From Brevirhabdus sp. (GTDB taxonomy: Bacteria > Pseudomonadota > Alphaproteobacteria > Rhodobacterales > Rhodobacteraceae): a stretch of 64,000 nt of DNA. The position numbers were made by a program, and so were the translations under genes. The notes under the pieces were generated by a model, which did no database searches, was not told the origin of the DNA, and worked only from the letters and a program-made list of their open reading frames with translations. Below are positions 1 through 64,000 of this stretch, one piece after another. The stretch lies in the NCBI GenBank assembly GCA_024637315.1, contig JAGXFH010000018.1:1-64000 (forward strand), read 5' to 3'. Every line of letters starts with the position of its first letter. Position 1 is the first letter of the stretch.

Positions 1-46
1 ACTGTTAATCAATTGGTCGTAGGTTCGATCCCTACCGCCGGAGCCA
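1..46 (+). tRNA. tRNA-Asn (GTT), 3' part only
   Basis: The window opens inside a tRNA, at the last base of the 5' anticodon stem. The loop CTGTTAA carries anticodon GTT, followed by the 3' anticodon stem, variable region, a T arm with GGTTCGATCC, the acceptor strand CGCCGGA, discriminator G and an encoded CCA at 44-46. The acceptor and D-arm halves lie before the window, so only about the last 46 bases are visible. Confidence 0.93.
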
Positions 47-76
47 AAATCTCTCATCGATAACAAGAGAGTAACA

Positions 77-105
77 AGCTGCCCCTTTGAGCGGCTTTTG
101 TTTTC
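77..105 (+). terminator. intrinsic terminator after tRNA-Asn
   Basis: AGCTGC (77-82) pairs with GCGGCT (91-96), with one G-U pair and an 8-base loop, and is followed by TTTTGTTTT. It lies 30 bases after the tRNA CCA end and is the natural stop of the tRNA transcript. A weaker CTCTC/GAGAG pairing lies just before it. Confidence 0.6.
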
Positions 106-717
106 AGCAACATCTCTGCAACATGAAAGGACATTGAACCGTCCTCGGCACCGTCGGTTTTCTCTGCATCCAGTATATCAGTATGCTGCAGCGCGGCCCG
201 GGAGCATCCTCGCGAAGTACTCAGGAGCGGGCGTCTGATGTAGGTGGTCAAATCACGGCTTTGTCTGCATTTTCGCCCACAAAGTCCGACCGCATCACAG
301 CCGACCCGGTCAGGAACAGTCATCGGAGCGATTGGACCAGATGACCTGTTTGTCCGACACTGCTGACAACCACCCTGGGGACCATCGCCACCGCACTCCA
401 TCGCCGACCTGCGCCCAGCGCTTCAGCGCAGTGATGACTCCGCTGTTCCCGTCTTCTCCAAGCATGTCGATCCCCTTGGCTCGCCACGGATGCGACTGCA
501 GCGGCGGATGTGCTGACCTCGACATTCGGCCTGCTGAACCGGGGCAATTTCCGAACCATCCGGCACTGCCTGCTTGTCAAGGAGTTGCAAAGTGGCGCAC
601 AGATTGGTCCCGACGGGATTTTTTCGCGCGCTGGACTGACTGCGACATGCCGGGAAGAGGCTGTGACGCGGTCATGACCGGCGGCCAAGAAAGGGGATGA
701 CGATGGGGGAATACCAA
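106..717. other. about 600 bases without a recognisable gene
   Basis: None of the reading frames here resembles a protein family I know, and none has a convincing ribosome binding site. One stretch on the plus strand, codons from 438 to the stop at 675-677, reads more like protein than its surroundings: it contains FGLLNRGNFRTIRHCLL followed by VKELQSGAQIGPDG. It has no ATG and stops just upstream, so it could be the 3' remnant of a decayed gene. The downstream end must hold the promoter for the FAH-family gene. Confidence 0.4.
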
Positions 718-1851
718 ATGCACTTGCCTGAAGCAGCGATGCTGGTCGGGCGTGTCTGGCGGCCGGATTGCGACGGACCGGCGCTGGTGACGGTCCGTGA
801 CGGCAAGGCGGTCGACATCACCACGAAAGAGGCGCCGACGATGCGCGATCTTCTGGAACTCGACGACCCCGCGGCCCATGTCGCGGCCACGACGGGCGAG
901 CCGCTGGCGCCACTCGACGATCTGGTTGCCGGCTCGCTCGCCGAGACCGGGTTGCGCCTTCTTGCCCCCAATGACCTTCAGGCCGTCAAGGCCTGTGGTG
1001 TCACCTTTGCAGGCTCGATGGTCGAACGCGTGATCGAGGAGCGCGCCGCTGGCGACCCCGCCCGGGCCGAGGGGATCCGCAAACAGGTCAGCGCCCTGAT
1101 CGGCGATAGCCTTCGCAATCTCGAGGCCGGGTCGGAAAAGGCAATGCAGGTCAAGGCGGCGCTGGTCGAGGCCGGTATGTGGTCGCAGTACCTCGAGGTC
1201 GGCATCGGCCCGGATGCCGAAGTCTTCTCGAAAGCCCAGCCGATGTCGAGCGTCGGCTGGGGCGCGCGTGTCGGCCTGCACCCGATTTCCATCTGGAACA
1301 ATCCCGAACCGGAAGTGGTACTGGCCTGCGACAGCCGCGGCCAGATCAAGGGCGCCACCCTAGGCAACGATGTGAACCTGCGCGATGTCGAAGGACGCTC
1401 GGCGCTGCTTCTGGGCAAGGCCAAGGACAACAACGGGTCTTGCGCGATCGGGCCGTTCATCCGGCTGTTCGACGATGGCTTCGGCATCGGCGATGTGCGG
1501 TGCGCCAAGCTGACCCTTCGGATAGAGGGAACCGATGGCTACCGGCTTGACGGCCACAGCCTGATGTCGGAAATCAGCCGCGATCCGCTGGATCTGGTGG
1601 CCGCGACCTGCGGAAGTCATCACCAGTATCCCGACGGCTTCATGCTGTTTCTCGGCACTCTTTTCGCGCCGACCCAGGACCGCGACGTACCGGGCGACGG
1701 CTTTACCCACAAGATCGGCGATGTCGTGACGATCCAATCCGACGCATTCGGCGCGCTCGTCAACGGCGTCGATCTGTCCACCAACTGCCCGCCCTGGACC
1801 TTCGGTTCGGCGGCCCTGATGCGCAATCTCGCGGGACGCGGATTGCTCTGA
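718..1851 (+). CDS. fumarylacetoacetate hydrolase (FAH) family protein, probable 2-keto-3-deoxy sugar acid dehydratase
   Basis: A 377-residue FAH-fold protein. The C-terminal catalytic region carries the family pattern around VEVGIGPDAEVFSKAQPMSSVGWG, then HPISIWNNPEPEVVLA and GNDVNLRDVEGRSALLLGKAKDNNGSCAIGPF, which supply the acidic metal ligands typical of FAH enzymes. Some FAH relatives dehydrate 2-keto-3-deoxy-arabinonate or -xylonate. The next gene, 19 bases on, is an aldehyde dehydrogenase, the pairing expected for a Weimberg-type route ending at 2-oxoglutarate; that role is inferred from context. The start at 718 is preceded by GGGGGA nine bases upstream. An in-frame ATG at 697 would add seven residues. 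Confidence 0.87.
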   Translation: MHLPEAAMLVGRVWRPDCDGPALVTVRDGKAVDITTKEAPTMRDLLELDDPAAHVAATTGEPLAPLDDLVAGSLAETGLRLLAPNDLQAVKACGVTFAGSMVERVIEERAAGDPARAEGIRKQVSALIGDSLRNLEAGSEKAMQVKAALVEAGMWSQYLEVGIGPDAEVFSKAQPMSSVGWGARVGLHPISIWNNPEPEVVLACDSRGQIKGATLGNDVNLRDVEGRSALLLGKAKDNNGSCAIGPFIRLFDDGFGIGDVRCAKLTLRIEGTDGYRLDGHSLMSEISRDPLDLVAATCGSHHQYPDGFMLFLGTLFAPTQDRDVPGDGFTHKIGDVVTIQSDAFGALVNGVDLSTNCPPWTFGSAALMRNLAGRGLL

Positions 1852-1870
1852 AATCACGAAAGGATACGAG

Positions 1871-3307
1871 ATGACCCTGCATCAAAACCTGATCGGTGGA
1901 GACTGGACCGGCGGCGAGGCGATCGACAACATCAACCCGTCCGACACCGACGAGGTTGTCGGCCAGTACGCCCGCGCCACGGCAGAGGATGCCAAAGCCG
2001 CGATCGCCGCAGCAAAAGACGCCTTCCCCGCCTGGTCCCGTTCGGGCCCCGCCCAACGTCATGCCATCCTGCGCAAGGCCGCCGACGAAATCGCCGCGCG
2101 CAAGGACGAACTGGGCCGTCTGCTGTCGCACGAAGAAGGCAAGACGCTGGCCGAAGGCATCGGCGAGGCGACGCGTGCAGCGCAGCTCTTTGACTTCTTT
2201 GCTGGCGAAACGCTGCGGCTGGCTGGCGAGGTTCTGCCTTCGGTCCGCCCCGGCATCGGCATCGAGATCACCCGCGAGGCGGTCGGCGTGGTTGGTCTGA
2301 TCACGCCGTGGAACTTCCCGATCGCCATTCCGGCCTGGAAAATGGCACCGGCACTTTGCTACGGCAACACCGTGGTGATCAAGCCCGCCGACCTTGTGCC
2401 CGGCTGCACGTGGGCGCTGGTCGACATCCTGCACCGGGCGGGGCTTCCCAAGGGAGTTCTGAACCTCGTTATGGGCAAGGGCTCGGTGGTCGGGCAGACG
2501 ATCCTCGACAGCGCCGACGTCGACGCGATCAGCTTTACCGGCTCGGTCGCAACCGGTACCCGCGTCGCCGAGGCCTCGGTCAAGCGGATGCGCAAGTTCC
2601 AGCTGGAAATGGGCGGAAAGAACCCACTGGTCGTCCTTGACGATGCAGATCTGGACACCGCCATCGATTGCGCCGTCAATGGCGCGTTCTTTTCGACCGG
2701 GCAACGCTGCACGGCATCCTCGCGGCTGATCGTGACCGATGGGATCCATGACCGGTTCGTCAAGGCGATGATCGACAGGCTGGGCACACTTACCGTCGAT
2801 CATGCGCTGAAAGAGGGCACCAATATCGGCCCGGTGGTCGATCAGTCTCAATTCGACCAGGACATCGAGTATATCGACATCGGTCGCGATCAGGGCGCCA
2901 AACTGGCTTTCGGCGGTGAGCGCCTGAACCGCGAAACACCGGGCTACTACCTTCAGCCTGCGCTTTTCACCGAAACCACGAACGACATGCGCATCAACCG
3001 CGAAGAAGTGTTCGGTCCGGTCGCAGGCGTCATCCGCGTCAAGGATTACGACGAAGCGCTGGCCGTGGCGAACGACACCGAATTCGGTCTGTCGTCGGGC
3101 ATTTGCACGCAGAGCCTGAAACATGCGACCGATTTCAAGCGCAACAGCGAGGCCGGGATGGTCATGGTCAATCTGCCCACGGCAGGCGTCGATTTCCACG
3201 TCCCGTTCGGCGGTCGAAAGGGGTCGAGCTATGGACCTCGGGAACAGGGGCGCTATGCGGCCGAGTTCTACACGACCGTGAAAACCGCCTATCAATCGGC
3301 CGGTTGA
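1871..3307 (+). CDS. NAD(P)-dependent aldehyde dehydrogenase, probably 2,5-dioxovalerate (2-oxoglutarate semialdehyde) dehydrogenase
   Basis: A full-length aldehyde dehydrogenase of 478 residues. Visible landmarks are the cofactor segment TPWNFPIAIPAWKMAPAL, the FTGSVATG turn, the general base Glu in LEMGGKNPLVV near residue 249, the catalytic Cys in TGQRCTASSRL near 283, and EEVFGPVAGVIRV near 378. The ribosome site AAAGGA lies seven bases before ATG. It is co-directional with the FAH-family dehydratase, so oxidation of the semialdehyde made by that enzyme to 2-oxoglutarate is the likely job. Succinate semialdehyde or related substrates cannot be excluded from sequence. Confidence 0.9.
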   Translation: MTLHQNLIGGDWTGGEAIDNINPSDTDEVVGQYARATAEDAKAAIAAAKDAFPAWSRSGPAQRHAILRKAADEIAARKDELGRLLSHEEGKTLAEGIGEATRAAQLFDFFAGETLRLAGEVLPSVRPGIGIEITREAVGVVGLITPWNFPIAIPAWKMAPALCYGNTVVIKPADLVPGCTWALVDILHRAGLPKGVLNLVMGKGSVVGQTILDSADVDAISFTGSVATGTRVAEASVKRMRKFQLEMGGKNPLVVLDDADLDTAIDCAVNGAFFSTGQRCTASSRLIVTDGIHDRFVKAMIDRLGTLTVDHALKEGTNIGPVVDQSQFDQDIEYIDIGRDQGAKLAFGGERLNRETPGYYLQPALFTETTNDMRINREEVFGPVAGVIRVKDYDEALAVANDTEFGLSSGICTQSLKHATDFKRNSEAGMVMVNLPTAGVDFHVPFGGRKGSSYGPREQGRYAAEFYTTVKTAYQSAG

Positions 3308-3357
3308 TCCAGGTGGCCGCCGACTGCGCCCGGCCCTCGATCTTCGAGGTCCGGGTG

Positions 3358-4159
3358 TCAGAGTGGCTTGACGCCGACCAACCCCGCATCCGCAGCGCGC
3401 GACAGCGGGTTTCGCAAGGCGCGGCCAAAGCCGGGCGCGGTGATTTCGAACACATCGCCGGGACAGGTCGAAACACCGTCCGCGAAGCTCAACGTCGCCG
3501 TGCCGAAGAAGTGGATATGAACGTCGCCCGGCCGCCGGTGCTGCGGGTATTTGAAGTGGTGATGTTCGAGATCGGCGATGCTGTGCGACATATGCGCCTC
3601 GCCGGACAGGAACGGCTTCTCCCAGATCACCGCCCCGTCCCGGATGAGGCGAGAGGTACCCTCGACGCTTTGCGGCAACGCCTCCGGCCGCAATTCCGGC
3701 CCCACCGAGCAGGCGCGCAGCTTGGAATGCGCCAGCAACAGGTAGTTCCGCCGGTCCATCACATGGTCGGAGAACTCGTTGCCCAGCGCAAACCCAAGCC
3801 GCAGCGGCGTTCCGTCCTCTCCGATCAGATAGATTCCGGCAATCTCGGGCCCTTCGCCGCCATCTTCCGCGAAAGCGGGCATTTCCAGCGCGGCACCGGG
3901 GGCCGCAAGGATCGAACCGTCGCCCTTGAAAAACCATTCGGGTTGCGCGCCCTCGGTCGCGTCCGCATGCATCGCGTCGCGCGTATCGGCACTTCCCAGA
4001 TGGGTCAGGCCGGTGCCGGTGATCCGCAAGGCGCGCGGGTTCCGGGTGGCTTACCGGCGGCAACAGACGTCCGGCCGCGGCCACCTGTTCATAGTCATCT
4101 TGGTCGTTGCCCAAGCGGGTGGCGGCAGCATCGGCCAGGCTGGATTGCACAAGGTTCAT
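3358..4159 (-). pseudogene. AraD1/GguC-type FAH-family gene broken by a one-base frameshift
   Basis: Two adjacent minus-strand frames together give one protein. The first 44 residues run from ATG at 4159 (preceded by a good GAGGAG site) to HPEPARL. The family core, starting ITGTGLTHLGS, continues in the next frame to the stop at 3358. The core shows the AraD1/GguC patterns PEWFFKGDGS, FALGNEFSDHVMD, YLLLAHSKLR, HHHFKYPQH and GDVHIHFFGTATLSFADG. Dropping one of the two A bases at 4028-4029 restores a continuous frame of 267 codons. The encoded enzyme would be a sugar-acid dehydratase-like protein, matching its convergent neighbours. It is either a recent pseudogene or a sequencing error. Confidence 0.8.
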
Positions 4160-4717
4160 CGGTCGCTCCTCGCTGCCAATATGAGTGACCGCCACGTTGG
4201 CACGACCGGCAAGCGCGTCAAAAGCACCCAAACCGCAACCGGGGTGCCGGGGAAGTGCGGCGAGGGGCGCGACACCGTGCAGCAACCTGGCCTCATTTCC
4301 TCAAGACCAACCCGGTGCCGACCACCGCCGCGGGCCTGACCGGCCATCGCACCGCAACAATCCGCCAGCGTGCGAGGCATTGATGACACGTCGCAGCAAA
4401 TCGCGGCCCTGATCGCAAAAAGGTGACTTGGCATTCCGCTTGAACCGTGTCAGACGCCGGCCCGACAACGGGGACCGCGTTTCTTCTCGCCCGGTTTTCC
4501 GTTTCAAACCAACACGGTGACCGCCCATTCGGCGCACCGCAAACGGAAGGATGATCACTTTCCAGGACGCGGTCCGAACGCCCCAATCTGATTGCATTTC
4601 TGCCACGCTCGGGCCACCTCGGCCTGATGTCCTGTAGCCACATGGACGCTGCAGGCGCACACTTGCAGCCAGGGGGAAATGCAAGGACACGTCCGGAGGG
4701 GCGGTATTGGAGTAACG
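4160..4717. other. intergenic, no supported gene
   Basis: Several short frames exist on both strands, but none resembles a known family or has a clear start signal. It should contain the promoter for the AraD1-type gene on the minus strand. Confidence 0.4.
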
Positions 4718-4891
4718 ATGGCAAGATCAAACCGGGAAGACGCCGCACGGGACAAGCGGAACGAACAGGCTCCGCAGGCCGATCGAACCGAGACCGGCCC
4801 GCAACGACAAGACCAAGACGACAATCGCGGCGCGATGCATGAGAGTGGTTCGAACGGACCCACCTTGATCGACGACTGGGCGAGCATCTAA
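4718..4891 (+). CDS. possible small hydrophilic protein, 57 residues
   Basis: The frame starts at an ATG with GGAG five bases upstream, a better ribosome site than most spurious frames in this sequence. The product is almost entirely polar, rich in R, D, E, Q and N (for example RDKRNEQAPQADRTETGPQ), with no predicted membrane segment, and ends LIDDWASI. I recognise no family. It lies 54 bases before the TfoX-like gene in the same direction. Biased composition could also arise by chance in a high-GC intergenic region, so it is listed tentatively. Confidence 0.3.
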   Translation: MARSNREDAARDKRNEQAPQADRTETGPQRQDQDDNRGAMHESGSNGPTLIDDWASI

Positions 4892-4945
4892 TAGCGGCTG
4901 ACATCGCCGCAGCGACAGGTTAGGATCGCGGCCAAGGAGGGCCCG

Positions 4946-5293
4946 ATGCCAGACCCCGTTTCGACGATCCGCAATCTTGGCCCGGCCTCTGACACGGGCT
5001 TCGGCCGCGCCGGCATCACCACCGCCGAACAATTGCGCGCCATGGGCGCAGACGCCGCCTATCTGAAATACCTGCAATCGGGCGGTCAGCCGCATTTCAT
5101 CGGCTATTACGCCCTTGTAATGGGGCTTCAGGGTCGGCCCTGGAACGATTGTCGCGGCAAAGAGAAAGACGCGCTGCGCGCTCGCTTCGCCGCGATCAAG
5201 GCCGAAGCCAGTACCCAACCCTCAAAAGAAAAGAGCCGCCTCGATTTCGAAGCGGCCCTCGATGCCATCGGCGTGGTCAGGCGGAACGCCTAG
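4946..5293 (+). CDS. TfoX/Sxy C-terminal-domain family protein
   Basis: A 115-residue protein. It starts with a helix-hairpin-helix-like segment ([35 protein letters not shown]), the pattern of the TfoX C-terminal domain, and continues with [26 protein letters not shown]. The N-terminal TfoX domain is absent, as in many alphaproteobacterial stand-alone versions. Known Sxy/TfoX proteins act in competence regulation, but this short form has no established role. A GGAGG site lies upstream of the ATG. Its stop codon overlaps that of ndk on the other strand through a shared CTAG at 5290-5293. Confidence 0.85.
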
Positions 5294-5712
5294 CCGACCA
5301 GTTCCAGACCAGAGAAGAAATAGCTGATCTCTTGCTTCGCCGTCTCTGGCGCGTCAGAACCATGCACCGAGTTCTCGCCAACCGATTCCGCGAACTCCGC
5401 ACGGATCGTGCCGGGTGCCGCGTCGGCGGGATTGGTCGCGCCCATCACTTCGCGGTTCTTGGCAATCGCGCCTTCGCCTTCCAGCACCTGCACGACCACT
5501 GGCTCGGAGGCCATGAATTCGCACAACTCGCCGTAGAACGGCCGGTCCTTGTGGACCTCGTAGAACTTTTCCGCCTGCGCCGTGCTCAGATGGATGCGCT
5601 TCTGCGCGATGATGCGCAGGCCTGCTTCCTCGAACTTGGCATTGATCTTGCCGGTCAGGTTGCGGCGGGTCGCATCGGGTTTGATGATCGAAAGCGTGCG
5701 TTCGGTGGCCAT
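5290..5712 (-). CDS. ndk: nucleoside-diphosphate kinase
   Basis: A 140-residue enzyme that moves the gamma-phosphate of ATP to NDPs through a phospho-histidine. It begins [17 protein letters not shown], and carries the active-site His in [16 protein letters not shown] near residue 117 and the nucleotide-binding segments [11 protein letters not shown] and [14 protein letters not shown]. Length and motifs match the bacterial family throughout. It is transcribed away from the ABC-F gene and converges on the TfoX-like gene. Confidence 0.98.
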
Positions 5713-5826
5713 GTCGTGCCTCTTGTTGTCAAAACGCGACCGGCCCCATGCCCGCCGCAAATTCCGGCGCTGGCCTAACACGCGCCCCGGCGCTTGAAAA
5801 GCCACAACCAGCCGCTTCCCGGTCTT

Positions 5827-5847
5827 GAAAATATCCCCGCCAGAGGC
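5827..5847 (-). repeat. copy of a dispersed short repeat (core GGCGGGGATATTTTC)
   Basis: On the minus strand this 21-base segment reads GCCTCTGGCG followed by GGGATATTTTC. It matches the plus-strand segment at 18058-18078 with one mismatch and a degenerate copy at 9105-9125. It lies in the divergent ndk/ABC-F intergenic region, so a regulatory or bend-type role is possible but unproven. Confidence 0.55.
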
Positions 5848-5923
5848 TTGCGGCAACCTGCTTACGCTGCAAACACACCCGCGCCCGATTGACCATTGCC
5901 GCGACCTGGTGCACAGACCGCCC

Positions 5924-7774
5924 ATGCTCAAGATCCAGAACATCACCTATTCTGTCGAAGGTCGCCCCCTGTTCGAGGGTGCCAGCGCCAACATTCCGAC
6001 CGGCCACAAGGTCGGCCTCGTCGGGCGCAACGGCACCGGCAAGACCACGCTGTTCAAGCTGATCCGGGGCGAGCTGGTTCTTGAGGGCGGCGAGATCACC
6101 CTGCCGCAACGCCACCGGATCGGCGGTGTCGCACAAGAGGTGCCCGGCAACGAGGTTTCTCTGATCGACACCGTGCTGGCCGCCGATACCGAACGTGCCC
6201 GCCTGATGGACGAATCCGAGACCGCCACCGACGGTGCCCGTATCGCCGAGGTGCAGACCCGTCTGGCCGATATCGACGCCTGGTCGGCCGAGGCGCGGGC
6301 GTCCGCCATCCTCAAGGGTCTGGGCTTCACTTATGAAGAGCAGCTGCAACCCTGCTCGGCCTTCTCCGGCGGCTGGCGGATGCGCGTGGCGCTGGCGGCC
6401 GTGCTGTTCTCGGCCCCCGACCTGCTGCTTCTCGACGAGCCGACCAACTATCTGGACCTCGAAGGCGCCTTGTGGCTGGAAAGCTACCTTGCGAAATATC
6501 CCCACACGGTGATCATCGTCAGCCATGACCGCGGGCTGTTGAACCGTGCCGTGGGCGCGATCCTGCATCTCGAGGACCGCAAGCTGACGCTTTATTCCGG
6601 CAACTACGACACCTTCGCACGCACCCGGGCCGCCCGCCTCGCGGTCGCCGAGGCCGAAGCCGGCAAGCAGGACGCCCGCCGCGCCCACCTGCAAAGCTTC
6701 GTCGACCGCTTTCGCTACAAGGCGTCGAAAGCCAAGCAGGCGCAATCGCGGCTCAAGATGATCGAACGCATGCAGCCGATCACCCGGCCAGAGGAAGCCG
6801 CGCTGCGCCGCTTCACCTTCCCCGAGCCAGAGGAACTTTCGCCGCCGATCATCAACATGGAAAACGTCAGCGTCGGCTATACCGACACACCGGTCCTGTC
6901 GAAACTCACCCTGCGCATCGACCAGGATGACCGGATCGCGCTTCTGGGCCGTAACGGGGAAGGAAAATCCACTCTTTCCAAACTTTTGGCAGGCAAACTT
7001 GAACCAATGGGCGGGCAAGTGACGCGCTCTAACAAGCTGCGGATCGGCTATTTCGCCCAGCACCAGCTTGAAGAACTCTATCCCGACGAAACTCCGATCG
7101 AGCATATCCGCCGCCTGCGCCCGACCGAGACACCGGCCAAACTGCGCGCCCGCCTCGCCAGTTTCGGGATGAACGCCGATCAGGCGGATCTGGTCGCCGG
7201 GCGGCTTTCGGGTGGCCAGAAGGCGCGGCTGTCGCTGTTGATCGCCACCATCGACGCGCCGCACCTGCTGATTCTCGACGAACCCACCAACCACCTTGAC
7301 ATCGAAAGCCGCGAAGGGCTGGTCGAGGCGCTGACCGCCTATTCCGGCGCGGTGATCCTGGTCAGCCACGACATGCACCTGCTCAGCCTCGTCGCCGACC
7401 GGCTCTGGCTGGTCAAGGATGGCCGCGTCCAGCCCTACGACGAAGATCTCGAAGCCTATCGCAAGATGCTGCTGGCCTCCGACAAGCCTGCCGACAAGCC
7501 CGCCAAGTCGAAACCTGCCCGCGCGCCCGCCACCCGCGACGAAGTGCTGGCGCTGAGGGCAGAGGTCCGCAAATGCGAGGCGCGGGTCGCCAAGCTGAAC
7601 GCGATGCGCGACAAGCTGGCCAAGAAGCTCGCCAGCCCCGACCTGTACGAAGATGGCAAGACCGGCGAGGCCGCGGTCTGGCAACGCAAATATGCCGAAG
7701 TGATGAACGGCCTCGACCGCGCCGAGGAACTCTGGCTGGACGCCCTAGAAAAACTGGAAGGCGTGAACGCTTAA
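5924..7774 (+). CDS. ABC-F family ATPase (two ABC domains, Uup/YheS-like)
   Basis: A 616-residue soluble protein with two ABC cassettes and no membrane segment. The first has Walker [10 protein letters not shown], signature FSGGWRMR and Walker [14 protein letters not shown]. The second has [19 protein letters not shown] and [13 protein letters not shown]. The linker between them is the charged ABC-F type ([20 protein letters not shown]), and the C-terminus is a Lys/Ala-rich coiled tail. ABC-F proteins act on the ribosome during translation. The start [17 protein letters not shown] at 5924 is the usual family start, although the frame stays open further upstream. Confidence 0.95.
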
Positions 7775-8395
7775 ATGGAAACCGCAGCCCTCATTACCGC
7801 CTTCGTGACGCTTCTCGTGGTGATCGACCCGATCGCGCTGGCGCCGCTCTTCATCACGCTGACCAAGGGCGCCGACGATACCCACCGCCGCGCCGTGGCG
7901 CTTCGCGCCAGCGTCGTCGCGATCATGCTGTTGACCGCTTTCGGCCTGCTCGGCGAGGCGGTGCTGGAATTCATCGGCATCTCGATCCCCGCCTTCCGCA
8001 TCGCCGGCGGCCTCCTGCTGTTCCTGACCGCCCTCGACATGCTGTTCGAACGCCGCACCCCGCGCCGCCAGAACCAGACCCCGAACGCCAATGACCCATC
8101 GGTGTTTCCACTGGCGATCCCGCTGATCGCGGGGCCGGGCGCGATGGCGACGATGATCCTGCTGGTCGGTCAGGCCGATGGCTGGCAGGGCGTGTTGATC
8201 GTCCATCTGGTGATGGTGGCGGTCGTGGTCCTGTCCGGCATCTCGTTTCTCGGTGCCGGCCTGATGGAACGTGCATTGGGCGAGACCGGCATCAATGTCA
8301 CCACCCGGATTCTCGGAATGCTGCTGGCCGCGCTTTCGGTGCAGTTCGTGCTTGACGGGTTGGCCGGGTTCGGCCTTGCGGGTGTGGCGGGCTGA
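7775..8395 (+). CDS. MarC family integral membrane protein
   Basis: A 206-residue protein with about six hydrophobic segments. It has the MarC patterns VVIDPIALAPLFITLT near residue 16, RIAGGLLLFLTALDMLF and PLAIPLIAGPGAMATMILL near 110. The family was once tied to multiple antibiotic resistance, but its biochemical function is unknown. Its ATG follows the stop of the ABC-F gene with no spacing, so the two are probably co-transcribed and translationally coupled. Confidence 0.93.
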   Translation: METAALITAFVTLLVVIDPIALAPLFITLTKGADDTHRRAVALRASVVAIMLLTAFGLLGEAVLEFIGISIPAFRIAGGLLLFLTALDMLFERRTPRRQNQTPNANDPSVFPLAIPLIAGPGAMATMILLVGQADGWQGVLIVHLVMVAVVVLSGISFLGAGLMERALGETGINVTTRILGMLLAALSVQFVLDGLAGFGLAGVAG

Positions 8396-8443
8396 CAATC
8401 CGCCCGGTCCTTCCTATCTAGAGGGGACGAAGGGAGAGCTCGC

Positions 8444-9022
8444 ATGTCCGGCGACGATTTTGCAAGACTGGCCTACCTTATCCTGCTCGGCCTGGCCGTG
8501 GGCGGTTATTTCGTGGCGCAGGGCCGCGCCTCGCTTGGCAAGACCGCGCAGCAGGCGGCGATCTGGGGCGTGATCTTCGTCGGAGTCATCGCCGGTGTCG
8601 GCCTCTGGTCGGATATCCGCGACGATATCGCGCCGCGCCAGTCGGTGATCGACGACAGAAGCGTCGAGGTGCCGCGCGGCCCGGATGGCCACTATCAGCT
8701 GGTGCTGGAACTGAACGACACCCCGGTCCGGTTCGTCGTCGATACTGGCGCAACGGGCGTTGTCCTGAGCCGAGCCGACGCCACGCGCATCGGCCTCGAC
8801 CCCGACAGCTTGGTCTATGCCGGCTCGGCGACCACTGCCAACGGTGTGGTCCGCACCGCCCGCGCCCGGGTCAACGAAATGCGGCTTGGGGGAATCCTCG
8901 ACCGCGACGTGACGGTCTATGTCAACCAGGGAGAGTTGGAGGATTCGCTTTTGGGCATGGACTATCTGCAGCGCTTCCGCCGGATCGAGATCGAGGACGG
9001 CACGCTGATCCTGACCCGCTGA
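8444..9022 (+). CDS. retropepsin-like aspartic protease, TIGR02281/clan AA type
   Basis: A 192-residue protein with two N-terminal membrane segments (near residues 8-22 and 37-55) followed by a periplasm-facing retropepsin-like domain. The catalytic motif is FVVDTGATGVVLS near residue 98, the second hallmark is GMDYLQRF near 172, and the flap-like region lies between them. One aspartyl motif per chain implies a homodimer. The family is widespread in alphaproteobacteria; substrates are unknown to me. A GGGAG site precedes ATG. It probably belongs to the ABC-F/marC transcript, 48 bases downstream. Confidence 0.9.
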   Translation: MSGDDFARLAYLILLGLAVGGYFVAQGRASLGKTAQQAAIWGVIFVGVIAGVGLWSDIRDDIAPRQSVIDDRSVEVPRGPDGHYQLVLELNDTPVRFVVDTGATGVVLSRADATRIGLDPDSLVYAGSATTANGVVRTARARVNEMRLGGILDRDVTVYVNQGELEDSLLGMDYLQRFRRIEIEDGTLILTR

Positions 9023-9104
9023 GCCGGACTCGAGGGTTTTGACTGCCTGTCGAAGAATTCTGAAACACGCCGAAGGTGACGGGGCCCGGCCGGATCGTTC
9101 GTTG

Positions 9105-9125
9105 GAAAATATCCCTGCAGTAGGC
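9105..9125 (-). repeat. degenerate copy of the dispersed short repeat
   Basis: The minus strand reads GCCTACTGCA followed by GGGATATTTTC. The last eleven bases are identical to the copies at 5827-5847 and 18058-18078, and the first ten differ at about four positions. It sits between the convergent protease and holC genes. Confidence 0.35.
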
Positions 9126-9146
9126 GGCCATGACCGTCATTGCCCG

Positions 9147-9611
9147 TCACGCGCCGGTTTCGGCCTTCTTTGACCAGGAGCCGCTTTCCTGCGCCCAGTA
9201 TTGCGCGGCGCAGCCCGCCCCTGTCAGCGTTTTCCACTGATCCCGCGCGACCTGCAATGCCGCGGGATCATTGCCGTCGAACAGGATGCAGACCCGCTGT
9301 AGCGCCTCGACCTCGCCGGGGGCCACCAGCGCGCCGTCGATCGCCATCAGACAGGCTGCGCCGTTCGGCATATCGGTTCCGGTGGTCAGCAGGATCGGCT
9401 GGTCACGGTCAAATGCGCCGCCCGCAATCGCGTGCGGCAAAAAGCCGTCCTCGGCCAGAAGCCACAGCTTTTCATCCAGCCAATCCAGCCGCTTCGCCTC
9501 GACCCCGCGCACCGCGATCCGCCAGCCCGCCGCGCGCGCCTTGGTCAGAAGCGACGGCAGCGTCGCTTCAAGCGGCGCCTGCGTCAAGTGGTAGAAGTAG
9601 ACGGACCCCAT
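9147..9611 (-). CDS. holC: DNA polymerase III chi subunit
   Basis: A 154-residue protein beginning VYFYHLTQAPLEATLPSLL, the chi-subunit opening, with KARAAGWRIAVR, LDEKLWLLAEDGFLPHA and QPILLTTGTDMPNG. Chi links the clamp loader to single-strand binding protein in the replisome. It follows pepA in transcription order, as in many proteobacteria. The 269 bases between them (9612-9880) hold no gene I can support. Length and motif order are normal. Confidence 0.93.
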   Translation of the reverse strand: MGSVYFYHLTQAPLEATLPSLLTKARAAGWRIAVRGVEAKRLDWLDEKLWLLAEDGFLPHAIAGGAFDRDQPILLTTGTDMPNGAACLMAIDGALVAPGEVEALQRVCILFDGNDPAALQVARDQWKTLTGAGCAAQYWAQESGSWSKKAETGA

Positions 9612-9880
9612 CAGTCACATCCGGCCCAAGGACCGTGATCCCCGAAGGTCCGTAGCCGGCGCTCGGGATCGGCGACGCTTGACCTCTGACCACCGTGCTT
9701 GCTTGATGTCAGCGGCTGCAGGATCATCACGCCTGTCCTGTGGCAGTGAACGGCGTGATCGTTCAGCCCGACCCGTTCCTTGGAAACGGCAAGCGGGGCC
9801 TTGCAGTCGCGATGTCGCGCGGTCGAAATGATCATCTGCTGCCCTCCTCTGACAGGCGTCACACGGAAAACGCGGAGGCC

Positions 9881-11347
9881 TCAGCCCTCGAACGTCTCGG
9901 CGATCAGCCGGTTCAGCGCCAGCACCCCCCAGCCAGTCGCGCCCTTCGGCGCCAGGTCGGTATCCTTCTTCACGCTCGCCACCCCGGCAATGTCCAGATG
10001 GATCCACGGGGTCTCGTCCTTGACGAAGCGTTTCAGGAACTGCGCCGCGGTGATCGAGCCGGCGGGCCGTCCGCCGGTATTCTTCATGTCGGCGATGTTG
10101 GACTTGATCAGTTCGTCATAGGCTGGCGCCAACGGCATCCGCCACGCGCCCTCGCCCTCAGTCCCTGCAGCCTTCAGGAACGCGTTGCACAAGGTGTCGT
10201 CGTTCGAGAAGACCCCGGCATTTTCATGCCCCAGGCCGATGATGATGGCACCGGTCAGCGTCGCCAGATCGACCATGGCGACCGGCTTGAAACGCTCCTG
10301 CGCATACCAAATCACGTCACACAGAACCAAACGACCCTCGGCATCGGTGTTGATCACCTCGACCGTATCGCCCTTCATCGAGCGCACCACATCGCCAGGG
10401 CGCTGCGCCAGACCGTCCGGCATGTTCTCGACGAGGCCGACAAGACCGACGACATTGGCCTTGGCCTTTCGCAGGGCCAGCGCCTACATGACCCCCGCGA
10501 CCACCCCCGCGCCCCCCATGTCCATGGTCATGTCTTCCATGCCGGCGGCGGGCTTCATGCTGATCCCGCCGGTGTCGAACACCACGCCCTTGCCAACCAG
10601 CGCAAACGGAGTCTCCTTGCCGCCGCCAGTCCACTCCATCACGACGACCTTCGACGGGCTGGCCGACCCCTGGCCGACGGCCAGAAGCGTGCGCATCCCG
10701 AGCTTTTCCAGCTCGCCCTCGTCCAGGACCTGGACCTTCACGCCGAGCTTCTTCAGCGCTTCCAGACGCCGCGCGAATTCCACCGTGGTCAGCACATTGG
10801 CCGGTTCGTTGACCAGATCGCGGGTGAAGAACACACCCTCGGCCAGCGCGCCGGCCTCGGCCCAGGCGGCTTGCGCCGCTTCGGGGTCGGTGCACATCAC
10901 CGTCACCGGCCCCGGCGACTTGACCTCTGAGGTCTTGTGATCGCTGAACTCGTAGCACCGCAGCACCAGCCCCAGCGCAAGATCGGACAGGTGCTTGAGG
11001 TTCCCCGCCAGCACCAGCACCGGCTTGCCCTTCGCCGCCTTGCCGATCGCCGCCCCGGCCCTGCGGGCATCGCCAGCGCCGGCCCGGCGCGACAGGCGCA
11101 CTGCCTGCACCGCCTCCGCCGTCAGCCCGTTCGGATAGGCGAAATCGCGCGCCTCGGCCTCTTTCATCTTGTCGAATTCTTCGGCCCCGGTCAGCCGCGC
11201 CAGCGCACCGCGCATCAGCTTGTTGACCCGCCGCGAGCCCTGATCGAGCTTGCCCTCTTCGCCCATAAGAACCGCGACGCGGCCCTCGAACCCGGCAATC
11301 GCATCCAGATCGGTGGCAATGAATTTCGGGGTGACGGGCGTGCTCAT
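9881..11347 (-). pseudogene. pepA: leucyl aminopeptidase gene interrupted by an in-frame amber codon
   Basis: The full 489-codon frame encodes an M17 leucyl aminopeptidase, but a TAG at 10484-10486 stops it after residue 287. Reading through the TAG the protein continues in the same frame as [24 protein letters not shown], exactly the family sequence; the preceding residues are GAGVVAGVM. The upstream part holds the N-terminal domain and metal/catalytic segment GKGVVFDTGGISMKPA. The metal-ligand motif [10 protein letters not shown] lies beyond the stop, so the truncated product cannot form the dinuclear zinc site. Homologues usually have Lys at this position, so AAG to TAG is the simplest change. 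The start has GGAG six bases upstream. It is a recent null allele or a base error. Confidence 0.9.
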
Positions 11348-11478
11348 GATGCTCTCCTCTGCGGTGTTTCGCCTTTCCTAGTCCTCAGCCCCGCGATTGA
11401 CCAGATATGAGTTTTCCCGGCCCCGGCAATCAGCTAGTGTCCCCGAAAAAAGCGATGACCGGGAACAAGAGGATCCGA

Positions 11479-12606
11479 GTGGCCAAGTTCGACAGATATC
11501 TGTTGTCGCAGTTGATGGTGCTGTTCGGCTTCTTTTCGCTGGTCCTGGTCATGGTCTACTGGGTCAACCGCGCCGTGGTGCTGTTCGACCAGCTGATCGC
11601 CAACGGCCAGTCGGCGGTGGTGTTTCTGGAGTTCACCGCCCTGAGCCTGCCCAACGTGATCCGTCTGGTGATGCCGATGTCGGCCTTCGCGGCCTCGGTC
11701 TACGTGGTCAACCGACTGTCTTCGGAATCCGAACTGGTGGTGGTGCAGGCGACCGGATATTCGCCGTGGCGGCTGACGCGGCCGGTGCTGGTCTTCTCGA
11801 TCCTCGTGGCGCTTCTGGTCTCGGTGATGACGCATTTCCTGGTCCCCGCCAGCCTTGCCGAATTGCGTGACCGCAGGGCCGAGATCGCCAACGACCTGAC
11901 CAGCCGGCTGTTCCGCGAAGGCACGTTCCTGCACCCCGCCAATGGCATGACTTTCTACATCCGCGAGATCACCCCCGACGGCGAGATGCTGGACGTCTTC
12001 CTGACCGATGCCCGCTCTGAAAGCCAGCACACGACCTATACCGCGCGGCGTGCGTTGCTGATCCGTGACGATGCCGGCCCCAAGCTGGTGATGTTCGACG
12101 GCACCGCCCAGACCCTGCGGCTTTCTGGCCAACGACTGTCGCTGACCGCGTTTGAGGACCTGGCCCTTGATGTCACCTCGATGATGGGGTCCGCTGGCAG
12201 CGGTCGCCCTCGGCCCGGAGAGTTGTCGACCCGCGACCTTCTCTCCCCCAACGCCGAACTGGTCAGGGCAACCGCAAGCACCCGGGCCGAACTGCTGGTC
12301 GAGGGCCACAGCCGCATTTCGCAAGCCAGCCTGTCGCTGGTCGCGGCGCTGATCGGCTTTGCGACGCTTCTGGTCGGCGGCTTCAGCCGCTTTGGCCTGT
12401 GGCGGCAGATGCTGGCGGCGGTGGTGGTCCTGATCCTGCTGAAATCCGTCGACAACATGATGGTCGACATGGCCGCCCGCGACGAGGCGCTCTGGCCACT
12501 GGCCTATGCCTCTACCGGGCTGGGGCTGTTCGTGCTCTGGGCGCTCATGTGGCTGGCCGAACGCCCGGCGGTGTTCCGACGGCGTGGAACGCAGGTGCCG
12601 GCGTGA
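11479..12606 (+). CDS. lptF: LPS export ABC transporter permease LptF
   Basis: A 375-residue inner-membrane permease with transmembrane helices near the N-terminus (LMVLFGFFSLVLVMVYW), around residues 55-75 and 95-120, a periplasmic beta-jellyroll-like middle (about 135-270), and three C-terminal helices. LptF and LptG pair with LptB to extract LPS from the inner membrane. The GTG start at 11479 is preceded by GAGG at good spacing and gives the usual start AKFDRYLLSQL. In-frame ATGs at 11407 and 11455 would add an atypical tail. It is the first gene of lptF-lptG-lptD-surA-pdxA-rsmA. Confidence 0.95.
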   Translation: MAKFDRYLLSQLMVLFGFFSLVLVMVYWVNRAVVLFDQLIANGQSAVVFLEFTALSLPNVIRLVMPMSAFAASVYVVNRLSSESELVVVQATGYSPWRLTRPVLVFSILVALLVSVMTHFLVPASLAELRDRRAEIANDLTSRLFREGTFLHPANGMTFYIREITPDGEMLDVFLTDARSESQHTTYTARRALLIRDDAGPKLVMFDGTAQTLRLSGQRLSLTAFEDLALDVTSMMGSAGSGRPRPGELSTRDLLSPNAELVRATASTRAELLVEGHSRISQASLSLVAALIGFATLLVGGFSRFGLWRQMLAAVVVLILLKSVDNMMVDMAARDEALWPLAYASTGLGLFVLWALMWLAERPAVFRRRGTQVPA

Positions 12607-13700
12607 GACTCGACCTGTACTTCGCCCGCCGGTTCCTGGCGACCTTCGCGGCGCTGCTGCTGCTCTTTTTCATGTTCTACGCGCTTCTGGACATGGTCGA
12701 TCAGCTGCGTCGGTTCGAGGTCGACAAGATCGGCTTTCTCGCCATCCTGCACCTGACGGCACTGAACGTGCCAGAGGGGATTTATCGCATCCTGCCGCTG
12801 ATCGTGATCCTTGCAACCATCGCGCTGTTTCTCAACCTCGCCCGTAAAAGCGAACTTGTCGTCACCCGCGCCGCGGGTCGTTCAGCCCTGCGCAGCCTCG
12901 CTTCGCCGGTACTGGTCGCCTTCCTTGTCGGCGGACTAGCAGTGGCGATGTTCAACCCGATCGTCGCGGCAACGTCGAAGCAATACGAAACCATCGCCAA
13001 TCGCTATTCGGACCGCTCGGCCTCGACCCTGTCGTTCAGCAAAGAGGGGCTGTGGCTGCGCCAGGGCGACGAGACCGGCCAGACAGTGATCCGCGCCGCG
13101 CGGTCAAACCTCGACGGCACGCATCTTTTCAGCGTTACCTTCGTCGGCTTCTCGGCGGACGGCGCCCCGACCTACCGGGTCGAGGCCGAGGGCGCCGAAC
13201 TGACCCAAGGAGCGTGGCAACTCAGCAATGCCAAGCGCTGGACCTTCAAAGACACTGCCAACCCCGAGCAGACCGCCGAGATCAGCGAAACGCTGGCGAT
13301 CCCCTCGAACCTGACCCGCGATCAGATCCGTGACAGTTTCGGTTCGCCCTCGGCGATCCCGATCTGGGAACTTCCGGCTTTCATCGACCGGCTCGAACGT
13401 GCCGGTTTTTCTGCCCGTCAGCACCGCGTCTGGTTGCAGATGGAACTGGCCTTGCCGCTGATGCTGGCGGCGATGGTGATGATCGGCGCCGGCTTCACCA
13501 TGCGCCATACCCGGTTCGGCAGGACCGGAACGATGGTGCTGCTGGCGATCCTGACCGGCTTTGCCACCTTCTTCGTGCGTAATTTTGCGCAGATCCTGGG
13601 CGAGAACGGCCAGATCCCGATCCTGCTTGCCGCTTGGGCGCCGCCTGCGGCCGCGATCCTGATGACGCTTGGCCTGTTGCTGCATTTGGAGGATGGATGA
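12603..13700 (+). CDS. lptG: LPS export ABC transporter permease LptG
   Basis: A 365-residue partner of LptF with the same layout: N-terminal helices (FLATFAALLLLFFMFYALLD), coupling segment GIYRILPLIVILATIALFLNLARKSELVVTRAAG, a periplasmic domain, and C-terminal helices with RHTRFGRTGTMVLLAILTGF. The start is GTG at 12603, overlapping the lptF stop (GTGA), which implies translational coupling and equal synthesis of the two subunits. No LptB or LptC is encoded in this window. Confidence 0.95.
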   Translation: MRLDLYFARRFLATFAALLLLFFMFYALLDMVDQLRRFEVDKIGFLAILHLTALNVPEGIYRILPLIVILATIALFLNLARKSELVVTRAAGRSALRSLASPVLVAFLVGGLAVAMFNPIVAATSKQYETIANRYSDRSASTLSFSKEGLWLRQGDETGQTVIRAARSNLDGTHLFSVTFVGFSADGAPTYRVEAEGAELTQGAWQLSNAKRWTFKDTANPEQTAEISETLAIPSNLTRDQIRDSFGSPSAIPIWELPAFIDRLERAGFSARQHRVWLQMELALPLMLAAMVMIGAGFTMRHTRFGRTGTMVLLAILTGFATFFVRNFAQILGENGQIPILLAAWAPPAAAILMTLGLLLHLEDG

Positions 13701-15805
13701 TCCTCCGCCTTGCAGCCTTGCTGGCGCTTTTCTGCCTGACGCCGACCGGCGCCACCCAAGCTCAGAACGCGTCGCTTCTGGCCGACCGGGTCGAAATCGT
13801 CGCCGATGAGACGATTATCGCCAGCGGCTCTGTCGAGGTGCTGTTTCGCGATGCCCGCTTGCGCGCCACCCGCATCATCTATGACGCTGCGGCCGAAACA
13901 CTCGTGATCGAAGGCCCGATCGTTCTGGAACAGGGCGACAGCACCCTGATCTTTGCCGATGCCGCCGAACTTGACGCCGACCTGCAGAACGGCATTCTGC
14001 GAAGCGCCCGGATGGTGCTCGATGAACAGTTGCAGGTGGCCGCGACCGAGATCCAGCGTGTCGATGGACGCTATTCGCAGTTGTATCAGACCGTCGCCTC
14101 CAGCTGCCAGGTCTGCGCCAACCGTCCGGTGCCGCTGTGGCAGATCCGGGCGCGCAAGATCATCCACGATCAGGAAAAGCGCCAACTTTATTTCCACGGC
14201 GCACAGTTTCGCATCGCCAACGTCCCTGTCGCCTATTTCCCGCGCCTCAGAATGCCCGACCCGACGGTCGACCGCTATACCGGCTTTCTGGTGCCGGAAA
14301 TCATCCGATCGACCCGGATCGGCACCGGCATCAAGGTGCCCTACTTCATCACCCTCGGCGATCACGCCGATGTCACCCTGACACCCTTCGTCACCAGCAA
14401 TTCCCGCACCCTCGAAACCCGTTACCGGCAGGCCTTCCGCTACGGCGATATCGCGCTGAACGCCGCCTTCACCAAGGACGATCTGGAACAGGATCATCGC
14501 GCTTATCTGTTCGGCAACGGCGCGTTCGACCTGCCCCGCGACTTCAAGCTGCGTTTCGATGTCCGACTGACCTCGGACCCGGCCTACCTCTTGGATTACG
14601 GCTATTCCGGCGCGGACCGACTGGTGAATGAGGTCGAGTTGTCGCGCACCCGCAGCAACAGCTATTTCGAGGTCGAGGTGCTGACTTTCGAGACGCTGCG
14701 CGGCTCGGAACTGCCGGTCGAAAGCCAGTTGCCGAACGTCCAGACCAACCTGTTTTACGAACGCCGCTTCCGGCCCGCCGGGATCGGGGGCGACGGCAGC
14801 TGGCAGGTGACACTCGATACCCACAGGCGGCAATCCGATGCGGATGTGATCGGCCGCGACGTGACCCGGCTTGGCGGCCAGGCCGACTGGCAGCGCCGGA
14901 CGATCTTGGCCAACGGGATGGTCGGCAAGATCGGCGGGCGGATCAATGCCGACCTTTTCCGTATCGCCCAGGATAGCAGCTTCGAGCCCTACCTTACCCA
15001 TGTCACCCCGGCGATCGAGGCCGAACTGCGCTGGCCCTTCATCCGGCAAGAGGCGGGCGGCGCCACGCAGTTGCTCGAACCGGTGGCACATCTGGCCTGG
15101 ACCAACACCCTCGGTGCCGATGTTCCCAACGAATCCTCGACACTGGTGGAATTCGACGCCGGCAATCTTTATGCGCTGTCGCGGTTTCCCGGCAATGACC
15201 GCTACGAGCGCGGGTTTCGGGCCACGCTTGGCGCGCACTGGATGCGGATCGATCCGGCGGGCTGGTCGTGGGGGGTGACGGCAGGCCGGGTCTTCCGCGT
15301 CTCGGACCTTGACCAGTTCTCGCGGGCCAGCGGCCTTGATGGCCGGTTCTCGGACTGGCTTCTGGGCACGCAAGTGAAGATGGACGACCGCCTCAGCGTC
15401 GATGCCCGGATGCTGCTGGCACCGGATTTCAGCATCGCCAAGGCGGAGGCGCGGATCAACTGGACGACCGATCGCTTCGGACTGTCCTCGAGCTATAGCC
15501 GCATCGTCGCCGATCCCGATGAAAACCGGCCCGATCTCAACTCGCAGATCCAGATGCAGGGCCGCTACGACATCTCGCGGCACTGGCAAAGCAATTTCGA
15601 CCTGCGCTATGACGTGACCGCGCGCGAGGCGACCCGCGCGGCTTTCGGACTGATCTACCAGAACGAATGCGTGGCGCTCGATCTTTCCCTCTCGCGTCGC
15701 TTTACATCATCCTCTAATGTCGAGCCGACGACGAATGTCGGCTTTTCCGTCGGGCTGAACGGATTTGGCACCGACGGGCGGCGCTATCGTCGCGGCTGTA
15801 GTTGA
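13697..15805 (+). CDS. lptD: outer-membrane LPS assembly protein LptD
   Basis: A 702-residue outer-membrane protein. It has a signal peptide (LRLAALLALFCLTPTGATQA), an OstA-like N-terminal domain (ADRVEIVADETIIASGSVEV and following repeats), Cys residues in SSCQVCANRPVPLW, then a long C-terminal beta-barrel with alternating aromatic strands ending near RRGCS. LptD receives LPS from the periplasmic bridge and inserts it in the outer leaflet. The ATG overlaps the lptG stop (ATGA) and is preceded by GGAGG. It is somewhat shorter than the gammaproteobacterial proteins but typical of alphaproteobacteria. Confidence 0.95.
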   Translation: MILRLAALLALFCLTPTGATQAQNASLLADRVEIVADETIIASGSVEVLFRDARLRATRIIYDAAAETLVIEGPIVLEQGDSTLIFADAAELDADLQNGILRSARMVLDEQLQVAATEIQRVDGRYSQLYQTVASSCQVCANRPVPLWQIRARKIIHDQEKRQLYFHGAQFRIANVPVAYFPRLRMPDPTVDRYTGFLVPEIIRSTRIGTGIKVPYFITLGDHADVTLTPFVTSNSRTLETRYRQAFRYGDIALNAAFTKDDLEQDHRAYLFGNGAFDLPRDFKLRFDVRLTSDPAYLLDYGYSGADRLVNEVELSRTRSNSYFEVEVLTFETLRGSELPVESQLPNVQTNLFYERRFRPAGIGGDGSWQVTLDTHRRQSDADVIGRDVTRLGGQADWQRRTILANGMVGKIGGRINADLFRIAQDSSFEPYLTHVTPAIEAELRWPFIRQEAGGATQLLEPVAHLAWTNTLGADVPNESSTLVEFDAGNLYALSRFPGNDRYERGFRATLGAHWMRIDPAGWSWGVTAGRVFRVSDLDQFSRASGLDGRFSDWLLGTQVKMDDRLSVDARMLLAPDFSIAKAEARINWTTDRFGLSSSYSRIVADPDENRPDLNSQIQMQGRYDISRHWQSNFDLRYDVTAREATRAAFGLIYQNECVALDLSLSRRFTSSSNVEPTTNVGFSVGLNGFGTDGRRYRRGCS

Positions 15806-15842
15806 TAACAAGAAGCAGGACGGACCTTTGCAGAACACCCCA

Positions 15843-17060
15843 ATGCCCCTTCTGACCAGACTTCTGACCGCAGCCGCGCTGCTTTGCGCGCTGGTCGCCG
15901 GCGCCAGCGCTCAAGGCCTGTTCCAGCCTGTCGCCCTGATCAATGACAAGGCCGTCACGCGCTACGAGGTCGAGCAGCGCAAGCGCCTGCTGGAAGTGTT
16001 GAACAGCACCGGCGACCTCGACCAAGTGGCGCTTGACCGGCTGATCGACGAACGGGTTCAACTGGATGCGACCGAACAGTTCGGCATCGAAGTGACCGAG
16101 GAAGAGCTGGCCGCCGGGTTGGAGGAATTCGCCGCCCGCGCCAACCTGACCGGCCAGCAACTGCTGGACAATCTGGCGGGCGAAGGCGTCGATCCGCAAA
16201 CCTTCCGCGATTTCGTCAAGGCAGGGCTTGCCTGGCGCGAGCTTGTGCAGGGCAGGTTCCGCGCCAAGGCCAATATCGGTGATACCGAGGTCGAGATCGC
16301 ACGGGCGCATGTCGATCCGCGCGCCACAGCGCAGGTGCTGATCTCGGAACTCTTCCTGCCCGCCAACACCCCCGAAAATGCCGCCCGCTCCGAGGAACTG
16401 GCCGCGCAGATCACCCAGATCACTTCGTTCGAGGGCTTCGCCGCCGCCGCCCGCGACTTTTCCGCCGGACAAAGCCGCGAGATCGGCGGCCGGGTGTCGA
16501 ACTGGGTGCCGCTTGCCAACCTGCCACCGCCGATCGCCGCCCAGTTCCTGACAATGACCCCCGGCGAGGTGACCGACCCGCTGCCGATCCCGAACGCGAT
16601 AGCACTTTTCCAGCTGCGCGCGCTCAGGGAGGCCGAGGCGGCGCCGACAGCCAACACGCTTGACTACGCTGCCTACTACATCCCAGGCGGCCGCACCGAG
16701 GCGGCCTTGAGTCGCGCCGCCCAGCTGCGCGCCGAGATCGACCATTGCGACGATCTTTACGGCGTCGCCCAGGGTCAGCCGCCGGAAGTGCTGGACCGGG
16801 TGACCTTGCCGCAATCCGAACTGCCCTCAGACATCGCGCTGGAACTGGCGCGGCTGGATCGGCACGAGGTCTCGACCAACCTGACCCGCTCGAATGGCCA
16901 GACGTTGGTGTTCCTGATGCTCTGCTCGCGCGTGCCGGAGCCCAATATCGGCCTGACCGAGAGTGACATACGCCAGACTCTGTTCAGCAAACGGCTTGAA
17001 AATCACGCCAACACCTATCTGGCGGAATTGCGGGCGAACGCCATCATCCGCTACCCATGA
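15843..17060 (+). CDS. surA: periplasmic peptidylprolyl isomerase/chaperone SurA-like
   Basis: About 405 residues with a signal peptide (LLTRLLTAAALLCALVAGASAQ), the SurA N-terminal segment ALINDKAVTRYEVEQRKRLLEVL, an LDRLIDERVQLDATEQFGIEVTEEEL helix pair, and one recognisable parvulin-like region (about residues 175-275, with FSAGQSREIGGRVSNWVP). SurA escorts outer-membrane proteins such as LptD, and the gene follows lptD directly. ATG 15843 has a poor ribosome site; an in-frame TTG at 15828 preceded by AGGA is a credible alternative start. Confidence 0.9.
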   Translation: MPLLTRLLTAAALLCALVAGASAQGLFQPVALINDKAVTRYEVEQRKRLLEVLNSTGDLDQVALDRLIDERVQLDATEQFGIEVTEEELAAGLEEFAARANLTGQQLLDNLAGEGVDPQTFRDFVKAGLAWRELVQGRFRAKANIGDTEVEIARAHVDPRATAQVLISELFLPANTPENAARSEELAAQITQITSFEGFAAAARDFSAGQSREIGGRVSNWVPLANLPPPIAAQFLTMTPGEVTDPLPIPNAIALFQLRALREAEAAPTANTLDYAAYYIPGGRTEAALSRAAQLRAEIDHCDDLYGVAQGQPPEVLDRVTLPQSELPSDIALELARLDRHEVSTNLTRSNGQTLVFLMLCSRVPEPNIGLTESDIRQTLFSKRLENHANTYLAELRANAIIRYP

Positions 17061-18028
17061 GCGCCGTGCCGATTGCCCTGACTTCAGGCGATCCCTCGGG
17101 CATCGGCCCGGAACTGGCCGTCAAGGCCTGGGCGGCGCTCGGGCCGGCGCTGCCGTTCTTCTGGCTCGGCGATCCGCGGCATTTGCCTGACGGTGTCGCC
17201 ATCGCCGCGATCTCGGACCCGTCGGAGGCCGCCGCTGCGACCGCCCGGGGCCTGCCGGTTCTGGCGCATGACTTTCCCGCCCCCGCCCGGCTCGGCCAGC
17301 CCGACCCCGCGAATGCGCAATCGGTGATCGACGTCATCGCCCGCGCGACCGGTCTGGTGCGGCAGGGCAAGGCTTCGGCGATCTGCACCAGTCCGATCCA
17401 CAAGAAGGCGCTGAAAGACGGCGCCGGTTTCGGCTTTCCCGGTCATACCGAATTTCTCGCGCATCTTGCCGGGGTCGGACGGGTGGTGATGATGCTGGCC
17501 TCGGATACGCTGCGTGTCGTTCCCGTCACAATCCACATTCCGCTGGCCGAGGTGCCGCGCGCGCTGACCGCCGATCTTCTGGCCGAGACGATCCGCATCA
17601 CCCACGCTGGTCTGGTGCGGGATTTCGGCATCGCGACCCCGCGCCTTGCGGTGGCCGGGTTGAACCCGCATGCGGGTGAAGGCGGAGCGATGGGGCGCGA
17701 GGATATGGACCTGATCACCCCTACGCTCGTCCGCCTGCGGGAAGAGGGATACAGCCTGTCCGGCCCGCTTTCCGCCGACACCATGTTTCACGCCGCCGCC
17801 CGCGCCCGCTATGACGCGGCGATCTGCATGTACCACGATCAGGCGCTGATCCCGATCAAGACACTGGCCTTCGACGAAGGCGTCAATGTCACCCTCGGCC
17901 TGCCCTTTATCCGCACCTCGCCCGATCACGGCACCGCCTTCGACATCGCCGGCAAGGGTGTGGGAAACCCGTCCTCGTTGATCGCGGCGCTGCGGATGGC
18001 GGCGCGGATGGCAGAGGCGCGCGGATGA
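17057..18028 (+). CDS. pdxA: 4-hydroxythreonine-4-phosphate dehydrogenase
   Basis: A 323-residue metal-dependent dehydrogenase of pyridoxal phosphate synthesis. It starts [21 protein letters not shown] and shows [18 protein letters not shown], the metal-ligand context [46 protein letters not shown] and [16 protein letters not shown]. All family landmarks are present. Its ATG overlaps the surA stop (ATGA). The surA-pdxA-rsmA order is conserved across many proteobacteria. Confidence 0.97.
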
Positions 18029-18057
18029 CGGGCGCGGCGCGCACGGACGGTCCGGAT

Positions 18058-18078
18058 GCCTCCGGCGGGGATATTTTC
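18058..18078 (+). repeat. copy of a dispersed short repeat (core GGCGGGGATATTTTC)
   Basis: The 21 bases GCCTCCGGCG plus GGGATATTTTC lie in the 67-base gap between pdxA and rsmA. It differs from the minus-strand copy at 5827-5847 at one position. Finding near-identical non-coding 21-mers 12 kb apart in otherwise compact sequence suggests a lineage-specific dispersed element rather than chance. Confidence 0.55.
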
Positions 18079-18095
18079 CGACAAATGATGATCGG

Positions 18096-18935
18096 ATGAG
18101 CGCAATAGACTCTCTTCCGCCGCTGCGTCAGGTGATCGAGGCGCATGGGCTTTCGGCGAAGAAATCCATGGGCCAGAATTTTCTGCTGGACCTGAATCTT
18201 ACCGCCAAGATCGCGCGTTTGGCGGGCGACCTGTCGGGATCCGACGTGCTCGAGATCGGTCCCGGTCCCGGTGGACTGACGCGCGGGCTTCTTGCCGAGG
18301 GCGCGCGACGGGTTCTGGCGATCGAGAAGGACAGTCGCTGCATGCCCGCTCTGGATGAGATATCAAGGGCTTACCCGGGCAAACTTCAGGTGATCAACGC
18401 CGACGCGCTGGAACTTGATCCACTGGCCCATCTGACACCGCCGATCCGGGTGGTGGCGAACCTGCCCTACAATGTCGGGACCGAGTTGCTGGTGCGCTGG
18501 CTGACGCCCGCCGACTGGCCGCCATTCTGGAAGAGCCTGACGCTGATGTTCCAGAAGGAGGTCGCTGAACGGATCGTGGCAAAACCCGGCAACAAGGTTT
18601 ACGGTCGCCTGGCACTCTTGGCGCAGTGGCGCTCGGACGCGCGGATCGTGATGGAACTGCCGCCCGAGGCGTTCACCCCGCCCCCCAGGATCAAATCTGC
18701 CGTTGTCCATCTGACGGCGCTTCCCGAACCGCGCTTTCCCGCCGACCCGGCGGTGCTGAGCCGCCTTGTCGCCGCCGCCTTCAACCAGCGTCGCAAGATG
18801 CTGCGCTCGGCGCTGAAGGTGCTGGGGCCGGATATCGAGGCGCGGATCGTCGCAGCGGGCCTCAAGCCGACCGACCGGGCCGAGCAGGTCCCGCTGGAAG
18901 GGTTTTGCGCGCTGGCGCGCGAACTGGCAAAGTAG
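18096..18935 (+). CDS. rsmA: 16S rRNA (adenine 1518/1519-N6)-dimethyltransferase
   Basis: A 279-residue KsgA/RsmA methyltransferase that dimethylates two adjacent adenines near the 3' end of 16S rRNA late in 30S maturation. SAM-binding motif I is [16 protein letters not shown] near residue 49, and the catalytic motif IV is [13 protein letters not shown] near 125. The start gives [20 protein letters not shown], the family opening. It is the last gene of the lptF-rsmA run, separated from pdxA by a short spacer carrying the dispersed repeat. Confidence 0.97.
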
Positions 18936-18939
18936 GCGG

Positions 18940-19821
18940 ATGGACCACAAGGACATCCTCTCGGGTCTCTCGCCCGCTGACAAGGCGGCGCTCACGCAGC
19001 GTTCGGACCGAGCCGGGTTGCTTCATCTCGCGGGCCATGCCGGCGCAATCCTCGTGACCGGCACGCTCATCGCCACCGGGGCACCGTTCTGGCCACTGCT
19101 GCTGCCGGCGCAGGGCATCCTGATCGTCTTCCTGTTCACCCTGGAGCATGAATGCACCCACAAGACACCCTTCGCCACCGAGACCCTCAACGAATGGGTC
19201 GGGCGTGCCTGCGGGCTGGTCCTGATCCAGCCCTTCACGTGGTTCCGCTACTTTCACCTCGCGCATCACCGTCACACGAATATCATCGGCCAAGACCCTG
19301 AACTCGCGTCCGCAAAGCCGGAAACGGTGGGTCAGTGGCTGATTCATGTGTCGGGCTTGCCATACTGGTTCTCGATGATCGGCGTGACGGCCCGGCTGGC
19401 GCTGCAGCGCGAACGTGCGGGCTACCTTCCTGCGGGTGCGCTGCCTCGAATGCAGCGCGAGGCCATCGCCATGCTCTGCCTCTACGCGCTTGGACTCATA
19501 TTCTTCGGGCCCGTACTTTTTTGGACCTGGATCGCCCCTGTGCTGCTCGGCCAGCCTGTGTTGCGGCTTTATCTGTTGGCCGAGCATGGCGATTGCCCGC
19601 GAGTGGCCAACATGCTGGAAAACACCCGGACCACCCTCACCACCGGATTGATGCGTTTGCTGGCGTGGAACATGCCCTATCATGTGGAACACCATGTCTA
19701 TCCCTCGGTACCGTTCCACAGGCTGCCGGAATTTCACGCCGTGCTGCGCGATCACTTGCGCGTCACCTCGGATGGCTATCTTCGATTCACGAAGGATTAC
19801 CTCGCGCGCCGGGCCGGCTGA
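18940..19821 (+). CDS. membrane fatty acid desaturase/hydroxylase family protein
   Basis: A 293-residue di-iron membrane enzyme. The three histidine clusters are HECTHK (near residue 69), HHRHTN (near 108) and HVEHHVYP (near 246), separated by hydrophobic segments at about 30-65, 140-155 and 175-210. The fold and spacing fit the fatty-acid desaturase superfamily, whose members act on acyl chains, carotenoids or similar lipids; the substrate cannot be told from sequence. It begins four bases after rsmA stops, and its 3' end overlaps anmK on the other strand by 35 bases. Confidence 0.88.
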
Positions 19822-20896
19822 CCCGGCCGCCGCCCACTGCGGCCGACACCCCGGTGGTGGAAGGGCAAGAGGTCGGCAGTCCGCGCAAGACCCGGACCGC
19901 GAGATGCGCGAAGGCCTGTGCTTCCAGCATGTCGCCGTCAAGATCGGCATCCTCGACCGGACAGACCGGGCAGGACAGGCGATCCGCCAGCATCCGCATC
20001 AGCACCCGATTTCGGCGCCCGCCCCCGGTGACAAGAACCCGCTCTGGCGGTGCCGGAACGAACTGCATCCCGGACGCGACCGCCGCCGCCGCGGCTGCAG
20101 TCAGCGTCGCCGCCGCGTCGGCGTCGGAAAGGCTTGCGACCCAAGCCATCAGATCTTGAAAATCGTTCCTGTCCAGTGACTTCGGCGGTATCTTCAAGAA
20201 ATAGGATGATCCCAGGAACCTGGCAATGACGGCTTCATCCACCGTCCCTTTCGCCGCCAGCCCGCCGGCCTCATCGAACGCCACGCCACGCCGCGCCTGC
20301 ATCAGGTCGTTCACCGGCGCATTGGCCGGTCCGGTGTCGAAGGCCAGCAGCGCGCCGGCCTCCTCGGGCCTCGCCTTGCCGGGATCGACCCAGGTCAGGT
20401 TGCCGACGCCGCCCAGGTTCAGGAAGGCCAGCGGAGCGGTGGCGCCGATCCACTTGGCGCAGGCGAAATGGTAGAACGGGGCAAGCGGCGCGCCCTGCCC
20501 GCCCATCGCCACATCCGTGCTGCGGAAATCCCAGACCACTGGGCGCTCCAGCACTTCAGCCAGGATCGTGCCATCGCCTGCCTGATGGGTGCCGCGTCCA
20601 CCCGGATCATGCGCCAACGTCTGGCCGTGAAAACCGACGATCTCGGCCTGCTCGAATCCCGACAACAACTCGGCATGCGCGGTCTCGACCAGCTCTGCCG
20701 CCTCGGGGACGCCGTCCCACTTGCCAAGCGCTGCCCGCAGCACGCTGCGCTCCGCCTCGGTATAGGGCCGGTATCCGGTTTCGCCGAATCCGCGGATGAC
20801 CTCGCCATCCGTCAGCAACAAGGCGGCGTCGACACCGTCAAGAGATGTGCCGGACATCGCGCCAAGCGCCCAGACCGGTCCGGTTTTCTTCATCAC
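19787..20896 (-). CDS. anmK: anhydro-N-acetylmuramic acid kinase
   Basis: A 369-residue ASKHA-fold kinase that opens and phosphorylates 1,6-anhydro-MurNAc released by cell-wall turnover. It begins [19 protein letters not shown] (phosphate-binding loop), with [35 protein letters not shown], the substrate segment [26 protein letters not shown] and [14 protein letters not shown]. It is divergent from tyrS. The Gly/Pro-rich last 20 residues overlap the desaturase 3' end. An ATG one codon later (20893) is equally possible. Confidence 0.95.
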
Positions 20897-20943
20897 TTCC
20901 CCTTCACGCCGCCCGCCATTATAGAGGGCCGACAGGCCCGAGA

Positions 20944-22212
20944 ATGGACAAGATCACGATGACCTACCACCCCAAATCCGACTTCCTGCACGTGATGATC
21001 GAGCGCGGCTTTCTGGCCGACTGCACCGATTATCAGGGCCTGGACGAGGCTTTGGCCAAAGGTGTGGTGCCCGGCTATATCGGCTTTGACGCCACCGCGC
21101 AGTCGCTGCATGTGGGCAGCCTGATCCAGATCATGATGCTGCGCTGGCTGCAAAGGACCGGTCACAAGCCGATCGTCCTGATGGGCGGCGGCACGACCAA
21201 GGTCGGCGATCCCAGCTTCCGGTCGGATGAACGCCCGCTGATGAGCCCCGATCAGATCGAGACCAACATCGCCGGCATCAAGCAGGTCTTCGCCAATTAC
21301 GTCAGCTTCGGCACCGGAACGGGTGATGCGATCATGGTCAACAATGCCGAATGGCTTGATGATCTCAATTACCTCGGTTTCCTGCGCGACATCGGACGGC
21401 ATTTCTCGATCAACCGGATGCTCTCGTTCGAGTCGGTGAAATCACGGCTTGACCGTGAACAGTCGCTCTCGTTTCTGGAATTCAACTACATGATCCTGCA
21501 AGCCTATGATTTCCTTGAACTGAACCGACGCTACGGCTGCCTGCTGCAGATGGGCGGCTCGGACCAGTGGGGCAATATCGTCAACGGCATCGACCTGACC
21601 CGCCGGGTTCTGGACCACGAGATCTACGGCCTGACCTCGCCCCTGCTGACCACCTCGGACGGCAAAAAGATGGGCAAGTCGCTGTCGGGTGCAGTCTGGC
21701 TGAATGCCGGCATGCTGTCGCCCTACGAGTTCTGGCAATTCTGGCGCAACACCGCCGATGCCGATACCGGGCGGTTCCTGAAGCTCTACACCGAACTGCC
21801 GGTCGAGGACTGCGACCGGCTTGGCGCGCTGGAAGGCTCCGAGATCAACGAAGCCAAGATCCGGCTTGCAAACGAGGTGACGACCCTGCTGCACGGTGCC
21901 GAGGCGGCGGCGGCCGCAGAGGCGACTGCCCGCGAGGTCTTCGAGAAGGGCGGCATCGGCGATGATTTGCCGATGCTGGCGCTGACACAGTCTGAAATCG
22001 GCGATGGCATTTCGGTGGTGCAACTGATCGTCCGGTCGGGCCTCGCCGGATCTGGCAAGGAGGCCAAGCGGCTGATTGCCGATAACGGCGCGCGGCTGAA
22101 CGACGAGCCACTCACGGATGCCGGGCTGATTCTGACCCGCGCCGAACTGGCAAAACCGTTGAAGCTGAGCGCGGGGAAGAAGCGGCACGCGCTGGTCTCG
22201 CTGGTCGACTAG
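20944..22212 (+). CDS. tyrS: tyrosyl-tRNA synthetase
   Basis: A 422-residue class I synthetase. The HIGH-type motif is [11 protein letters not shown] (near residue 50), the tyrosine-specific segment is [31 protein letters not shown], and the KMSKS-type motif is [12 protein letters not shown] near 240. The C-terminal S4 RNA-binding domain ([23 protein letters not shown]) is complete. The start at 20944 has GAGAA-type context, and an internal ATG at 20959 is also possible. A strong hairpin follows the stop. Confidence 0.97.
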
Positions 22213-22218
22213 CATATT

Positions 22219-22255
22219 TGCGGCCTCCGGTTCCTTGGCTGGCCCGGAGGCCGCA
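22219..22255 (+). terminator. 12-bp perfect hairpin after tyrS
   Basis: TGCGGCCTCCGG (22219-22230) is perfectly complementary to CCGGAGGCCGCA (22244-22255) around a 13-base loop, six bases after the tyrS stop. No T-tract follows, so it may be a transcript-stabilising or Rho-assisted end rather than a canonical intrinsic terminator. The convergent DUF3179 gene ends 84 bases further on. Confidence 0.5.
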
Positions 22256-22338
22256 TCGACATCAAAGACCCCCAAAGGACCGAGGCCAGGGCACCGTCAC
22301 GGTTGATGTGGATACGTCAAAGACGTGTCGATGCCACC

Positions 22339-23310
22339 TTAGTCCAGCATCCAGTCGCCATCCGGCCAGAAGGCGTGAAAGGCGAACGCGAACATCACGT
22401 CATGCGGCAGGTCGTTGCCGCCCGCATCACGCACCCGAACCGTGCCGACATCCTTGCCCTGCGATATAAGTCCGGTATCCAGCGCCGAGGCCTGTCCGGA
22501 TGCCCAACTTATTGAAACACCGGCCTCATCTATCTGTTTTTCCTTGCGAATCCGATCATAAGTCCAAGCCTTTTCGCCGACCCGAACCACCCGCATCAAT
22601 GGCGGGATGCCATGAGGTGGATTCTCTCCGCTATAAAGGAACGGCTTTCGCGAACTGTCATAGCTGACATAGGGATTGCGCCCGTATTGCCGTGGCCAGC
22701 CCGGCTGATCCATCACCAGCCCGTTGGGATTGCGGGCCTTGAACTCGGACCAGCTTTCCATCCAAGCCGGCAACTGCACAAGCGTATCACCGGTATGATG
22801 GCCGACGATCCCCTCGCCAATCGCCTGCTGCCACCAACTTTCGGTCTCGCGGTCGAACATCACCATGTCGGAGTTCCGAAGTTTGCCCGACACCCCGAAG
22901 GTTCGCAATTCACCCTTCACCCGGCGGTCGAAAACCATGCCCGAATTGCACAAGGGACAGAACGTCACCGCCACCGGAACCCCGCCCACCACATCGTTGA
23001 CGATCTCATGCCAAGTGAGGTAACGTATCGGATAAGCTCGTGGCTCTACGCCATTGATTTCCAGTGTTATTACCGGCTCACGATCACCGATCCGGGTTTC
23101 GTCGGAAACCTTGCGGAACTGGGGATCCGAAATTGCCGGGATGCCATCCTTCGGCGGCCCGCCCGACAAGATCTCAACCCAGCTCGACACGCTGGTTCTG
23201 CTGAAATCGGTGTTCGGCCATTCGTGTTTCCAGAAGTCCGGATCGGCCTGCGCCACCGTGCCGGCTATGGTGAACGCAAGTGCTGCGAAACAATGCCTGA
23301 TGTGGAACAT
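22339..23310 (-). CDS. DUF3179 domain-containing exported protein
   Basis: A 323-residue protein with a signal peptide (FHIRHCFAALAFTIAGTVAQA). The DUF3179 signature follows: ITLEINGVEPRAYPIRYLTWHEIVNDVVGGVPVAVTFCPLCNSG, with a CPLC motif near residue 120, then GELRTFGVSGKLRNSDMVMFDRETESWW. The family is common in bacteria and archaea and has no known function; the CxxC pair suggests redox or metal binding. ATG 23310 has GGGAGG seven bases upstream and places the signal peptide at the N-terminus. Confidence 0.9.
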   Translation of the reverse strand: MFHIRHCFAALAFTIAGTVAQADPDFWKHEWPNTDFSRTSVSSWVEILSGGPPKDGIPAISDPQFRKVSDETRIGDREPVITLEINGVEPRAYPIRYLTWHEIVNDVVGGVPVAVTFCPLCNSGMVFDRRVKGELRTFGVSGKLRNSDMVMFDRETESWWQQAIGEGIVGHHTGDTLVQLPAWMESWSEFKARNPNGLVMDQPGWPRQYGRNPYVSYDSSRKPFLYSGENPPHGIPPLMRVVRVGEKAWTYDRIRKEKQIDEAGVSISWASGQASALDTGLISQGKDVGTVRVRDAGGNDLPHDVMFAFAFHAFWPDGDWMLD

Positions 23311-23386
23311 GACGCACCTCCCTGCGGTCAAGCTGCCATAGGAAAGCGCTTGCGCCCAGACCGGTTCACGCGGGATTGACTGTCCG

Positions 23387-24016
23387 CTACTCGACCAGCA
23401 GCGTCACCGAGGTCATCACGTCCGGATCGCCCGAGACCTCGCCATTGCCGCCGGCCCCGCGTTTGATCGAATCCAGAACCTCGAGCCCTTCGATGACTTG
23501 GCCTACGACGGTGTATTGACCGTTAAGATGCGGTGCCGGCGCGAACATGATGAAGAACTGGCTGTTGGCCGAATCCGGGCTGGCCGAGCGTGCCATCCCG
23601 ACCATCCCACGCTCGAATGGCAGGCTGGAAAACTCGGCCGGAAGATCGGGCAGGTCAGACGCGCCCTGTCCGGCCCGCGAGATATCGCCGTCCGCCTTGC
23701 CGAACTGCACATCGCCCGTCTGCGCCATGAAACCGTCGATCACGCGGTGGAAAACGACGCCGTCATACGCGCCAGACGCGACAAGTTTTTCAAACCGTTC
23801 AACATGTTGCGGTGCGACGTCGGCAAAGAGCTTGACCAGCATGCGGCCGTTGGCCTCGCCCGCCACTTCGATATCCATCACCGGGCCTTCGACATCGCCG
23901 ACTGCAACCGGCACAGCGGCAACAGGTTGGGGATTTGCCTGATACCAGTAATAGGCCCCAAGGATCGCCAGCCCCAAGATCAGCAGCGCCCCGAACAGGA
24001 TGTTGCTGCTACGCAT
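23387..24016 (-). CDS. cyclophilin-type peptidylprolyl isomerase, membrane-anchored
   Basis: A 209-residue cyclophilin with an N-terminal hydrophobic anchor (ILFGALLILGLAILGAYYWY), so the catalytic domain probably faces the periplasm. Core motifs are VVFHRVIDGFMAQTGD (near residue 90), NSQFFIMFAPAPHLNGQYTVVGQVIEGLEVLDSI and the usual C-terminal strand. It lies directly after, and overlaps by eight bases, a cytoplasmic paralogue transcribed first. Confidence 0.94.
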   Translation of the reverse strand: MRSSNILFGALLILGLAILGAYYWYQANPQPVAAVPVAVGDVEGPVMDIEVAGEANGRMLVKLFADVAPQHVERFEKLVASGAYDGVVFHRVIDGFMAQTGDVQFGKADGDISRAGQGASDLPDLPAEFSSLPFERGMVGMARSASPDSANSQFFIMFAPAPHLNGQYTVVGQVIEGLEVLDSIKRGAGGNGEVSGDPDVMTSVTLLVE

Positions 24017-24515
24017 CGGCAGCGACCTTGACGCTGATCATCCGGTCAGGGTTCATCGGCGGTTCGCCCCGGACGATCTTGTCGACATGCTCCATCCCCG
24101 AAATCACCCTGCCATAGACAGTGTATTGCCCATTCAGGAAGTGGTTATCCTTGAAATTGATGAAGAACTGGCTGTTGGCCGAGTTCGGGTTCGCCGACCG
24201 CGCAGCGCCCAGGGTACCGCGATCATGCGGCAGTTTCGAGAATTCGGCCGGCAGGTCGGGCAGGTCCGATGCGCCGGTCCCGGCGCGGCCGATGTTGAAA
24301 TCCTTCTCGGCATTGCCGTTCGCGACATCACCGGTCTGCGCCATGAATCCGTCGATCACCCGGTGGAACACCACGTTGTCATAGGCCCCGGCGCGGGCCA
24401 GCTCTTTCATGCGCTCGGCGTGTTTCGGCGCGACATCCGCCATCAGCTCTATCGTGACGGTGCCGTCCTTCAATTCCATCAGGATGGTGTTCTCGGGATC
24501 CTTTATTTCGGCCAT
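24009..24515 (-). CDS. cyclophilin-type peptidylprolyl isomerase, cytoplasmic
   Basis: A 168-residue cyclophilin without signal or anchor, starting AEIKDPENTILMELKDGTVTIEL. It has the catalytic VVFHRVIDGFMAQTGD, FNIGRAGTGASDLPDLPAEFSKLPHDRGTLG and NSQFFINFKDNHFLNGQYTVYGRVISGM. ATG at 24515 has AAGGAG seven bases upstream. The adjacent paralogue differs mainly by its membrane anchor, so the operon probably supplies prolyl isomerase to two compartments. Confidence 0.95.
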   Translation of the reverse strand: MAEIKDPENTILMELKDGTVTIELMADVAPKHAERMKELARAGAYDNVVFHRVIDGFMAQTGDVANGNAEKDFNIGRAGTGASDLPDLPAEFSKLPHDRGTLGAARSANPNSANSQFFINFKDNHFLNGQYTVYGRVISGMEHVDKIVRGEPPMNPDRMISVKVAADA

Positions 24516-24641
24516 CGGGTGCTCCTTTGCATGAATTCGCGGCAAACTAGGCCGCACGGCGCCGAAGGGAAAGGGCGATGTTGACCCCACCGCCCAGATC
24601 GGGTGGATAGAAGCAAGCACCCGCCCAACAGGAGCCCGCCG

Positions 24642-25832
24642 ATGAGCTGGAAGACCCTCGACGACCTCGATCTTGCCGGAAAGGTCGTGCTGACCCGCGT
24701 CGACATCAACGTGCCGATTGAAGACGGCCGGGTGACGGATGCCACACGGATCGAACGAATCGTTCCAACGGTTCGCGACATCCTGAAGGCTGGCGGGAAA
24801 CCCGTCCTACTGGCGCATTTCGACCGCCCCAAGGGCAAGGTTGTGCCCGGCATGTCGCTGAAACCGTTGCAGCCCGTGCTGCAAGAGCATCTGGGCGTCC
24901 CAGTGCACTTTGCCGAGGACTGCATCGGCGGACCGGCAAAGGCGGCTGTCGCGGCGCTGCCAGAGGGCGCGGTTCTTCTGTTGGAAAACACCCGCTTCCA
25001 CGCCGAAGAGGAAAAGAACGACCCCGCCTTCGCAGCTTCGCTTGCAGCCCTTGGCGATGTCTACGTCAATGATGCCTTCTCTGCCGCCCATCGCGCCCAC
25101 GGCTCGATCGAGGGCATCGCCCACCTGATGCCGTCCGCGGCCGGTCGGCTGATGCAGGCCGAACTTACAGCGCTCGAATCAGCGCTCGGCACCCCCGATC
25201 GCCCGGTTGTGGCCGTCGTTGGCGGGGCCAAGGTCTCGACCAAGCTTGATCTTCTGGGCAATCTCGTGCGCAAGGTCGAGTATCTGGTGATCGGCGGCGG
25301 CATGGCGAACACGTTCCTTGCGGCCAAGGGTATTTCGGTCGGCAAGTCGCTGGCAGAGCACGACCTGGCCGATACCGCCCGTGAGATCCTGAAAAAGGCT
25401 GATGAGGCAGGCTGCGAGATCCTGTTGCCGCTCGACATCGTCGTCGCCAGAGAGTTCAAGGCCAACGCCCCGAATGAAGTGCTTGATGTCAACGACTGCC
25501 CCGATGACGCAATGATCCTCGATGCCGGGCCCATAACGGCGGAACGCATCGCCGAAGTGTTTGCGAACTGCCGGACGCTGATCTGGAATGGTCCGCTAGG
25601 GGCGTTCGAGATCGAACCCTTTGACACAGCAACGGTGGCCGCAGCCCGAAAGGCGGCCGAACTGACGCGCGACGGCAGGCTGACATCGGTTGCCGGCGGC
25701 GGCGATACCGTTTCGGCACTCAATCAGGCCGGGGTTGCGGATGATTTCAGCTATATTTCGACCGCCGGTGGCGCATTTCTGGAGTGGATGGAAGGCAAGA
25801 CCCTTCCCGGTGTTGCAGCGCTCGGCAAATAG
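24642..25832 (+). CDS. pgk: phosphoglycerate kinase
   Basis: A 396-residue glycolytic/Calvin-cycle kinase converting 1,3-bisphosphoglycerate and ADP to 3-phosphoglycerate and ATP. Visible landmarks are [29 protein letters not shown] (substrate Arg/His), [46 protein letters not shown], and the nucleotide site [11 protein letters not shown] and [16 protein letters not shown] lies seven bases before ATG. It is followed by fba in the same direction. Confidence 0.98.
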
Positions 25833-25940
25833 ATCCGGAATTCCAACCTGTTAGCGCGACCACAATTGCCAGCGTACACGCCGTCGCCTACAAGTGTGGT
25901 GGGATACAAACCCATTTTTCAAGCGAACGGGCGGTAACAG

Positions 25941-26834
25941 ATGCCAAAGAATATTCAGGCCGATCAGATGAAGGATGGCAAAGGGTTCGTTGCCGCGCTG
26001 GACCAGAGCGGTGGCTCCACGCCAAAGGCGCTGCGGCTTTACGGTGTCGCAGAGGATGCCTATGCCTCGGAAGACGAAATGTTCGACCTGATCCACCGGA
26101 TGCGCGCCCGCATCGTCACCTCGCCCGCCTTCACAGGCGATAGGGTAATTGGCGCCATCCTGTTCGAAAACACCATGGACCGCGAGATCGAGGGAAAGCC
26201 TTCGGCGCAGTATCTTTGGCAGAATCGTGGCGTCGTGCCGTTTCTGAAGATCGACAAGGGTCTGGAGGAGAAAGCCGACGGTGTGCGTCTGATGAAGCCG
26301 ATTGGCGGTTTGGACGCGTTGCTGACCCGCGCCAAGGCCGCGGGGATTTTCGGCACCAAGATGCGCTCGGTGATTGATGCAGCCTCGGCGTCCGGCATTG
26401 CGGCGAACGTCGCCCAGCAGTTCGAGGTGGCCAAACAGGTCCTTGGACACGGGCTGGTCCCGATCATCGAGCCGGAGGTGACCATTTCGATCGACGACAA
26501 GGCGGAAGCCGAAGAGATTCTGCTGGCCGAGCTGACGCAACAGCTGGATGCCCTGCCCGACGATCAACAGGTCATGCTCAAGTTGACGCTGCCGAGCGTG
26601 GACAATCTTTACAAGCCGCTAGTCAGCCATCCGAAGGTGATGCGCGTGGTCGCCCTGTCAGGCGGCTACACGCGCGCTGAAGCCAACGAAAAACTGGCGC
26701 GGAATTCCGGGGTAATCGCGAGTTTCTCGCGCGCGCTGACAGAAGGGCTGACGGCACAGCAAAGCGACGACGAGTTCAACAGGACTTTGGACAAGACCAT
26801 CCAGAGCATTTACGACGCGTCCATCGCGAAATAG
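25941..26834 (+). CDS. class I fructose-bisphosphate aldolase
   Basis: A 297-residue Schiff-base aldolase cleaving fructose-1,6-bisphosphate. It shows [85 protein letters not shown] and the Schiff-base lysine region [14 protein letters not shown] near residue 215. It lies 108 bases after pgk, which leaves room for its own promoter, and ends at an intrinsic terminator. Confidence 0.95.
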
Positions 26835-26870
26835 CAGGCCAGGTCGACCGAGCTGTGTGGATGTTCGCGG

Positions 26871-26899
26871 CCGCTGCCAACCGATTTCAGCGGTTTTTT
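26871..26899 (+). terminator. intrinsic terminator of the fba transcript
   Basis: CCGCTG (26871-26876) pairs perfectly with CAGCGG (26888-26893) around an 11-base loop, followed immediately by six T residues (26894-26899). It lies 37 bases after the fba stop. It works only on the plus strand, since no T-tract flanks it for the convergent aidB-like gene. Confidence 0.85.
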
Positions 26900-26913
26900 G
26901 CGCGCGCCGCCAA

Positions 26914-28536
26914 TCACGGTGCGATGCGGGCGATCAAGGCATCGACATCAAGACCAGCAACAGCCCCGCTGACCCTGCCGCGTTCGCCACAAACCCGAGT
27001 CGCAATGTAGCCGTCCGCGACGGGCCCCGGGGAGTGTCTGAGCAATACCGACGCTGTCAGCAACACCGCCAAGCGCTCTGTGAACCATCGCGCTTCGGCT
27101 TCGTCGGCCAATGCCGGCCAACGCTCTCGATGAAGGCGCAGCGCCGCGTCATAGCGACGATCCGCGTCCAGCGCCGCATCCAGCTCGGTGTTGATTGCGT
27201 CAGCTGCATCCGGATCGCGTGACAGTGTCCTGAGAATATCGAGGCAAATGACGTTTCCCGACCCTTCCCAGATCGAGTTCAGCGGCGCCTCTCTGTAGAG
27301 CATCGGCATCGGCGTATCCTCGACATAGCCCATGCCACCCAGCACCTCCATCGCCTCGTAAATGACGTTTGGACAAATCTTGTTCGAAAGGAATTTGGCC
27401 AAGGCGACCGCAATCCTGGCAAAAGCGCGATCCGTCATCTTCGGTCCATCAAAAGCCCGGGCAACGTGAAGTCCCAAAACCAGCGCGCCCTCCCAGTCGA
27501 GCACGAGATCGGCCAATACGGCTCGCATGAGTGGTTGGTCGATCAGGAGTCTCTGAAAGGCGGTGCGATGGCGGCACCAGTGATGGGCCTCGGCAATCGC
27601 CGCCCGCATCAGGCCCGCCGGCGCCATGGCCGTATCAAGCCGGGTGTGGTGCACCATCTCGATTATGGTGCGCACGCCGGCCCCTTCGTCGCCAAGCCGG
27701 TGCGCCAGCGCACCGTGATACTCGATCTCGGCGGATGCATTCGAGCGGTTGCCCAGCTTATCTTTCAGCCGCATCAGGTGAATCGCGTTCCGCTCTGCGT
27801 CCAGCCAGCGCGGCACCAGAAAACAGGTCAGCCCGTCGGGTGCCTGAGCAAGGGTAAGGAAACCATCCGACATCGGGGCCGAACAAAACCACTTGTGTCC
27901 GGTCAGCCGGTAGACATCGCCTGCCCGTTCCGCGCGCGTCGTATTGCTGCGCACGTCAGAGCCACCCTGCTTCTCGGTCATCGCCATTCCAAGGGTAGCT
28001 CCGGCCTTGGCCTTCAACGGCGCAACGGATGGATCATAGCGTCTCGAGATCAGCTTCGGTCGCCATTCCGATTGCAGCGCGGCATCGGACTTCAGGGCGG
28101 GGACCGCGGCATATGTCATCGTCATCGGACAACACGAGCCGGGTTCAACCTGACTGGCGAGATAAACCATCGCGGCATGGGTGACGTGCCCACCCTGCCC
28201 GTCCTCCCACGGTATGGCTGCGTAACCCTGGTGCAGTCCCAGCGCCATCATCTCGTGATAGGCAGGATGAAACCGCACCTCGTCCAGCCGACGACCGGCG
28301 CGATCGAACTGCACGAGTTCGGGGAGATGGCGGTTGGCGTCCCGTCCGGCTTGCCGGATCGATGCGCTTCCCAGCGCCTGGCCGAATTTCATCAGTACCT
28401 CTGGCCTCCCACCCGTCTGAGCAACCGCCTCCTGAAGGGGGCGGTCTTGCGTCCAAAGGTCACGGGCTCCGCCGAAGTCGGGTTGATTGGTGACATCGTG
28501 AGTGCCGAGAAGGTCGCGGGAAGGAAGTTTGGGCAT
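26914..28536 (-). CDS. acyl-CoA dehydrogenase family protein, AidB-like
   Basis: A 540-residue flavoprotein of the AidB branch (longer than ordinary acyl-CoA dehydrogenases). It has TNQPDFGGARDLWTQDRPLQEAV at the N-terminus, GSCCPMTMTYAAVPAL, the FAD-contacting GMAMTEKQGGSDVRSNTT, HKWFCSAPMSDGFL, KLGNRSNASAEIEY and VLGGMGYVEDTPMPMLYREAPLNSIWEGSGNV. E. coli AidB belongs to the alkylation response; the natural substrate of this branch is uncertain. ATG 28536 has GAGG seven bases upstream. Confidence 0.9.
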   Translation of the reverse strand: MPKLPSRDLLGTHDVTNQPDFGGARDLWTQDRPLQEAVAQTGGRPEVLMKFGQALGSASIRQAGRDANRHLPELVQFDRAGRRLDEVRFHPAYHEMMALGLHQGYAAIPWEDGQGGHVTHAAMVYLASQVEPGSCCPMTMTYAAVPALKSDAALQSEWRPKLISRRYDPSVAPLKAKAGATLGMAMTEKQGGSDVRSNTTRAERAGDVYRLTGHKWFCSAPMSDGFLTLAQAPDGLTCFLVPRWLDAERNAIHLMRLKDKLGNRSNASAEIEYHGALAHRLGDEGAGVRTIIEMVHHTRLDTAMAPAGLMRAAIAEAHHWCRHRTAFQRLLIDQPLMRAVLADLVLDWEGALVLGLHVARAFDGPKMTDRAFARIAVALAKFLSNKICPNVIYEAMEVLGGMGYVEDTPMPMLYREAPLNSIWEGSGNVICLDILRTLSRDPDAADAINTELDAALDADRRYDAALRLHRERWPALADEAEARWFTERLAVLLTASVLLRHSPGPVADGYIATRVCGERGRVSGAVAGLDVDALIARIAP

Positions 28537-28717
28537 CTGAACACCTCGGTTCCAAGCGTACCGCAGAACCGCCCGCTGCAAAACCCGATCCTGTGGCCAT
28601 TTTTCACCGGCCATCCGTTCCGCCGTGATTGTCGAGGCAATCGCGAATTCACAACCGGATCATAGTGTGCCATTGTCGCGCAAAGCCGTACCCAGAGACG
28701 GCCATTGAGGCAGAAGC

Positions 28718-29020
28718 ATGAGCAGCTACAACAACAAGCCGTCCTATGGCGCATTCATTTACTTTGCAGTCATCTTTGCCTTGGGCACCTACTTCACATT
28801 CGCCAGTGTCCAGGGCGATTTTGGGCTTTTTCGACGCATTCAAATCGATGCCCAAGCCGTAGATCTGAAGGCCGAGCGTGACCGACTAAGTCGTGAGGTC
28901 GCACTGATGCGCAACAAGACCCACAGATTGTCGGACGAATTTCTTGATCTGGACCTTCTGGATGAACAAGCCCGCGATGTGCTTGGCCTCGTCCGCATGG
29001 ATGAAGTCGTTATCCGCTAA
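28718..29020 (+). CDS. septum formation initiator, FtsB/DivIC-like
   Basis: A 100-residue bitopic protein: short cytoplasmic N-terminus, one membrane helix (GAFIYFAVIFALGTYFTFASV), then a coiled coil (DLKAERDRLSREVALMRNKTHRL) and a tail with DLDLLDEQARDVLGLVRMDEVVI. This is the FtsB architecture of the divisome FtsQ-FtsL-FtsB complex. It precedes the pdhA gene by 163 bases, the usual arrangement in alphaproteobacteria. Confidence 0.9.
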   Translation: MSSYNNKPSYGAFIYFAVIFALGTYFTFASVQGDFGLFRRIQIDAQAVDLKAERDRLSREVALMRNKTHRLSDEFLDLDLLDEQARDVLGLVRMDEVVIR

Positions 29021-29183
29021 ATCCATGAAACGTGCCGAGAAATCGTCAGTCTGCGTCGGCCTCTTCAACTTTGCTTGATTGCTCTGGGCGTCATTGTTCG
29101 ACTTTCCCGCGCAATTCGAGTGGCGCGACGTCTTGTGGTCGTTTAGCATTGAACTATCGTGTTGAGGTGGAGGAGTGCGAAAC

Positions 29184-30179
29184 ATGGCTGCAGCGAAAAA
29201 AGAAGCCAAGCCCAATGTGTCCAAGGAGGAACTCTTGCAGTTCTACCGCCAGATGCTTCTCATACGACGGTTCGAAGAGAAAGCCGGCCAGCTTTACGGC
29301 ATGGGTCTGGTCGGCGGCTTCTGTCATCTCTACATCGGTCAGGAAGCGGTGGTTGTCGGGCTTGAAGCGGCGGCCGAGGATGGCGACAAGCGCATCACCT
29401 CCTATCGCGACCATGGCCATATGCTGGCCTGTGGTATGGATCCCAAGGGCGTGATGGCCGAATTGACCGGTCGTGAAGGTGGATATTCCAAGGGCAAAGG
29501 TGGGTCCATGCACATGTTCTCTAAAGAGAAGCATTTCTACGGCGGGCACGGGATCGTTGCAGCCCAGGTTCCGATTGGCGCCGGCTTGGCATTCGCCGAC
29601 AAGTATCTGGAAAACGACAGAGTGACATTCACGTACTTCGGCGACGGCGCGGCAAATCAGGGGCAGGTCTATGAGACCTATAACATGGCTGAACTGTGGG
29701 ATTTGCCGGTCGTATTCGTGATCGAGAACAACCAGTACGCGATGGGGACGAGCGTCAAACGATCGACCAAATCGCCAAGCCTATGGGAACGCGGCGCGGC
29801 CTATGGCATCCCGGGCGAAGAGGTGGACGGGATGGATGTCCTGGCGGTAAAGGCAGCCGGAGAAAAGGCGGTCGCACATTGTCGCGGTGGCAAGGGACCG
29901 TACATTCTCGAAGTGAAGACGTACCGATACCGCGGACACTCGATGTCGGACCCGGCGAAATACCGGACTCGCGAAGAAGTCCAGAAAATGCGCGAGGAAC
30001 GTGATCCCATTGATCATGTTCGGTCGATCCTAGTAACCGGCAAGCATGCGAGTGAGGACGATCTCAAGGCAATCGATAAACAGGTCAAGGAGGTCGTGAA
30101 TGAAGCTGCTGAATTCGCCAAGACTAGTCCTGAGCCCGCCGCGAAGGAACTCTGGACCGATGTCTACGCTCAAGCCTGA
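29184..30179 (+). CDS. pdhA: pyruvate dehydrogenase E1 component, alpha subunit
   Basis: A 331-residue E1 alpha. The thiamine-diphosphate motif is GDGAANQGQVYETYNMAELW ... VIENNQYAMGT (GDG to NN, near residues 155-190). It also carries YIGQEAVVVGLEAA, GKGGSMHMFSKEKHFYGGHGIVAAQVPIGAG and the phospho-loop YRYRGHSMSDPAKYRTREEV. It decarboxylates pyruvate together with E1 beta. ATG 29184 has AGGAG eight bases upstream; an in-frame GTG lies three codons earlier. It is first of pdhA-pdhB-pdhC. Confidence 0.97.
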   Translation: MAAAKKEAKPNVSKEELLQFYRQMLLIRRFEEKAGQLYGMGLVGGFCHLYIGQEAVVVGLEAAAEDGDKRITSYRDHGHMLACGMDPKGVMAELTGREGGYSKGKGGSMHMFSKEKHFYGGHGIVAAQVPIGAGLAFADKYLENDRVTFTYFGDGAANQGQVYETYNMAELWDLPVVFVIENNQYAMGTSVKRSTKSPSLWERGAAYGIPGEEVDGMDVLAVKAAGEKAVAHCRGGKGPYILEVKTYRYRGHSMSDPAKYRTREEVQKMREERDPIDHVRSILVTGKHASEDDLKAIDKQVKEVVNEAAEFAKTSPEPAAKELWTDVYAQA

Positions 30180-30191
30180 GGAGGTGACGCA

Positions 30192-31580
30192 ATGGCGACC
30201 GAAGTACTGATGCCTGCCCTTTCACCTACGATGGAGGAAGGCACCCTGGCCAGATGGCTGGTCAAAGAGGGCGATGCCGTAGCGTCGGGCGATGTCATCG
30301 CCGAAATCGAGACCGATAAGGCCACGATGGAATTTGAAGCGGTCGACGAAGGCATAATTGGGAAGATCCTGATCGCCGAGGGCACCGAGGGCGTACGGGT
30401 GAACACGCCGATCGCGGTTATTGTCGAAGAAGGTGAAAATGCTGATGACGCCGTTCCATTGGATGGATCAGACACGGGAAAAGTGAAAGACAGTCTACCC
30501 AAAGACGAACCTGTTGCCTCCAACCCTGCGGCAGACATCCCAGCCCAAACCAAGACCCAACAGGCCCAGCCCGACGCCGAGATCTCCAAAAACACAGAAA
30601 TGAAATCAACCACCGTCCGAGAGGCACTTCGAGACGCTATGGCCGAAGAGATGCGCCGTGACGATAAGGTGTATCTTATGGGGGAAGAGGTTGCCGATTA
30701 TCAGGGCGCCTACAAAATCAGCCAAGGCCTGTTGCAGGAGTTCGGACCGAAGCGCGTGATTGACACGCCCATCACCGAGCATGGCTTTACAGGAATCGCA
30801 ATTGGAGCCGCTTTCGGTGGACTCCGGCCAATTGTCGAATTCATGACCTTCAACTTTGCGATGCAGGCCATGGACCAGATTGTCAATTCCGCAGCCAAAA
30901 CCTTGTACATGTCCGGCGGACAGATGGGTGCTCCACTGGTTTTTCGGGGCCCCAACGGGGCAGCGGCTCGTGTCGGGGCACAACACAGTCATGACTTTGC
31001 AGCCTGGTATGCTCAGATTCCTGGCCTCAAAGTCGTGCAGCCGTATTCGGCTGCAGATGCAAAAGGATTGTTGAAAACGGCAATAAGAGATCCCAATCCG
31101 GTTATCTTTCTTGAAAACGAAATCCTCTATGGTCGGTCGTTCGATGTTCCAGTAATGGACGACTTCACCATTCCGTTTGGCAAGGCAAAGATCTGGCGCG
31201 AGGGCAACGATGTCACAATCGTGAGTTTTGGTATCGGGATGACCTACGCGCTTGAGGCGGCAGAGAATCTGGCAAAGGATGGGATAGATGCCGAGGTCAT
31301 TGATCTGCGCTGCCTGCGACCGATCGACTATGAGACAATCATAAGGTCGGTTCAAAAAACCAATCGTTGCGTAACCGTTGAAGAGGGTTTTCCAGTCTGC
31401 TCAATCGGAAACCATTTGTCTGCAAAGATCATGACCGAGGCTTTCGATTACCTGGATGCGCCAGTCTTGAGTTGCACAGGTAAGGACGTTCCGATGCCAT
31501 ATGCTGCAAACTTGGAGCGACTTGCTTTGGTGACGACCAAAGAAGTCATGGATGCGGCCAAAGCCGTAACGTATCGCTAA
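30192..31580 (+). CDS. pdhB: pyruvate dehydrogenase E1 component, beta subunit, with N-terminal lipoyl domain
   Basis: 462 residues. Residues 1-80 form a lipoyl domain (lipoyl Lys in [12 protein letters not shown] near 44). A polar, Ala/Pro/Gln-rich linker follows to about 135. The transketolase-like E1 beta core begins at [18 protein letters not shown] and contains [53 protein letters not shown] and [19 protein letters not shown]. An extra lipoyl domain on E1 beta is an alphaproteobacterial feature. The spacing of 12 bases on each side indicates one transcript with pdhA and pdhC. Confidence 0.96.
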
Positions 31581-31592
31581 CGGAGAAGTACA

Positions 31593-32888
31593 ATGCCAAC
31601 AGAAGTACTGATGCCAGCGCTTTCCCCAACAATGGAAGAAGGCACTCTGGCCAAGTGGCTCGTGGCCGAAGGCGACGCGGTATCGTCTGGCGATCTGCTG
31701 GCAGAGATTGAGACCGATAAGGCGACAATGGAGTTCGAATCCGTAGACGACGGTGTCGTCGGCAAGCTCTTGGTCCGTGATGGGGCCGCAGGTATAAAGG
31801 TAAACACCCCCATCGCGATCTTGCTCGCTGAAGATGAAAGCAAAGCGGATATCGAAACCAACCAGGACGGACCTCAACAAGGTCGATCCCAAGATGTCGG
31901 CGAAAATGCCGAGGATGAGGCGGGGGGTATGGACGAGGAAAAACGTCCGCCGTCGACTTCACGCGACCACTCCGCATCTGGCAGAATATTTGCTTCGCCT
32001 CTCGCGCGCCGTATGGCCAAGGAAAGCGGTCTTGATCTGGCCGACATCAAAGGCTCGGGACCCCACGGGCGAATTGTAAAATCCGACGTCCAATCAATGG
32101 AAGATCGGCCAAAATTGCACACCCCTGCCGACTCAAGACCCGAGAGGTTGGTCACAGGTGCATCTGCTGATGCCGTGCTGAAACTGTATGAGGACCGCGA
32201 GTTCGAGGAAATAGAACTTGATGGGATGCGAAAAACGATTGCCGGGCGCCTCGTCGAAGCGAAACAGACAATTCCGCATTTTTATTTGCGGCGTGACATT
32301 CTGCTCGACGCTTTGATCGCCCTGCGAAGTGATCTGAACAATCGGTTGGAGACTCGCGGAATCAAGCTGTCGGTCAATGATTTCATAATCAAAGCCTGTG
32401 CTTTGGCACTGCAGAGAGTTCCAGACGCAAATGCGGTCTGGGCCGGTGATCGCATCCTAAGGCTCAAGCCGTCCGATGTGGCTGTAGCCGTTGCAGTCGA
32501 TGGCGGCTTGTACACGCCGGTGATAAGAAATGCGGAAATGAAATCGCTTTCTGCGTTAAGCACTCAGATCAAGTCATTGGTCGCTCGTGCGCACGAGCGC
32601 AAGTTGAAACCCCAAGAGTATCAAGGAGGAAGTTTTTCGGTTTCGAATCTCGGTATGTTCGGGGTTGATAGCTTCGACGCTGTCATCAATCCGCCGCACG
32701 GCGCCATACTTGCAGTCGGGGCCGCTGGCAAAAAAGCAATAGTGAGTGACAATGGAGAGTTGATAGCGGCGACAACCATGTCCGTAACGTTGTCAGTAGA
32801 TCACCGGGTCATAGATGGCGCATTGGGTGCCAAGCTTCTTGCCGAGATTAAGGGTTATCTCGAGGATCCAATGGCGATGTTGGCGTAG
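31593..32888 (+). CDS. pdhC: pyruvate dehydrogenase E2, dihydrolipoamide acetyltransferase
   Basis: 431 residues in the order lipoyl domain (1-80, [12 protein letters not shown]), acidic linker, E3-binding domain ([24 protein letters not shown], about 130-165), second linker, and catalytic domain from about 200. The catalytic domain shows [57 protein letters not shown] and the acetyltransferase motif [13 protein letters not shown]. The first 80 residues are nearly identical to those of pdhB, suggesting duplication or gene conversion. E3 is not in the window. Confidence 0.96.
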
Positions 32889-32913
32889 CGCACAGCCGCA
32901 CAGCTATCTGTTC

Positions 32914-33723
32914 TCAACGAGCGCTATCGTTAAGCAATTGATCCATCGTGGTTGAAGGTTGATCACATCCCGCGGTACCGACGATCTTCGCAGGAACGCC
33001 AGCAACAGTTTTGCAGGGAGGCACTTCCTGCAAAACCACAGAACCTGCCGCAATCCGGCTGCACGCGCCGACCTTGATATTGCCAAGCACCTTTGCTCCG
33101 GCGCCAATCATAACGCCGTCGCCGATCTTAGGATGTCTGTCATCATCTTGTTTGCCCGTGCCACCCAGTGTCACTGAATGAAGCATTGAAACATTATCCC
33201 CAACTACAGCTGTCTCCCCGATCACGATGGAATGAGCATGGTCTATCATTACGCCTTTCCCAATTCGAGCGGCCGGATGAATATCCACACCAAACTGCTC
33301 TGAAACCCTCATTTGTACGAAATAGGCCAAGTCCTTTCGTCCTTCCGTCCATAGCCAATTCGCAATGCGATAAGATTGAATGGCTTGAAAACCTTTAAAG
33401 AACAAAAGCGGCTGCAAGAACCGGTGACAGGCAGGGTCGCGCTCATATACCGCAACAATGTCGGCCCTGGCCTTTTGACTCAGTGACGGATCCCCGCGGT
33501 AGGCCGCGTCTGCAATCTCCCTCAGAAGTTGCTCGGACATTTCGGCCGAAGCGAGCTTTTGAGCCATCCTGTAAGCGAGTGCGCTTTCCAAATCCTCGTG
33601 GTGGAGTATGCAGGCGTGTAACATCCCACCCAAAAGCGGTTCATCCTTCACTGCACTGAGTGCCTCGGTAGTTATTCTCTCCCAAACCGGATCGATCTTG
33701 GCGATCGTTTTGCGCATTTCCAC
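32914..33723 (-). CDS. cysE: serine O-acetyltransferase
   Basis: A 269-residue hexapeptide-repeat acetyltransferase making O-acetylserine for cysteine synthesis. An alpha-helical N-terminal domain (WERITTEALSAVKDEPLLGGMLHACILHHEDLESALAYRMAQKL) precedes the left-handed beta-helix with DIHPAARIGKGVMIDHAHSIVIGETAVVGDNVSMLHSVTLGG (catalytic His and Asp). It converges on pdhC, 25 bases apart. The neighbouring position to a GTA cluster is common in Rhodobacterales. Confidence 0.96.
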   Translation of the reverse strand: MEMRKTIAKIDPVWERITTEALSAVKDEPLLGGMLHACILHHEDLESALAYRMAQKLASAEMSEQLLREIADAAYRGDPSLSQKARADIVAVYERDPACHRFLQPLLFFKGFQAIQSYRIANWLWTEGRKDLAYFVQMRVSEQFGVDIHPAARIGKGVMIDHAHSIVIGETAVVGDNVSMLHSVTLGGTGKQDDDRHPKIGDGVMIGAGAKVLGNIKVGACSRIAAGSVVLQEVPPCKTVAGVPAKIVGTAGCDQPSTTMDQLLNDSAR

Positions 33724-33862
33724 GTTTCGCCCTCCTAAAATCAGCCTCTTTTAACAGATTGGTCGTTCTCTTCAAACTGAAACACCCGCGAGGATTCAGG
33801 GGCCGTTTCACGAGCTTGAGCAGTAAAGCGATCGATCGTCGAGCAATGCATATGTTCAGGTC

Positions 33863-34573
33863 CTACAATCTTGGCAGATTCAATCGAAGCAGGTTAATCG
33901 CCAACCTGATCGATCCATCTACAAAGTTAGCACCTTCAGGCGTCAGTATGAGATTTTCCACATCATGATATGTTATTGGAGTTTCGCTCAGACCCCGTAC
34001 CCAGCTGCCAGTCTGAAAGCTCAACCCATTTCCATACCGATCGGCGGAGGCTGCCACGCCCAGCTGCCAGCCACTAAGTGTACCACCGAAGGTTTGGGTA
34101 ACTCGGCCGGTGACCCCAAAAACAACGGAACTTCCGGGGATCGCGCCTACCGCAACTGATGTTGCACCGGCGGAAATGACGTGGTCGAATTCCACGACCT
34201 CATGCACCATGGCAGCCCCGTTTTGCGAGATTGCGACTGCGCCCAACATCCAATCCGCTCCATCGAACAAGGCAGAAGAAGAGACATCTATGATCCAAGC
34301 GCGCCACCCAACGCGTGGAGCAACAAACACCCAGCCTCCGTTGGTGTAAATTGCCACTTTACCTTCTCGCCCGGTCCAAGCACCGGTCGAACCGTCGGGT
34401 ATCGCGTAGCAGTCGCCATCAGCGGCCACACTGGGGGGCGACAGAGAACTCGCAGAAAGCAAATCCAACTGGGTTAACCCATCGAGACGAACCATGGCCT
34501 CATTGACCGTCACATGTTTCTGCGCTTGTGCGGCTTGCAACAATGGCAAGGCCAGCCGAGGTGTTTCAAACAT
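33863..34573 (-). CDS. DUF2793 domain protein, GTA/phage tail-associated
   Basis: A 236-residue protein beginning with the DUF2793 signature ETPRLALPLLQAAQAQKHVTVNEAMVRLDGLTQL, then WVFVAPRVGWRAWIIDV and a beta-rich C-terminal half with GATSVAVGAIPGSSVVFGVTGRV. DUF2793 domains occur in phage and GTA tail-fibre-type proteins. Its start overlaps by eight bases the end of the terminase/g15 chimera, so it is the last gene of the collapsed GTA transcript. It has kept an intact frame. Confidence 0.85.
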   Translation of the reverse strand: MFETPRLALPLLQAAQAQKHVTVNEAMVRLDGLTQLDLLSASSLSPPSVAADGDCYAIPDGSTGAWTGREGKVAIYTNGGWVFVAPRVGWRAWIIDVSSSALFDGADWMLGAVAISQNGAAMVHEVVEFDHVISAGATSVAVGAIPGSSVVFGVTGRVTQTFGGTLSGWQLGVAASADRYGNGLSFQTGSWVRGLSETPITYHDVENLILTPEGANFVDGSIRLAINLLRLNLPRL

Positions 34574-37094
34574 TCACATCTATCCTTCTAAAAAGCCCTG
34601 CGCCGTACTGGTTTGATAGCTGCGCGACATGGGCCGAGAAGCCCGTTGAGGCTCCATCCGAAACTTGCATCGGCAGCGTGTAGGTCCAACTTGCTGTTGA
34701 TGCCGTGATCTCACGCACGACCAATCCGGCGTGTATGAGGCGAACAACGTACTCTTCCCTGTCTTCCCCAAGCGGCACCTCGAGTGATTGCCAGCTGTCA
34801 CCGTCAATCCGAGTTCGTCGAACCCAAGAGAATTCGATATCTCCCGACAGATTGCGGCGAGCCTTCAAGTGGGTCGGTGCGTAGGGTCGTAGGCCAACCC
34901 CTTCGAAAGATAACACATTCTCTGTATAGGCCGGATCGTCGATTGGTTGTCTGGCTGGGCCAATACGATAGTGTCGTTCGAGACCCCTCTCGGAAAATTT
35001 CATCTGAATCTGTTGTGGCCCCCCATCCAGCAGAACAAAGTAGCTGCCTGTCGGCCAATCCAGCGACGGCAAGGCATCTGTACCTGCCTGCCCACGCAGA
35101 CGCCCAGAAATCTCGTAGGTATTCTCTTCGACAAGGCGGGCATCAGTGAATTGCAGAACTTCCCAGTTCGAGGGCGTTCCATCGCCAATAGCCGCAGTGT
35201 TTGCGCCGTTTGCGACGGCATCGGGAAGTGCAGATGACAGGGCACCGCCCAGAAGCCGCACCCGAAATGGTGCGCCCCGATCAAGAATTCCTGGCGCGGC
35301 GGCGAGCAAAGGTGTCTCGATGAAACCTACGACCGGTTTCTGGCGGATCAGTCGGTTGAGCGCGTAATCATGGCCTGTCGCCGAACTGTAAACTGCTACT
35401 GATCCTGGCCATGGATTTGCAGTTACCGCCAGATGGGGCGCCACTTCCGATTCCTCTCCGGTTAACAATGGCAAGTCCAGAAAGGTTGAAAAGACTGGAG
35501 TTGGCGCCGTGAAGGCCCGTATGGGACTTGGCATCTCAACCTCATTGCTATGCCGATAAACATCGGACTCAACTCTGACGGCCTCGACTAATTGTGAGCC
35601 GAAGTGAGCAACTCGATCGACACGGTACCGCGTTCCATCTGAATGGCTTGACAGGACCAATACGTCACCTGCTCCGACACGCAGTTCCGACAACGGCAAC
35701 GAGAACTTGACCCCGTCTCGAGCAACCCGGGCCTCAGCCAGCCAGCGTTCGGTGATAGCCCTCCCCTCGGTCCTTGTCAGAAGGATCGGCATTTCCGACG
35801 TCGCGAGCAGTTGTGAGGCGTCATCTGGAAACAACGCCTCTTCCGCGCGCGCATCATAGTCCCCGTCCGCATCCACGAAACTCAGTTGTAGCCGTCCGAC
35901 GATCTCCGCCTGGGGGGCACGAACGTGTTCGATACTGCTTGAAAGCTCCGGGGAAAATGCCAATGCGTTGATATCGACTGATGCGCTTAGTTGGCCTGTC
36001 CGCGTCTGAAAGATCAGCCTTCCGCCTCTCTCTATGGCCTCAAACCCAAACGCCAACATTAAGGGTTGTAGTGCGGCCCGAGCATCCCGGGTTTCCGCAA
36101 CGGAGTATCCGCGAAGGTAGCCGTAAAGACGGGTGGTATCAACGGATGGCACTCCGGATCTAGCGCATATTTCTTCCACAACATCCGCTAACGATCGCGA
36201 TGCAGTTCGCCCATTGATCCAGTGTCCGCGATAATAGTTCTGCCCATCCGACCATAAACCAGTGTTCTGCGGGAAAAATGGGAACGGACGTGCATCCCAC
36301 GCCCAAACGTGCGCATTGTCCATGTCGACCATCCGCTCGCCGTAAATTGGTGAGACCGGATTGTTCTCCGGTTCATCCCAGAACTCAATCATCGCGCGCA
36401 GGTACTGCATTTGGATCAGTTCGTCACGGCGACCGTCTGAGTAGCTAGGCAAGCTCGACTCCGAGGATCTTGGATCTAAGAACCGATTAGGCTGGTTCGT
36501 GCCCTTGTCCACTGCCGCGCAACCATATTCGTCGACCCAAGCGGCGTCGAACTGCGGCCCCCGCAACGCTTCCGGCTGATGTGCCGAAAACACCTGCGCC
36601 GTCGCCCCGTTCGGCCATTCCAGCAACTTCCGCGTGGCCTTCCATTCGGGCCGCCGATCGGGCGGCGAACACGCCAGAATACCCGACTCACCGAAGATCA
36701 TTACCTCACGAACCTGCTCGATCGTCTCGCCGACCAGCGCGACCCGCTTTGCACGGCCCTGATCCAACGGCTTGTCGCCCTCGACTTGCGCCCGCACCCA
36801 TTCAGCACCGGCGCGGGTCTTTCCCGCACCGCGGCCTCCCATGATCACCCAGGTCCGCCAGTCCCCCTCCGGCGGCAACTGATGCTCCATCGCCCAGAAC
36901 TCGAACAAAAAAGGGAGCGCCAGCAGCGCTCCCTCCTCAAGGTCATTCAGAAAGGTCTCGACTCTCTCGGGCGGACCGGAGGCAAGCCATTCGGCGTCGG
37001 ATCTCGTCGCGCGCCTTTCCAAAGTCGAGCGCGAAGTCCTGAACAATGCCGGTTTTGTGTCTTCGTTTCTCTGCAAGTCGCTTCCGCTCCTCAA
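34566..37094 (-). CDS. chimeric GTA gene: N-terminal ATPase half of large terminase (g2) fused in frame to C-terminal part of tail protein g15
   Basis: One intact 842-codon frame made of two proteins. Residues to about 189 are GTA/phage large terminase: EFWAMEHQLPPEGDWRTWVIM, Walker A GGRGAGKT at 86-93, the QVFSAHQPEALRGPQFDAAW strand and Walker B-type VDE. From residue 189 on the sequence is GTA g15 (megatron-type): YGCAAVDKGTNQPNRFLDP, RRDELIQMQYLRAMIEFWDEP, MVDMDNAHVWAWDARPFPFFP, then phage-tail_3-like and C-terminal receptor-side regions. The RNase H-like nuclease of the terminase and the first part of g15 are missing, as is everything that normally lies between. The start is uncertain: ATG 37094 overlaps g1 heavily, and an in-frame TTG at 37022 would give a more usual N-terminus. 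Confidence 0.9.
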   Translation of the reverse strand: MRSGSDLQRNEDTKPALFRTSRSTLERRATRSDAEWLASGPPERVETFLNDLEEGALLALPFLFEFWAMEHQLPPEGDWRTWVIMGGRGAGKTRAGAEWVRAQVEGDKPLDQGRAKRVALVGETIEQVREVMIFGESGILACSPPDRRPEWKATRKLLEWPNGATAQVFSAHQPEALRGPQFDAAWVDEYGCAAVDKGTNQPNRFLDPRSSESSLPSYSDGRRDELIQMQYLRAMIEFWDEPENNPVSPIYGERMVDMDNAHVWAWDARPFPFFPQNTGLWSDGQNYYRGHWINGRTASRSLADVVEEICARSGVPSVDTTRLYGYLRGYSVAETRDARAALQPLMLAFGFEAIERGGRLIFQTRTGQLSASVDINALAFSPELSSSIEHVRAPQAEIVGRLQLSFVDADGDYDARAEEALFPDDASQLLATSEMPILLTRTEGRAITERWLAEARVARDGVKFSLPLSELRVGAGDVLVLSSHSDGTRYRVDRVAHFGSQLVEAVRVESDVYRHSNEVEMPSPIRAFTAPTPVFSTFLDLPLLTGEESEVAPHLAVTANPWPGSVAVYSSATGHDYALNRLIRQKPVVGFIETPLLAAAPGILDRGAPFRVRLLGGALSSALPDAVANGANTAAIGDGTPSNWEVLQFTDARLVEENTYEISGRLRGQAGTDALPSLDWPTGSYFVLLDGGPQQIQMKFSERGLERHYRIGPARQPIDDPAYTENVLSFEGVGLRPYAPTHLKARRNLSGDIEFSWVRRTRIDGDSWQSLEVPLGEDREEYVVRLIHAGLVVREITASTASWTYTLPMQVSDGASTGFSAHVAQLSNQYGAGLFRRIDVNV

Positions 37095-37284
37095 ACAGCA
37101 AAGTTGCTATCTTTCTGTATTCATGTGCCAGATCTCGCGCCGCCACCGGAGTCACGAACTCGCCGGTGTCGACACGTTTCGCGGCCGCCCTGAAAACCTC
37201 GGCCGCTTCGTTGAAATGCTCTTCGACGCCAAGAAGAACCTTCTCAGCGCTCCCGTCCTCGTCGTCGGGTCTGATCAATATCAT
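36943..37284 (-). CDS. GTA gene g1, small-terminase-type protein
   Basis: A 113-residue, mostly helical, charged protein: HFNEAAEVFRAAAKRVDTGEFVTPVAARDLAHEYRKIATLLFEERKRLAEKRR, then DFALDFGKARDEIRRRMACLRSA. This matches the first gene of the Rhodobacter capsulatus-type GTA cluster, reported there as the small terminase that recognises DNA for packaging. Its 3' end overlaps the chimeric g2/g15 frame, as g1 and g2 normally overlap. Only g1 and the start of g2 remain of the packaging module, so it cannot serve a complete motor from this locus. Confidence 0.82.
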   Translation of the reverse strand: MILIRPDDEDGSAEKVLLGVEEHFNEAAEVFRAAAKRVDTGEFVTPVAARDLAHEYRKIATLLFEERKRLAEKRRHKTGIVQDFALDFGKARDEIRRRMACLRSARESRDLSE

Positions 37285-37324
37285 AGGTTATGCGCCTCTC
37301 ATGCCACTCCGCACGAGCAAAATG

Positions 37325-37358
37325 AAAAAGCGACCGCCGGGTCACCCCGAGGCCGCTT
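37325..37358 (-). terminator. intrinsic terminator between mltG and the GTA remnant
   Basis: Read on the minus strand, AAGCGGCCTCGGG folds on CCCGGCGGTCGCTT with a GTGA loop (one bulge, two wobble pairs), followed by a run of five T residues (37329-37325). It is a strong intrinsic terminator for mltG or any promoter upstream. Its T-tract ends only 41 bases before the g1 start codon. Confidence 0.85.
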
Positions 37359-37402
37359 GCCCACTTCTTCTAGCATGTCACAAGTTCTACACCTGACCGT
37401 GC

Positions 37403-37423
37403 GCAGAGTCAAGATAACTCTGC
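37403..37423. promoter_or_regulatory. inverted repeat in the mltG-g1 gap
   Basis: GCAGAGT (37403-37409) and ACTCTGC (37417-37423) form a perfect 7-bp inverted repeat with a 7-base spacer, about 120 bases upstream of g1. It has the size of an operator or a small RNA hairpin. No regulator can be assigned from the sequence. Confidence 0.35.
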
Positions 37424-37525
37424 CGGGGGTTGCGAGCGGTAGGATTAACAAAGTATTGATATTGCACGTTTCTTGGGGAAACGCCCGCATCCCGACTGCC
37501 CAGCGCCCGCCGGTAACCGTCTCGA

Positions 37526-38686
37526 CTAGTTAGCCTCTTTCGCCGCTTCGGCCTCAATCACACGCCATTTCGCAACATTCGCATTGTGCTGTTCCAGCGT
37601 CTCGGCAAAAGCATGGCCTCCGCTGCCATCGGCCACGAAGAAGAGGTAGGGTGTCCTTTCGGGGTTGAGCGCCGCCTCGATGCTCGCCATTCCCGGGTTG
37701 GCAATCGGCGTCGGCGGCAGCCCGTCGATGACATAGGTGTTGTAGGGCGTTTCCTTGCGCAACTCGCTCTGCCGCAAGCCACGATCGAGCACACCCTGCC
37801 CATTCGTCACGCCATAGATCACCGTTGGATCGGTCTGCAGCCGCATTCCCTGCCTCAGCCGATTGACGAAGACGCTTGCCACCTGCCCGCGTTCTTCCGG
37901 CACGCCGGTCTCCTTTTCGACGATCGAAGCCAAGATCAGCGCTTCTTCCGGCGTGTCGATCGGCAACTCGTCGGCCCGGTTCGCCCAAGCCTCGGCCAAC
38001 CGCGCGGATTGCAAAGCCTCCATCTGTGCCAGCAACTCGGTCCGGCCGGCTCCAACGGTAACCTCGAATGCCTCGGGCGCCAATGTGCCCTCGGCGGGCA
38101 CCTCTGTCACCTCGCCCTCCAGAAAATCGACCGCCTTCAGCGCTTCGACCACCTGCCAACTCGTCACACCCTCCGCCAGCGCGATCCGGTAGCGGGTGTT
38201 GCGATCTTCGCGCACTTGCGTGTATTTCGGCGGCACCTCACCGATACCGGGCACGAATTCGGCCACATCGGCAAATCGTTCAGTCGCAGGATCAAGTTCC
38301 CGCACCCTGATTTCGGCTTGCCGCACTCCAATGCGGTAGACCACCTCGGTGCCGCAGGTGCTGGCCCCGCCGCGCGTCACGATCTCGACGATCTCGGCCA
38401 TGCTGGCGCCTTCCGGCACCAGGAACGCTCCAGCCTTCAACAGCCCGGCTTTGTCGGAATACTCCGCCCCCATCCGAAAGATCGACGGGCTGCTGACAGC
38501 GCCATCCCCGGCCAGTTCATTGGCCACCCGGCGCATGTTCGAGCCGGCGTCCACCCGCAGACAGATCGCTTGTTCCAGCGGCCCTTCGGCGGTGTACTGC
38601 GCCTTGCCCCAGGCAATCAAACCGCCGACCGCAATCAGTACGACGACAAACAAGGTCAGCGCGTTAGAGGCGATGTTGCGCCACAT
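37526..38686 (-). CDS. mltG: endolytic murein transglycosylase MltG
   Basis: A 386-residue inner-membrane enzyme with an N-terminal anchor (LTLFVVVLIAVGGLIAWG), a LysM-like segment, and the YceG-like catalytic domain: LILASIVEKETGVPEERGQVASVFVNRLRQGMRLQTDPTVIYG (catalytic Glu in ASIVEKET) and SPYNTY-type ETPYNTYVIDGLPPTPIANPG. MltG is thought to end nascent glycan strands. The start overlaps the fabF stop by one base (TGATG), an order common in proteobacteria, and a terminator follows. Confidence 0.95.
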   Translation of the reverse strand: MWRNIASNALTLFVVVLIAVGGLIAWGKAQYTAEGPLEQAICLRVDAGSNMRRVANELAGDGAVSSPSIFRMGAEYSDKAGLLKAGAFLVPEGASMAEIVEIVTRGGASTCGTEVVYRIGVRQAEIRVRELDPATERFADVAEFVPGIGEVPPKYTQVREDRNTRYRIALAEGVTSWQVVEALKAVDFLEGEVTEVPAEGTLAPEAFEVTVGAGRTELLAQMEALQSARLAEAWANRADELPIDTPEEALILASIVEKETGVPEERGQVASVFVNRLRQGMRLQTDPTVIYGVTNGQGVLDRGLRQSELRKETPYNTYVIDGLPPTPIANPGMASIEAALNPERTPYLFFVADGSGGHAFAETLEQHNANVAKWRVIEAEAAKEAN

Positions 38687-39948
38687 CAGCCTGCCACCTT
38701 GCGGAAGACGACCGAAGCGTTGGTGCCGCCGAAGCCGAACGAATTCGACAACGCGACATTGATCTTGCGCTCACGCTTGGCATTCGGCGCCAGGTCGAGC
38801 TTCGGCTCGACGGCGGGGTTGTCGAGGTTGATCGTCGGCGGCGCAACCTGATCGCGGATCGCCAGCATACAAAAGATCGCCTCGACGGCTCCCGCCGCCC
38901 CCAACAAATGCCCGATGCTCGATTTCGTGGAACTCATCGTCGCTCCCGCAGCAGCATCACCCATCAGCCGCTCGACCGCGCCCAGCTCGATCGTGTCGGC
39001 CATCGTCGAGGTGCCATGCGCGTTGATGTAATCGACATCCGCAGGGGTCAGCCCGGCACGATCCAGCGCCGCCTTCATGCTGCGATAGCCGCCATCGCCG
39101 TCCTCGGCAGGCGCCGTGATGTGATAGGCGTCACCCGAAAGGCCGTAGCCCACGACCTCGCAATAAATCCTCGCGCCGCGCGCCTTGGCGTGCTCGTACT
39201 CCTCCAGCACCACGACGCCCGCGCCTTCGCCCATCACGAACCCGTCGCGATCCGAGTCATAGGGTCGGCTGGCCTTCTGCGGCTCATGCCCGCGCTTGGT
39301 CGACAGCGCCTTGCAGGCGTTGAACCCACCGATGCCGATCGGCGAGATCGGGCTTTCCGCGCCCCCCGCCACCATCACATCGGCATCACCCCACTGGATC
39401 AGCCGCGCCGCGTCGCCGATGGCATGGGCGCCGGTCGAACAGGCTGTCACCACCGAATGGTTCGGCCCCTTGAAGCCGAACCGGATCGAAACCTGCCCGG
39501 ACACTAGATTGATCAGGGCCCCTGGAATGAAGAACGGTGAAATTCGCCGCGGTCCCCGCTCATGCAGTAAAATTGCCGTTTCGGCGATCGAGGTCAGCCC
39601 GCCGATGCCCGAGCCGATCATCACACCGGTCCTCAGCCGGTCCTGCTCATCCTCAGGCGTCCAGCCCGCATCATCGACCGCCTGCTGCGCCGCCGTGATG
39701 CCGTAAAGGATGAAGTCATCGACCTTTCGGCGCTCCTTCGGTTCCATCCAGTCATCGGGATTGAAGGTGCCGTCAGACCCGTCTCCATAGGGGATTTCGC
39801 AGGCATAGCTGGTGGCAAAACCCTGGGTGTCGAACCGGGTGATAGGTCCGGCCCCCGATTGCCCGGCCAGCAGCCGCTTCCAGGTTGCCTCAACCCCGCA
39901 GGCCAAAGGCGTGACCATCCCCAATCCCGTAACGACTACCCGGCGCAT
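38686..39948 (-). CDS. fabF: beta-ketoacyl-ACP synthase II
   Basis: A 420-residue condensing enzyme of fatty acid elongation. It begins RRVVVTGLGMVTPLACGVEATW, with active-site Cys in VVTACSTGAHAIGDA near residue 170, His in YINAHGTSTMADTIE near 309 and the second His in STKSSIGHLLGAAGAVEAI near 346. It is full length. An acpP gene commonly sits just upstream of fabF, but none is present here; the upstream 454 bases contain no recognisable gene. Confidence 0.97.
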   Translation of the reverse strand: MRRVVVTGLGMVTPLACGVEATWKRLLAGQSGAGPITRFDTQGFATSYACEIPYGDGSDGTFNPDDWMEPKERRKVDDFILYGITAAQQAVDDAGWTPEDEQDRLRTGVMIGSGIGGLTSIAETAILLHERGPRRISPFFIPGALINLVSGQVSIRFGFKGPNHSVVTACSTGAHAIGDAARLIQWGDADVMVAGGAESPISPIGIGGFNACKALSTKRGHEPQKASRPYDSDRDGFVMGEGAGVVVLEEYEHAKARGARIYCEVVGYGLSGDAYHITAPAEDGDGGYRSMKAALDRAGLTPADVDYINAHGTSTMADTIELGAVERLMGDAAAGATMSSTKSSIGHLLGAAGAVEAIFCMLAIRDQVAPPTINLDNPAVEPKLDLAPNAKRERKINVALSNSFGFGGTNASVVFRKVAG

Positions 39949-40402
39949 CAGCGGCCCCCTTCGGCTTCAGATCATTCCGGCACCATTACCCCGGCCACGG
40001 CCCAAGGGGCAAGACCGCCCGGCACCTTTCCGCCTTCCGCTGACGGCCTGCTCACCCGGTCCTCCAGATCAAGGCCTTTCTGGTAGAAACTGAGTCGTTG
40101 GGGATTGAACGAACCCGCCGACGCGGGAGAAGCGTCATTGTTGGCGGGAATGGCCTCCTTATGGGAAGGTTCGGTTGCTGAGACCACCCTTTTACCAGAA
40201 GACCATCCTATTGCTGTTGCCACATCTGCGGCTCACGTACAAAAAACAGCTGGTCGCCGCCGAGTGCCGCCGCGCAAAGGTGAGGCAACTACGGGCCGAT
40301 TGGTTCAAGCCAACCGGAACCATCCGCGGTCTCCATGAGCCACAAGAATGCTGGAACGACTTCAGGCCTGCCGGATAGGTCCCAAGTAAAACCAGAAATG
40401 CT
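39949..40402. other. 454-base intergenic stretch between fabF and cobT
   Basis: I see no supported gene. The frames are short, of skewed composition and without family resemblance. The fabF-mltG promoter must lie here, upstream of 39948 on the minus strand. The cobT gene also reads into this gap from the other end, but no clear T-tract terminator is visible. Confidence 0.4.
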
Positions 40403-41416
40403 TTAGGCGTCCGACACGCCCGCCTCGGCGAAGGTCGCCATGCCGGAGTGACAGGCGATGGCACCCTTCAAAATGCCTATCGCAAGTGCCGCACCAGACC
40501 CCTCGCCCAGCCGCATCCCCAGATCGAGGAGCGGTGTCAGCCCAAGCCGTTGCAGCATTGGCCCGTGAGCGCCCTCTGCCGACACGTGGCCAGCGATGCA
40601 ATGATCGAGCGCGCCCGCCTGCGCGCGCGCCAGCGTCGCGGCGGCGGCGGTGCAGATGAAGCCATCGAGGATGACCGGGATGCGTTCGGCTCGGGCCCGG
40701 GCGATCGCCCCTGCCATCGCCGCCAGTTCCCGGCCACCAAGGTTTTGCAGCACCGCCAGCGGGTCGCGGTCGGGGTTGCGATTGAGGGCTTCGCCGACGA
40801 TCCGGGTTTTCAGCGCCAGGCCCGCATCGCTGACGCCGGTGCCACGACCAGTCCAGGCCTCCGGGTCGTCGCCGAAAAGTGCGGCGGCAATGGCAGAGGC
40901 GGCGGTTGTGTTTCCAATCCCCATCTCTCCGGTCACCAGCAGATCGGCTTCGGGATCGACCGCGTTCCAGCCTGTGGTCAGCGCCGCCGTTACCTCTGCC
41001 TCGCTCATCGCCGGACCTTCGGTGAAATCTGCGGTCGGGCAATCGAGATCGAGCGCGTGCACATCCATCTTGGCGCCGAACGTCTTTGCCAATTGGTTGA
41101 TGGCCGCCCCACCTGCCTGAAAATTCGCAACCATCTGCACGGTGACCTCTGCGGGGAAGGCAGAAACACCGCGGGCGGTGACGCCATGATTGCCCGCAAA
41201 GATGATAACTTGCGGTCGCTCCAGACATGGACGGGCTGTGCCGCGCCAACCGGCATACCAGATCGCTATGTCTTCGAGCCGCCCCAAAGCGGCGGGCGGC
41301 TTGGTCAACTGGCCATTTCGCCTGCGCGCGACTTCGATCGCAGAAGCATCCGGCACAGGCTGGCCGGCGAGGGCAACGCGAAACTCGGCGAGGGTGGCGA
41401 TGGTTCGGTGCGGCAT
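40403..41416 (-). CDS. cobT: nicotinate-nucleotide-dimethylbenzimidazole phosphoribosyltransferase
   Basis: A 337-residue enzyme making alpha-ribazole phosphate for the lower ligand of cobalamin. It shows [45 protein letters not shown], the [22 protein letters not shown] loop, [16 protein letters not shown] and the catalytic Glu context [15 protein letters not shown] near residue 305. It is divergent from cobS, with only 81 bases between the two starts; no cobalamin riboswitch fits in that gap. Confidence 0.96.
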
Positions 41417-41497
41417 TCTGGTGCTTTCATTTGAACTGGTTCGCCATTGTCTCTATCGCTGAGGTGAGAATGACAAGAGTCAGGAAAGGCCACAGCT

Positions 41498-42256
41498 GTG
41501 ACCGAAAACGACACAACGCGCATTCAGGCTCGCGACGTCACCGAGGCGCTTGGCCTGCTGACAAGATTGCCCGTCGCAACCACGGGCGCGCGCGGTTCGC
41601 GCGCAGGTTGGGCATGGCCGCTGGCGGGCGGGCTGGTCGCGCTGATCGCTGGGGTGGCGGGAGGAATTCTTGCTGCGGTTGGTTTGCCAAGCGCGCTTGC
41701 TGCGGCGTTGATTGTGGCGGTGATGGTGGTCTTGACAGGCGCCATGCACGAGGATGGACTGGCCGATTGCGCCGATGGGTTCTGGGGCGGATGGACGATT
41801 CAGCGCCGCCTCGACATCATGGCCGACAGCCGGATCGGAACCTACGGAGTCGTCGCACTCGTCTTGGCGCTGTTGGCGCGCTGGACGGCGATCGCAGCGC
41901 TGATCGGGGCTGGCAGTTATCTTGGCCCGCTGATCGCCGTGGCGACCTTGTCTCGCGTACCGATGCTTGGGCTGATGCGGATACTTCCTGCGGCGCGTTC
42001 CGACGGACTGTCGGCACGAACCGGACGACCGGACCGCGATACCGTTTTGTTGGCCGGGACTGTCGGCTTGCTCGTGGCGCTACTGGCGGCGGGGTTTGCC
42101 GCAATTGCCGCTGCTTTGGTGATGGCGGTGGTAGCGTGGGGCGCGGCGGAACTGGCGCGGACCAAGATCGGCGGGCAGACCGGCGATGTTTTGGGCGCAA
42201 CCCAGCAGCTTGCCGAAATCGCCGGCCTCGCCGTAGTCGCCGCACTTCTCGCCTGA
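41498..42256 (+). CDS. cobS: adenosylcobinamide-GDP ribazoletransferase
   Basis: A 252-residue membrane protein with about six hydrophobic segments that joins alpha-ribazole to adenosylcobinamide-GDP, the last step of cobalamin assembly. The acidic signature GAMHEDGLADCADGFWGGW (near residues 80-100) followed by RRLDIMADSRIGTYGVVAL is diagnostic. It uses a GTG start with AGGAAAGG upstream. It completes the pair with divergent cobT. Confidence 0.95.
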   Translation: MTENDTTRIQARDVTEALGLLTRLPVATTGARGSRAGWAWPLAGGLVALIAGVAGGILAAVGLPSALAAALIVAVMVVLTGAMHEDGLADCADGFWGGWTIQRRLDIMADSRIGTYGVVALVLALLARWTAIAALIGAGSYLGPLIAVATLSRVPMLGLMRILPAARSDGLSARTGRPDRDTVLLAGTVGLLVALLAAGFAAIAAALVMAVVAWGAAELARTKIGGQTGDVLGATQQLAEIAGLAVVAALLA

Positions 42257-42257
42257 C

Positions 42258-42285
42258 GAAAAACGCCGCCCCCGGAAGGACGGCG
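42258..42285 (-). terminator. intrinsic terminator of carD
   Basis: On the minus strand CGCCGTCC (42285-42278) folds on GGGCGGCG (42271-42264) with a 6-base loop and one G-U pair, followed by TTTTT (42263-42259). It lies 25 bases after the carD stop and within two bases of the convergent cobS stop. Confidence 0.8.
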
Positions 42286-42309
42286 CTTCGAGTCAGTTCA
42301 TGCGAAAGA

Positions 42310-42819
42310 TCACGCGGCGCGCGAAATCAGCACGTCATCGACCTTCTTCTGCGCGTCGATCTCGTCCGAGCCGCTGACCGCGGCGACTTCGCGCGTCAGG
42401 CGTTCCAGGGCCGCTTCGTAAAGCTGGCGCTCGGAATAGCTCTGCTCGCGCTGATCGTCGGTGCGATGCAGGTCCCGCACGACCTCGGCAATCGCGATCA
42501 GATCGCCGGAATTGATCTTCTGCTCGTATTCCTGCGCGCGGCGCGACCACATGGCGCGCTTGACCTTGGCCTTGCCCTTGAGAGTGGTCATCGCACGGGT
42601 CACGACATCTGGCGAAGACAGCGAGCGCATGCCAACCTCAGTCGCCTTGTGCGTGGGTACGCGCAGCGTCATCTTGTCCTTTTCGAACGAGATCACGAAA
42701 AGCTCCAGCGTGATGCCGGCGATCTCCTGCTCTTCGATCGAGACGATCTTGCCGACCCCATGCGCGGGGTAAACCACGAATTCGTTCGGGCGAAATTCCA
42801 TTTTCTTTGTTTTGGTCAT
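42310..42819 (-). CDS. CarD family transcriptional regulator
   Basis: A 169-residue protein with the CarD/TRCF RNA-polymerase-interaction domain at the N-terminus (FRPNEFVVYPAHGVGKIVSIEEQEIAGI, LELFVISFEKDKMTLRVPTHKATEVGMRSLS) and a helical DNA-binding part (KVKRAMWSRRAQEYEQKINSGDLIAIAEVVRDL). CarD proteins bind RNA polymerase beta and stabilise open promoter complexes; Rhodobacterales use CarD at many promoters lacking a strong -10 T. It lies downstream of fdxA across a 291-base gap that probably holds its own promoter. Confidence 0.95.
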   Translation of the reverse strand: MTKTKKMEFRPNEFVVYPAHGVGKIVSIEEQEIAGITLELFVISFEKDKMTLRVPTHKATEVGMRSLSSPDVVTRAMTTLKGKAKVKRAMWSRRAQEYEQKINSGDLIAIAEVVRDLHRTDDQREQSYSERQLYEAALERLTREVAAVSGSDEIDAQKKVDDVLISRAA

Positions 42820-43110
42820 TTAGTCCGGTGTCCTCATCTATGACCTGTCTTTTGGCGTCAAAAACCACGTGGGAACATGTCAGCTCCCCCGAGGTATCGT
42901 TTTTATGTCGCTTTCTTATCCTGCCGGGCACAGTCTACCGCCCGTACGGATCAGGTCCCCAATCTCGTCTGAAATATGTATAGCATAAAAAAGGCCCGAT
43001 TCATAGCTGCCCGAGACAACCAGAAGCATTCAGGCTTAAATCACAGGGATTTAGGCATATTTTGCAGTCGCAGCGCTGCAATTGCAGCATAACATCCGGC
43101 GAATCACAGA

Positions 43111-43449
43111 TCAACCACCCTCGCCAGGCGCCTCAGAGAAATACTTCTCGAGCTTGCCTTCCTCGCCATCATGCTCCTCCGCATCAGGCAGCGGATCTTT
43201 CTTCGTGATGATGACCGGCCACATCTCGGAGTACTTGCGATTGAACTCGACCCATTTCTCGGTGTCCGGTTCGGTGTCCGGACGGATCGCATCGGCCGGA
43301 CATTCGGGTTCGCAGACACCACAGTCAATGCATTCGTCGGGGTGGATCACCAGCATGTTTTCACCCTCGTAGAAGCAGTCCACCGGGCAGACTTCCACAC
43401 AGTCGGTGTATTTGCAGGCGATACAGGCGTCGTTGACGATATAGGTCAT
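43111..43449 (-). CDS. fdxA: ferredoxin FdxA, 7Fe type
   Basis: A 112-residue ferredoxin. The N-terminal cysteines ([19 protein letters not shown]) give a 3Fe-4S site and the second group ([12 protein letters not shown]) a 4Fe-4S site. The long C-terminal tail ([29 protein letters not shown]) is typical of the alphaproteobacterial form. It is a low-potential electron carrier with unknown partner. It is transcribed after the helicase and S4 genes. Confidence 0.96.
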
Positions 43450-43496
43450 GGGTCGGTGTCCTCGGTCTCAGCCGTTAGCTAGAACGTCAGCGCAGA

Positions 43497-43871
43497 TCAT
43501 TCAAGCGGGCCATCGCGGGAAAGACGCATGTCGCGGCGATCTTTCTTGGTCGGGCGACCTTTTCCCTCGGTCTTGACGGCCGGTGGAACGATCTTCTGTT
43601 CTGGCGTCAGATCGTCGTAAAGCGTCTGCGCTTCCGCGGCCGGACCACGCCGCTTTCCCAAAGCGATCAACCGCACCACGCGAATGCGATTACCCTGCGG
43701 AAAGGTCAGGGTATCACCTTGGCCAATCAGGTGTGCGGCTTTCGATATCTTGTCGGAATTGACCCGAACATGTCCAGCCACGACCAGTTTGGTCGCCAGC
43801 CCGCGGGTCTTGAAGAACCGCGCATACCACAGCCATTTGTCGATCCGGATTGTCGAGCGGGCGTCGCGCAA
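43497..43871 (-). CDS. RNA-binding S4 domain protein (Hsp15-like)
   Basis: A 124-residue protein with an N-terminal S4 fold (IRIDKWLWYARFFKTRGLATKLVVAGHVRVNSDKISKAAHLIGQGDTLTF) and a basic C-terminal tail (KGRPTKKDRRDMRLSRD). Hsp15-type proteins bind stalled 50S subunits carrying peptidyl-tRNA. The apparent start is TTG at 43871, one base after the helicase stop, which suggests translational coupling. Confidence 0.92.
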   Translation of the reverse strand: MRDARSTIRIDKWLWYARFFKTRGLATKLVVAGHVRVNSDKISKAAHLIGQGDTLTFPQGNRIRVVRLIALGKRRGPAAEAQTLYDDLTPEQKIVPPAVKTEGKGRPTKKDRRDMRLSRDGPLE

Positions 43872-43872
43872 C

Positions 43873-46731
43873 TCAGCTCTTGTCTTTCAGCGCCAGGAGC
43901 GCGGCAAAAGGATTATCCGGATCGATCCTGTCCTTCTTCGGCGGCCGGGCCGAGAAGTTCTTCGATCGGTCAGCCTGCGGCGGGCGCTGGCCTTTCGGCT
44001 TGCCGCGCGACCGATCCTGCGCCTTGTCCTGCGGCTTGCCTTTGCCGCGCGCCGACCCGCGCGGCCGCTCCGCTCCATCGCGGCGAGCGGGTCGGGTGCC
44101 GACCCAGGTGAAGGTGTAGAAGGTTTCCAGAACCGGCCCCTCATCCGCCGCAGTCGGGACTGCAGCCGTTTGCTGCGGCACTTCGACAGGCGCATTACCG
44201 GGCACCTCGACCGGCGGCACGGGCGGTGCTTCCGAGGGATCCTCGACCGGTGTTTCGGCGGGCGGCTCCGGCGGGGTTTCCTCGGGCGATCTTTCCGGGG
44301 TTTCAACCGGTGGAGTTGGCGGCGTTTCCTGTGGCGGGTCGCCGGCGATGGCCGCCTTGACCTTGTCACGCTCGCCCTTCTCGGCCTTGTAGCCCAGTCC
44401 TTGCATCAGATCAGCGAACTGATCCAGCGTCATGCCGGTGATCGACAGCATATCCGCGGTCGCCTCGAAACCGCCACGGCTGTTTTGCGCGCGAAGCAGG
44501 TCAGCGAGACGTTCCAGCATGTCGATTCGGATGGCGCGGCTGCCAGCGCGGCGATAGCCCGACATCGCATAACAGCCGTCGGGCACGTCGACGACCGGAA
44601 TCGTCACCAAGCCCGGAGGCGGGGCTTCGGGAAACTCTGGCAGGTTCTGCGAGAGTGACCAGAGCAACAGGCGCAACCGCGTTGGCGCTGGTTTCAGAAG
44701 CGCCTGCATGAAGATGGTGAACTGGCCGAACCGAACGCCGTGCTTGCGCAGGGCACCGCGCGCATCCTGGTCCAGTTCCTTGACCTCTGCGGCCACCTGG
44801 TCACGTGGGATGACCCCCATGTGTTCGACCAGTCGGAACGCAAAACCTCGGGCCAGACCGGTCAGCGCCTCGTCACGGCTCATTGCCAGAAGCGGTTCGA
44901 ACAGCGTCGCGATCTTGCGGTCGATGAAATGTTGCAGCCGGCGCTGCACCTTCTGGATCACTTCCGGGCCGGCCTCTTCATCGACGAACGCCTCGACGAC
45001 CGGCTTCAGCGGATCCGACCCTGCGGTCAACTTGCCGACCGCCTGGTCGCCCCACATCAGACCGCCCTGTTCGGTAAAGTCGAACTCGGTGTCGGGCGAA
45101 TTGTAGAACCGGTCCGCGCGAAGGTGGAATTCCGGCCGGATCGCCTGCACGCTGGCTTGGCGCAGCGTCTTGGCCTCGTCGGGCGACGCACTTGCATCCT
45201 GCTTGAACCGGAAACCTTCCAGCCGGCCCACGAATTGACCCTCGACGGTCACTTCACCCTTGTCATTCACTTCGGCCACCAGGCCCTCCTTCTGCTTCAA
45301 CCGGCGAAGCAAGACGGACGTTCGCCGGTCAACAAATCTTTGCGCCAGCGCACCGTGCAGCGCATCCGACAAGCGGTCTTCTACCGCGCGAGTCTCGCCG
45401 CGCCAATGGCTTTCGTCATCAACCCAGCCAGCGCGTTGCGCGACATAGGTCCACGTCCGGATGAAGGCCAGCCGCTTCGACAGCGTGTCGATGTCGCCAT
45501 CGCTGCGGTCTATCCGCTTGATCTGGCGCGCAAGCCAGTCGTCGGGGACGCGATGATATTCGTGCAGGAAGCCGAAAATCGTCTCAAGAAGCCCCGCATG
45601 TTCGACATTCGATATACCACGAAAATCGGGAATGCGGCAGACATCCCACAAAAGTTGAACATCCTTCTGCGCGTTCACGCGGGCGCGGACCTGCGGCAGT
45701 TCGGCCAGTGTCTTGAGGGCGATCAGGTCATCCGAATCACGCACCCGCGTCAGCCAGGGATCCTCAGTCTGCGTCTCAAGCGATCCGAGCAACCGATCCA
45801 CGGTCCCGAACGCCAGTGCGGTATTGCGCCATTGCAGCTTGCGGACCGGTGCAAAGCGGTGGCTGGTGATTGCCTCGGCGACGTCATCGGACAGCTTGCC
45901 GGCATCGCCCGTCACGCCGAATGTGCCGTTGTTCATGTGCCGACCGGCCCGACCCGCGATCTGCGCCAGTTCGTTCGGCAGCAGCGGCCGCATCCTTCGA
46001 CCGTCAAACTTGATGAGCGACGAAAAGGCAACGTGGTGGATGTCGAGGTTCAGTCCCATGCCGATGGCATCGGTCGCGACCAGATAATCCACATCGCCGT
46101 TCTGGTACATCTCGACCTGCGCATTCCGCGTTCGCGGGCTGAGCGCGCCCATCACAACCGCCGCCCCGCCCTTTTGCCGGCGCAGCAGTTCGGCAATCGC
46201 ATAGACGTTTTCGACCGAAAAGCCGACGATGGCAGAGCGCGCGGGCATCCGGCTTATCTTCTTTTCGCCAGTATAGCTCAGTTGCGAGAATCTTTCCCTG
46301 TGGACGAAGTTAGCCTTGGGAACCAGTTGGGAAATCGCGCCCTTCATCGTGTCAGAGCCAAGAAACAATGTCTCGTGCTCGCCACGCATGTTCAGCAGGC
46401 GGTCGGTGAAGACATGACCACGCTCGGCATCGGCAGCAAGCTGGATCTCGTCGACCGCGACGAAATCGGCACCCATGCCCTGGGGCATCGCCTCTACGGT
46501 GCAGACCCAATACTGCGTTCGGGGCGGAACGATACGTTCCTCGCCCGTGACCAACGCAACGATCGAGGGGCCACGCAGCGCGACGATCTTGTCGTAGACC
46601 TCACGCGCCAACAGCCGCAAAGGCAGACCGATAATGCCGGTGCGATAGCCCAGCATACGGTCAATGGCATAGTGAGTCTTGCCAGTATTGGTGGGGCCGA
46701 GGACCGCTGTGATCCTTGACTGCTCGGCCAT
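43873..46731 (-). CDS. Suv3-like superfamily 2 helicase with long Pro/Glu-rich C-terminal region
   Basis: 952 residues. Helicase motif I is VLGPTNTGKTHYAIDRML (residues 10-27), motif II is VAVDEIQLAAD near 95, and the RecA2 motifs include YLVATDAIGMGLNLDI and QIAGRAGRHMNNGTFGVTGD. A Suv3-type C-terminal region follows. Near residues 795-850 lies a proline/glutamate run of repeated PPE/VETP/PVEVP units, then a basic tail (SARGKGKPQDKAQDRSRGKPKGQR) ending in FAALLALKDKS. Mitochondrial Suv3 works in RNA turnover; the bacterial role is presumed similar. It heads the helicase-S4-fdxA run. Confidence 0.92.
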   Translation of the reverse strand: MAEQSRITAVLGPTNTGKTHYAIDRMLGYRTGIIGLPLRLLAREVYDKIVALRGPSIVALVTGEERIVPPRTQYWVCTVEAMPQGMGADFVAVDEIQLAADAERGHVFTDRLLNMRGEHETLFLGSDTMKGAISQLVPKANFVHRERFSQLSYTGEKKISRMPARSAIVGFSVENVYAIAELLRRQKGGAAVVMGALSPRTRNAQVEMYQNGDVDYLVATDAIGMGLNLDIHHVAFSSLIKFDGRRMRPLLPNELAQIAGRAGRHMNNGTFGVTGDAGKLSDDVAEAITSHRFAPVRKLQWRNTALAFGTVDRLLGSLETQTEDPWLTRVRDSDDLIALKTLAELPQVRARVNAQKDVQLLWDVCRIPDFRGISNVEHAGLLETIFGFLHEYHRVPDDWLARQIKRIDRSDGDIDTLSKRLAFIRTWTYVAQRAGWVDDESHWRGETRAVEDRLSDALHGALAQRFVDRRTSVLLRRLKQKEGLVAEVNDKGEVTVEGQFVGRLEGFRFKQDASASPDEAKTLRQASVQAIRPEFHLRADRFYNSPDTEFDFTEQGGLMWGDQAVGKLTAGSDPLKPVVEAFVDEEAGPEVIQKVQRRLQHFIDRKIATLFEPLLAMSRDEALTGLARGFAFRLVEHMGVIPRDQVAAEVKELDQDARGALRKHGVRFGQFTIFMQALLKPAPTRLRLLLWSLSQNLPEFPEAPPPGLVTIPVVDVPDGCYAMSGYRRAGSRAIRIDMLERLADLLRAQNSRGGFEATADMLSITGMTLDQFADLMQGLGYKAEKGERDKVKAAIAGDPPQETPPTPPVETPERSPEETPPEPPAETPVEDPSEAPPVPPVEVPGNAPVEVPQQTAAVPTAADEGPVLETFYTFTWVGTRPARRDGAERPRGSARGKGKPQDKAQDRSRGKPKGQRPPQADRSKNFSARPPKKDRIDPDNPFAALLALKDKS

Positions 46732-46748
46732 TCGCTGCCTCCTGGAGG

Positions 46749-47309
46749 CTAGAGGGCGGTGCCGCCCACCTCTTTATCCAAACGCTCGATGGCCCCTTTT
46801 AGGTTTGGTCTGTGGGGATGTATAGTCAGCACTTCGCGGTAGGCCTTCAGCGCGTCTTCAGGGTAGCCGAGTTCTTCGAGAATCAGCGCAAGGCCCGAGA
46901 TCGCACCGAAATGGCGCGGCTCCAGCGCCAGGGCGCGCCGGATATCCGCCAGCGACGGCCCGTATTTCCCCGCCTGATAATAGGCCGTGGCGCGGGCGTT
47001 CCAGCCTTCGGCGAAGTCCGGCGCATGGTCGGTCAAAGCCGTCAGATGCTCGATCGCTGCGGCCAAGTCCCCGGCTTCCAACGCAGTGCGGCCCCGATCC
47101 AGCAGTAGGTCCATGGCAGGTGAACCCGACTGCGACCACTCCGACCAGATCTGCCGCTCGACCTGCTCCCAGCTTTTCAGCCCCGGATCGGCCAATTCCG
47201 CGTAAAGCTGATCAAGTTTATCGGTCTGAGCGGCCAGGGGCATGGAATACATGACTGTAGCGACGATTGCCGCAACGATAGAATTGAGAAAACGCTTCGC
47301 TCTGTCCAT
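46749..47309 (-). CDS. exported tetratricopeptide repeat protein
   Basis: A 186-residue protein with an N-terminal signal-like segment (FLNSIVAAIVATVMYSMPLAAQ) and about three TPR units (MDLLLDRGRTALEAGDLAAAIEHLTALTDHAPDF, AEGWNARATAYYQAGKYGPSLADIRRALALEPRHF, GAISGLALILEELGYPEDALKAYREVLTIHPH). It is probably periplasmic and a protein-protein adaptor; no partner can be named. It lies just upstream of the helicase gene and is divergent from the SCP2-like gene. Confidence 0.9.
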   Translation of the reverse strand: MDRAKRFLNSIVAAIVATVMYSMPLAAQTDKLDQLYAELADPGLKSWEQVERQIWSEWSQSGSPAMDLLLDRGRTALEAGDLAAAIEHLTALTDHAPDFAEGWNARATAYYQAGKYGPSLADIRRALALEPRHFGAISGLALILEELGYPEDALKAYREVLTIHPHRPNLKGAIERLDKEVGGTAL

Positions 47310-47379
47310 AACAGACCGAAGTGTAGCGCACCCATGGAAAAAAGCGATAGGCTACAGGTCACAATTAAAGGATGAAAGT

Positions 47380-47667
47380 ATGAGCGATGTCATAAGCAAT
47401 GCCGTCGAGGCGTTGAATGCAAAACTGGATGCTGGTTTCGACGGCACCGCCAAGTTCGTGATCGAAGGCGAAGGTGCGGTCATGGTCGATGCGGGCGGCG
47501 CGCGTTCGGGCGACGAAGACGCCGATGTCACTCTGACTGCCGATGCCGACACCTTCCAGTCGATGATGTCGGGCGATCTCAACCCGACGGCTGCATTCAT
47601 GTCGGGCAAGCTGGCGGTCGATGGCGACATGGGCATGGCGATGAAACTCGGCTCACTTCTGGCCTGA
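47380..47667 (+). CDS. SCP2 sterol-binding domain protein
   Basis: A 95-residue single-domain protein of the SCP2 lipid-carrier fold: AKFVIEGEGAVMVDAGGARSGDEDADVTLTADADTFQSMMSGDLNPTAAFMSGKLAVDGDMGMAMKLGSLL is the family core (the LNPxxAFMxGKLxVxGDMG pattern is diagnostic). It probably binds a hydrophobic ligand such as an acyl-CoA. AAAGGA precedes ATG 47380. The hydrolase gene follows after three bases. Confidence 0.93.
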   Translation: MSDVISNAVEALNAKLDAGFDGTAKFVIEGEGAVMVDAGGARSGDEDADVTLTADADTFQSMMSGDLNPTAAFMSGKLAVDGDMGMAMKLGSLLA

Positions 47668-47670
47668 CGG

Positions 47671-48603
47671 ATGGAGGGGGCGCCTTTGCTCGATGACCTC
47701 GCGGATGGTCCGGCGAACGGACAGGCCTGGTGGTTGAAGGCAGCCGATGGTCAACGCATCCGCACGGCGTACTGGCCGGGGGGTGAAAGGGGTACGGTGC
47801 TGCTGTTCCCCGGACGAACCGAGTATATCGAAAAATATGGCCGCGCTGCCGCCGATCTTGGCAAGCGCGGCTATGGCACGCTTGCCATCGACTGGCGCGG
47901 CCAGGGACTGGCCGACCGGATGGCACGAGACCCGATGCTGGGCCATGTGCGCCGGTTCTCGGATTATCAGATGGACGTCAGGGCGATGGTCGGGCTGGCC
48001 GAGGATCTGAAGCTGCCGAAACCCTGGTTCCTGATCGCCCACTCCATGGGTGGCTGTATCGGTCTTCGCGCCTTGCATGACGGCCTGCAGGTCAATGCAG
48101 TCGCGTTTTCCGCCCCGATGTGGGGGATCAACATGGCCTCATATCTGCGTCCTGTGGCATGGACGCTGAGTCAGGCCGCCAGCTGGGTTCGCACCGACAA
48201 GATCTTCGCGCCCGGCACCAAACGCGAGTCCTACCTCAAGCTTGCCGGTTTCGACGGCAACATGCTGACCAGCGATGCCGACATGTACTGCTACATGCAG
48301 CGACACGTCGATGGCGAAGCAAGGTTCGGGCTTGGTGGCCCCAGCCTTCGATGGCTGAACGAGGCGCTGCACGAAACACTGCGTTTGCGCCGCCGCCCTG
48401 CCCCAACAATGCCGGCGATCACTTTTCTTGGCACCGACGAAACCGTCGTCGACATTCGCCCGGTCCACAGTGTCATGAACAGCTGGCCAAACGGCAGGCT
48501 GCAGATCGTCGAAGGGGCGCGCCACGAGATCATGATGGAAAAGCCGGATATCCGCGCGGCCTTCTTTGATGCCGCAGCCGAACTTTTCGCGGCCAATCGC
48601 TAG
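47671..48603 (+). CDS. alpha/beta hydrolase, lysophospholipase (PldB)-like
   Basis: A 310-residue alpha/beta hydrolase. The nucleophile elbow is AHSMGGCIGLRAL (Ser near residue 130), oxyanion-region segments are LLFPGRTEYIEKYGRAAADL and AIDWRGQGLADR, the acid is in GTDETVVDI and the catalytic His is in EGARHEIMMEKPDI near 288. The pattern fits the monoacylglycerol lipase/lysophospholipase group. Coupling to an SCP2-like lipid carrier suggests a lipid substrate, by inference. Confidence 0.9.
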   Translation: MEGAPLLDDLADGPANGQAWWLKAADGQRIRTAYWPGGERGTVLLFPGRTEYIEKYGRAAADLGKRGYGTLAIDWRGQGLADRMARDPMLGHVRRFSDYQMDVRAMVGLAEDLKLPKPWFLIAHSMGGCIGLRALHDGLQVNAVAFSAPMWGINMASYLRPVAWTLSQAASWVRTDKIFAPGTKRESYLKLAGFDGNMLTSDADMYCYMQRHVDGEARFGLGGPSLRWLNEALHETLRLRRRPAPTMPAITFLGTDETVVDIRPVHSVMNSWPNGRLQIVEGARHEIMMEKPDIRAAFFDAAAELFAANR

Positions 48604-48606
48604 CGG

Positions 48607-49374
48607 TCAATCCAGATCGTGAACGCCCTTGCTCGCAGCGCGCGCACCCTGCAAGATCCAATTGTGCTCTGACGCCATGAAGAACACATTCACTCCGTAA
48701 CCCCGCCATTCCGCTGCTTTTTCCATTGTCGGCGCCCAGGTCACGAACGCCTTGCCGGCTGCCCGCGTTGCTTCACCGACCGCCTTGTAGGCCGCGCGAA
48801 GCTCCGGCGAATCCGCATCGGTCTTGCCGTAGGAAACCGAAAGATCCGATGGGCCGATAAACAGCCCATCTATTCCAACGGTCTCGGCGATCTCAACTGC
48901 GGCCTCGACGCCCTCGGGTTCTTCGATCTGCGCCAGGACAAAGGTCTCGGCCGCGGACTGGGCCAGAACCTCTGGCATCGACCTGGTGCCCATTCCGGCC
49001 CAGCGGGTCGCACCGGCGAAACCGCGCCCGCCAAGCCCGAATCGCGCCGCTTTCGCGACCTCGGCGGCCTTGGCCGCATCGGTGACGTGCGGCACGACGA
49101 CACCGACCGCACCACTGTCCAACGCCTGCAGGATGTTCTCGGCCGTTCCCGACCCGACCCGCACGATCGCCGGGAAATCCAGCGCACGCGCCATCGCCAG
49201 ACAGGCGTCCATCGACCGCCGGTCGAACGCCGCATGTTCGACATCGAGACACACGAAATCCAGCCCTGAAATCGCCAGAACCTCGATCACGTCGTGCGCG
49301 GGTGTCTTCAGGAACGTCCCCACCAGGCGATCGCCGTCCAGCATGCGCTTCTTGAATCCGGTGGTTTTCGTCAT
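48607..49374 (-). CDS. HpcH/HpaI family aldolase
   Basis: A 255-residue class II aldolase of the HpcH/HpaI type. It has FLKTPAHDVIEVLAISGLDFVCLDVEHAAFDRRSMDACL, VRVGSGTAENILQALDSGAVGVVVPHV (substrate Arg), FVLAQIEEPEGVEAA and IDGLFIGPSDLSVSYG with the metal-binding Glu and Asp. Family members cleave 2-keto-3-deoxy acids or make malyl-type thioesters; the substrate is not predictable. It converges on the hydrolase gene with three bases between the stops. Confidence 0.9.
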   Translation of the reverse strand: MTKTTGFKKRMLDGDRLVGTFLKTPAHDVIEVLAISGLDFVCLDVEHAAFDRRSMDACLAMARALDFPAIVRVGSGTAENILQALDSGAVGVVVPHVTDAAKAAEVAKAARFGLGGRGFAGATRWAGMGTRSMPEVLAQSAAETFVLAQIEEPEGVEAAVEIAETVGIDGLFIGPSDLSVSYGKTDADSPELRAAYKAVGEATRAAGKAFVTWAPTMEKAAEWRGYGVNVFFMASEHNWILQGARAASKGVHDLD

Positions 49375-49660
49375 GATGTCCGTCTCCCCTTGTTTTGGTC
49401 TGCCTATCGATCGTCCATCGACGCTTTGCATCTCCGCCTGCAGCGACCGGTCCTTGCGTCACGTCATGCATCGAACCGTTTCATTGCGCGCGTCCGCTAC
49501 CCCCTCTAAGCGAAACCGTCGCAGAGAGAAATGAATATCGCCTCGCTCCGCCGCAAGTTGGCCCGATTTGCTTGCGTCGCGCGACTTTCGGGCTGTCGTG
49601 GGCTTGAAGGCGGGTCCCCAGTCGCCCTATGTCTGACAGGCCATGTATGAAGAGGATCCA

Positions 49661-51484
49661 ATGCGCATATCTGCCCCCAAACCCGTTTTCGACGCCAAGG
49701 CCGGTGGCGGCAAGGATCTGGGCAAGCTGCCCGATTGGGATCTGAGCGACCTTTACGCCTCGACCGACGCGAAGGAATTCAAACGCGATATCGACTGGCT
49801 CGAGAAGGCCTGCGCCGATTTCGCTGCCGACTACGAGGGCAAGCTGGCTACGCTGACCGCCGCCGAGATGCTGCGTTGTGTGTTGCGATACGAAAAGATC
49901 GACTTGATCGCGGGACGGATCATGTCCTTTGCCGGGCTGCGCTACTATCAGAAAACCACCGATGCCGAACGCGCCAAGTTCATGTCCGACTGCCAGGACC
50001 GGATCACCAAATTCACGACGCCGCTGGTCTTCTTTTCGCTGGAACTGAACCGGATCGAGGATGCAGCCCTCGACAAGCTCTTTACCGAGAACGCCGAGCT
50101 GGCCCGCTACAAGCCGATCTTCGACCGGATGCGGGCAATGCGGCCCTATCAGCTGTCGGATGAACTGGAGAAGTTCCTGCACGACCAGTCCACCGTCGGC
50201 GCAGCGGCCTGGAACAGGCTTTTCGATGAAACCATCGCCGGGCTGGAATTCAAGATTGATGACGAGGCCATGGGCCTCGAGGCGGTGCTGAACCTGCTGT
50301 CGGAACAGGACCGGAACCTCCGCGAAAAGGCGGCGCGTGAACTGGCGAGGGTCTTTGGTGAAAACGTCAGGCTGTTTGCCCGCGTCCACAACACCCTGGC
50401 CAAGGAAAAAGAAATCGAGGACCGCTGGCGCAAGATGCCGACGCCGCAGACTGGTCGTCACCTGGCAAACCAGGTGGAACCGGAGGTGGTAGAGGCCTTG
50501 CGCGACGCGGTTGTTGCCGCCTATCCCAAGCTCTCGCATCGCTACTACGAGTTGAAGCGCAAATGGCTGGGCCTCGACAAGCTGGAGGTCTGGGACCGCA
50601 ATGCGCCCCTGCCGATGGAAAGCACCCGTGTGGTCAACTGGGAGGAAGCCACGAAAACCGTGATGGACGCCTATGCGCAGTTCTCACCGAAAATGGCGGA
50701 TCTCGCGCAGCCGTTCTTCCGCGATGGCTGGATCGACGCGGGTGTCAAGCCCGGAAAGGCGCCGGGTGCCTTCGCGCATCCCACGGTGGTCGATGTGCAT
50801 CCCTACGTGATGCTGAATTACCTTGGCAAACCGCGCGACGTGATGACGCTGGCGCATGAGCTGGGACATGGCGTGCATCAGGTACTGGCGGCGGGCCAGG
50901 GCGAGCTTCTTGCATCGACGCCGCTGACGCTGGCCGAAACGGCCTCGGTATTCGGCGAGATGCTGACCTTCCGCAAGCTTCTGGCCGGGGCGAGGAACCA
51001 GGCCGAAAAGAAGGTCCTGCTGGCTGGCAAGGTCGAGGACATGATCAACACCGTCGTCCGACAGATCGCGTTCTATGATTTCGAATGCAAGCTGCACGAC
51101 GCGCGACGCACTGGCGAGCTTACGCCCGACGACATCAACGCGCTCTGGATGTCGGTGCAAGCCGAAAGCCTCGGGCCTGCAATGACCTTCATGGAAGGTT
51201 ACGAGACCTTCTGGGCCTACATCCCGCATTTCGTCCACTCGCCGTTCTATGTCTACGCCTATGCGTTCGGCGACGGCCTGGTGAACGCGCTTTACGCGGT
51301 CTACGAAGAGGGCCGCGAAGGCTTCGAGGACAAGTATTTCGATATGCTCAAGGCCGGCGGATCAAAGCACCACAAGGATCTGCTTGCACCGTTCGGGCTG
51401 GATGCGAGCGATCCGAAATTCTGGGACAAGGGCCTGTCGATGATCTCGGGCATGATCGACGAGTTGGAGGCGATGGAGGATTAA
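49661..51484 (+). CDS. pepF: M3 family oligoendopeptidase F
   Basis: A 607-residue cytosolic zinc metallopeptidase that degrades short peptides. The zinc motif is TLAHELGHGVHQVLA (HExxH near residue 403), with the third ligand Glu in TPLTLAETASVFGEMLTF 24 residues later. The N-terminal helical half is the PepF type (LPDWDLSDLYAS). ATG 49661 has GAGG five bases upstream; an in-frame ATG at 49643 would add MYEEDP. It overlaps the convergent oxidoreductase gene by four bases. Confidence 0.95.
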   Translation: MRISAPKPVFDAKAGGGKDLGKLPDWDLSDLYASTDAKEFKRDIDWLEKACADFAADYEGKLATLTAAEMLRCVLRYEKIDLIAGRIMSFAGLRYYQKTTDAERAKFMSDCQDRITKFTTPLVFFSLELNRIEDAALDKLFTENAELARYKPIFDRMRAMRPYQLSDELEKFLHDQSTVGAAAWNRLFDETIAGLEFKIDDEAMGLEAVLNLLSEQDRNLREKAARELARVFGENVRLFARVHNTLAKEKEIEDRWRKMPTPQTGRHLANQVEPEVVEALRDAVVAAYPKLSHRYYELKRKWLGLDKLEVWDRNAPLPMESTRVVNWEEATKTVMDAYAQFSPKMADLAQPFFRDGWIDAGVKPGKAPGAFAHPTVVDVHPYVMLNYLGKPRDVMTLAHELGHGVHQVLAAGQGELLASTPLTLAETASVFGEMLTFRKLLAGARNQAEKKVLLAGKVEDMINTVVRQIAFYDFECKLHDARRTGELTPDDINALWMSVQAESLGPAMTFMEGYETFWAYIPHFVHSPFYVYAYAFGDGLVNALYAVYEEGREGFEDKYFDMLKAGGSKHHKDLLAPFGLDASDPKFWDKGLSMISGMIDELEAMED

Positions 51485-52449
51485 TCCTCGGCGCCCGCAT
51501 AGATCATGTCGATCATCCGCTGATTGCCGCGCGAGAACTCCAGCGTGCAGGGATAATCCGCGCCAGTCAGGACCGATGCATTGAAGGCGCTGATCTGCTC
51601 GACATAGTGATCGACCAGCGGGAAGCGTTCCAGCCGGACAGCGCCCGACCGATCGCGGACCTCAAGCACATCATCGCCGTAAAGTTTGGCGTTGAATGGG
51701 GTTTTCACGCTGATCCAGCCGTCAGTCCCATGGAACAGCATGTGCTGGTAGGGATGCATACGCATCGAGACGTAGAAATCCATCGTGAATGATGGAAACT
51801 CGGCCCAGACACGCGCCGTGGCGTCGATCCCACGCTCCCAGGTGATCTGCGAGCGGACCTTTTCCGGCTCCTCGGACGTCGCGAAACGCGCCGTGACCGA
51901 CGGATAGACACCGATATCGCGCAGCGCTCCGCCGCCTTGGGCGGCATCGTTGCGGATGTTCTCCGGGTCGTCGTTGAAGAAACTGAAACCGCCCTGGACA
52001 TGGCGCAACGTGCCGATCGCGCCCTCGGCCAGCAATTGCCGCACCCGGTGCCATTGCGGATGATGCACGACCATGAAGGCCTCGGCGGCAAGCAGCCCCG
52101 AGGCGTCCCGCGCCGCGATCAGCCCGTCGATCTCGTCGGACTTCAGCGCGATGGGCTTTTCGCACAGCACGTGCTTGCCCGCCGCCAGCGCCCGCCGGGT
52201 CCATTCGACATGCTCGCCGTTGGGCAGCGGGATATAGACCGCGTCGATATCAGGGCTGGCAAGAAGCGCCTCGTAGTCATCAAAGAGGGCGACGTCGCGG
52301 TAGGGCCGAGCCAGCGCTTCGGCCTTGCCGGGCGTCCGGCTGGCAATCGCAGCGACGTGGCCCGCCGTGCTGTTGTGGATCGCCGGACAAAGCCATTCCT
52401 TGGCAATCTTCGCGGCGCCCAGAACGCCCCAGCGTACCGATTCGGTCAT
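51481..52449 (-). CDS. Gfo/Idh/MocA family NAD(P)-dependent oxidoreductase
   Basis: A 322-residue two-domain dehydrogenase. The Rossmann fold is at the N-terminus (WGVLGAAKIAKEWLCPAI, AIASRTPGKAEALARPY, DIDAVYIPLPNGEHVEW), the catalytic Lys is in VLCEKPIALKSDEID near residue 95, and the C-terminal substrate domain has EAFMVVHHPQWHRVRQLLAEGAIG and GGALRDIGVYPSVTARF. Substrates in this family are sugars, inositols or diols; none can be assigned here. Confidence 0.92.
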   Translation of the reverse strand: MTESVRWGVLGAAKIAKEWLCPAIHNSTAGHVAAIASRTPGKAEALARPYRDVALFDDYEALLASPDIDAVYIPLPNGEHVEWTRRALAAGKHVLCEKPIALKSDEIDGLIAARDASGLLAAEAFMVVHHPQWHRVRQLLAEGAIGTLRHVQGGFSFFNDDPENIRNDAAQGGGALRDIGVYPSVTARFATSEEPEKVRSQITWERGIDATARVWAEFPSFTMDFYVSMRMHPYQHMLFHGTDGWISVKTPFNAKLYGDDVLEVRDRSGAVRLERFPLVDHYVEQISAFNASVLTGADYPCTLEFSRGNQRMIDMIYAGAED

Positions 52450-52514
52450 CTCACCCTCCGTGTTTCACGGCAGAGCTATCATGGACCGCTTTACCCGTTC
52501 CATCCCAAAGCCTG

Positions 52515-52823
52515 TCAGCCCCACTTTTTCCAGGGAAACGGTTTGACCTCACTCGCGCCGGACTGAAACCGGGCGACTTCGTGCAGCCAGGTGCCCAGAT
52601 CGCGTCCAAACTCGACCAACAAATGGTTCTTTTCCTTCGCAAAAAGCATCCACAGAAACTGCACCAGCGCAACCACCCACAGGATCGTTTCGGCCAAAGC
52701 GAACAAGAGCGCAAATACCAGCATCCAGAGCCCGCGCAGCCAAACGCTGCCCGAGCCATCGAATTCACCCCGTCCGTCTTCCGGTTCTTTCAGTTCTATC
52801 GGATCGTCGTTCATGTCGGTCAT
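52515..52823 (-). CDS. DUF4389 domain membrane protein
   Basis: A 102-residue protein with an acidic N-terminus, then two closely spaced hydrophobic segments (WLRGLWMLVFALLFALAETILWVVALVQFLWMLFA) and a C-terminal KNHLLVEFGRDLGTWLHEVARFQSGASEVKPFPW. This pattern is DUF4389, of unknown function. AGGAG precedes ATG. It lies between the oxidoreductase and rpoH, all on the minus strand. Confidence 0.88.
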   Translation of the reverse strand: MTDMNDDPIELKEPEDGRGEFDGSGSVWLRGLWMLVFALLFALAETILWVVALVQFLWMLFAKEKNHLLVEFGRDLGTWLHEVARFQSGASEVKPFPWKKWG

Positions 52824-52956
52824 CCATCACTCCTGCACGTGTAGTGCCAGACTGCCAACCGCACGGTACGTGGGGAAGGCCCGTGCCAGCCGGCCATCCT
52901 CACTTCTGCGCCTCTCGGCTGGATTTGATCGGCGAGATCCCCAGATCTGCCGATGT

Positions 52957-53853
52957 TCAGGCCTCTTCCAGCATACCACGCCGGGACGCCAGTTCACGCA
53001 TCTTCAGTTGCAGCTTTTCGAACGCTCGCACCTCGATCTGCCGGATCCGCTCTCGGCTGACGTCGTACTGGCCGGAGAGATCCTCCAGCGTGACCGGATT
53101 ATCCTGCAAGCGACGCTGCGTGAGGATATCACGCTCTCGGTCGTTCAGAACCTCCATGGCCTTTTCCAGCAGTTCGCGGCGCGCTTCCAACTCGTCTTTC
53201 TCGGCATAATCACCGGCCTGGTCGGCATCCTCGTCCTCCAGCCAATCCTGCCATTGGGTCGAACTGTCGCCTTCCTGGCCGATCATGACGTTCAGGCTGG
53301 CATCGCCGCCCGACAGCCGCCGGTTCATCGAAATGACCTCGTCTTCCGTCACGCCGAGATCGGTTGCGATCCGGGCCACATTTTCCGGCCTCAGATCACC
53401 CTCTTCCAGCGCGCCGATGCGGTTCTTGGCCTTCCGGAGGTTGAAGAACAGTTTCTTCTGGGCGCTGGTGGTGCCGAGTTTGACAAGGCTCCAAGACCTG
53501 AGGATGTATTCCTGTATCGAGGCGCGGATCCACCACATCGCGTAGGTTGCCAGACGGAACCCCTTTTCAGGATCAAACCGCTTGACGGCCTGCATCAGGC
53601 CCACATTGGCCTCGGAAATCACCTCTGCTTGTGGCAGGCCGTAGCCGCGGTAGCCCATCGCAATCTTGGCGGCCAGACGCAGGTGGCTGGTGACCATCTT
53701 GTGGGCGGCCTCGGTATCCTGATGATCCACCCAGCGCTTGGCCAGCATGTATTCCTCTTCCGGCTCCAGCATCGGAAACTTGCGAATCTCCTGCATGTAG
53801 CGGTTCAACCCCTGTTCGGGGGAAGGCGCGGGAAGATTTGTGTAAGTGCTCAT
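52957..53853 (-). CDS. rpoH: heat-shock sigma factor RpoH (sigma-32)
   Basis: A 298-residue sigma factor. Region 2 contains AHKMVTSHLRLAAKIAMGYRGYGLPQAEVISEANVGLMQAVKRFDPEKGFRLATYAMWWIRASIQEYILRSWSLVK (2.1-2.4). The RpoH box lies near residue 130 (QKKLFFNLRKAK). Region 4 with its helix-turn-helix is RRLQDNPVTLEDLSGQYDVSRERIRQIEVRAFEKL. It directs polymerase to heat-shock genes. A matching sigma-32-type promoter lies 45 bases upstream, suggesting self-regulation. Rhodobacterales often carry two rpoH paralogues; only one is visible here. Confidence 0.96.
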   Translation of the reverse strand: MSTYTNLPAPSPEQGLNRYMQEIRKFPMLEPEEEYMLAKRWVDHQDTEAAHKMVTSHLRLAAKIAMGYRGYGLPQAEVISEANVGLMQAVKRFDPEKGFRLATYAMWWIRASIQEYILRSWSLVKLGTTSAQKKLFFNLRKAKNRIGALEEGDLRPENVARIATDLGVTEDEVISMNRRLSGGDASLNVMIGQEGDSSTQWQDWLEDEDADQAGDYAEKDELEARRELLEKAMEVLNDRERDILTQRRLQDNPVTLEDLSGQYDVSRERIRQIEVRAFEKLQLKMRELASRRGMLEEA

Positions 53854-53897
53854 GTATTCGTGCCCCTCTCAGCCCTTATGTATAAAGGCTTAACATC

Positions 53898-53926
53898 AAA
53901 TAGGGAAGTCGATTGTCCGGTTCAAG
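53898..53926 (-). promoter_or_regulatory. sigma-32-type promoter upstream of rpoH
   Basis: On the minus strand CTTGAA (53926-53921) is followed after 15 bases by CCCTATTT (53905-53898), close to the heat-shock consensus CTTGAA-N13-15-CCCATnT. The -10 element ends 45 bases before the rpoH start codon, leaving a short leader. This is the pattern expected if RpoH drives its own gene under heat stress. Confidence 0.55.
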
Positions 53927-54024
53927 ACGTGCCTCATATCGATAATCCTTTTACCAATTATGAACCCAGTTCCGTCGCGCCGCCACCCATGTGTCAATTT
54001 TTCACATGCTTGTGCGGCGTCGTG

Positions 54025-55050
54025 TCACCGTCTCAGTTCGGCCAGAAGCGCCGCCATGTCGCCCGGCAACGGGGCTTCGAAGCGCAGGTGCTCGCGTGAG
54101 ACGGGATGTTCGAACCCCAGAACCGCCGCGTGCAGCGCCTGACGCGGAAATCCGGCCGCCATTGCGACGGCAGGCGCGGGCAGCGCCTTGGCATTCAGCT
54201 TGCGCCGTCCGCCATAGGTCTGGTCGCCGATCAGGCCATGACCGGAATGGGCCAGATGCACCCGGATCTGATGTGTGCGCCCGGTCTCCAGCCAGCACGC
54301 GACCAATGCCGCCACCGGAGGCGTGCCGAAGGTTTCCATCGTCCGTACCCGGGTCACCGCATGGCGGCCACCCTGAAACAGAACCGCCTGTTTTTGACGG
54401 TCGGTCCTGTGGCGGGCCAGCTGGGTGGTGATGCGCATGATGTTCCCCGCCTCGAAGCTGACGCCCCTGGTGCCGCGCAAGCGCGGGTCGGCGGCATCGG
54501 GAACACCGTGGACGACAGCTAGGTAGCACCGTTCCACCGTGTGCTTCTCGAACTGGACCGCCAGCCCGTGATGGGCCTTGTCCGATTTCGCCACCACAAG
54601 CAGTCCGCTGGTGTCCTTGTCGATCCGGTGAACAATACCGGGGCGCTTTTCTCCGCCCACACCCGACAGGTTGCCGCCGAAATGATGCAAGAGCGCGTTG
54701 ACCAGCGTCCCGCCCGGTGTGCCGGGGGCGGGATGCACGACCATGCCGACGGGCTTGTCGATAACGATCAGGTCGTCATCCTCCCAGATGACGTCCAGCG
54801 GGATATCCTCTGGCTCGATATGGCTTTCGACGGCGTCAGGCACGGCAAGGGCGTAGACCTCGCCCTCGGCGACCTTCGCCTTCTGGTCCTTCACCACGAT
54901 CCCGTCCCGTGTCACCGCGCCATCCGCGATGAGCCGCACGATGCGCGATCGGGACAGGTTCGCATCCTCTGGCACATCGCGCGCCAGCGCCTTATCAAGG
55001 CGGTCGGGGGGATTTGGCCCAATGGCGACAAAAAAATCAGAGACGGACAT
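54025..55050 (-). CDS. rluD: 23S rRNA pseudouridine synthase, RluD-like (RluA family)
   Basis: A 341-residue enzyme with an N-terminal S4 domain (RLDKALARDVPEDANLSRSRIVRLIADGAVT) and RluA-family catalytic domain. The catalytic Asp is in RPGIVHRIDKDTSGLLVVAKSD near residue 140; other motifs are VIDKPVGMVVHPAPG and LETGRTHQIRVHLAHSGHGLIGDQTYGG. RluD modifies helix 69 of 23S rRNA. The ATG at 55050 overlaps the ATG of the divergent DUF6476 gene through a shared CATG. Confidence 0.95.
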   Translation of the reverse strand: MSVSDFFVAIGPNPPDRLDKALARDVPEDANLSRSRIVRLIADGAVTRDGIVVKDQKAKVAEGEVYALAVPDAVESHIEPEDIPLDVIWEDDDLIVIDKPVGMVVHPAPGTPGGTLVNALLHHFGGNLSGVGGEKRPGIVHRIDKDTSGLLVVAKSDKAHHGLAVQFEKHTVERCYLAVVHGVPDAADPRLRGTRGVSFEAGNIMRITTQLARHRTDRQKQAVLFQGGRHAVTRVRTMETFGTPPVAALVACWLETGRTHQIRVHLAHSGHGLIGDQTYGGRRKLNAKALPAPAVAMAAGFPRQALHAAVLGFEHPVSREHLRFEAPLPGDMAALLAELRR

Positions 55051-55360
55051 GGACGAGGCTTCCCTAACAGTGGCCGAGGCGAAGAACCTGCGCTTCCTGC
55101 GGATTCTGGTGACGGCCCTGACGACGACGATGATTGTGGGCCTTCTAGCCATCGTCACCCTGCTTGTCATCCGCTTCAGCGGTCCCGGCCAAAGCATCGC
55201 CCTGCCCGCAAGCATCGCGCTTCCGGCCGGCACCGGGGTAAGCGCCTTCACCCGCGGTCCGACATGGCTTGCCGTGGTGACGACCGACAGCCGCATCCTG
55301 ATTTATTCAATTGACGGGCAAAGCCTGCTGCAAGAGATCGCAGTGGTTTCGCAGGACTAG
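55049..55360 (+). CDS. DUF6476 family small membrane-anchored protein
   Basis: About 103 residues: short polar N-terminus, one transmembrane helix (ILVTALTTTMIVGLLAIVTLLVIRF), then an extracytoplasmic part (SIALPASIALPAGTGVSAFTRGPTWLAVVTTDSRILIYSIDGQSLLQEI). It matches the alphaproteobacterial DUF6476 pattern; function unknown. ATG 55049 lies head-to-head with the rluD start. An in-frame ATG at 55022 (nine residues earlier) would increase the overlap with rluD to 29 bases. Confidence 0.85.
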   Translation: MDEASLTVAEAKNLRFLRILVTALTTTMIVGLLAIVTLLVIRFSGPGQSIALPASIALPAGTGVSAFTRGPTWLAVVTTDSRILIYSIDGQSLLQEIAVVSQD

Positions 55361-55365
55361 GATGG

Positions 55366-55442
55366 TGGTACCGCCTTCCCGGCTTGAACGGGAGACCTCT
55401 GGATCCACAATCCAGCGCTCTAACCAACTGAGCTAAGGCGGC
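55366..55442 (-). tRNA. tRNA-His (GTG)
   Basis: A complete 77-base cloverleaf including CCA. The 5' acceptor is GCCGCCT, the D arm TAGCTCAGTTGGTTAGAGC, the anticodon stem-loop CTGGA-TTGTGGA-TCCAG with anticodon GTG, the T arm TCCCGTTCAAGCCGGGA, and the 3' acceptor AGGCGGT followed by A73 and CCA. Base -1 is T, so no G-1 is encoded; the first pair is G1:U72 and the discriminator is A73. This combination is the alphaproteobacterial tRNA-His variant. Confidence 0.96.
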
Positions 55443-55589
55443 ACGTGGGGCGATTTACCCATGCCGGGGCGCGATTGCAAGAGGACTTGCCAAGGATCTC
55501 ATCCGATTTCGGCCATGCCTAGACTACAACGCCCCTTGTCCGGCAGCCGCCAAAGCGGTACTTCCCGCCCGTCCCGAAGGAGGATGAAC

Positions 55590-55799
55590 ATGGGTATCGA
55601 CAAGGAAAGCGACGTCAGCGCCAATCTGCAGATCGGGCCGACCACCCTCGGCATGGTGCGTATCTATGTCGAAGGCAACGGGATCGACCTGCCGCTCGAT
55701 TTCGATCCGGATGAAGCCGAGGAGATCGCCGACGAAATTCGCGCAGCCGCTATCAGCGCGCGGTCGATGACAACGAAGAAGGGCCCCAAGCGACGCTGA
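55590..55799 (+). CDS. DUF6324 family small protein
   Basis: A 69-residue soluble protein, NLQIGPTTLGMVRIYVEGNGIDLPLDFDPDEAEEIADEIRAAAISARSM, with a predicted beta-hairpin followed by a helix and a basic tail. It matches the DUF6324 pattern; function unknown. An excellent AAGGAGG site precedes ATG 55590. Its last 47 bases overlap the end of mmcB on the opposite strand. Confidence 0.85.
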   Translation: MGIDKESDVSANLQIGPTTLGMVRIYVEGNGIDLPLDFDPDEAEEIADEIRAAAISARSMTTKKGPKRR

Positions 55800-56241
55800 C
55801 CCCCGGATGCCGCAGCGCGTGCAGCCGCAGAGCCGCATGGCGCGCGAACTTGTTGGTCAGTACCTTCCGCCGCGCCGGCGCAAGCCGGGTTTCCTGCCCC
55901 ATACGGACGATCTCTGCATCATAGCTGTCGGCGATGATCAATCCGGTTTGGTCAGGCAGCAGATCGGTCGGAAACGCATCGTCCACGGCCCAGAAATACC
56001 GGTCACACCAGTTCAGATAGTGCGGCCACTTCGTATCGGACTGGAAATCGGCGCGGCAGGACTTGCATTCCACGATCCAGATTTCGCCCTTCGGTCCCAA
56101 CCCGATCACATCAACACGCAAGCCGCGATCCGGCACGAATTCCTCGATCGCCACAAAGTCATGCGTAAGCAGATGACGAGATACGCCCCGCGCCAGCAAC
56201 TGGCCCGGTTTAGAGGCCGCGATGAACTCTTCTTCGGTCAT
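55753..56241 (-). CDS. mmcB: MmcB family DNA repair protein
   Basis: A 162-residue protein of the PD-(D/E)XK-like nuclease superfamily: ARGVSRHLLTHDFVAIEEFVPDRGLRVDVIGLGPKGEIWIVECKSCRADF (core Asp and ExK), then DTKWPHYLNWCDRYFWAVDDAFPTDLLP and TGLIIADSYDAEIVR. MmcB protects against DNA damage in Caulobacter. It converges on the DUF6324 gene with a 47-base antisense overlap. Confidence 0.92.
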   Translation of the reverse strand: MTEEEFIAASKPGQLLARGVSRHLLTHDFVAIEEFVPDRGLRVDVIGLGPKGEIWIVECKSCRADFQSDTKWPHYLNWCDRYFWAVDDAFPTDLLPDQTGLIIADSYDAEIVRMGQETRLAPARRKVLTNKFARHAALRLHALRHPGVSVAWGPSSLSSTAR

Positions 56242-56667
56242 GAGGAAATCATGAACAATAGGTGAACACTTGGCAAGGGGTGATCCGCCACAGTCAATTG
56301 GCGTCTTTCAGGGACGACGGGTCGCGCCGATCTTTCGCCGGCACATGCCGACCAGCGGCGCTGCGCGGTGGCATTCGGGCGGACGCGGGCGCATGGCAAG
56401 GGCTGGGACGATCACGTCATCCGAATGCGCGCCACGCTTCATGAAGAAGGACGCGAAGCCCCTTGTCGAGCGCCCTCCAGCACCATATCTAAACGGGTGG
56501 CGGGTTCTGCCTTTCTCGTGATGGGGTCCAATTCCGGTGGCCTTAAATAAAACCGAGGGAGCTGGCTCTGTTTGGATCCTGGTCCACTTACCTGGCGCCC
56601 ACCTGTACATGCAGGTCCTCGGGAATTTACGTACCTCTACGGCTGCGGCGGTCCCGCCACTTTCCGC
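56242..56667. other. 426-base stretch without a supported gene
   Basis: Short frames on both strands lack family resemblance and ribosome sites. The mmcB promoter should lie in its first part (minus strand), and the 3' end of the YjdF-like transcript runs in from the other side. No clear terminator or RNA fold stands out by eye. Confidence 0.4.
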
Positions 56668-57312
56668 TCAGCGCTTCTGCAGCAATTTGCGATAGAACTT
56701 GCGATTCAACTGAATGAATTCGTCGATCACTCCTGACAAACCGCCCAGTTCGCGGCCCTTGAGAAAGAAAAAGCCCGCTGTCGCCCCGATAGTCGCGCCG
56801 ACCATATTGACGATCATATCCCCCATCGTATCGACAAGGCCTGATTTCTGCATGTTCAGGCCAAATATTTGATCCATGGCAAACTCGAAAATCTCCCAAA
56901 AAGAGCCAATCGTCACGGCAATACAGAAAGCGACAAGGCTGATCGCAATCGGCGGGGCCGCATACTGGTCACCCTCAAAGAGGAAAAAGGCGAACAGGAA
57001 GCCCAACAATCCGAATCCAACCGCCGAGCCGGTGTGCATCACTATGTCCCACCACCAGTAGCGCCCGTAGAAATCGAAGACTTCGCCGAGGAAGAGCGTG
57101 GCAAAGGCAAAGACCGCGATCGCGCCGAGAAACCGTGTCGGCATCCGGATCGACAGCCTGTGGAACAGCGGTCCGGGCAACAGTGTTATGATGAAAGTCG
57201 CGACGCAAAGGAAGACAACCGGCCATTGCGTCGAAATGACCGCCCACAAAGCAGCAACCAGAAGGATCGCCCAGATCACATGAACGACAAGAGGCTGTTC
57301 CTTATAACTCAT
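56668..57312 (-). CDS. YjdF/DUF2238-like integral membrane protein
   Basis: A 214-residue protein with about six transmembrane segments. Polar conserved patches sit between them: DFYGRYWWWDIVMHTGSAVGFGLLG (H and D within the membrane), SFWEIFEFAMDQIFGLNMQKSGLVDTMGDMIVNMVGATIGA, and a cytoplasmic basic tail (LNRKFYRKLLQKR). The WWWD...HTGSA / FWEIFEF...DTMGD pattern matches the YjdF/DUF2238 family; function unknown. ATG 57312 is preferred to an upstream TTG at 57321. Confidence 0.82.
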   Translation of the reverse strand: MSYKEQPLVVHVIWAILLVAALWAVISTQWPVVFLCVATFIITLLPGPLFHRLSIRMPTRFLGAIAVFAFATLFLGEVFDFYGRYWWWDIVMHTGSAVGFGLLGFLFAFFLFEGDQYAAPPIAISLVAFCIAVTIGSFWEIFEFAMDQIFGLNMQKSGLVDTMGDMIVNMVGATIGATAGFFFLKGRELGGLSGVIDEFIQLNRKFYRKLLQKR

Positions 57313-57341
57313 GCCGATCAACTAGGAATTTAAAGGGGACC

Positions 57342-58109
57342 ATGCAAGTCCCAAGCCTTTTCATTGCCATGAAGCTTGCCCATATCAATCATATGAGCCA
57401 GCAACAGCAGCCGTTCCGGGTTGCCTCTTACAACATACGCAAATGCATCGGGTTGGACCGCAAGCGCCGGCCCGGTCGGACACTTGACGTGATCGCGGCG
57501 CTGGATGCCGATGTCGTCGCGTTGCAGGAAGCCGACAAGCGTCTCGGCAACCGCCCGGCCACGCTGGATCGCGCCGAGATCGACCGCTCGACCGATCTGG
57601 AGCCGGTCGAACTTGCGATCAACGATACCAGCCTTGGCTGGCACGGGAATGCGATACTGGTGCGAAAAGGTGTGACCGTGCAGGCGGTTGATCGGATCGA
57701 AATGCCCGGATTCGAGCCACGCGGTGCGGTTCTTGTCGAACTTGTCATGGCAAATGGTCCCATGCGTATCATCGCGACGCATCTGGGCCTGACGCGACAG
57801 ATGCGGCGCGCGCAGTTGCAAACCATTGTCGAGTCTGTGGGACTTCGCGCCGCCATGCCGACACTGGTTCTTGGCGATTTCAACGAATGGATGGCGGATC
57901 GCGGGCTTGAACCCTTGCAGGCAGACTTTGCGGTGCATGCCCCTGGCCGATCCTTCCATGCCGCCCGACCGGTCGCAGCGCTGGACAGGATCGCTGCAAG
58001 CAAGGGCCTAAGGTTGCTTGACGCGGGGGTTACGGAAACCGAAAAGAGCCGCCGCGCATCTGATCATCTGCCCGTCTGGGCAGAGTTCAAGGTCGATCAG
58101 CCCCGCTGA
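57342..58109 (+). CDS. endonuclease/exonuclease/phosphatase family protein
   Basis: A 255-residue EEP-fold hydrolase: RVASYNIRKCIGLDRKRRPGRTLDVIAALDADVVALQEADKR (metal Asn and Glu), GNAILVRKG, MRIIATHLGLTRQMRRAQL (His), TLVLGDFNEWM (DxN) and the C-terminal RRASDHLPVWAEF (Asp-His). All catalytic residues are present. Substrates in the family range from nucleic acids to phospholipids. The start has AAAGGGG upstream. The 3' end overlaps the next minus-strand gene by 13 bases. Confidence 0.9.
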   Translation: MQVPSLFIAMKLAHINHMSQQQQPFRVASYNIRKCIGLDRKRRPGRTLDVIAALDADVVALQEADKRLGNRPATLDRAEIDRSTDLEPVELAINDTSLGWHGNAILVRKGVTVQAVDRIEMPGFEPRGAVLVELVMANGPMRIIATHLGLTRQMRRAQLQTIVESVGLRAAMPTLVLGDFNEWMADRGLEPLQADFAVHAPGRSFHAARPVAALDRIAASKGLRLLDAGVTETEKSRRASDHLPVWAEFKVDQPR

Positions 58110-58405
58110 TCGGCTTCGCTTCTGGCAAGCGCAAAGGCAGGCGCCGACCTGGCCGCGCGCCGCGCGCCCCCCTTCGGACCGTTGTTCTCTCCCATCCGCA
58201 TCACGCTGATTGAGAACTGCACGCCGGCAAAAACCAGTCCGTTGAACACGAAAAGCATCAAGGCCGCCAACCAGCCGATATCGGACGCCAAGACCAGATG
58301 CCCCAGATTGCCGACGTTTTGCCAAAGCAACAAAGCGACGAAAGCCGCCGACAGGGCAAAGCCGACGCATACCTGTCTGATGTAAAGCTTTACGAGTTCG
58401 GGCAT
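58097..58405 (-). CDS. small membrane protein, unknown function
   Basis: A 102-residue protein with two hydrophobic segments (VCVGFALSAAFVALLLWQNVGNLGHLV and IGWLAALMLFVFNGLVFAGVQFSISVMRM), then a Gly/Arg/Ala-rich cytoplasmic tail (ENNGPKGGARRAARSAPAF). I recognise no named family with certainty. It converges on the EEP gene with a small overlap. Confidence 0.75.
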   Translation of the reverse strand: MPELVKLYIRQVCVGFALSAAFVALLLWQNVGNLGHLVLASDIGWLAALMLFVFNGLVFAGVQFSISVMRMGENNGPKGGARRAARSAPAFALARSEADQRG

Positions 58406-58497
58406 GACCAGTCTCTCGATTCGATACCATCTTCGATAACGACAGAGCTAGCATGATCGGACTGAGTGTCCATGAGGTGACGCGTCGCAGCCTGCCG

Positions 58498-58737
58498 TCA
58501 GGACCGGTATCCCAGCTTTTTTGCGGACCAGCGGCAGAAGGGCTTCACATCCAGCGCAGCAACCGCGATACCCAAAGGGATCATCCAGAAACCGACGATG
58601 GGCAAAAAGCCGAAGACGCCGCCCAGCATCAGCACCAAACCCACCAGCAATCGCGCGCCCGGCGGCACGCGCTGGCGAATCCGAACAAGTATTCGCGCTA
58701 TCTTCCTCCTGGTGGCTTTCAGGTTCAACTTTGGCAT
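58498..58737 (-). CDS. small basic membrane protein, unknown function
   Basis: A 79-residue protein: strongly basic N-terminus (KLNLKATRRKIARILVRIRQRVPPGAR), one long hydrophobic hairpin (LLVGLVLMLGGVFGFLPIVGFWMIPLGIAVAALDV) and a short basic tail. The layout resembles small PGPGW-type membrane proteins, without a firm match. It follows nusB at a 120-base distance on the same strand. ATG 58737 is preferred to a TTG at 58752. Confidence 0.7.
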   Translation of the reverse strand: MPKLNLKATRRKIARILVRIRQRVPPGARLLVGLVLMLGGVFGFLPIVGFWMIPLGIAVAALDVKPFCRWSAKKLGYRS

Positions 58738-58857
58738 CTGGGCACGAACCAATCACGGGATCTTGCTGGCATCGAGATTTAAACTGGTTGGTTGGGATTG
58801 CTGTTTCAAGTCCTTGGGGGCGGGCCGCCGAGAGAACACGCTGCCAATCGAGGATGA

Positions 58858-59319
58858 TCAGAACGCCCCTGGCTGCGCCTCGCGGGCCATGTGGTCAAGG
58901 ACCGCATTTACGAATTTGGACTCTTTGCCTTCCGGAAAGAACGCCTTCGCAACATCCACGAACTCACTGATCACGACCTTTGGCGGCGCCGCGCCATGCG
59001 TCAATTCTGCGCCGGCGGCGCGGAAGAGTGCGCGCAACGTCGGATCAATCCGCGCGATCGGCCATTTTGCGACAAGCGCCCGGTCGGTCATCTGGTCGAT
59101 CCGCGCCTGCCAGTTCACCGCGTTTTCGAGTATCTCGTGGAACAGATCGAGATTGCCCTCGGCCATTTCCTCGCCCTCATATGTCGCGCCGAAACGGTGA
59201 TCTTCGAATTCGCGGCCGATCCCCTCGACCGTCTGCCCGGAGCTTTCCATCTGGAACAGAGCCTGCACCGCGTAAAGCCGCGCTGCAGAATTCATCTGGC
59301 GTTTGTTGGGGCGGCTCAT
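58858..59319 (-). CDS. nusB: transcription antitermination factor NusB
   Basis: A 153-residue all-helical protein: SAARLYAVQALFQMESSGQTVEGIGREFEDHRFG, then ALVAKWPIARIDPTLRALFRAAGAELTHGAAPPKVVISEFVDVAKAFFPEGKESKFVNAVLDHMAR. The last part is the conserved NusB core. With NusE (S10) it forms the rRNA antitermination complex on boxA RNA. The ATG overlaps the ribH stop (ATGA), and ribH-nusB is a widely conserved pair. Confidence 0.96.
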   Translation of the reverse strand: MSRPNKRQMNSAARLYAVQALFQMESSGQTVEGIGREFEDHRFGATYEGEEMAEGNLDLFHEILENAVNWQARIDQMTDRALVAKWPIARIDPTLRALFRAAGAELTHGAAPPKVVISEFVDVAKAFFPEGKESKFVNAVLDHMAREAQPGAF

Positions 59320-59855
59320 GCGTTTCCGGTGCCCTTGCCGGCGATCTGGATACTGTCCGAGTGGAATCCGACGCCGCCACGCGGACGACTCCATCTGCGG
59401 GTCAGCGCAATCAGGTGCAAAGCTGCCGCAGCGGCGCCGCCGCCCTTGTTCATCGCTGACGGATCGGCGCGAACCTCGGCTTGCTTGCGGTTCTCGACCG
59501 TCAGGATACCGTTGCCGATGCAGCAGCCGTCAAGGCCAAGAAGCTGCAACGCGCGTGACGAGTCGTTGCAGACGGTTTCGTAATGGGTCGTCTCGCCCCG
59601 GATCACGCAGCCCAAAGCGACGTAGCCGTCGAAGTTCGACTGCCGGTCGGCGATACGGATGGCCGTCGGGACCTCCAGTGCACCCGGCATCTCGACCACC
59701 TCGTATGAGGCGCCGGCGCTGTCCAGCATCGCCTTGGCGCCCGCGACCAGATCATCGGCGATATCCTTGTAGTACGGCGCGACGACGATCAGCACTTTCA
59801 CCGGATCGGGGAAATCAGGCAGCGGCAAATCATGATGGCTTTCAGTTCTTGCCAT
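59316..59855 (-). CDS. ribH: 6,7-dimethyl-8-ribityllumazine synthase
   Basis: A 179-residue enzyme condensing 3,4-dihydroxybutanone phosphate with the ribitylamino-pyrimidine. It has VLIVVAPYYKDIADDLVAGA (aromatic substrate pocket), VEMPGALEVPTAI, FDGYVALGCVIRGETTHYETVCNDSSRAL (catalytic His and phosphate site) and GNGILTVENRKQAEVRAD. The C-terminal extension of about 25 residues (RRWSRPRGGVGFHSDSIQIAG) is longer than in many bacteria. It lies three bases after ribB. Confidence 0.96.
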   Translation of the reverse strand: MARTESHHDLPLPDFPDPVKVLIVVAPYYKDIADDLVAGAKAMLDSAGASYEVVEMPGALEVPTAIRIADRQSNFDGYVALGCVIRGETTHYETVCNDSSRALQLLGLDGCCIGNGILTVENRKQAEVRADPSAMNKGGGAAAAALHLIALTRRWSRPRGGVGFHSDSIQIAGKGTGNA

Positions 59856-59858
59856 GTG

Positions 59859-60971
59859 TCACGCTCCCACCGGTATCTTCCGCGTGTCCTCGATCGAAAG
59901 CCCATAAGCTTCCAGCCCGACGACCTTGGGTTTCGGCGAATTGGTCAGCAGGACCAGCTTGGAAAGCCCGAGCGAGGACAGGATCTGCGCCCCGAGGCCA
60001 TACTGGCGGATGGTCTGCGGCGACGCGGCACCCTCTGTCACCAGCTTCAGGGTTGTGTCTCGCAAGAGCACCAGAACGCCGCGCCCCTCCTCGGCGATCA
60101 TCCGCATCGCATCGCCGAATTCGGCGGTTCGTCCCGGGCCGCCGGTTCCAACGATGTCGAGCAACGGATCGAGCGCATGCATCCGCACCAGAACCGGATC
60201 GTTGCCGCCGATGTCGCCCTTGATCAACACGATATGTTCGTCGCCATGGGTTTCGTCGGTATAGATCCGCATCGACCAGTCGCCACCGAACTCTGAGGTG
60301 ATGGTGGCTTCCTTGCTTACGCGGACCAGATTGTCATTTCGGCGGCGATAGCCGATCAGATCGCTGATCGTGCCGATTTTCAGATTGTGCTTCTGGGCGA
60401 ATGCCACCAGATCCGGCAACCGCGCCATCGTGCCGTCTTCGTTCATGATCTCGCAGATCACGCCGGACGCGTTCAGCCCTGCCAGGCGCGCGACATCGAC
60501 GGCCGCCTCTGTGTGACCCGCGCGAACCAGCACGCCACCATCGCGGGCACGCAGCGGAAAGACATGGCCCGGCGTCGCAATGTCGGCCCCGGCCTTGGCG
60601 GAATCGATCGCCACCGCAACAGTCCGCGCGCGGTCATGCGCCGAGATCCCGGTGGTGACTCCTTCGCGCGCCTCGATCGAGATGGTGAAGGCGGTCTCGT
60701 GGCGCGACGAATTGTAAGACGCCATCAGCGGCAGGCCCAATGCGTCGATTCGTTCACCCGGCAGCGCCAGGCAGATCAGCCCGCGGCCATGCATCGCCAT
60801 GAAGTTGATGGCTTCGGGCGTCGCCATCTGCGCCGGGATCACCAGATCGCCTTCGTTCTCCCGATCCTCATGATCGATCAGGATGAACATCCGGCCGTTG
60901 CGGGCATCCTCGATGATCTCTTCGACCGAAGAGATGGCATCCTTGTACGTGGTGTCGAATGTGTCGGCCAT
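59859..60971 (-). CDS. ribB: 3,4-dihydroxy-2-butanone-4-phosphate synthase with degenerate GTP cyclohydrolase II-like domain
   Basis: 370 residues. Residues 1-210 are a complete RibB domain ([86 protein letters not shown]). Residues about 215-370 have the shape of GTP cyclohydrolase II, but the zinc-binding cysteines are absent: the segment that should carry them reads [17 protein letters not shown]. The second domain is therefore probably not catalytic. Such RibBX-like forms are known in alphaproteobacteria. Confidence 0.95.
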
Positions 60972-61058
60972 AGGCTCCGTCCTTGCGTGCGTGGCAGATA
61001 ACGCAGGACAATGAGGATTGCCAGAGTGCGAATGCGCGGCAGTGTCCGGCCTTGGGGC

Positions 61059-61655
61059 TCAGCCACTCTCCTGCAGCCGCGCGACGTAGCGGGCAAGGGT
61101 GTCGATCTCGAGGTTGACCGCATCGCCCGTCGCCACGCTGGCCCAGGTCGTGACCTCTTTCGTATGGGGAATCAGATTCACCCCGAACTCCGATCCCGAA
61201 ACTTCGTTGACGGTCAACGATGTGCCATTCAGCGCAACCGAACCCTTCGGCGCAATGTACTTCGCCAAGGCATCCGGCGCACGCAGCGTAATTCTGGTGC
61301 TGTCGCCCTCATCGCGGACATTGATCACCTCGGCGACGCCGTCGACATGGCCCGATACGATGTGCCCGCCTAACTCGTCACCGACACGCAGCGCCCGTTC
61401 CAGGTTGACCCGCCTGCCCGCGGCCCAAGCCCCGAGGTTGGTCCTGGACACCGACTCGGCTGATATCTGGACCTCGAACCAGCTCTGCGGCTCTGACCCC
61501 AGCGCCACGACCGTAAGACAAACGCCGTCGCAGGCGACAGAAGCACCGATCTCGATCGAATCGACATCATAGGCCGTGCCGATCCGTACCCGACGATCGC
61601 CCCGCTGTTCGAGTTTCAGGATCTTGCCCTGATCGGTGATGATGCCGGTGAACAT
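61059..61655 (-). CDS. ribE: riboflavin synthase, alpha chain
   Basis: A 198-residue enzyme with two similar beta-barrel lumazine-binding halves. It begins FTGIITDQGKILKLEQRGDRR, has GASVACDGVCLTVV in the first half and KGSVALNGTSLTVNEVSG in the second, and the linker LGGHIVSGHVDGVAEV. It dismutates two 6,7-dimethyl-8-ribityllumazines to riboflavin. It is transcribed first of ribE-ribB-ribH-nusB. No FMN riboswitch consensus is visible before it or before ribB. Confidence 0.96.
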   Translation of the reverse strand: MFTGIITDQGKILKLEQRGDRRVRIGTAYDVDSIEIGASVACDGVCLTVVALGSEPQSWFEVQISAESVSRTNLGAWAAGRRVNLERALRVGDELGGHIVSGHVDGVAEVINVRDEGDSTRITLRAPDALAKYIAPKGSVALNGTSLTVNEVSGSEFGVNLIPHTKEVTTWASVATGDAVNLEIDTLARYVARLQESG

Positions 61656-61754
61656 GAACGCTCCTTGACTTGATCAAGCCGTAACGACTGGCGGCCTCCA
61701 GAGCAAGGGTGGCGCCCGCGCCAGCATGCCGATCCGCACGCAATCACAGAGCCC

Positions 61755-62729
61755 TCAGCCAGCAAGCGCCCGAACGTCCTCCCAAAGTCCATCCGGCACC
61801 TCGACCCGGTCCGCCGCGGCACGATTTGCCCCCGGCATGCGAGAGCCTTCTTCCGCGGCTATCGCTTGGGCGACGCGGGCAAGGCGGTCGCCAAAACAGT
61901 CGGAGGTTCCTGGATCAATCAGAACATAGAATTGACCAAGGTCATGCGGCGGCCCCTCGGGCGCTTTCAAAGGTTGCACGTCGAGGGAGTTGACGCCCCC
62001 CGCAAGTCCGGCGGCCAGAAGTTCCGCCATCAGGCCGAGGCCCCAGCCCTTGTACCCGCCCGCTGACAACAATGCGCCAGAGAGCGCGGCGTCAGGGTCG
62101 GTCGTGGGAACGCCGTCCTTGTCGACAGCCCAGCCGGGCGGAATTTTCTCGCCTGCCGCCTTCGCCATGGTGATCTTGCCCAGCGCCACCGCCGAAGTCG
62201 AGAAGTCGAATTGCATCGCCGGACGACCGCGGCCGGGGATCGAACAGGCGATGGGATTGGTCCCGATGGTCCGGGCCTTGCCGCCAGGGGCGGCGACAAT
62301 CGGCGATGCGTTGGTGAACCCGATCCCGATCATGCCGTTTTCGGCGATGATCTCGGTAAAATAGCCAAGCGATGTGCATGTGTGCGCATGCCCCACGGCC
62401 AGCGCCGCCAGCCCGTTTTCACGGGCGGCCTCAAGGGCAGGTTGCAAACCGCGCATGAAGGCCGGCTGAGCAAAGCCGTAGCGCGCATCGACCTTGATGA
62501 AGCCGGGCCGCGGACGTGTGACGGTCGGCTCCACGACGCCATCGACACGGCCAGTCACCAGTTGCTGGCAATAGCTCTCCAGATAATAGAGGCCACAGAT
62601 ACGATTGCCCAGGGCCTCCGCTCGCGCGACGGCGCGCGCCACTTCGCTGGCGACCCATCCGGCGGCCCCATGACGCACCAGCGCCGCTTCAGTGGTTGTG
62701 CGGATGTCGGTGATCGTGATCTTCGCCAT
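61755..62729 (-). CDS. Ldh family (malate/lactate-type) NAD(P)-dependent oxidoreductase
   Basis: A 324-residue protein of the malate/L-sulfolactate dehydrogenase type 2 family: RAVARAEALGNRICGLYYLESYCQQL, DARYGFAQPAFMRGLQPALEAARENGLAALAVGHAHTCTSLGYFTEIIAENGMIGIGFTNASPIVAAPGGKARTIGTNPIACSIPG and AGGYKGWGLGLMAELLAAGLAGG. Relatives reduce 2-keto acids or delta-1-piperideine/pyrroline-2-carboxylate. The His in GHAHTCTSLGYF corresponds to the catalytic region. ATG 62729 gives the usual family start. Confidence 0.9.
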   Translation of the reverse strand: MAKITITDIRTTTEAALVRHGAAGWVASEVARAVARAEALGNRICGLYYLESYCQQLVTGRVDGVVEPTVTRPRPGFIKVDARYGFAQPAFMRGLQPALEAARENGLAALAVGHAHTCTSLGYFTEIIAENGMIGIGFTNASPIVAAPGGKARTIGTNPIACSIPGRGRPAMQFDFSTSAVALGKITMAKAAGEKIPPGWAVDKDGVPTTDPDAALSGALLSAGGYKGWGLGLMAELLAAGLAGGVNSLDVQPLKAPEGPPHDLGQFYVLIDPGTSDCFGDRLARVAQAIAAEEGSRMPGANRAAADRVEVPDGLWEDVRALAG

Positions 62730-62934
62730 ACAGCCCCTCAATCTTTCCACGGCACCCTGCCGCACCACCGCTGGATTGGCCAGTGGTACCGTTGTCGAGA
62801 CGCGGGATTGTCCGAAAGCCGTTCGTTGTAACGCAGCCAGGCGCGCAGGATCCTACGGCAGCACAGGGCCATAGCGCTTCGGAAAACCTTTGAATCGGAG
62901 ATCCGCTGGTACGCGAAATCCGGTGTTCCCCGTC

Positions 62935-63636
62935 TCAGGTCTTTCCCGTCACGCTTTGGACAAGCAATTGCCCGGCATCCATCCGGACCGTCCGGTCCAT
63001 TCGATCCGCCAGCGCAAGGTTATGCGTGGCAATCAGGGCCGACAACCCGGTATCCCGGACCAACTCCATCAAGATATCGAAGACCTGATCCGAGGTGTCG
63101 GGATCGAGATTGCCTGTCGGTTCATCAGCCAGAAGCAGCCGCGGCTTGTTGGCCAATGCACGGCAGAAGGCGACGCGCTGCTGCTCGCCGCCAGAAAGCT
63201 CGGCCGGTCGGTGCGCGGCCCGTTTGCTGATTCCGACCCTGGCCAGCAGGTCCTGCGCGTGGTTTCTGGCCTCGGCTTCAGGCACCGCATTCGCAAGTTG
63301 CGGCAAGACGATATTCTCCAGCGCCGTGAACTCGGGCAGAAGGTGGTGGAACTGATAGATGAATCCTACATCCTCGCGCCGCGCGCGGGTCCGCTGGCGA
63401 TCGGAAAGACCGGTCATATCGGTACCGTTCAGCGAGACAGAGCCCGCATCGGGCGTGTCCAGAAGGCCCGCAATGTGCAGCAGCGTGGACTTGCCGGCGC
63501 CGGACGGCGCCACCAGCGCCACGATCTCGCCCCTTGCGACCGACAGACTGGCCGCGCGCAACACGACCACTTCGGCGGGCTTGCCCTTGTTGTAGGCTTT
63601 CTCGATACCGCGCAGGTCGAGCGTGGCGCTACTCAT
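62935..63636 (-). CDS. lolD: lipoprotein-releasing system ATP-binding protein
   Basis: A 233-residue ABC ATPase. Walker A is [21 protein letters not shown] near residue 42, the Q-loop is [23 protein letters not shown] (the LolD-type [13 protein letters not shown]), the signature is [15 protein letters not shown], Walker B is [12 protein letters not shown], and the H-loop is IATHN. It powers release of lipoproteins from the inner membrane to LolA. The start overlaps the lolC/E stop by eight bases. Walker A has AP where GP or GR is usual. Confidence 0.95.
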
Positions 63637-64000
63637 AGCGCAATGCCTCGACCGGGTTCATCCGCGCCGCGCGGCGGGCCGGAAATATCGTGACCAGAAA
63701 CGACAGGCTCAAAGACAGCAAGGCGGCGGAAATCACGTCACTCCAGACCAGCTTGGCCGGCAGGTTGTAGATACCGCGAATGGAGGGATCCCACACGCCG
63801 CCGCCTGCAACATAGTTCACGAAGGAGAATATCGGATCTATGAACACCGCAAAAAGGCAACCAAGGGCAACGCCGAACACGGTTCCGATCAGACCGACCA
63901 GCGCGCCACAGATGAAGAAGACCCGCAGGACAGACCCCTCAGTCAGTCCCATGGTGCGCAGGATGCCGATGTCGCGGCCCTTGTTCTTGACCAGCATGAT
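63629..64000 (-). CDS. lipoprotein-releasing system permease LolC/E family, C-terminal part
   Basis: The gene runs off the window; the last 124 codons are visible. They contain the FtsX-like permease C-terminus: [54 protein letters not shown], then the [27 protein letters not shown] loop and final helix with [21 protein letters not shown]. The GILRTMG and [17 protein letters not shown] patterns are diagnostic. It is the upstream partner of lolD. Confidence 0.94.

Follow-up and report, generated by a model that had tools for sequence, protein, structure and literature searches.

The loss of GTAs is usually pictured as ordinary decay. The question raised by the present locus is why, within the window (the whole 64,000-nucleotide stretch of Brevirhabdus DNA analyzed here), the first half of the GTA large terminase gene g2 continues in frame into the last half of the tail gene g15, and whether the resulting protein is a passing remnant or is kept for some function. 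In this genome, the particle-making GTA is lost, and one long hybrid gene remains.

The hybrid frame and its locus

The hybrid lies on the minus strand, which was not given in the first-pass annotation; its parts and neighbors are as follows.

34566–37094, minus strand: g2::g15 hybrid ORF, 842 codons without a stop; TTG start as listed (the exact start codon is uncertain)
36528–37094, minus strand: TerL-derived N part, residues 1–189; Terminase_6N at 84–190, where alignments with intact g2 end (190)
36816–36839, minus strand: Walker A motif GGRGAGKT, residues 86–93, invariant in 20/20 aligned chimeras
36528–36542, minus strand: Walker B motif AWVDE, residues 185–189, with D188 and E189 invariant in 20/20 aligned chimeras
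36528–36530, minus strand: Glu189 codon, i.e., the join, a Glu codon shared by g2 and g15
34569–36527, minus strand: megatron-derived C part, residues 190–842, corresponding to about 653–1304 of the RcGTA megatron
36207–36527, minus strand: remnant of the GTA TIM-barrel (peripheral) domain, residues 190–296 (Pfam; low AF2 confidence)
34569–36197, minus strand: megatron central and fiber-binding domains, residues about 300–842 (limits from PMC7296036), mostly confident in AF2 with a few short low-confidence loops
36943–37284, minus strand: g1, small terminase (TerS), upstream of the hybrid, which its 3′ end overlaps
33863–34573, minus strand: DUF2793 protein, downstream of the hybrid
32914–33723, minus strand: cysE, syntenic right flank
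37526–39948, minus strand: mltG and fabF, syntenic left flank

The earlier reading of this frame as an in-frame g2::g15 chimera joined at the shared Glu codon is borne out by the open frame and by the profile and structure matches. Along with the Terminase_6N domain, Pfam recognizes the C-terminal third of GTA_TIM (profile positions 204–299 of 299) at residues 180–275, Phage-tail_3 at 335–495 and Rcc01698_C at 588–687. The NCBIfam profile GTA_megatron (NF048004) is covered from position 639 to 1297 of 1299, with a score of 755 against a cut-off of 800, and residues 623–1302 of the RcGTA megatron (PDB 6tba, chain 8A) match the C part. In many genomes, the matches of intact g2 end at about query residue 190 and those of intact g15 begin at about 180–189, so the two alignments break near residue 189, as had been anticipated.

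Compared with the GTA TerL gp2 (a T4-like large terminase), the hybrid possesses the N-terminal ATPase half with both Walker motifs but lacks the coupling motif and the C-terminal nuclease domain, megatron sequence following residue 189. The megatron gp15 is divided into the iris (1–46), adhesin-like (47–229), peripheral (230–744), central (745–984) and fiber-binding (985–1304) domains (PMC7296036). Relative to it, the hybrid begins only at about residue 640–650; hence, the iris, the adhesin-like and most of the peripheral (TIM) domain are missing, whereas about 90 residues of the latter and the whole of the central and fiber-binding domains are retained.

The locus is flanked by fabF–mltG on one side and by cysE–pdh on the other. 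The mltG–cysE synteny of RcGTA-like elements is thus preserved, and g1, the N half of g2, the C half of g15 and DUF2793 are homologous to their counterparts in the RcGTA-type head-tail cluster (g1–g15) of Rhodobacteraceae; in contrast to that cluster, everything from the C half of g2 through the N half of g15, including the portal, protease, capsid and tail genes, is absent, and no particle can be made. The source genome is 99.9% complete (a draft of 86 contigs) and harbors the hybrid as a single copy; searches of it for the N-terminal half of g15 and for the GTA capsid gene g5 found neither. Accordingly, the proposals that the cluster had collapsed and that no particle can arise stand for this genome, with the reservation that the event was not a one-off.

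Distribution and repeated origin of the junction

The junction was traced with a query of 101 residues spanning the join, and a chimera was called from an end-to-end match. Of 397 Rhodobacteraceae genomes, chosen so that nearly every one represents a different genus, 17 gave such a match, each a single one, whereas intact genomes gave separate g2 and g15 matches. In a single genus, 4 of 62 species carry the junction (one of them already among the 17), and two further MAG contigs, from Ascidiaceihabitans and Planktotalea, carry it as well. Overall, the identical ungapped junction is present in 22 Rhodobacteraceae genomes, all 22 conforming to the pattern GPQF-xxx-W-x-DE | x-GC with zero inserted or lost residues. 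Wherever flanks are available, the gene order is fabF–mltG–g1–hybrid–[DUF2793]–cysE, cysE following the hybrid in every locus with an available right flank. As the same fusion is present in 21 genomes other than the source, a chance fusion is excluded, and the private event implied by the first-pass annotation gives way to a junction found in many genera.

The same distribution speaks against the misassembly which that annotation had considered. The source assembly is indeed a fragmented draft, but the junction recurs across many genera, including in a single-contig assembly (G080), and the missing GTA genes are absent from every chimera genome tested; the probability that misassembly or contamination explains the hybrid is therefore negligible. 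The N half of g15 was absent in 20/20 chimera genomes tested and present in 5/5 intact controls, and the GTA-type capsid gene g5 showed the same pattern, so retention of the excised segment elsewhere in the genome was rejected.

The fusion appears to be confined to this family: among 385 genomes across the class, it was seen in this family alone, intact g2 or g15 occurring in others, and none was seen in the phages, plasmids and other alphaproteobacterial families searched. A Desulfofustis phage match to hybrid residues 98–841 turned out to be an intact tail protein of 1328 aa, and two candidate in-frame g2 fusions (G070 and G236) were not borne out by their ORFs. No earlier report of a g2::g15 fusion was found in the open-access library searched.

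Phylogenetic evidence from trees built by a quick method, with one genome per species, indicates that the join arose repeatedly, since the chimeras do not form one clade. A single clade of all chimeras, i.e., a one-clade origin, is rejected (delta lnL 1350, AU p=2e-11), as is a single clade of the four chimeras within one genus (p=1e-5). The C-part tree requires 16 label changes, of which well-supported branches make 11 unavoidable, and in both the C-part and N-part trees chimeras adjoin different intact relatives (e.g., G095 with G404, G068 with G032, and G405 with G012); the chimera G444 is nested in a clade of intact G434, G442 and G448. The label changes are taken as gains of the fusion and not as its losses, given the implausibility of an exact regain of about 12 kb. 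The nearest intact relative found is a MAG contig (L036, 4724–6319) with fabF, mltG and g1 upstream of an intact g2, which is 87% identical to the source N part.

At least eight other collapses were documented in the family (G019, G149, G004, G102, G137, G363, G266 and G302). In these, the middle of the cluster is likewise lost, but the endpoints differ from the hybrid and from one another, and most of the loci are frameshifted or unfused. One of them (L159, 8378–10222, in G019; matching L035, Pseudoroseicyclus tamaricis) contains another in-frame fusion, running from g2 up to about chimera residue 72 into g15 from residue 333. This locus may represent an in-frame deletion inside an older chimera of the main type, since it groups with G105/G243 in the C-part tree. 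In G149 (L221), residue ~416 of g2 is joined in frame to residue ~1146 of g15, with an earlier break in g2; this is another independent collapse. In the single-contig assembly G004 (L160, 7653–11811), g2 ends at about residue 408, and the g15 sequence after it starts at about residue 284 and is frameshifted; this is a different collapse at the same locus, already decayed.

The position of the join

The deletion had been ascribed, as a probability, to a tiny sequence shared by both genes at the Glu codon. However, the longest in-register run at this codon is 2–4 bp in 48 of 56 intact clusters, and in-phase g2 × g15 runs equal to or longer than the join run number about 38,000 (median), so that tens of thousands of equal alternatives compete with it. 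A Leu-type residue after the join, which would lengthen the homology, occurs in 6/22 chimeras vs. 14/58 (p=0.78), i.e., without enrichment. A microhomology hot spot was rejected accordingly, the homology being too short, with no gain in length at the joins that did occur. A join at a shared Trp three codons upstream has homology of at least equal length to draw on in 43 of 56 intact clusters and would yield a product of equal length, with WFTE replacing W-x-DE and the Walker B Asp lost; this product was never seen among the 22 chimeras. The absence of the Trp join hints, short of proof, at a role for the Walker B aspartate.

These loci fit neither a fixed recombination site nor a traveling junction, since there is neither synonymous conservation nor shared flanking sequence. 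Tests for excess synonymous conservation at either break site revealed none, and a conserved DNA recognition site was rejected on these grounds. If one deletion allele of ancient origin had entered intact lineages by homologous recombination, the junctions would be identical by descent, without repeated mutation. At the same time, windows of 10–20 codons beside the junction show no excess similarity between chimeras, at all positions or at third positions (a comparison of limited power, because third positions are saturated between genera), and both flanks of the chimera G095 match its intact sister G404 right up to the junction. With no signal of spread by recombination in these windows, such a history is improbable.

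Proposed retention of the hybrid and its putative role

The frames are open in 19 of the 22 chimeras over the available sequence, which in G165 and the Planktotalea MAG breaks off or becomes divergent close to the 3′ end, and a frameshift or stop is present in three (G080, G340 and the Ascidiaceihabitans MAG). In G080, the locus (L145, 7528–10042) is a main-type chimera with a frameshift near residue 422, representing decay after fusion. The dN/dS of chimera pairs, a comparison suggested by the first-pass annotation, is low in both parts, 0.09–0.24 in the N part and 0.17–0.29 in the C part for pairs with measurable dS, and resembles that of intact pairs; these are estimates of a pairwise count method, with synonymous sites near saturation in many pairs.

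In two sister pairs, G000/G001 and G105/G243, both members appear to share the deletion, and constraint has persisted although dS has reached about 1 or more. The source genome (G000) and G001 form a group separate from the intact L036 (support 95/93). Their dN/dS is about 0.10 in the terminase half, 0/58 TerL-invariant residues are violated in either, and 0–1 of 89 are violated in the C part. With 0.5 changes per site under neutral drift, about 28 in-frame stops would be expected. G105 and G243 jointly depart from several residues common to 54 or more of the 56 intact proteins, and G019 is also deviant at two of these positions, but the frames of G105 and G243 are open, with dN/dS of 0.11 and 0.17, which points to an old, retained chimera. 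The constraint is slightly relaxed and not lost, since chimeras have somewhat longer tip branches in the N part (p=0.012) and accumulate violations at invariant N residues slightly faster (permutation p=0.04). The adjacent g1 was found in 22/22 loci, its C-terminal TerL-binding helix being recognized by pattern in 20, and its dN/dS in chimeras is the same as in intact clusters. The RcGTA gp1 binds the ATPase domain of TerL via this C-terminal helix (PMC6854486). The first-pass annotation had left two options, a recent deletion or a hybrid kept for some function; the apparently shared deletion of G000/G001, together with its low dN/dS and full set of TerL-invariant residues, favors the latter.

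Hence, the preferred explanation, to which we assign a probability of about 0.5, is that g1 and the hybrid represent a recurrent module selectively retained for some function. The ~12–13 kb between the Walker B Glu of g2 and the matching Glu of the g15 TIM barrel have been lost repeatedly and independently, each loss leaving g2 and g15 fused in frame at this one codon. The resulting protein combines the first half of the packaging ATPase with the complete central and fiber-binding domains of the megatron, with g1 staying beside it. The identity of the junction, its repeated origin, the absence of the remaining GTA genes from the genomes tested, the open frames and the low dN/dS are shown by the present data, whereas we infer that the exact codon recurs because selection favors that protein. 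The hybrid probably does something, since it has arisen repeatedly and is intact in at least some lineages. A narrower proposal is that in-frame GTA collapse, under selection, gave rise to the same hybrid with complete Walker A and B motifs on some nine occasions or more, and that the protein acts with TerS in a cellular role, for instance by interfering with phages or GTAs; this is tentative, with the odds leaning somewhat against it.

Several findings count against retention: 3/22 chimeras are broken, most sit by themselves at the ends of long branches, a placement to be expected of short-lived forms, and AF2 provides no confident fold for residues 172–299. The chief rival to a retained function is recent, repeated loss through a putative mechanism that often deletes exactly this segment, the chimeras being non-functional remnants in non-producers with constraint inherited from the intact GTA. 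The mostly isolated tips and the three broken chimeras agree with it, and the source protein violates 0/147 intact-invariant residues, as would a just-collapsed GTA. On the other side stand the short homology with its numerous in-phase alternatives, the lack of a Leu-type excess and of a conserved DNA site, and the two constrained sister pairs with their apparently shared deletions; on balance, we consider this rival rather unlikely, if a serious contender. Retention in cis, with the in-frame join merely sparing DUF2793 and cysE from polarity and the protein itself dispensable, might be suspected from the presence of cysE in every locus with an available right flank and from the impaired GTA-mediated transfer reported upon loss of cysE1 in R. 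capsulatus (PMC9552610). Still, it leaves the exact codon and the amino-acid-level constraint unaccounted for, collapses without fusion exist (G102, G363 and G266), and there is little chance that it is correct.

As to what a retained module would do, the AF2 model (from a shallow 20-chimera alignment) is confident over most of 300–842 and fair at about 100–170, depicting two megatron domains plus a partial ATPase half. A confident hybrid fold or hybrid domain was looked for in this model and not found, and a structural reason for the exact codon is not visible, since the region carrying the join and the TIM remnant has no confident fold. No known anti-phage defense family was matched by PADLOC at E 0.001. 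A decoy or interfering role toward related phages or GTAs is favored as the leading guess, though a doubtful one, because each half normally mediates interactions during GTA or phage assembly. The ATPase half would putatively engage TerS, and the megatron half the baseplate or fiber partners, of such phages or GTAs; as an outcome, a former GTA producer would become a non-producer with some protection. Counting against a new function, the hub, tail and capsid partners are absent from these genomes, which makes the unchanged constraint on the megatron half odd.

Microhomology does not account for the recurrence of one exact gene fusion across a bacterial family. Should selection be rebuilding the same hybrid time after time, the family would offer a remarkable example of convergent molecular evolution, and domesticated viruses would have a fate not recognized before; otherwise, a putative precise deletion mechanism would be at work. 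In either case, the junction represents a simple marker separating GTA non-producers from producers in Rhodobacteraceae genomes.

Megatron sequences were also encountered in entries recorded as other elements. Among the “viral” contigs of IMG/VR, many with a length of about 14 kb (loci L326–L405) carry a GTA g15 match from the start of the C part onward and look like GTA clusters recorded as viruses. Likewise, Paracoccus replicons listed as plasmids (NZ_CP038196.1, NZ_CP035287.1, NZ_CP141053.1 and others) contain a megatron region with 48% identity to the hybrid.
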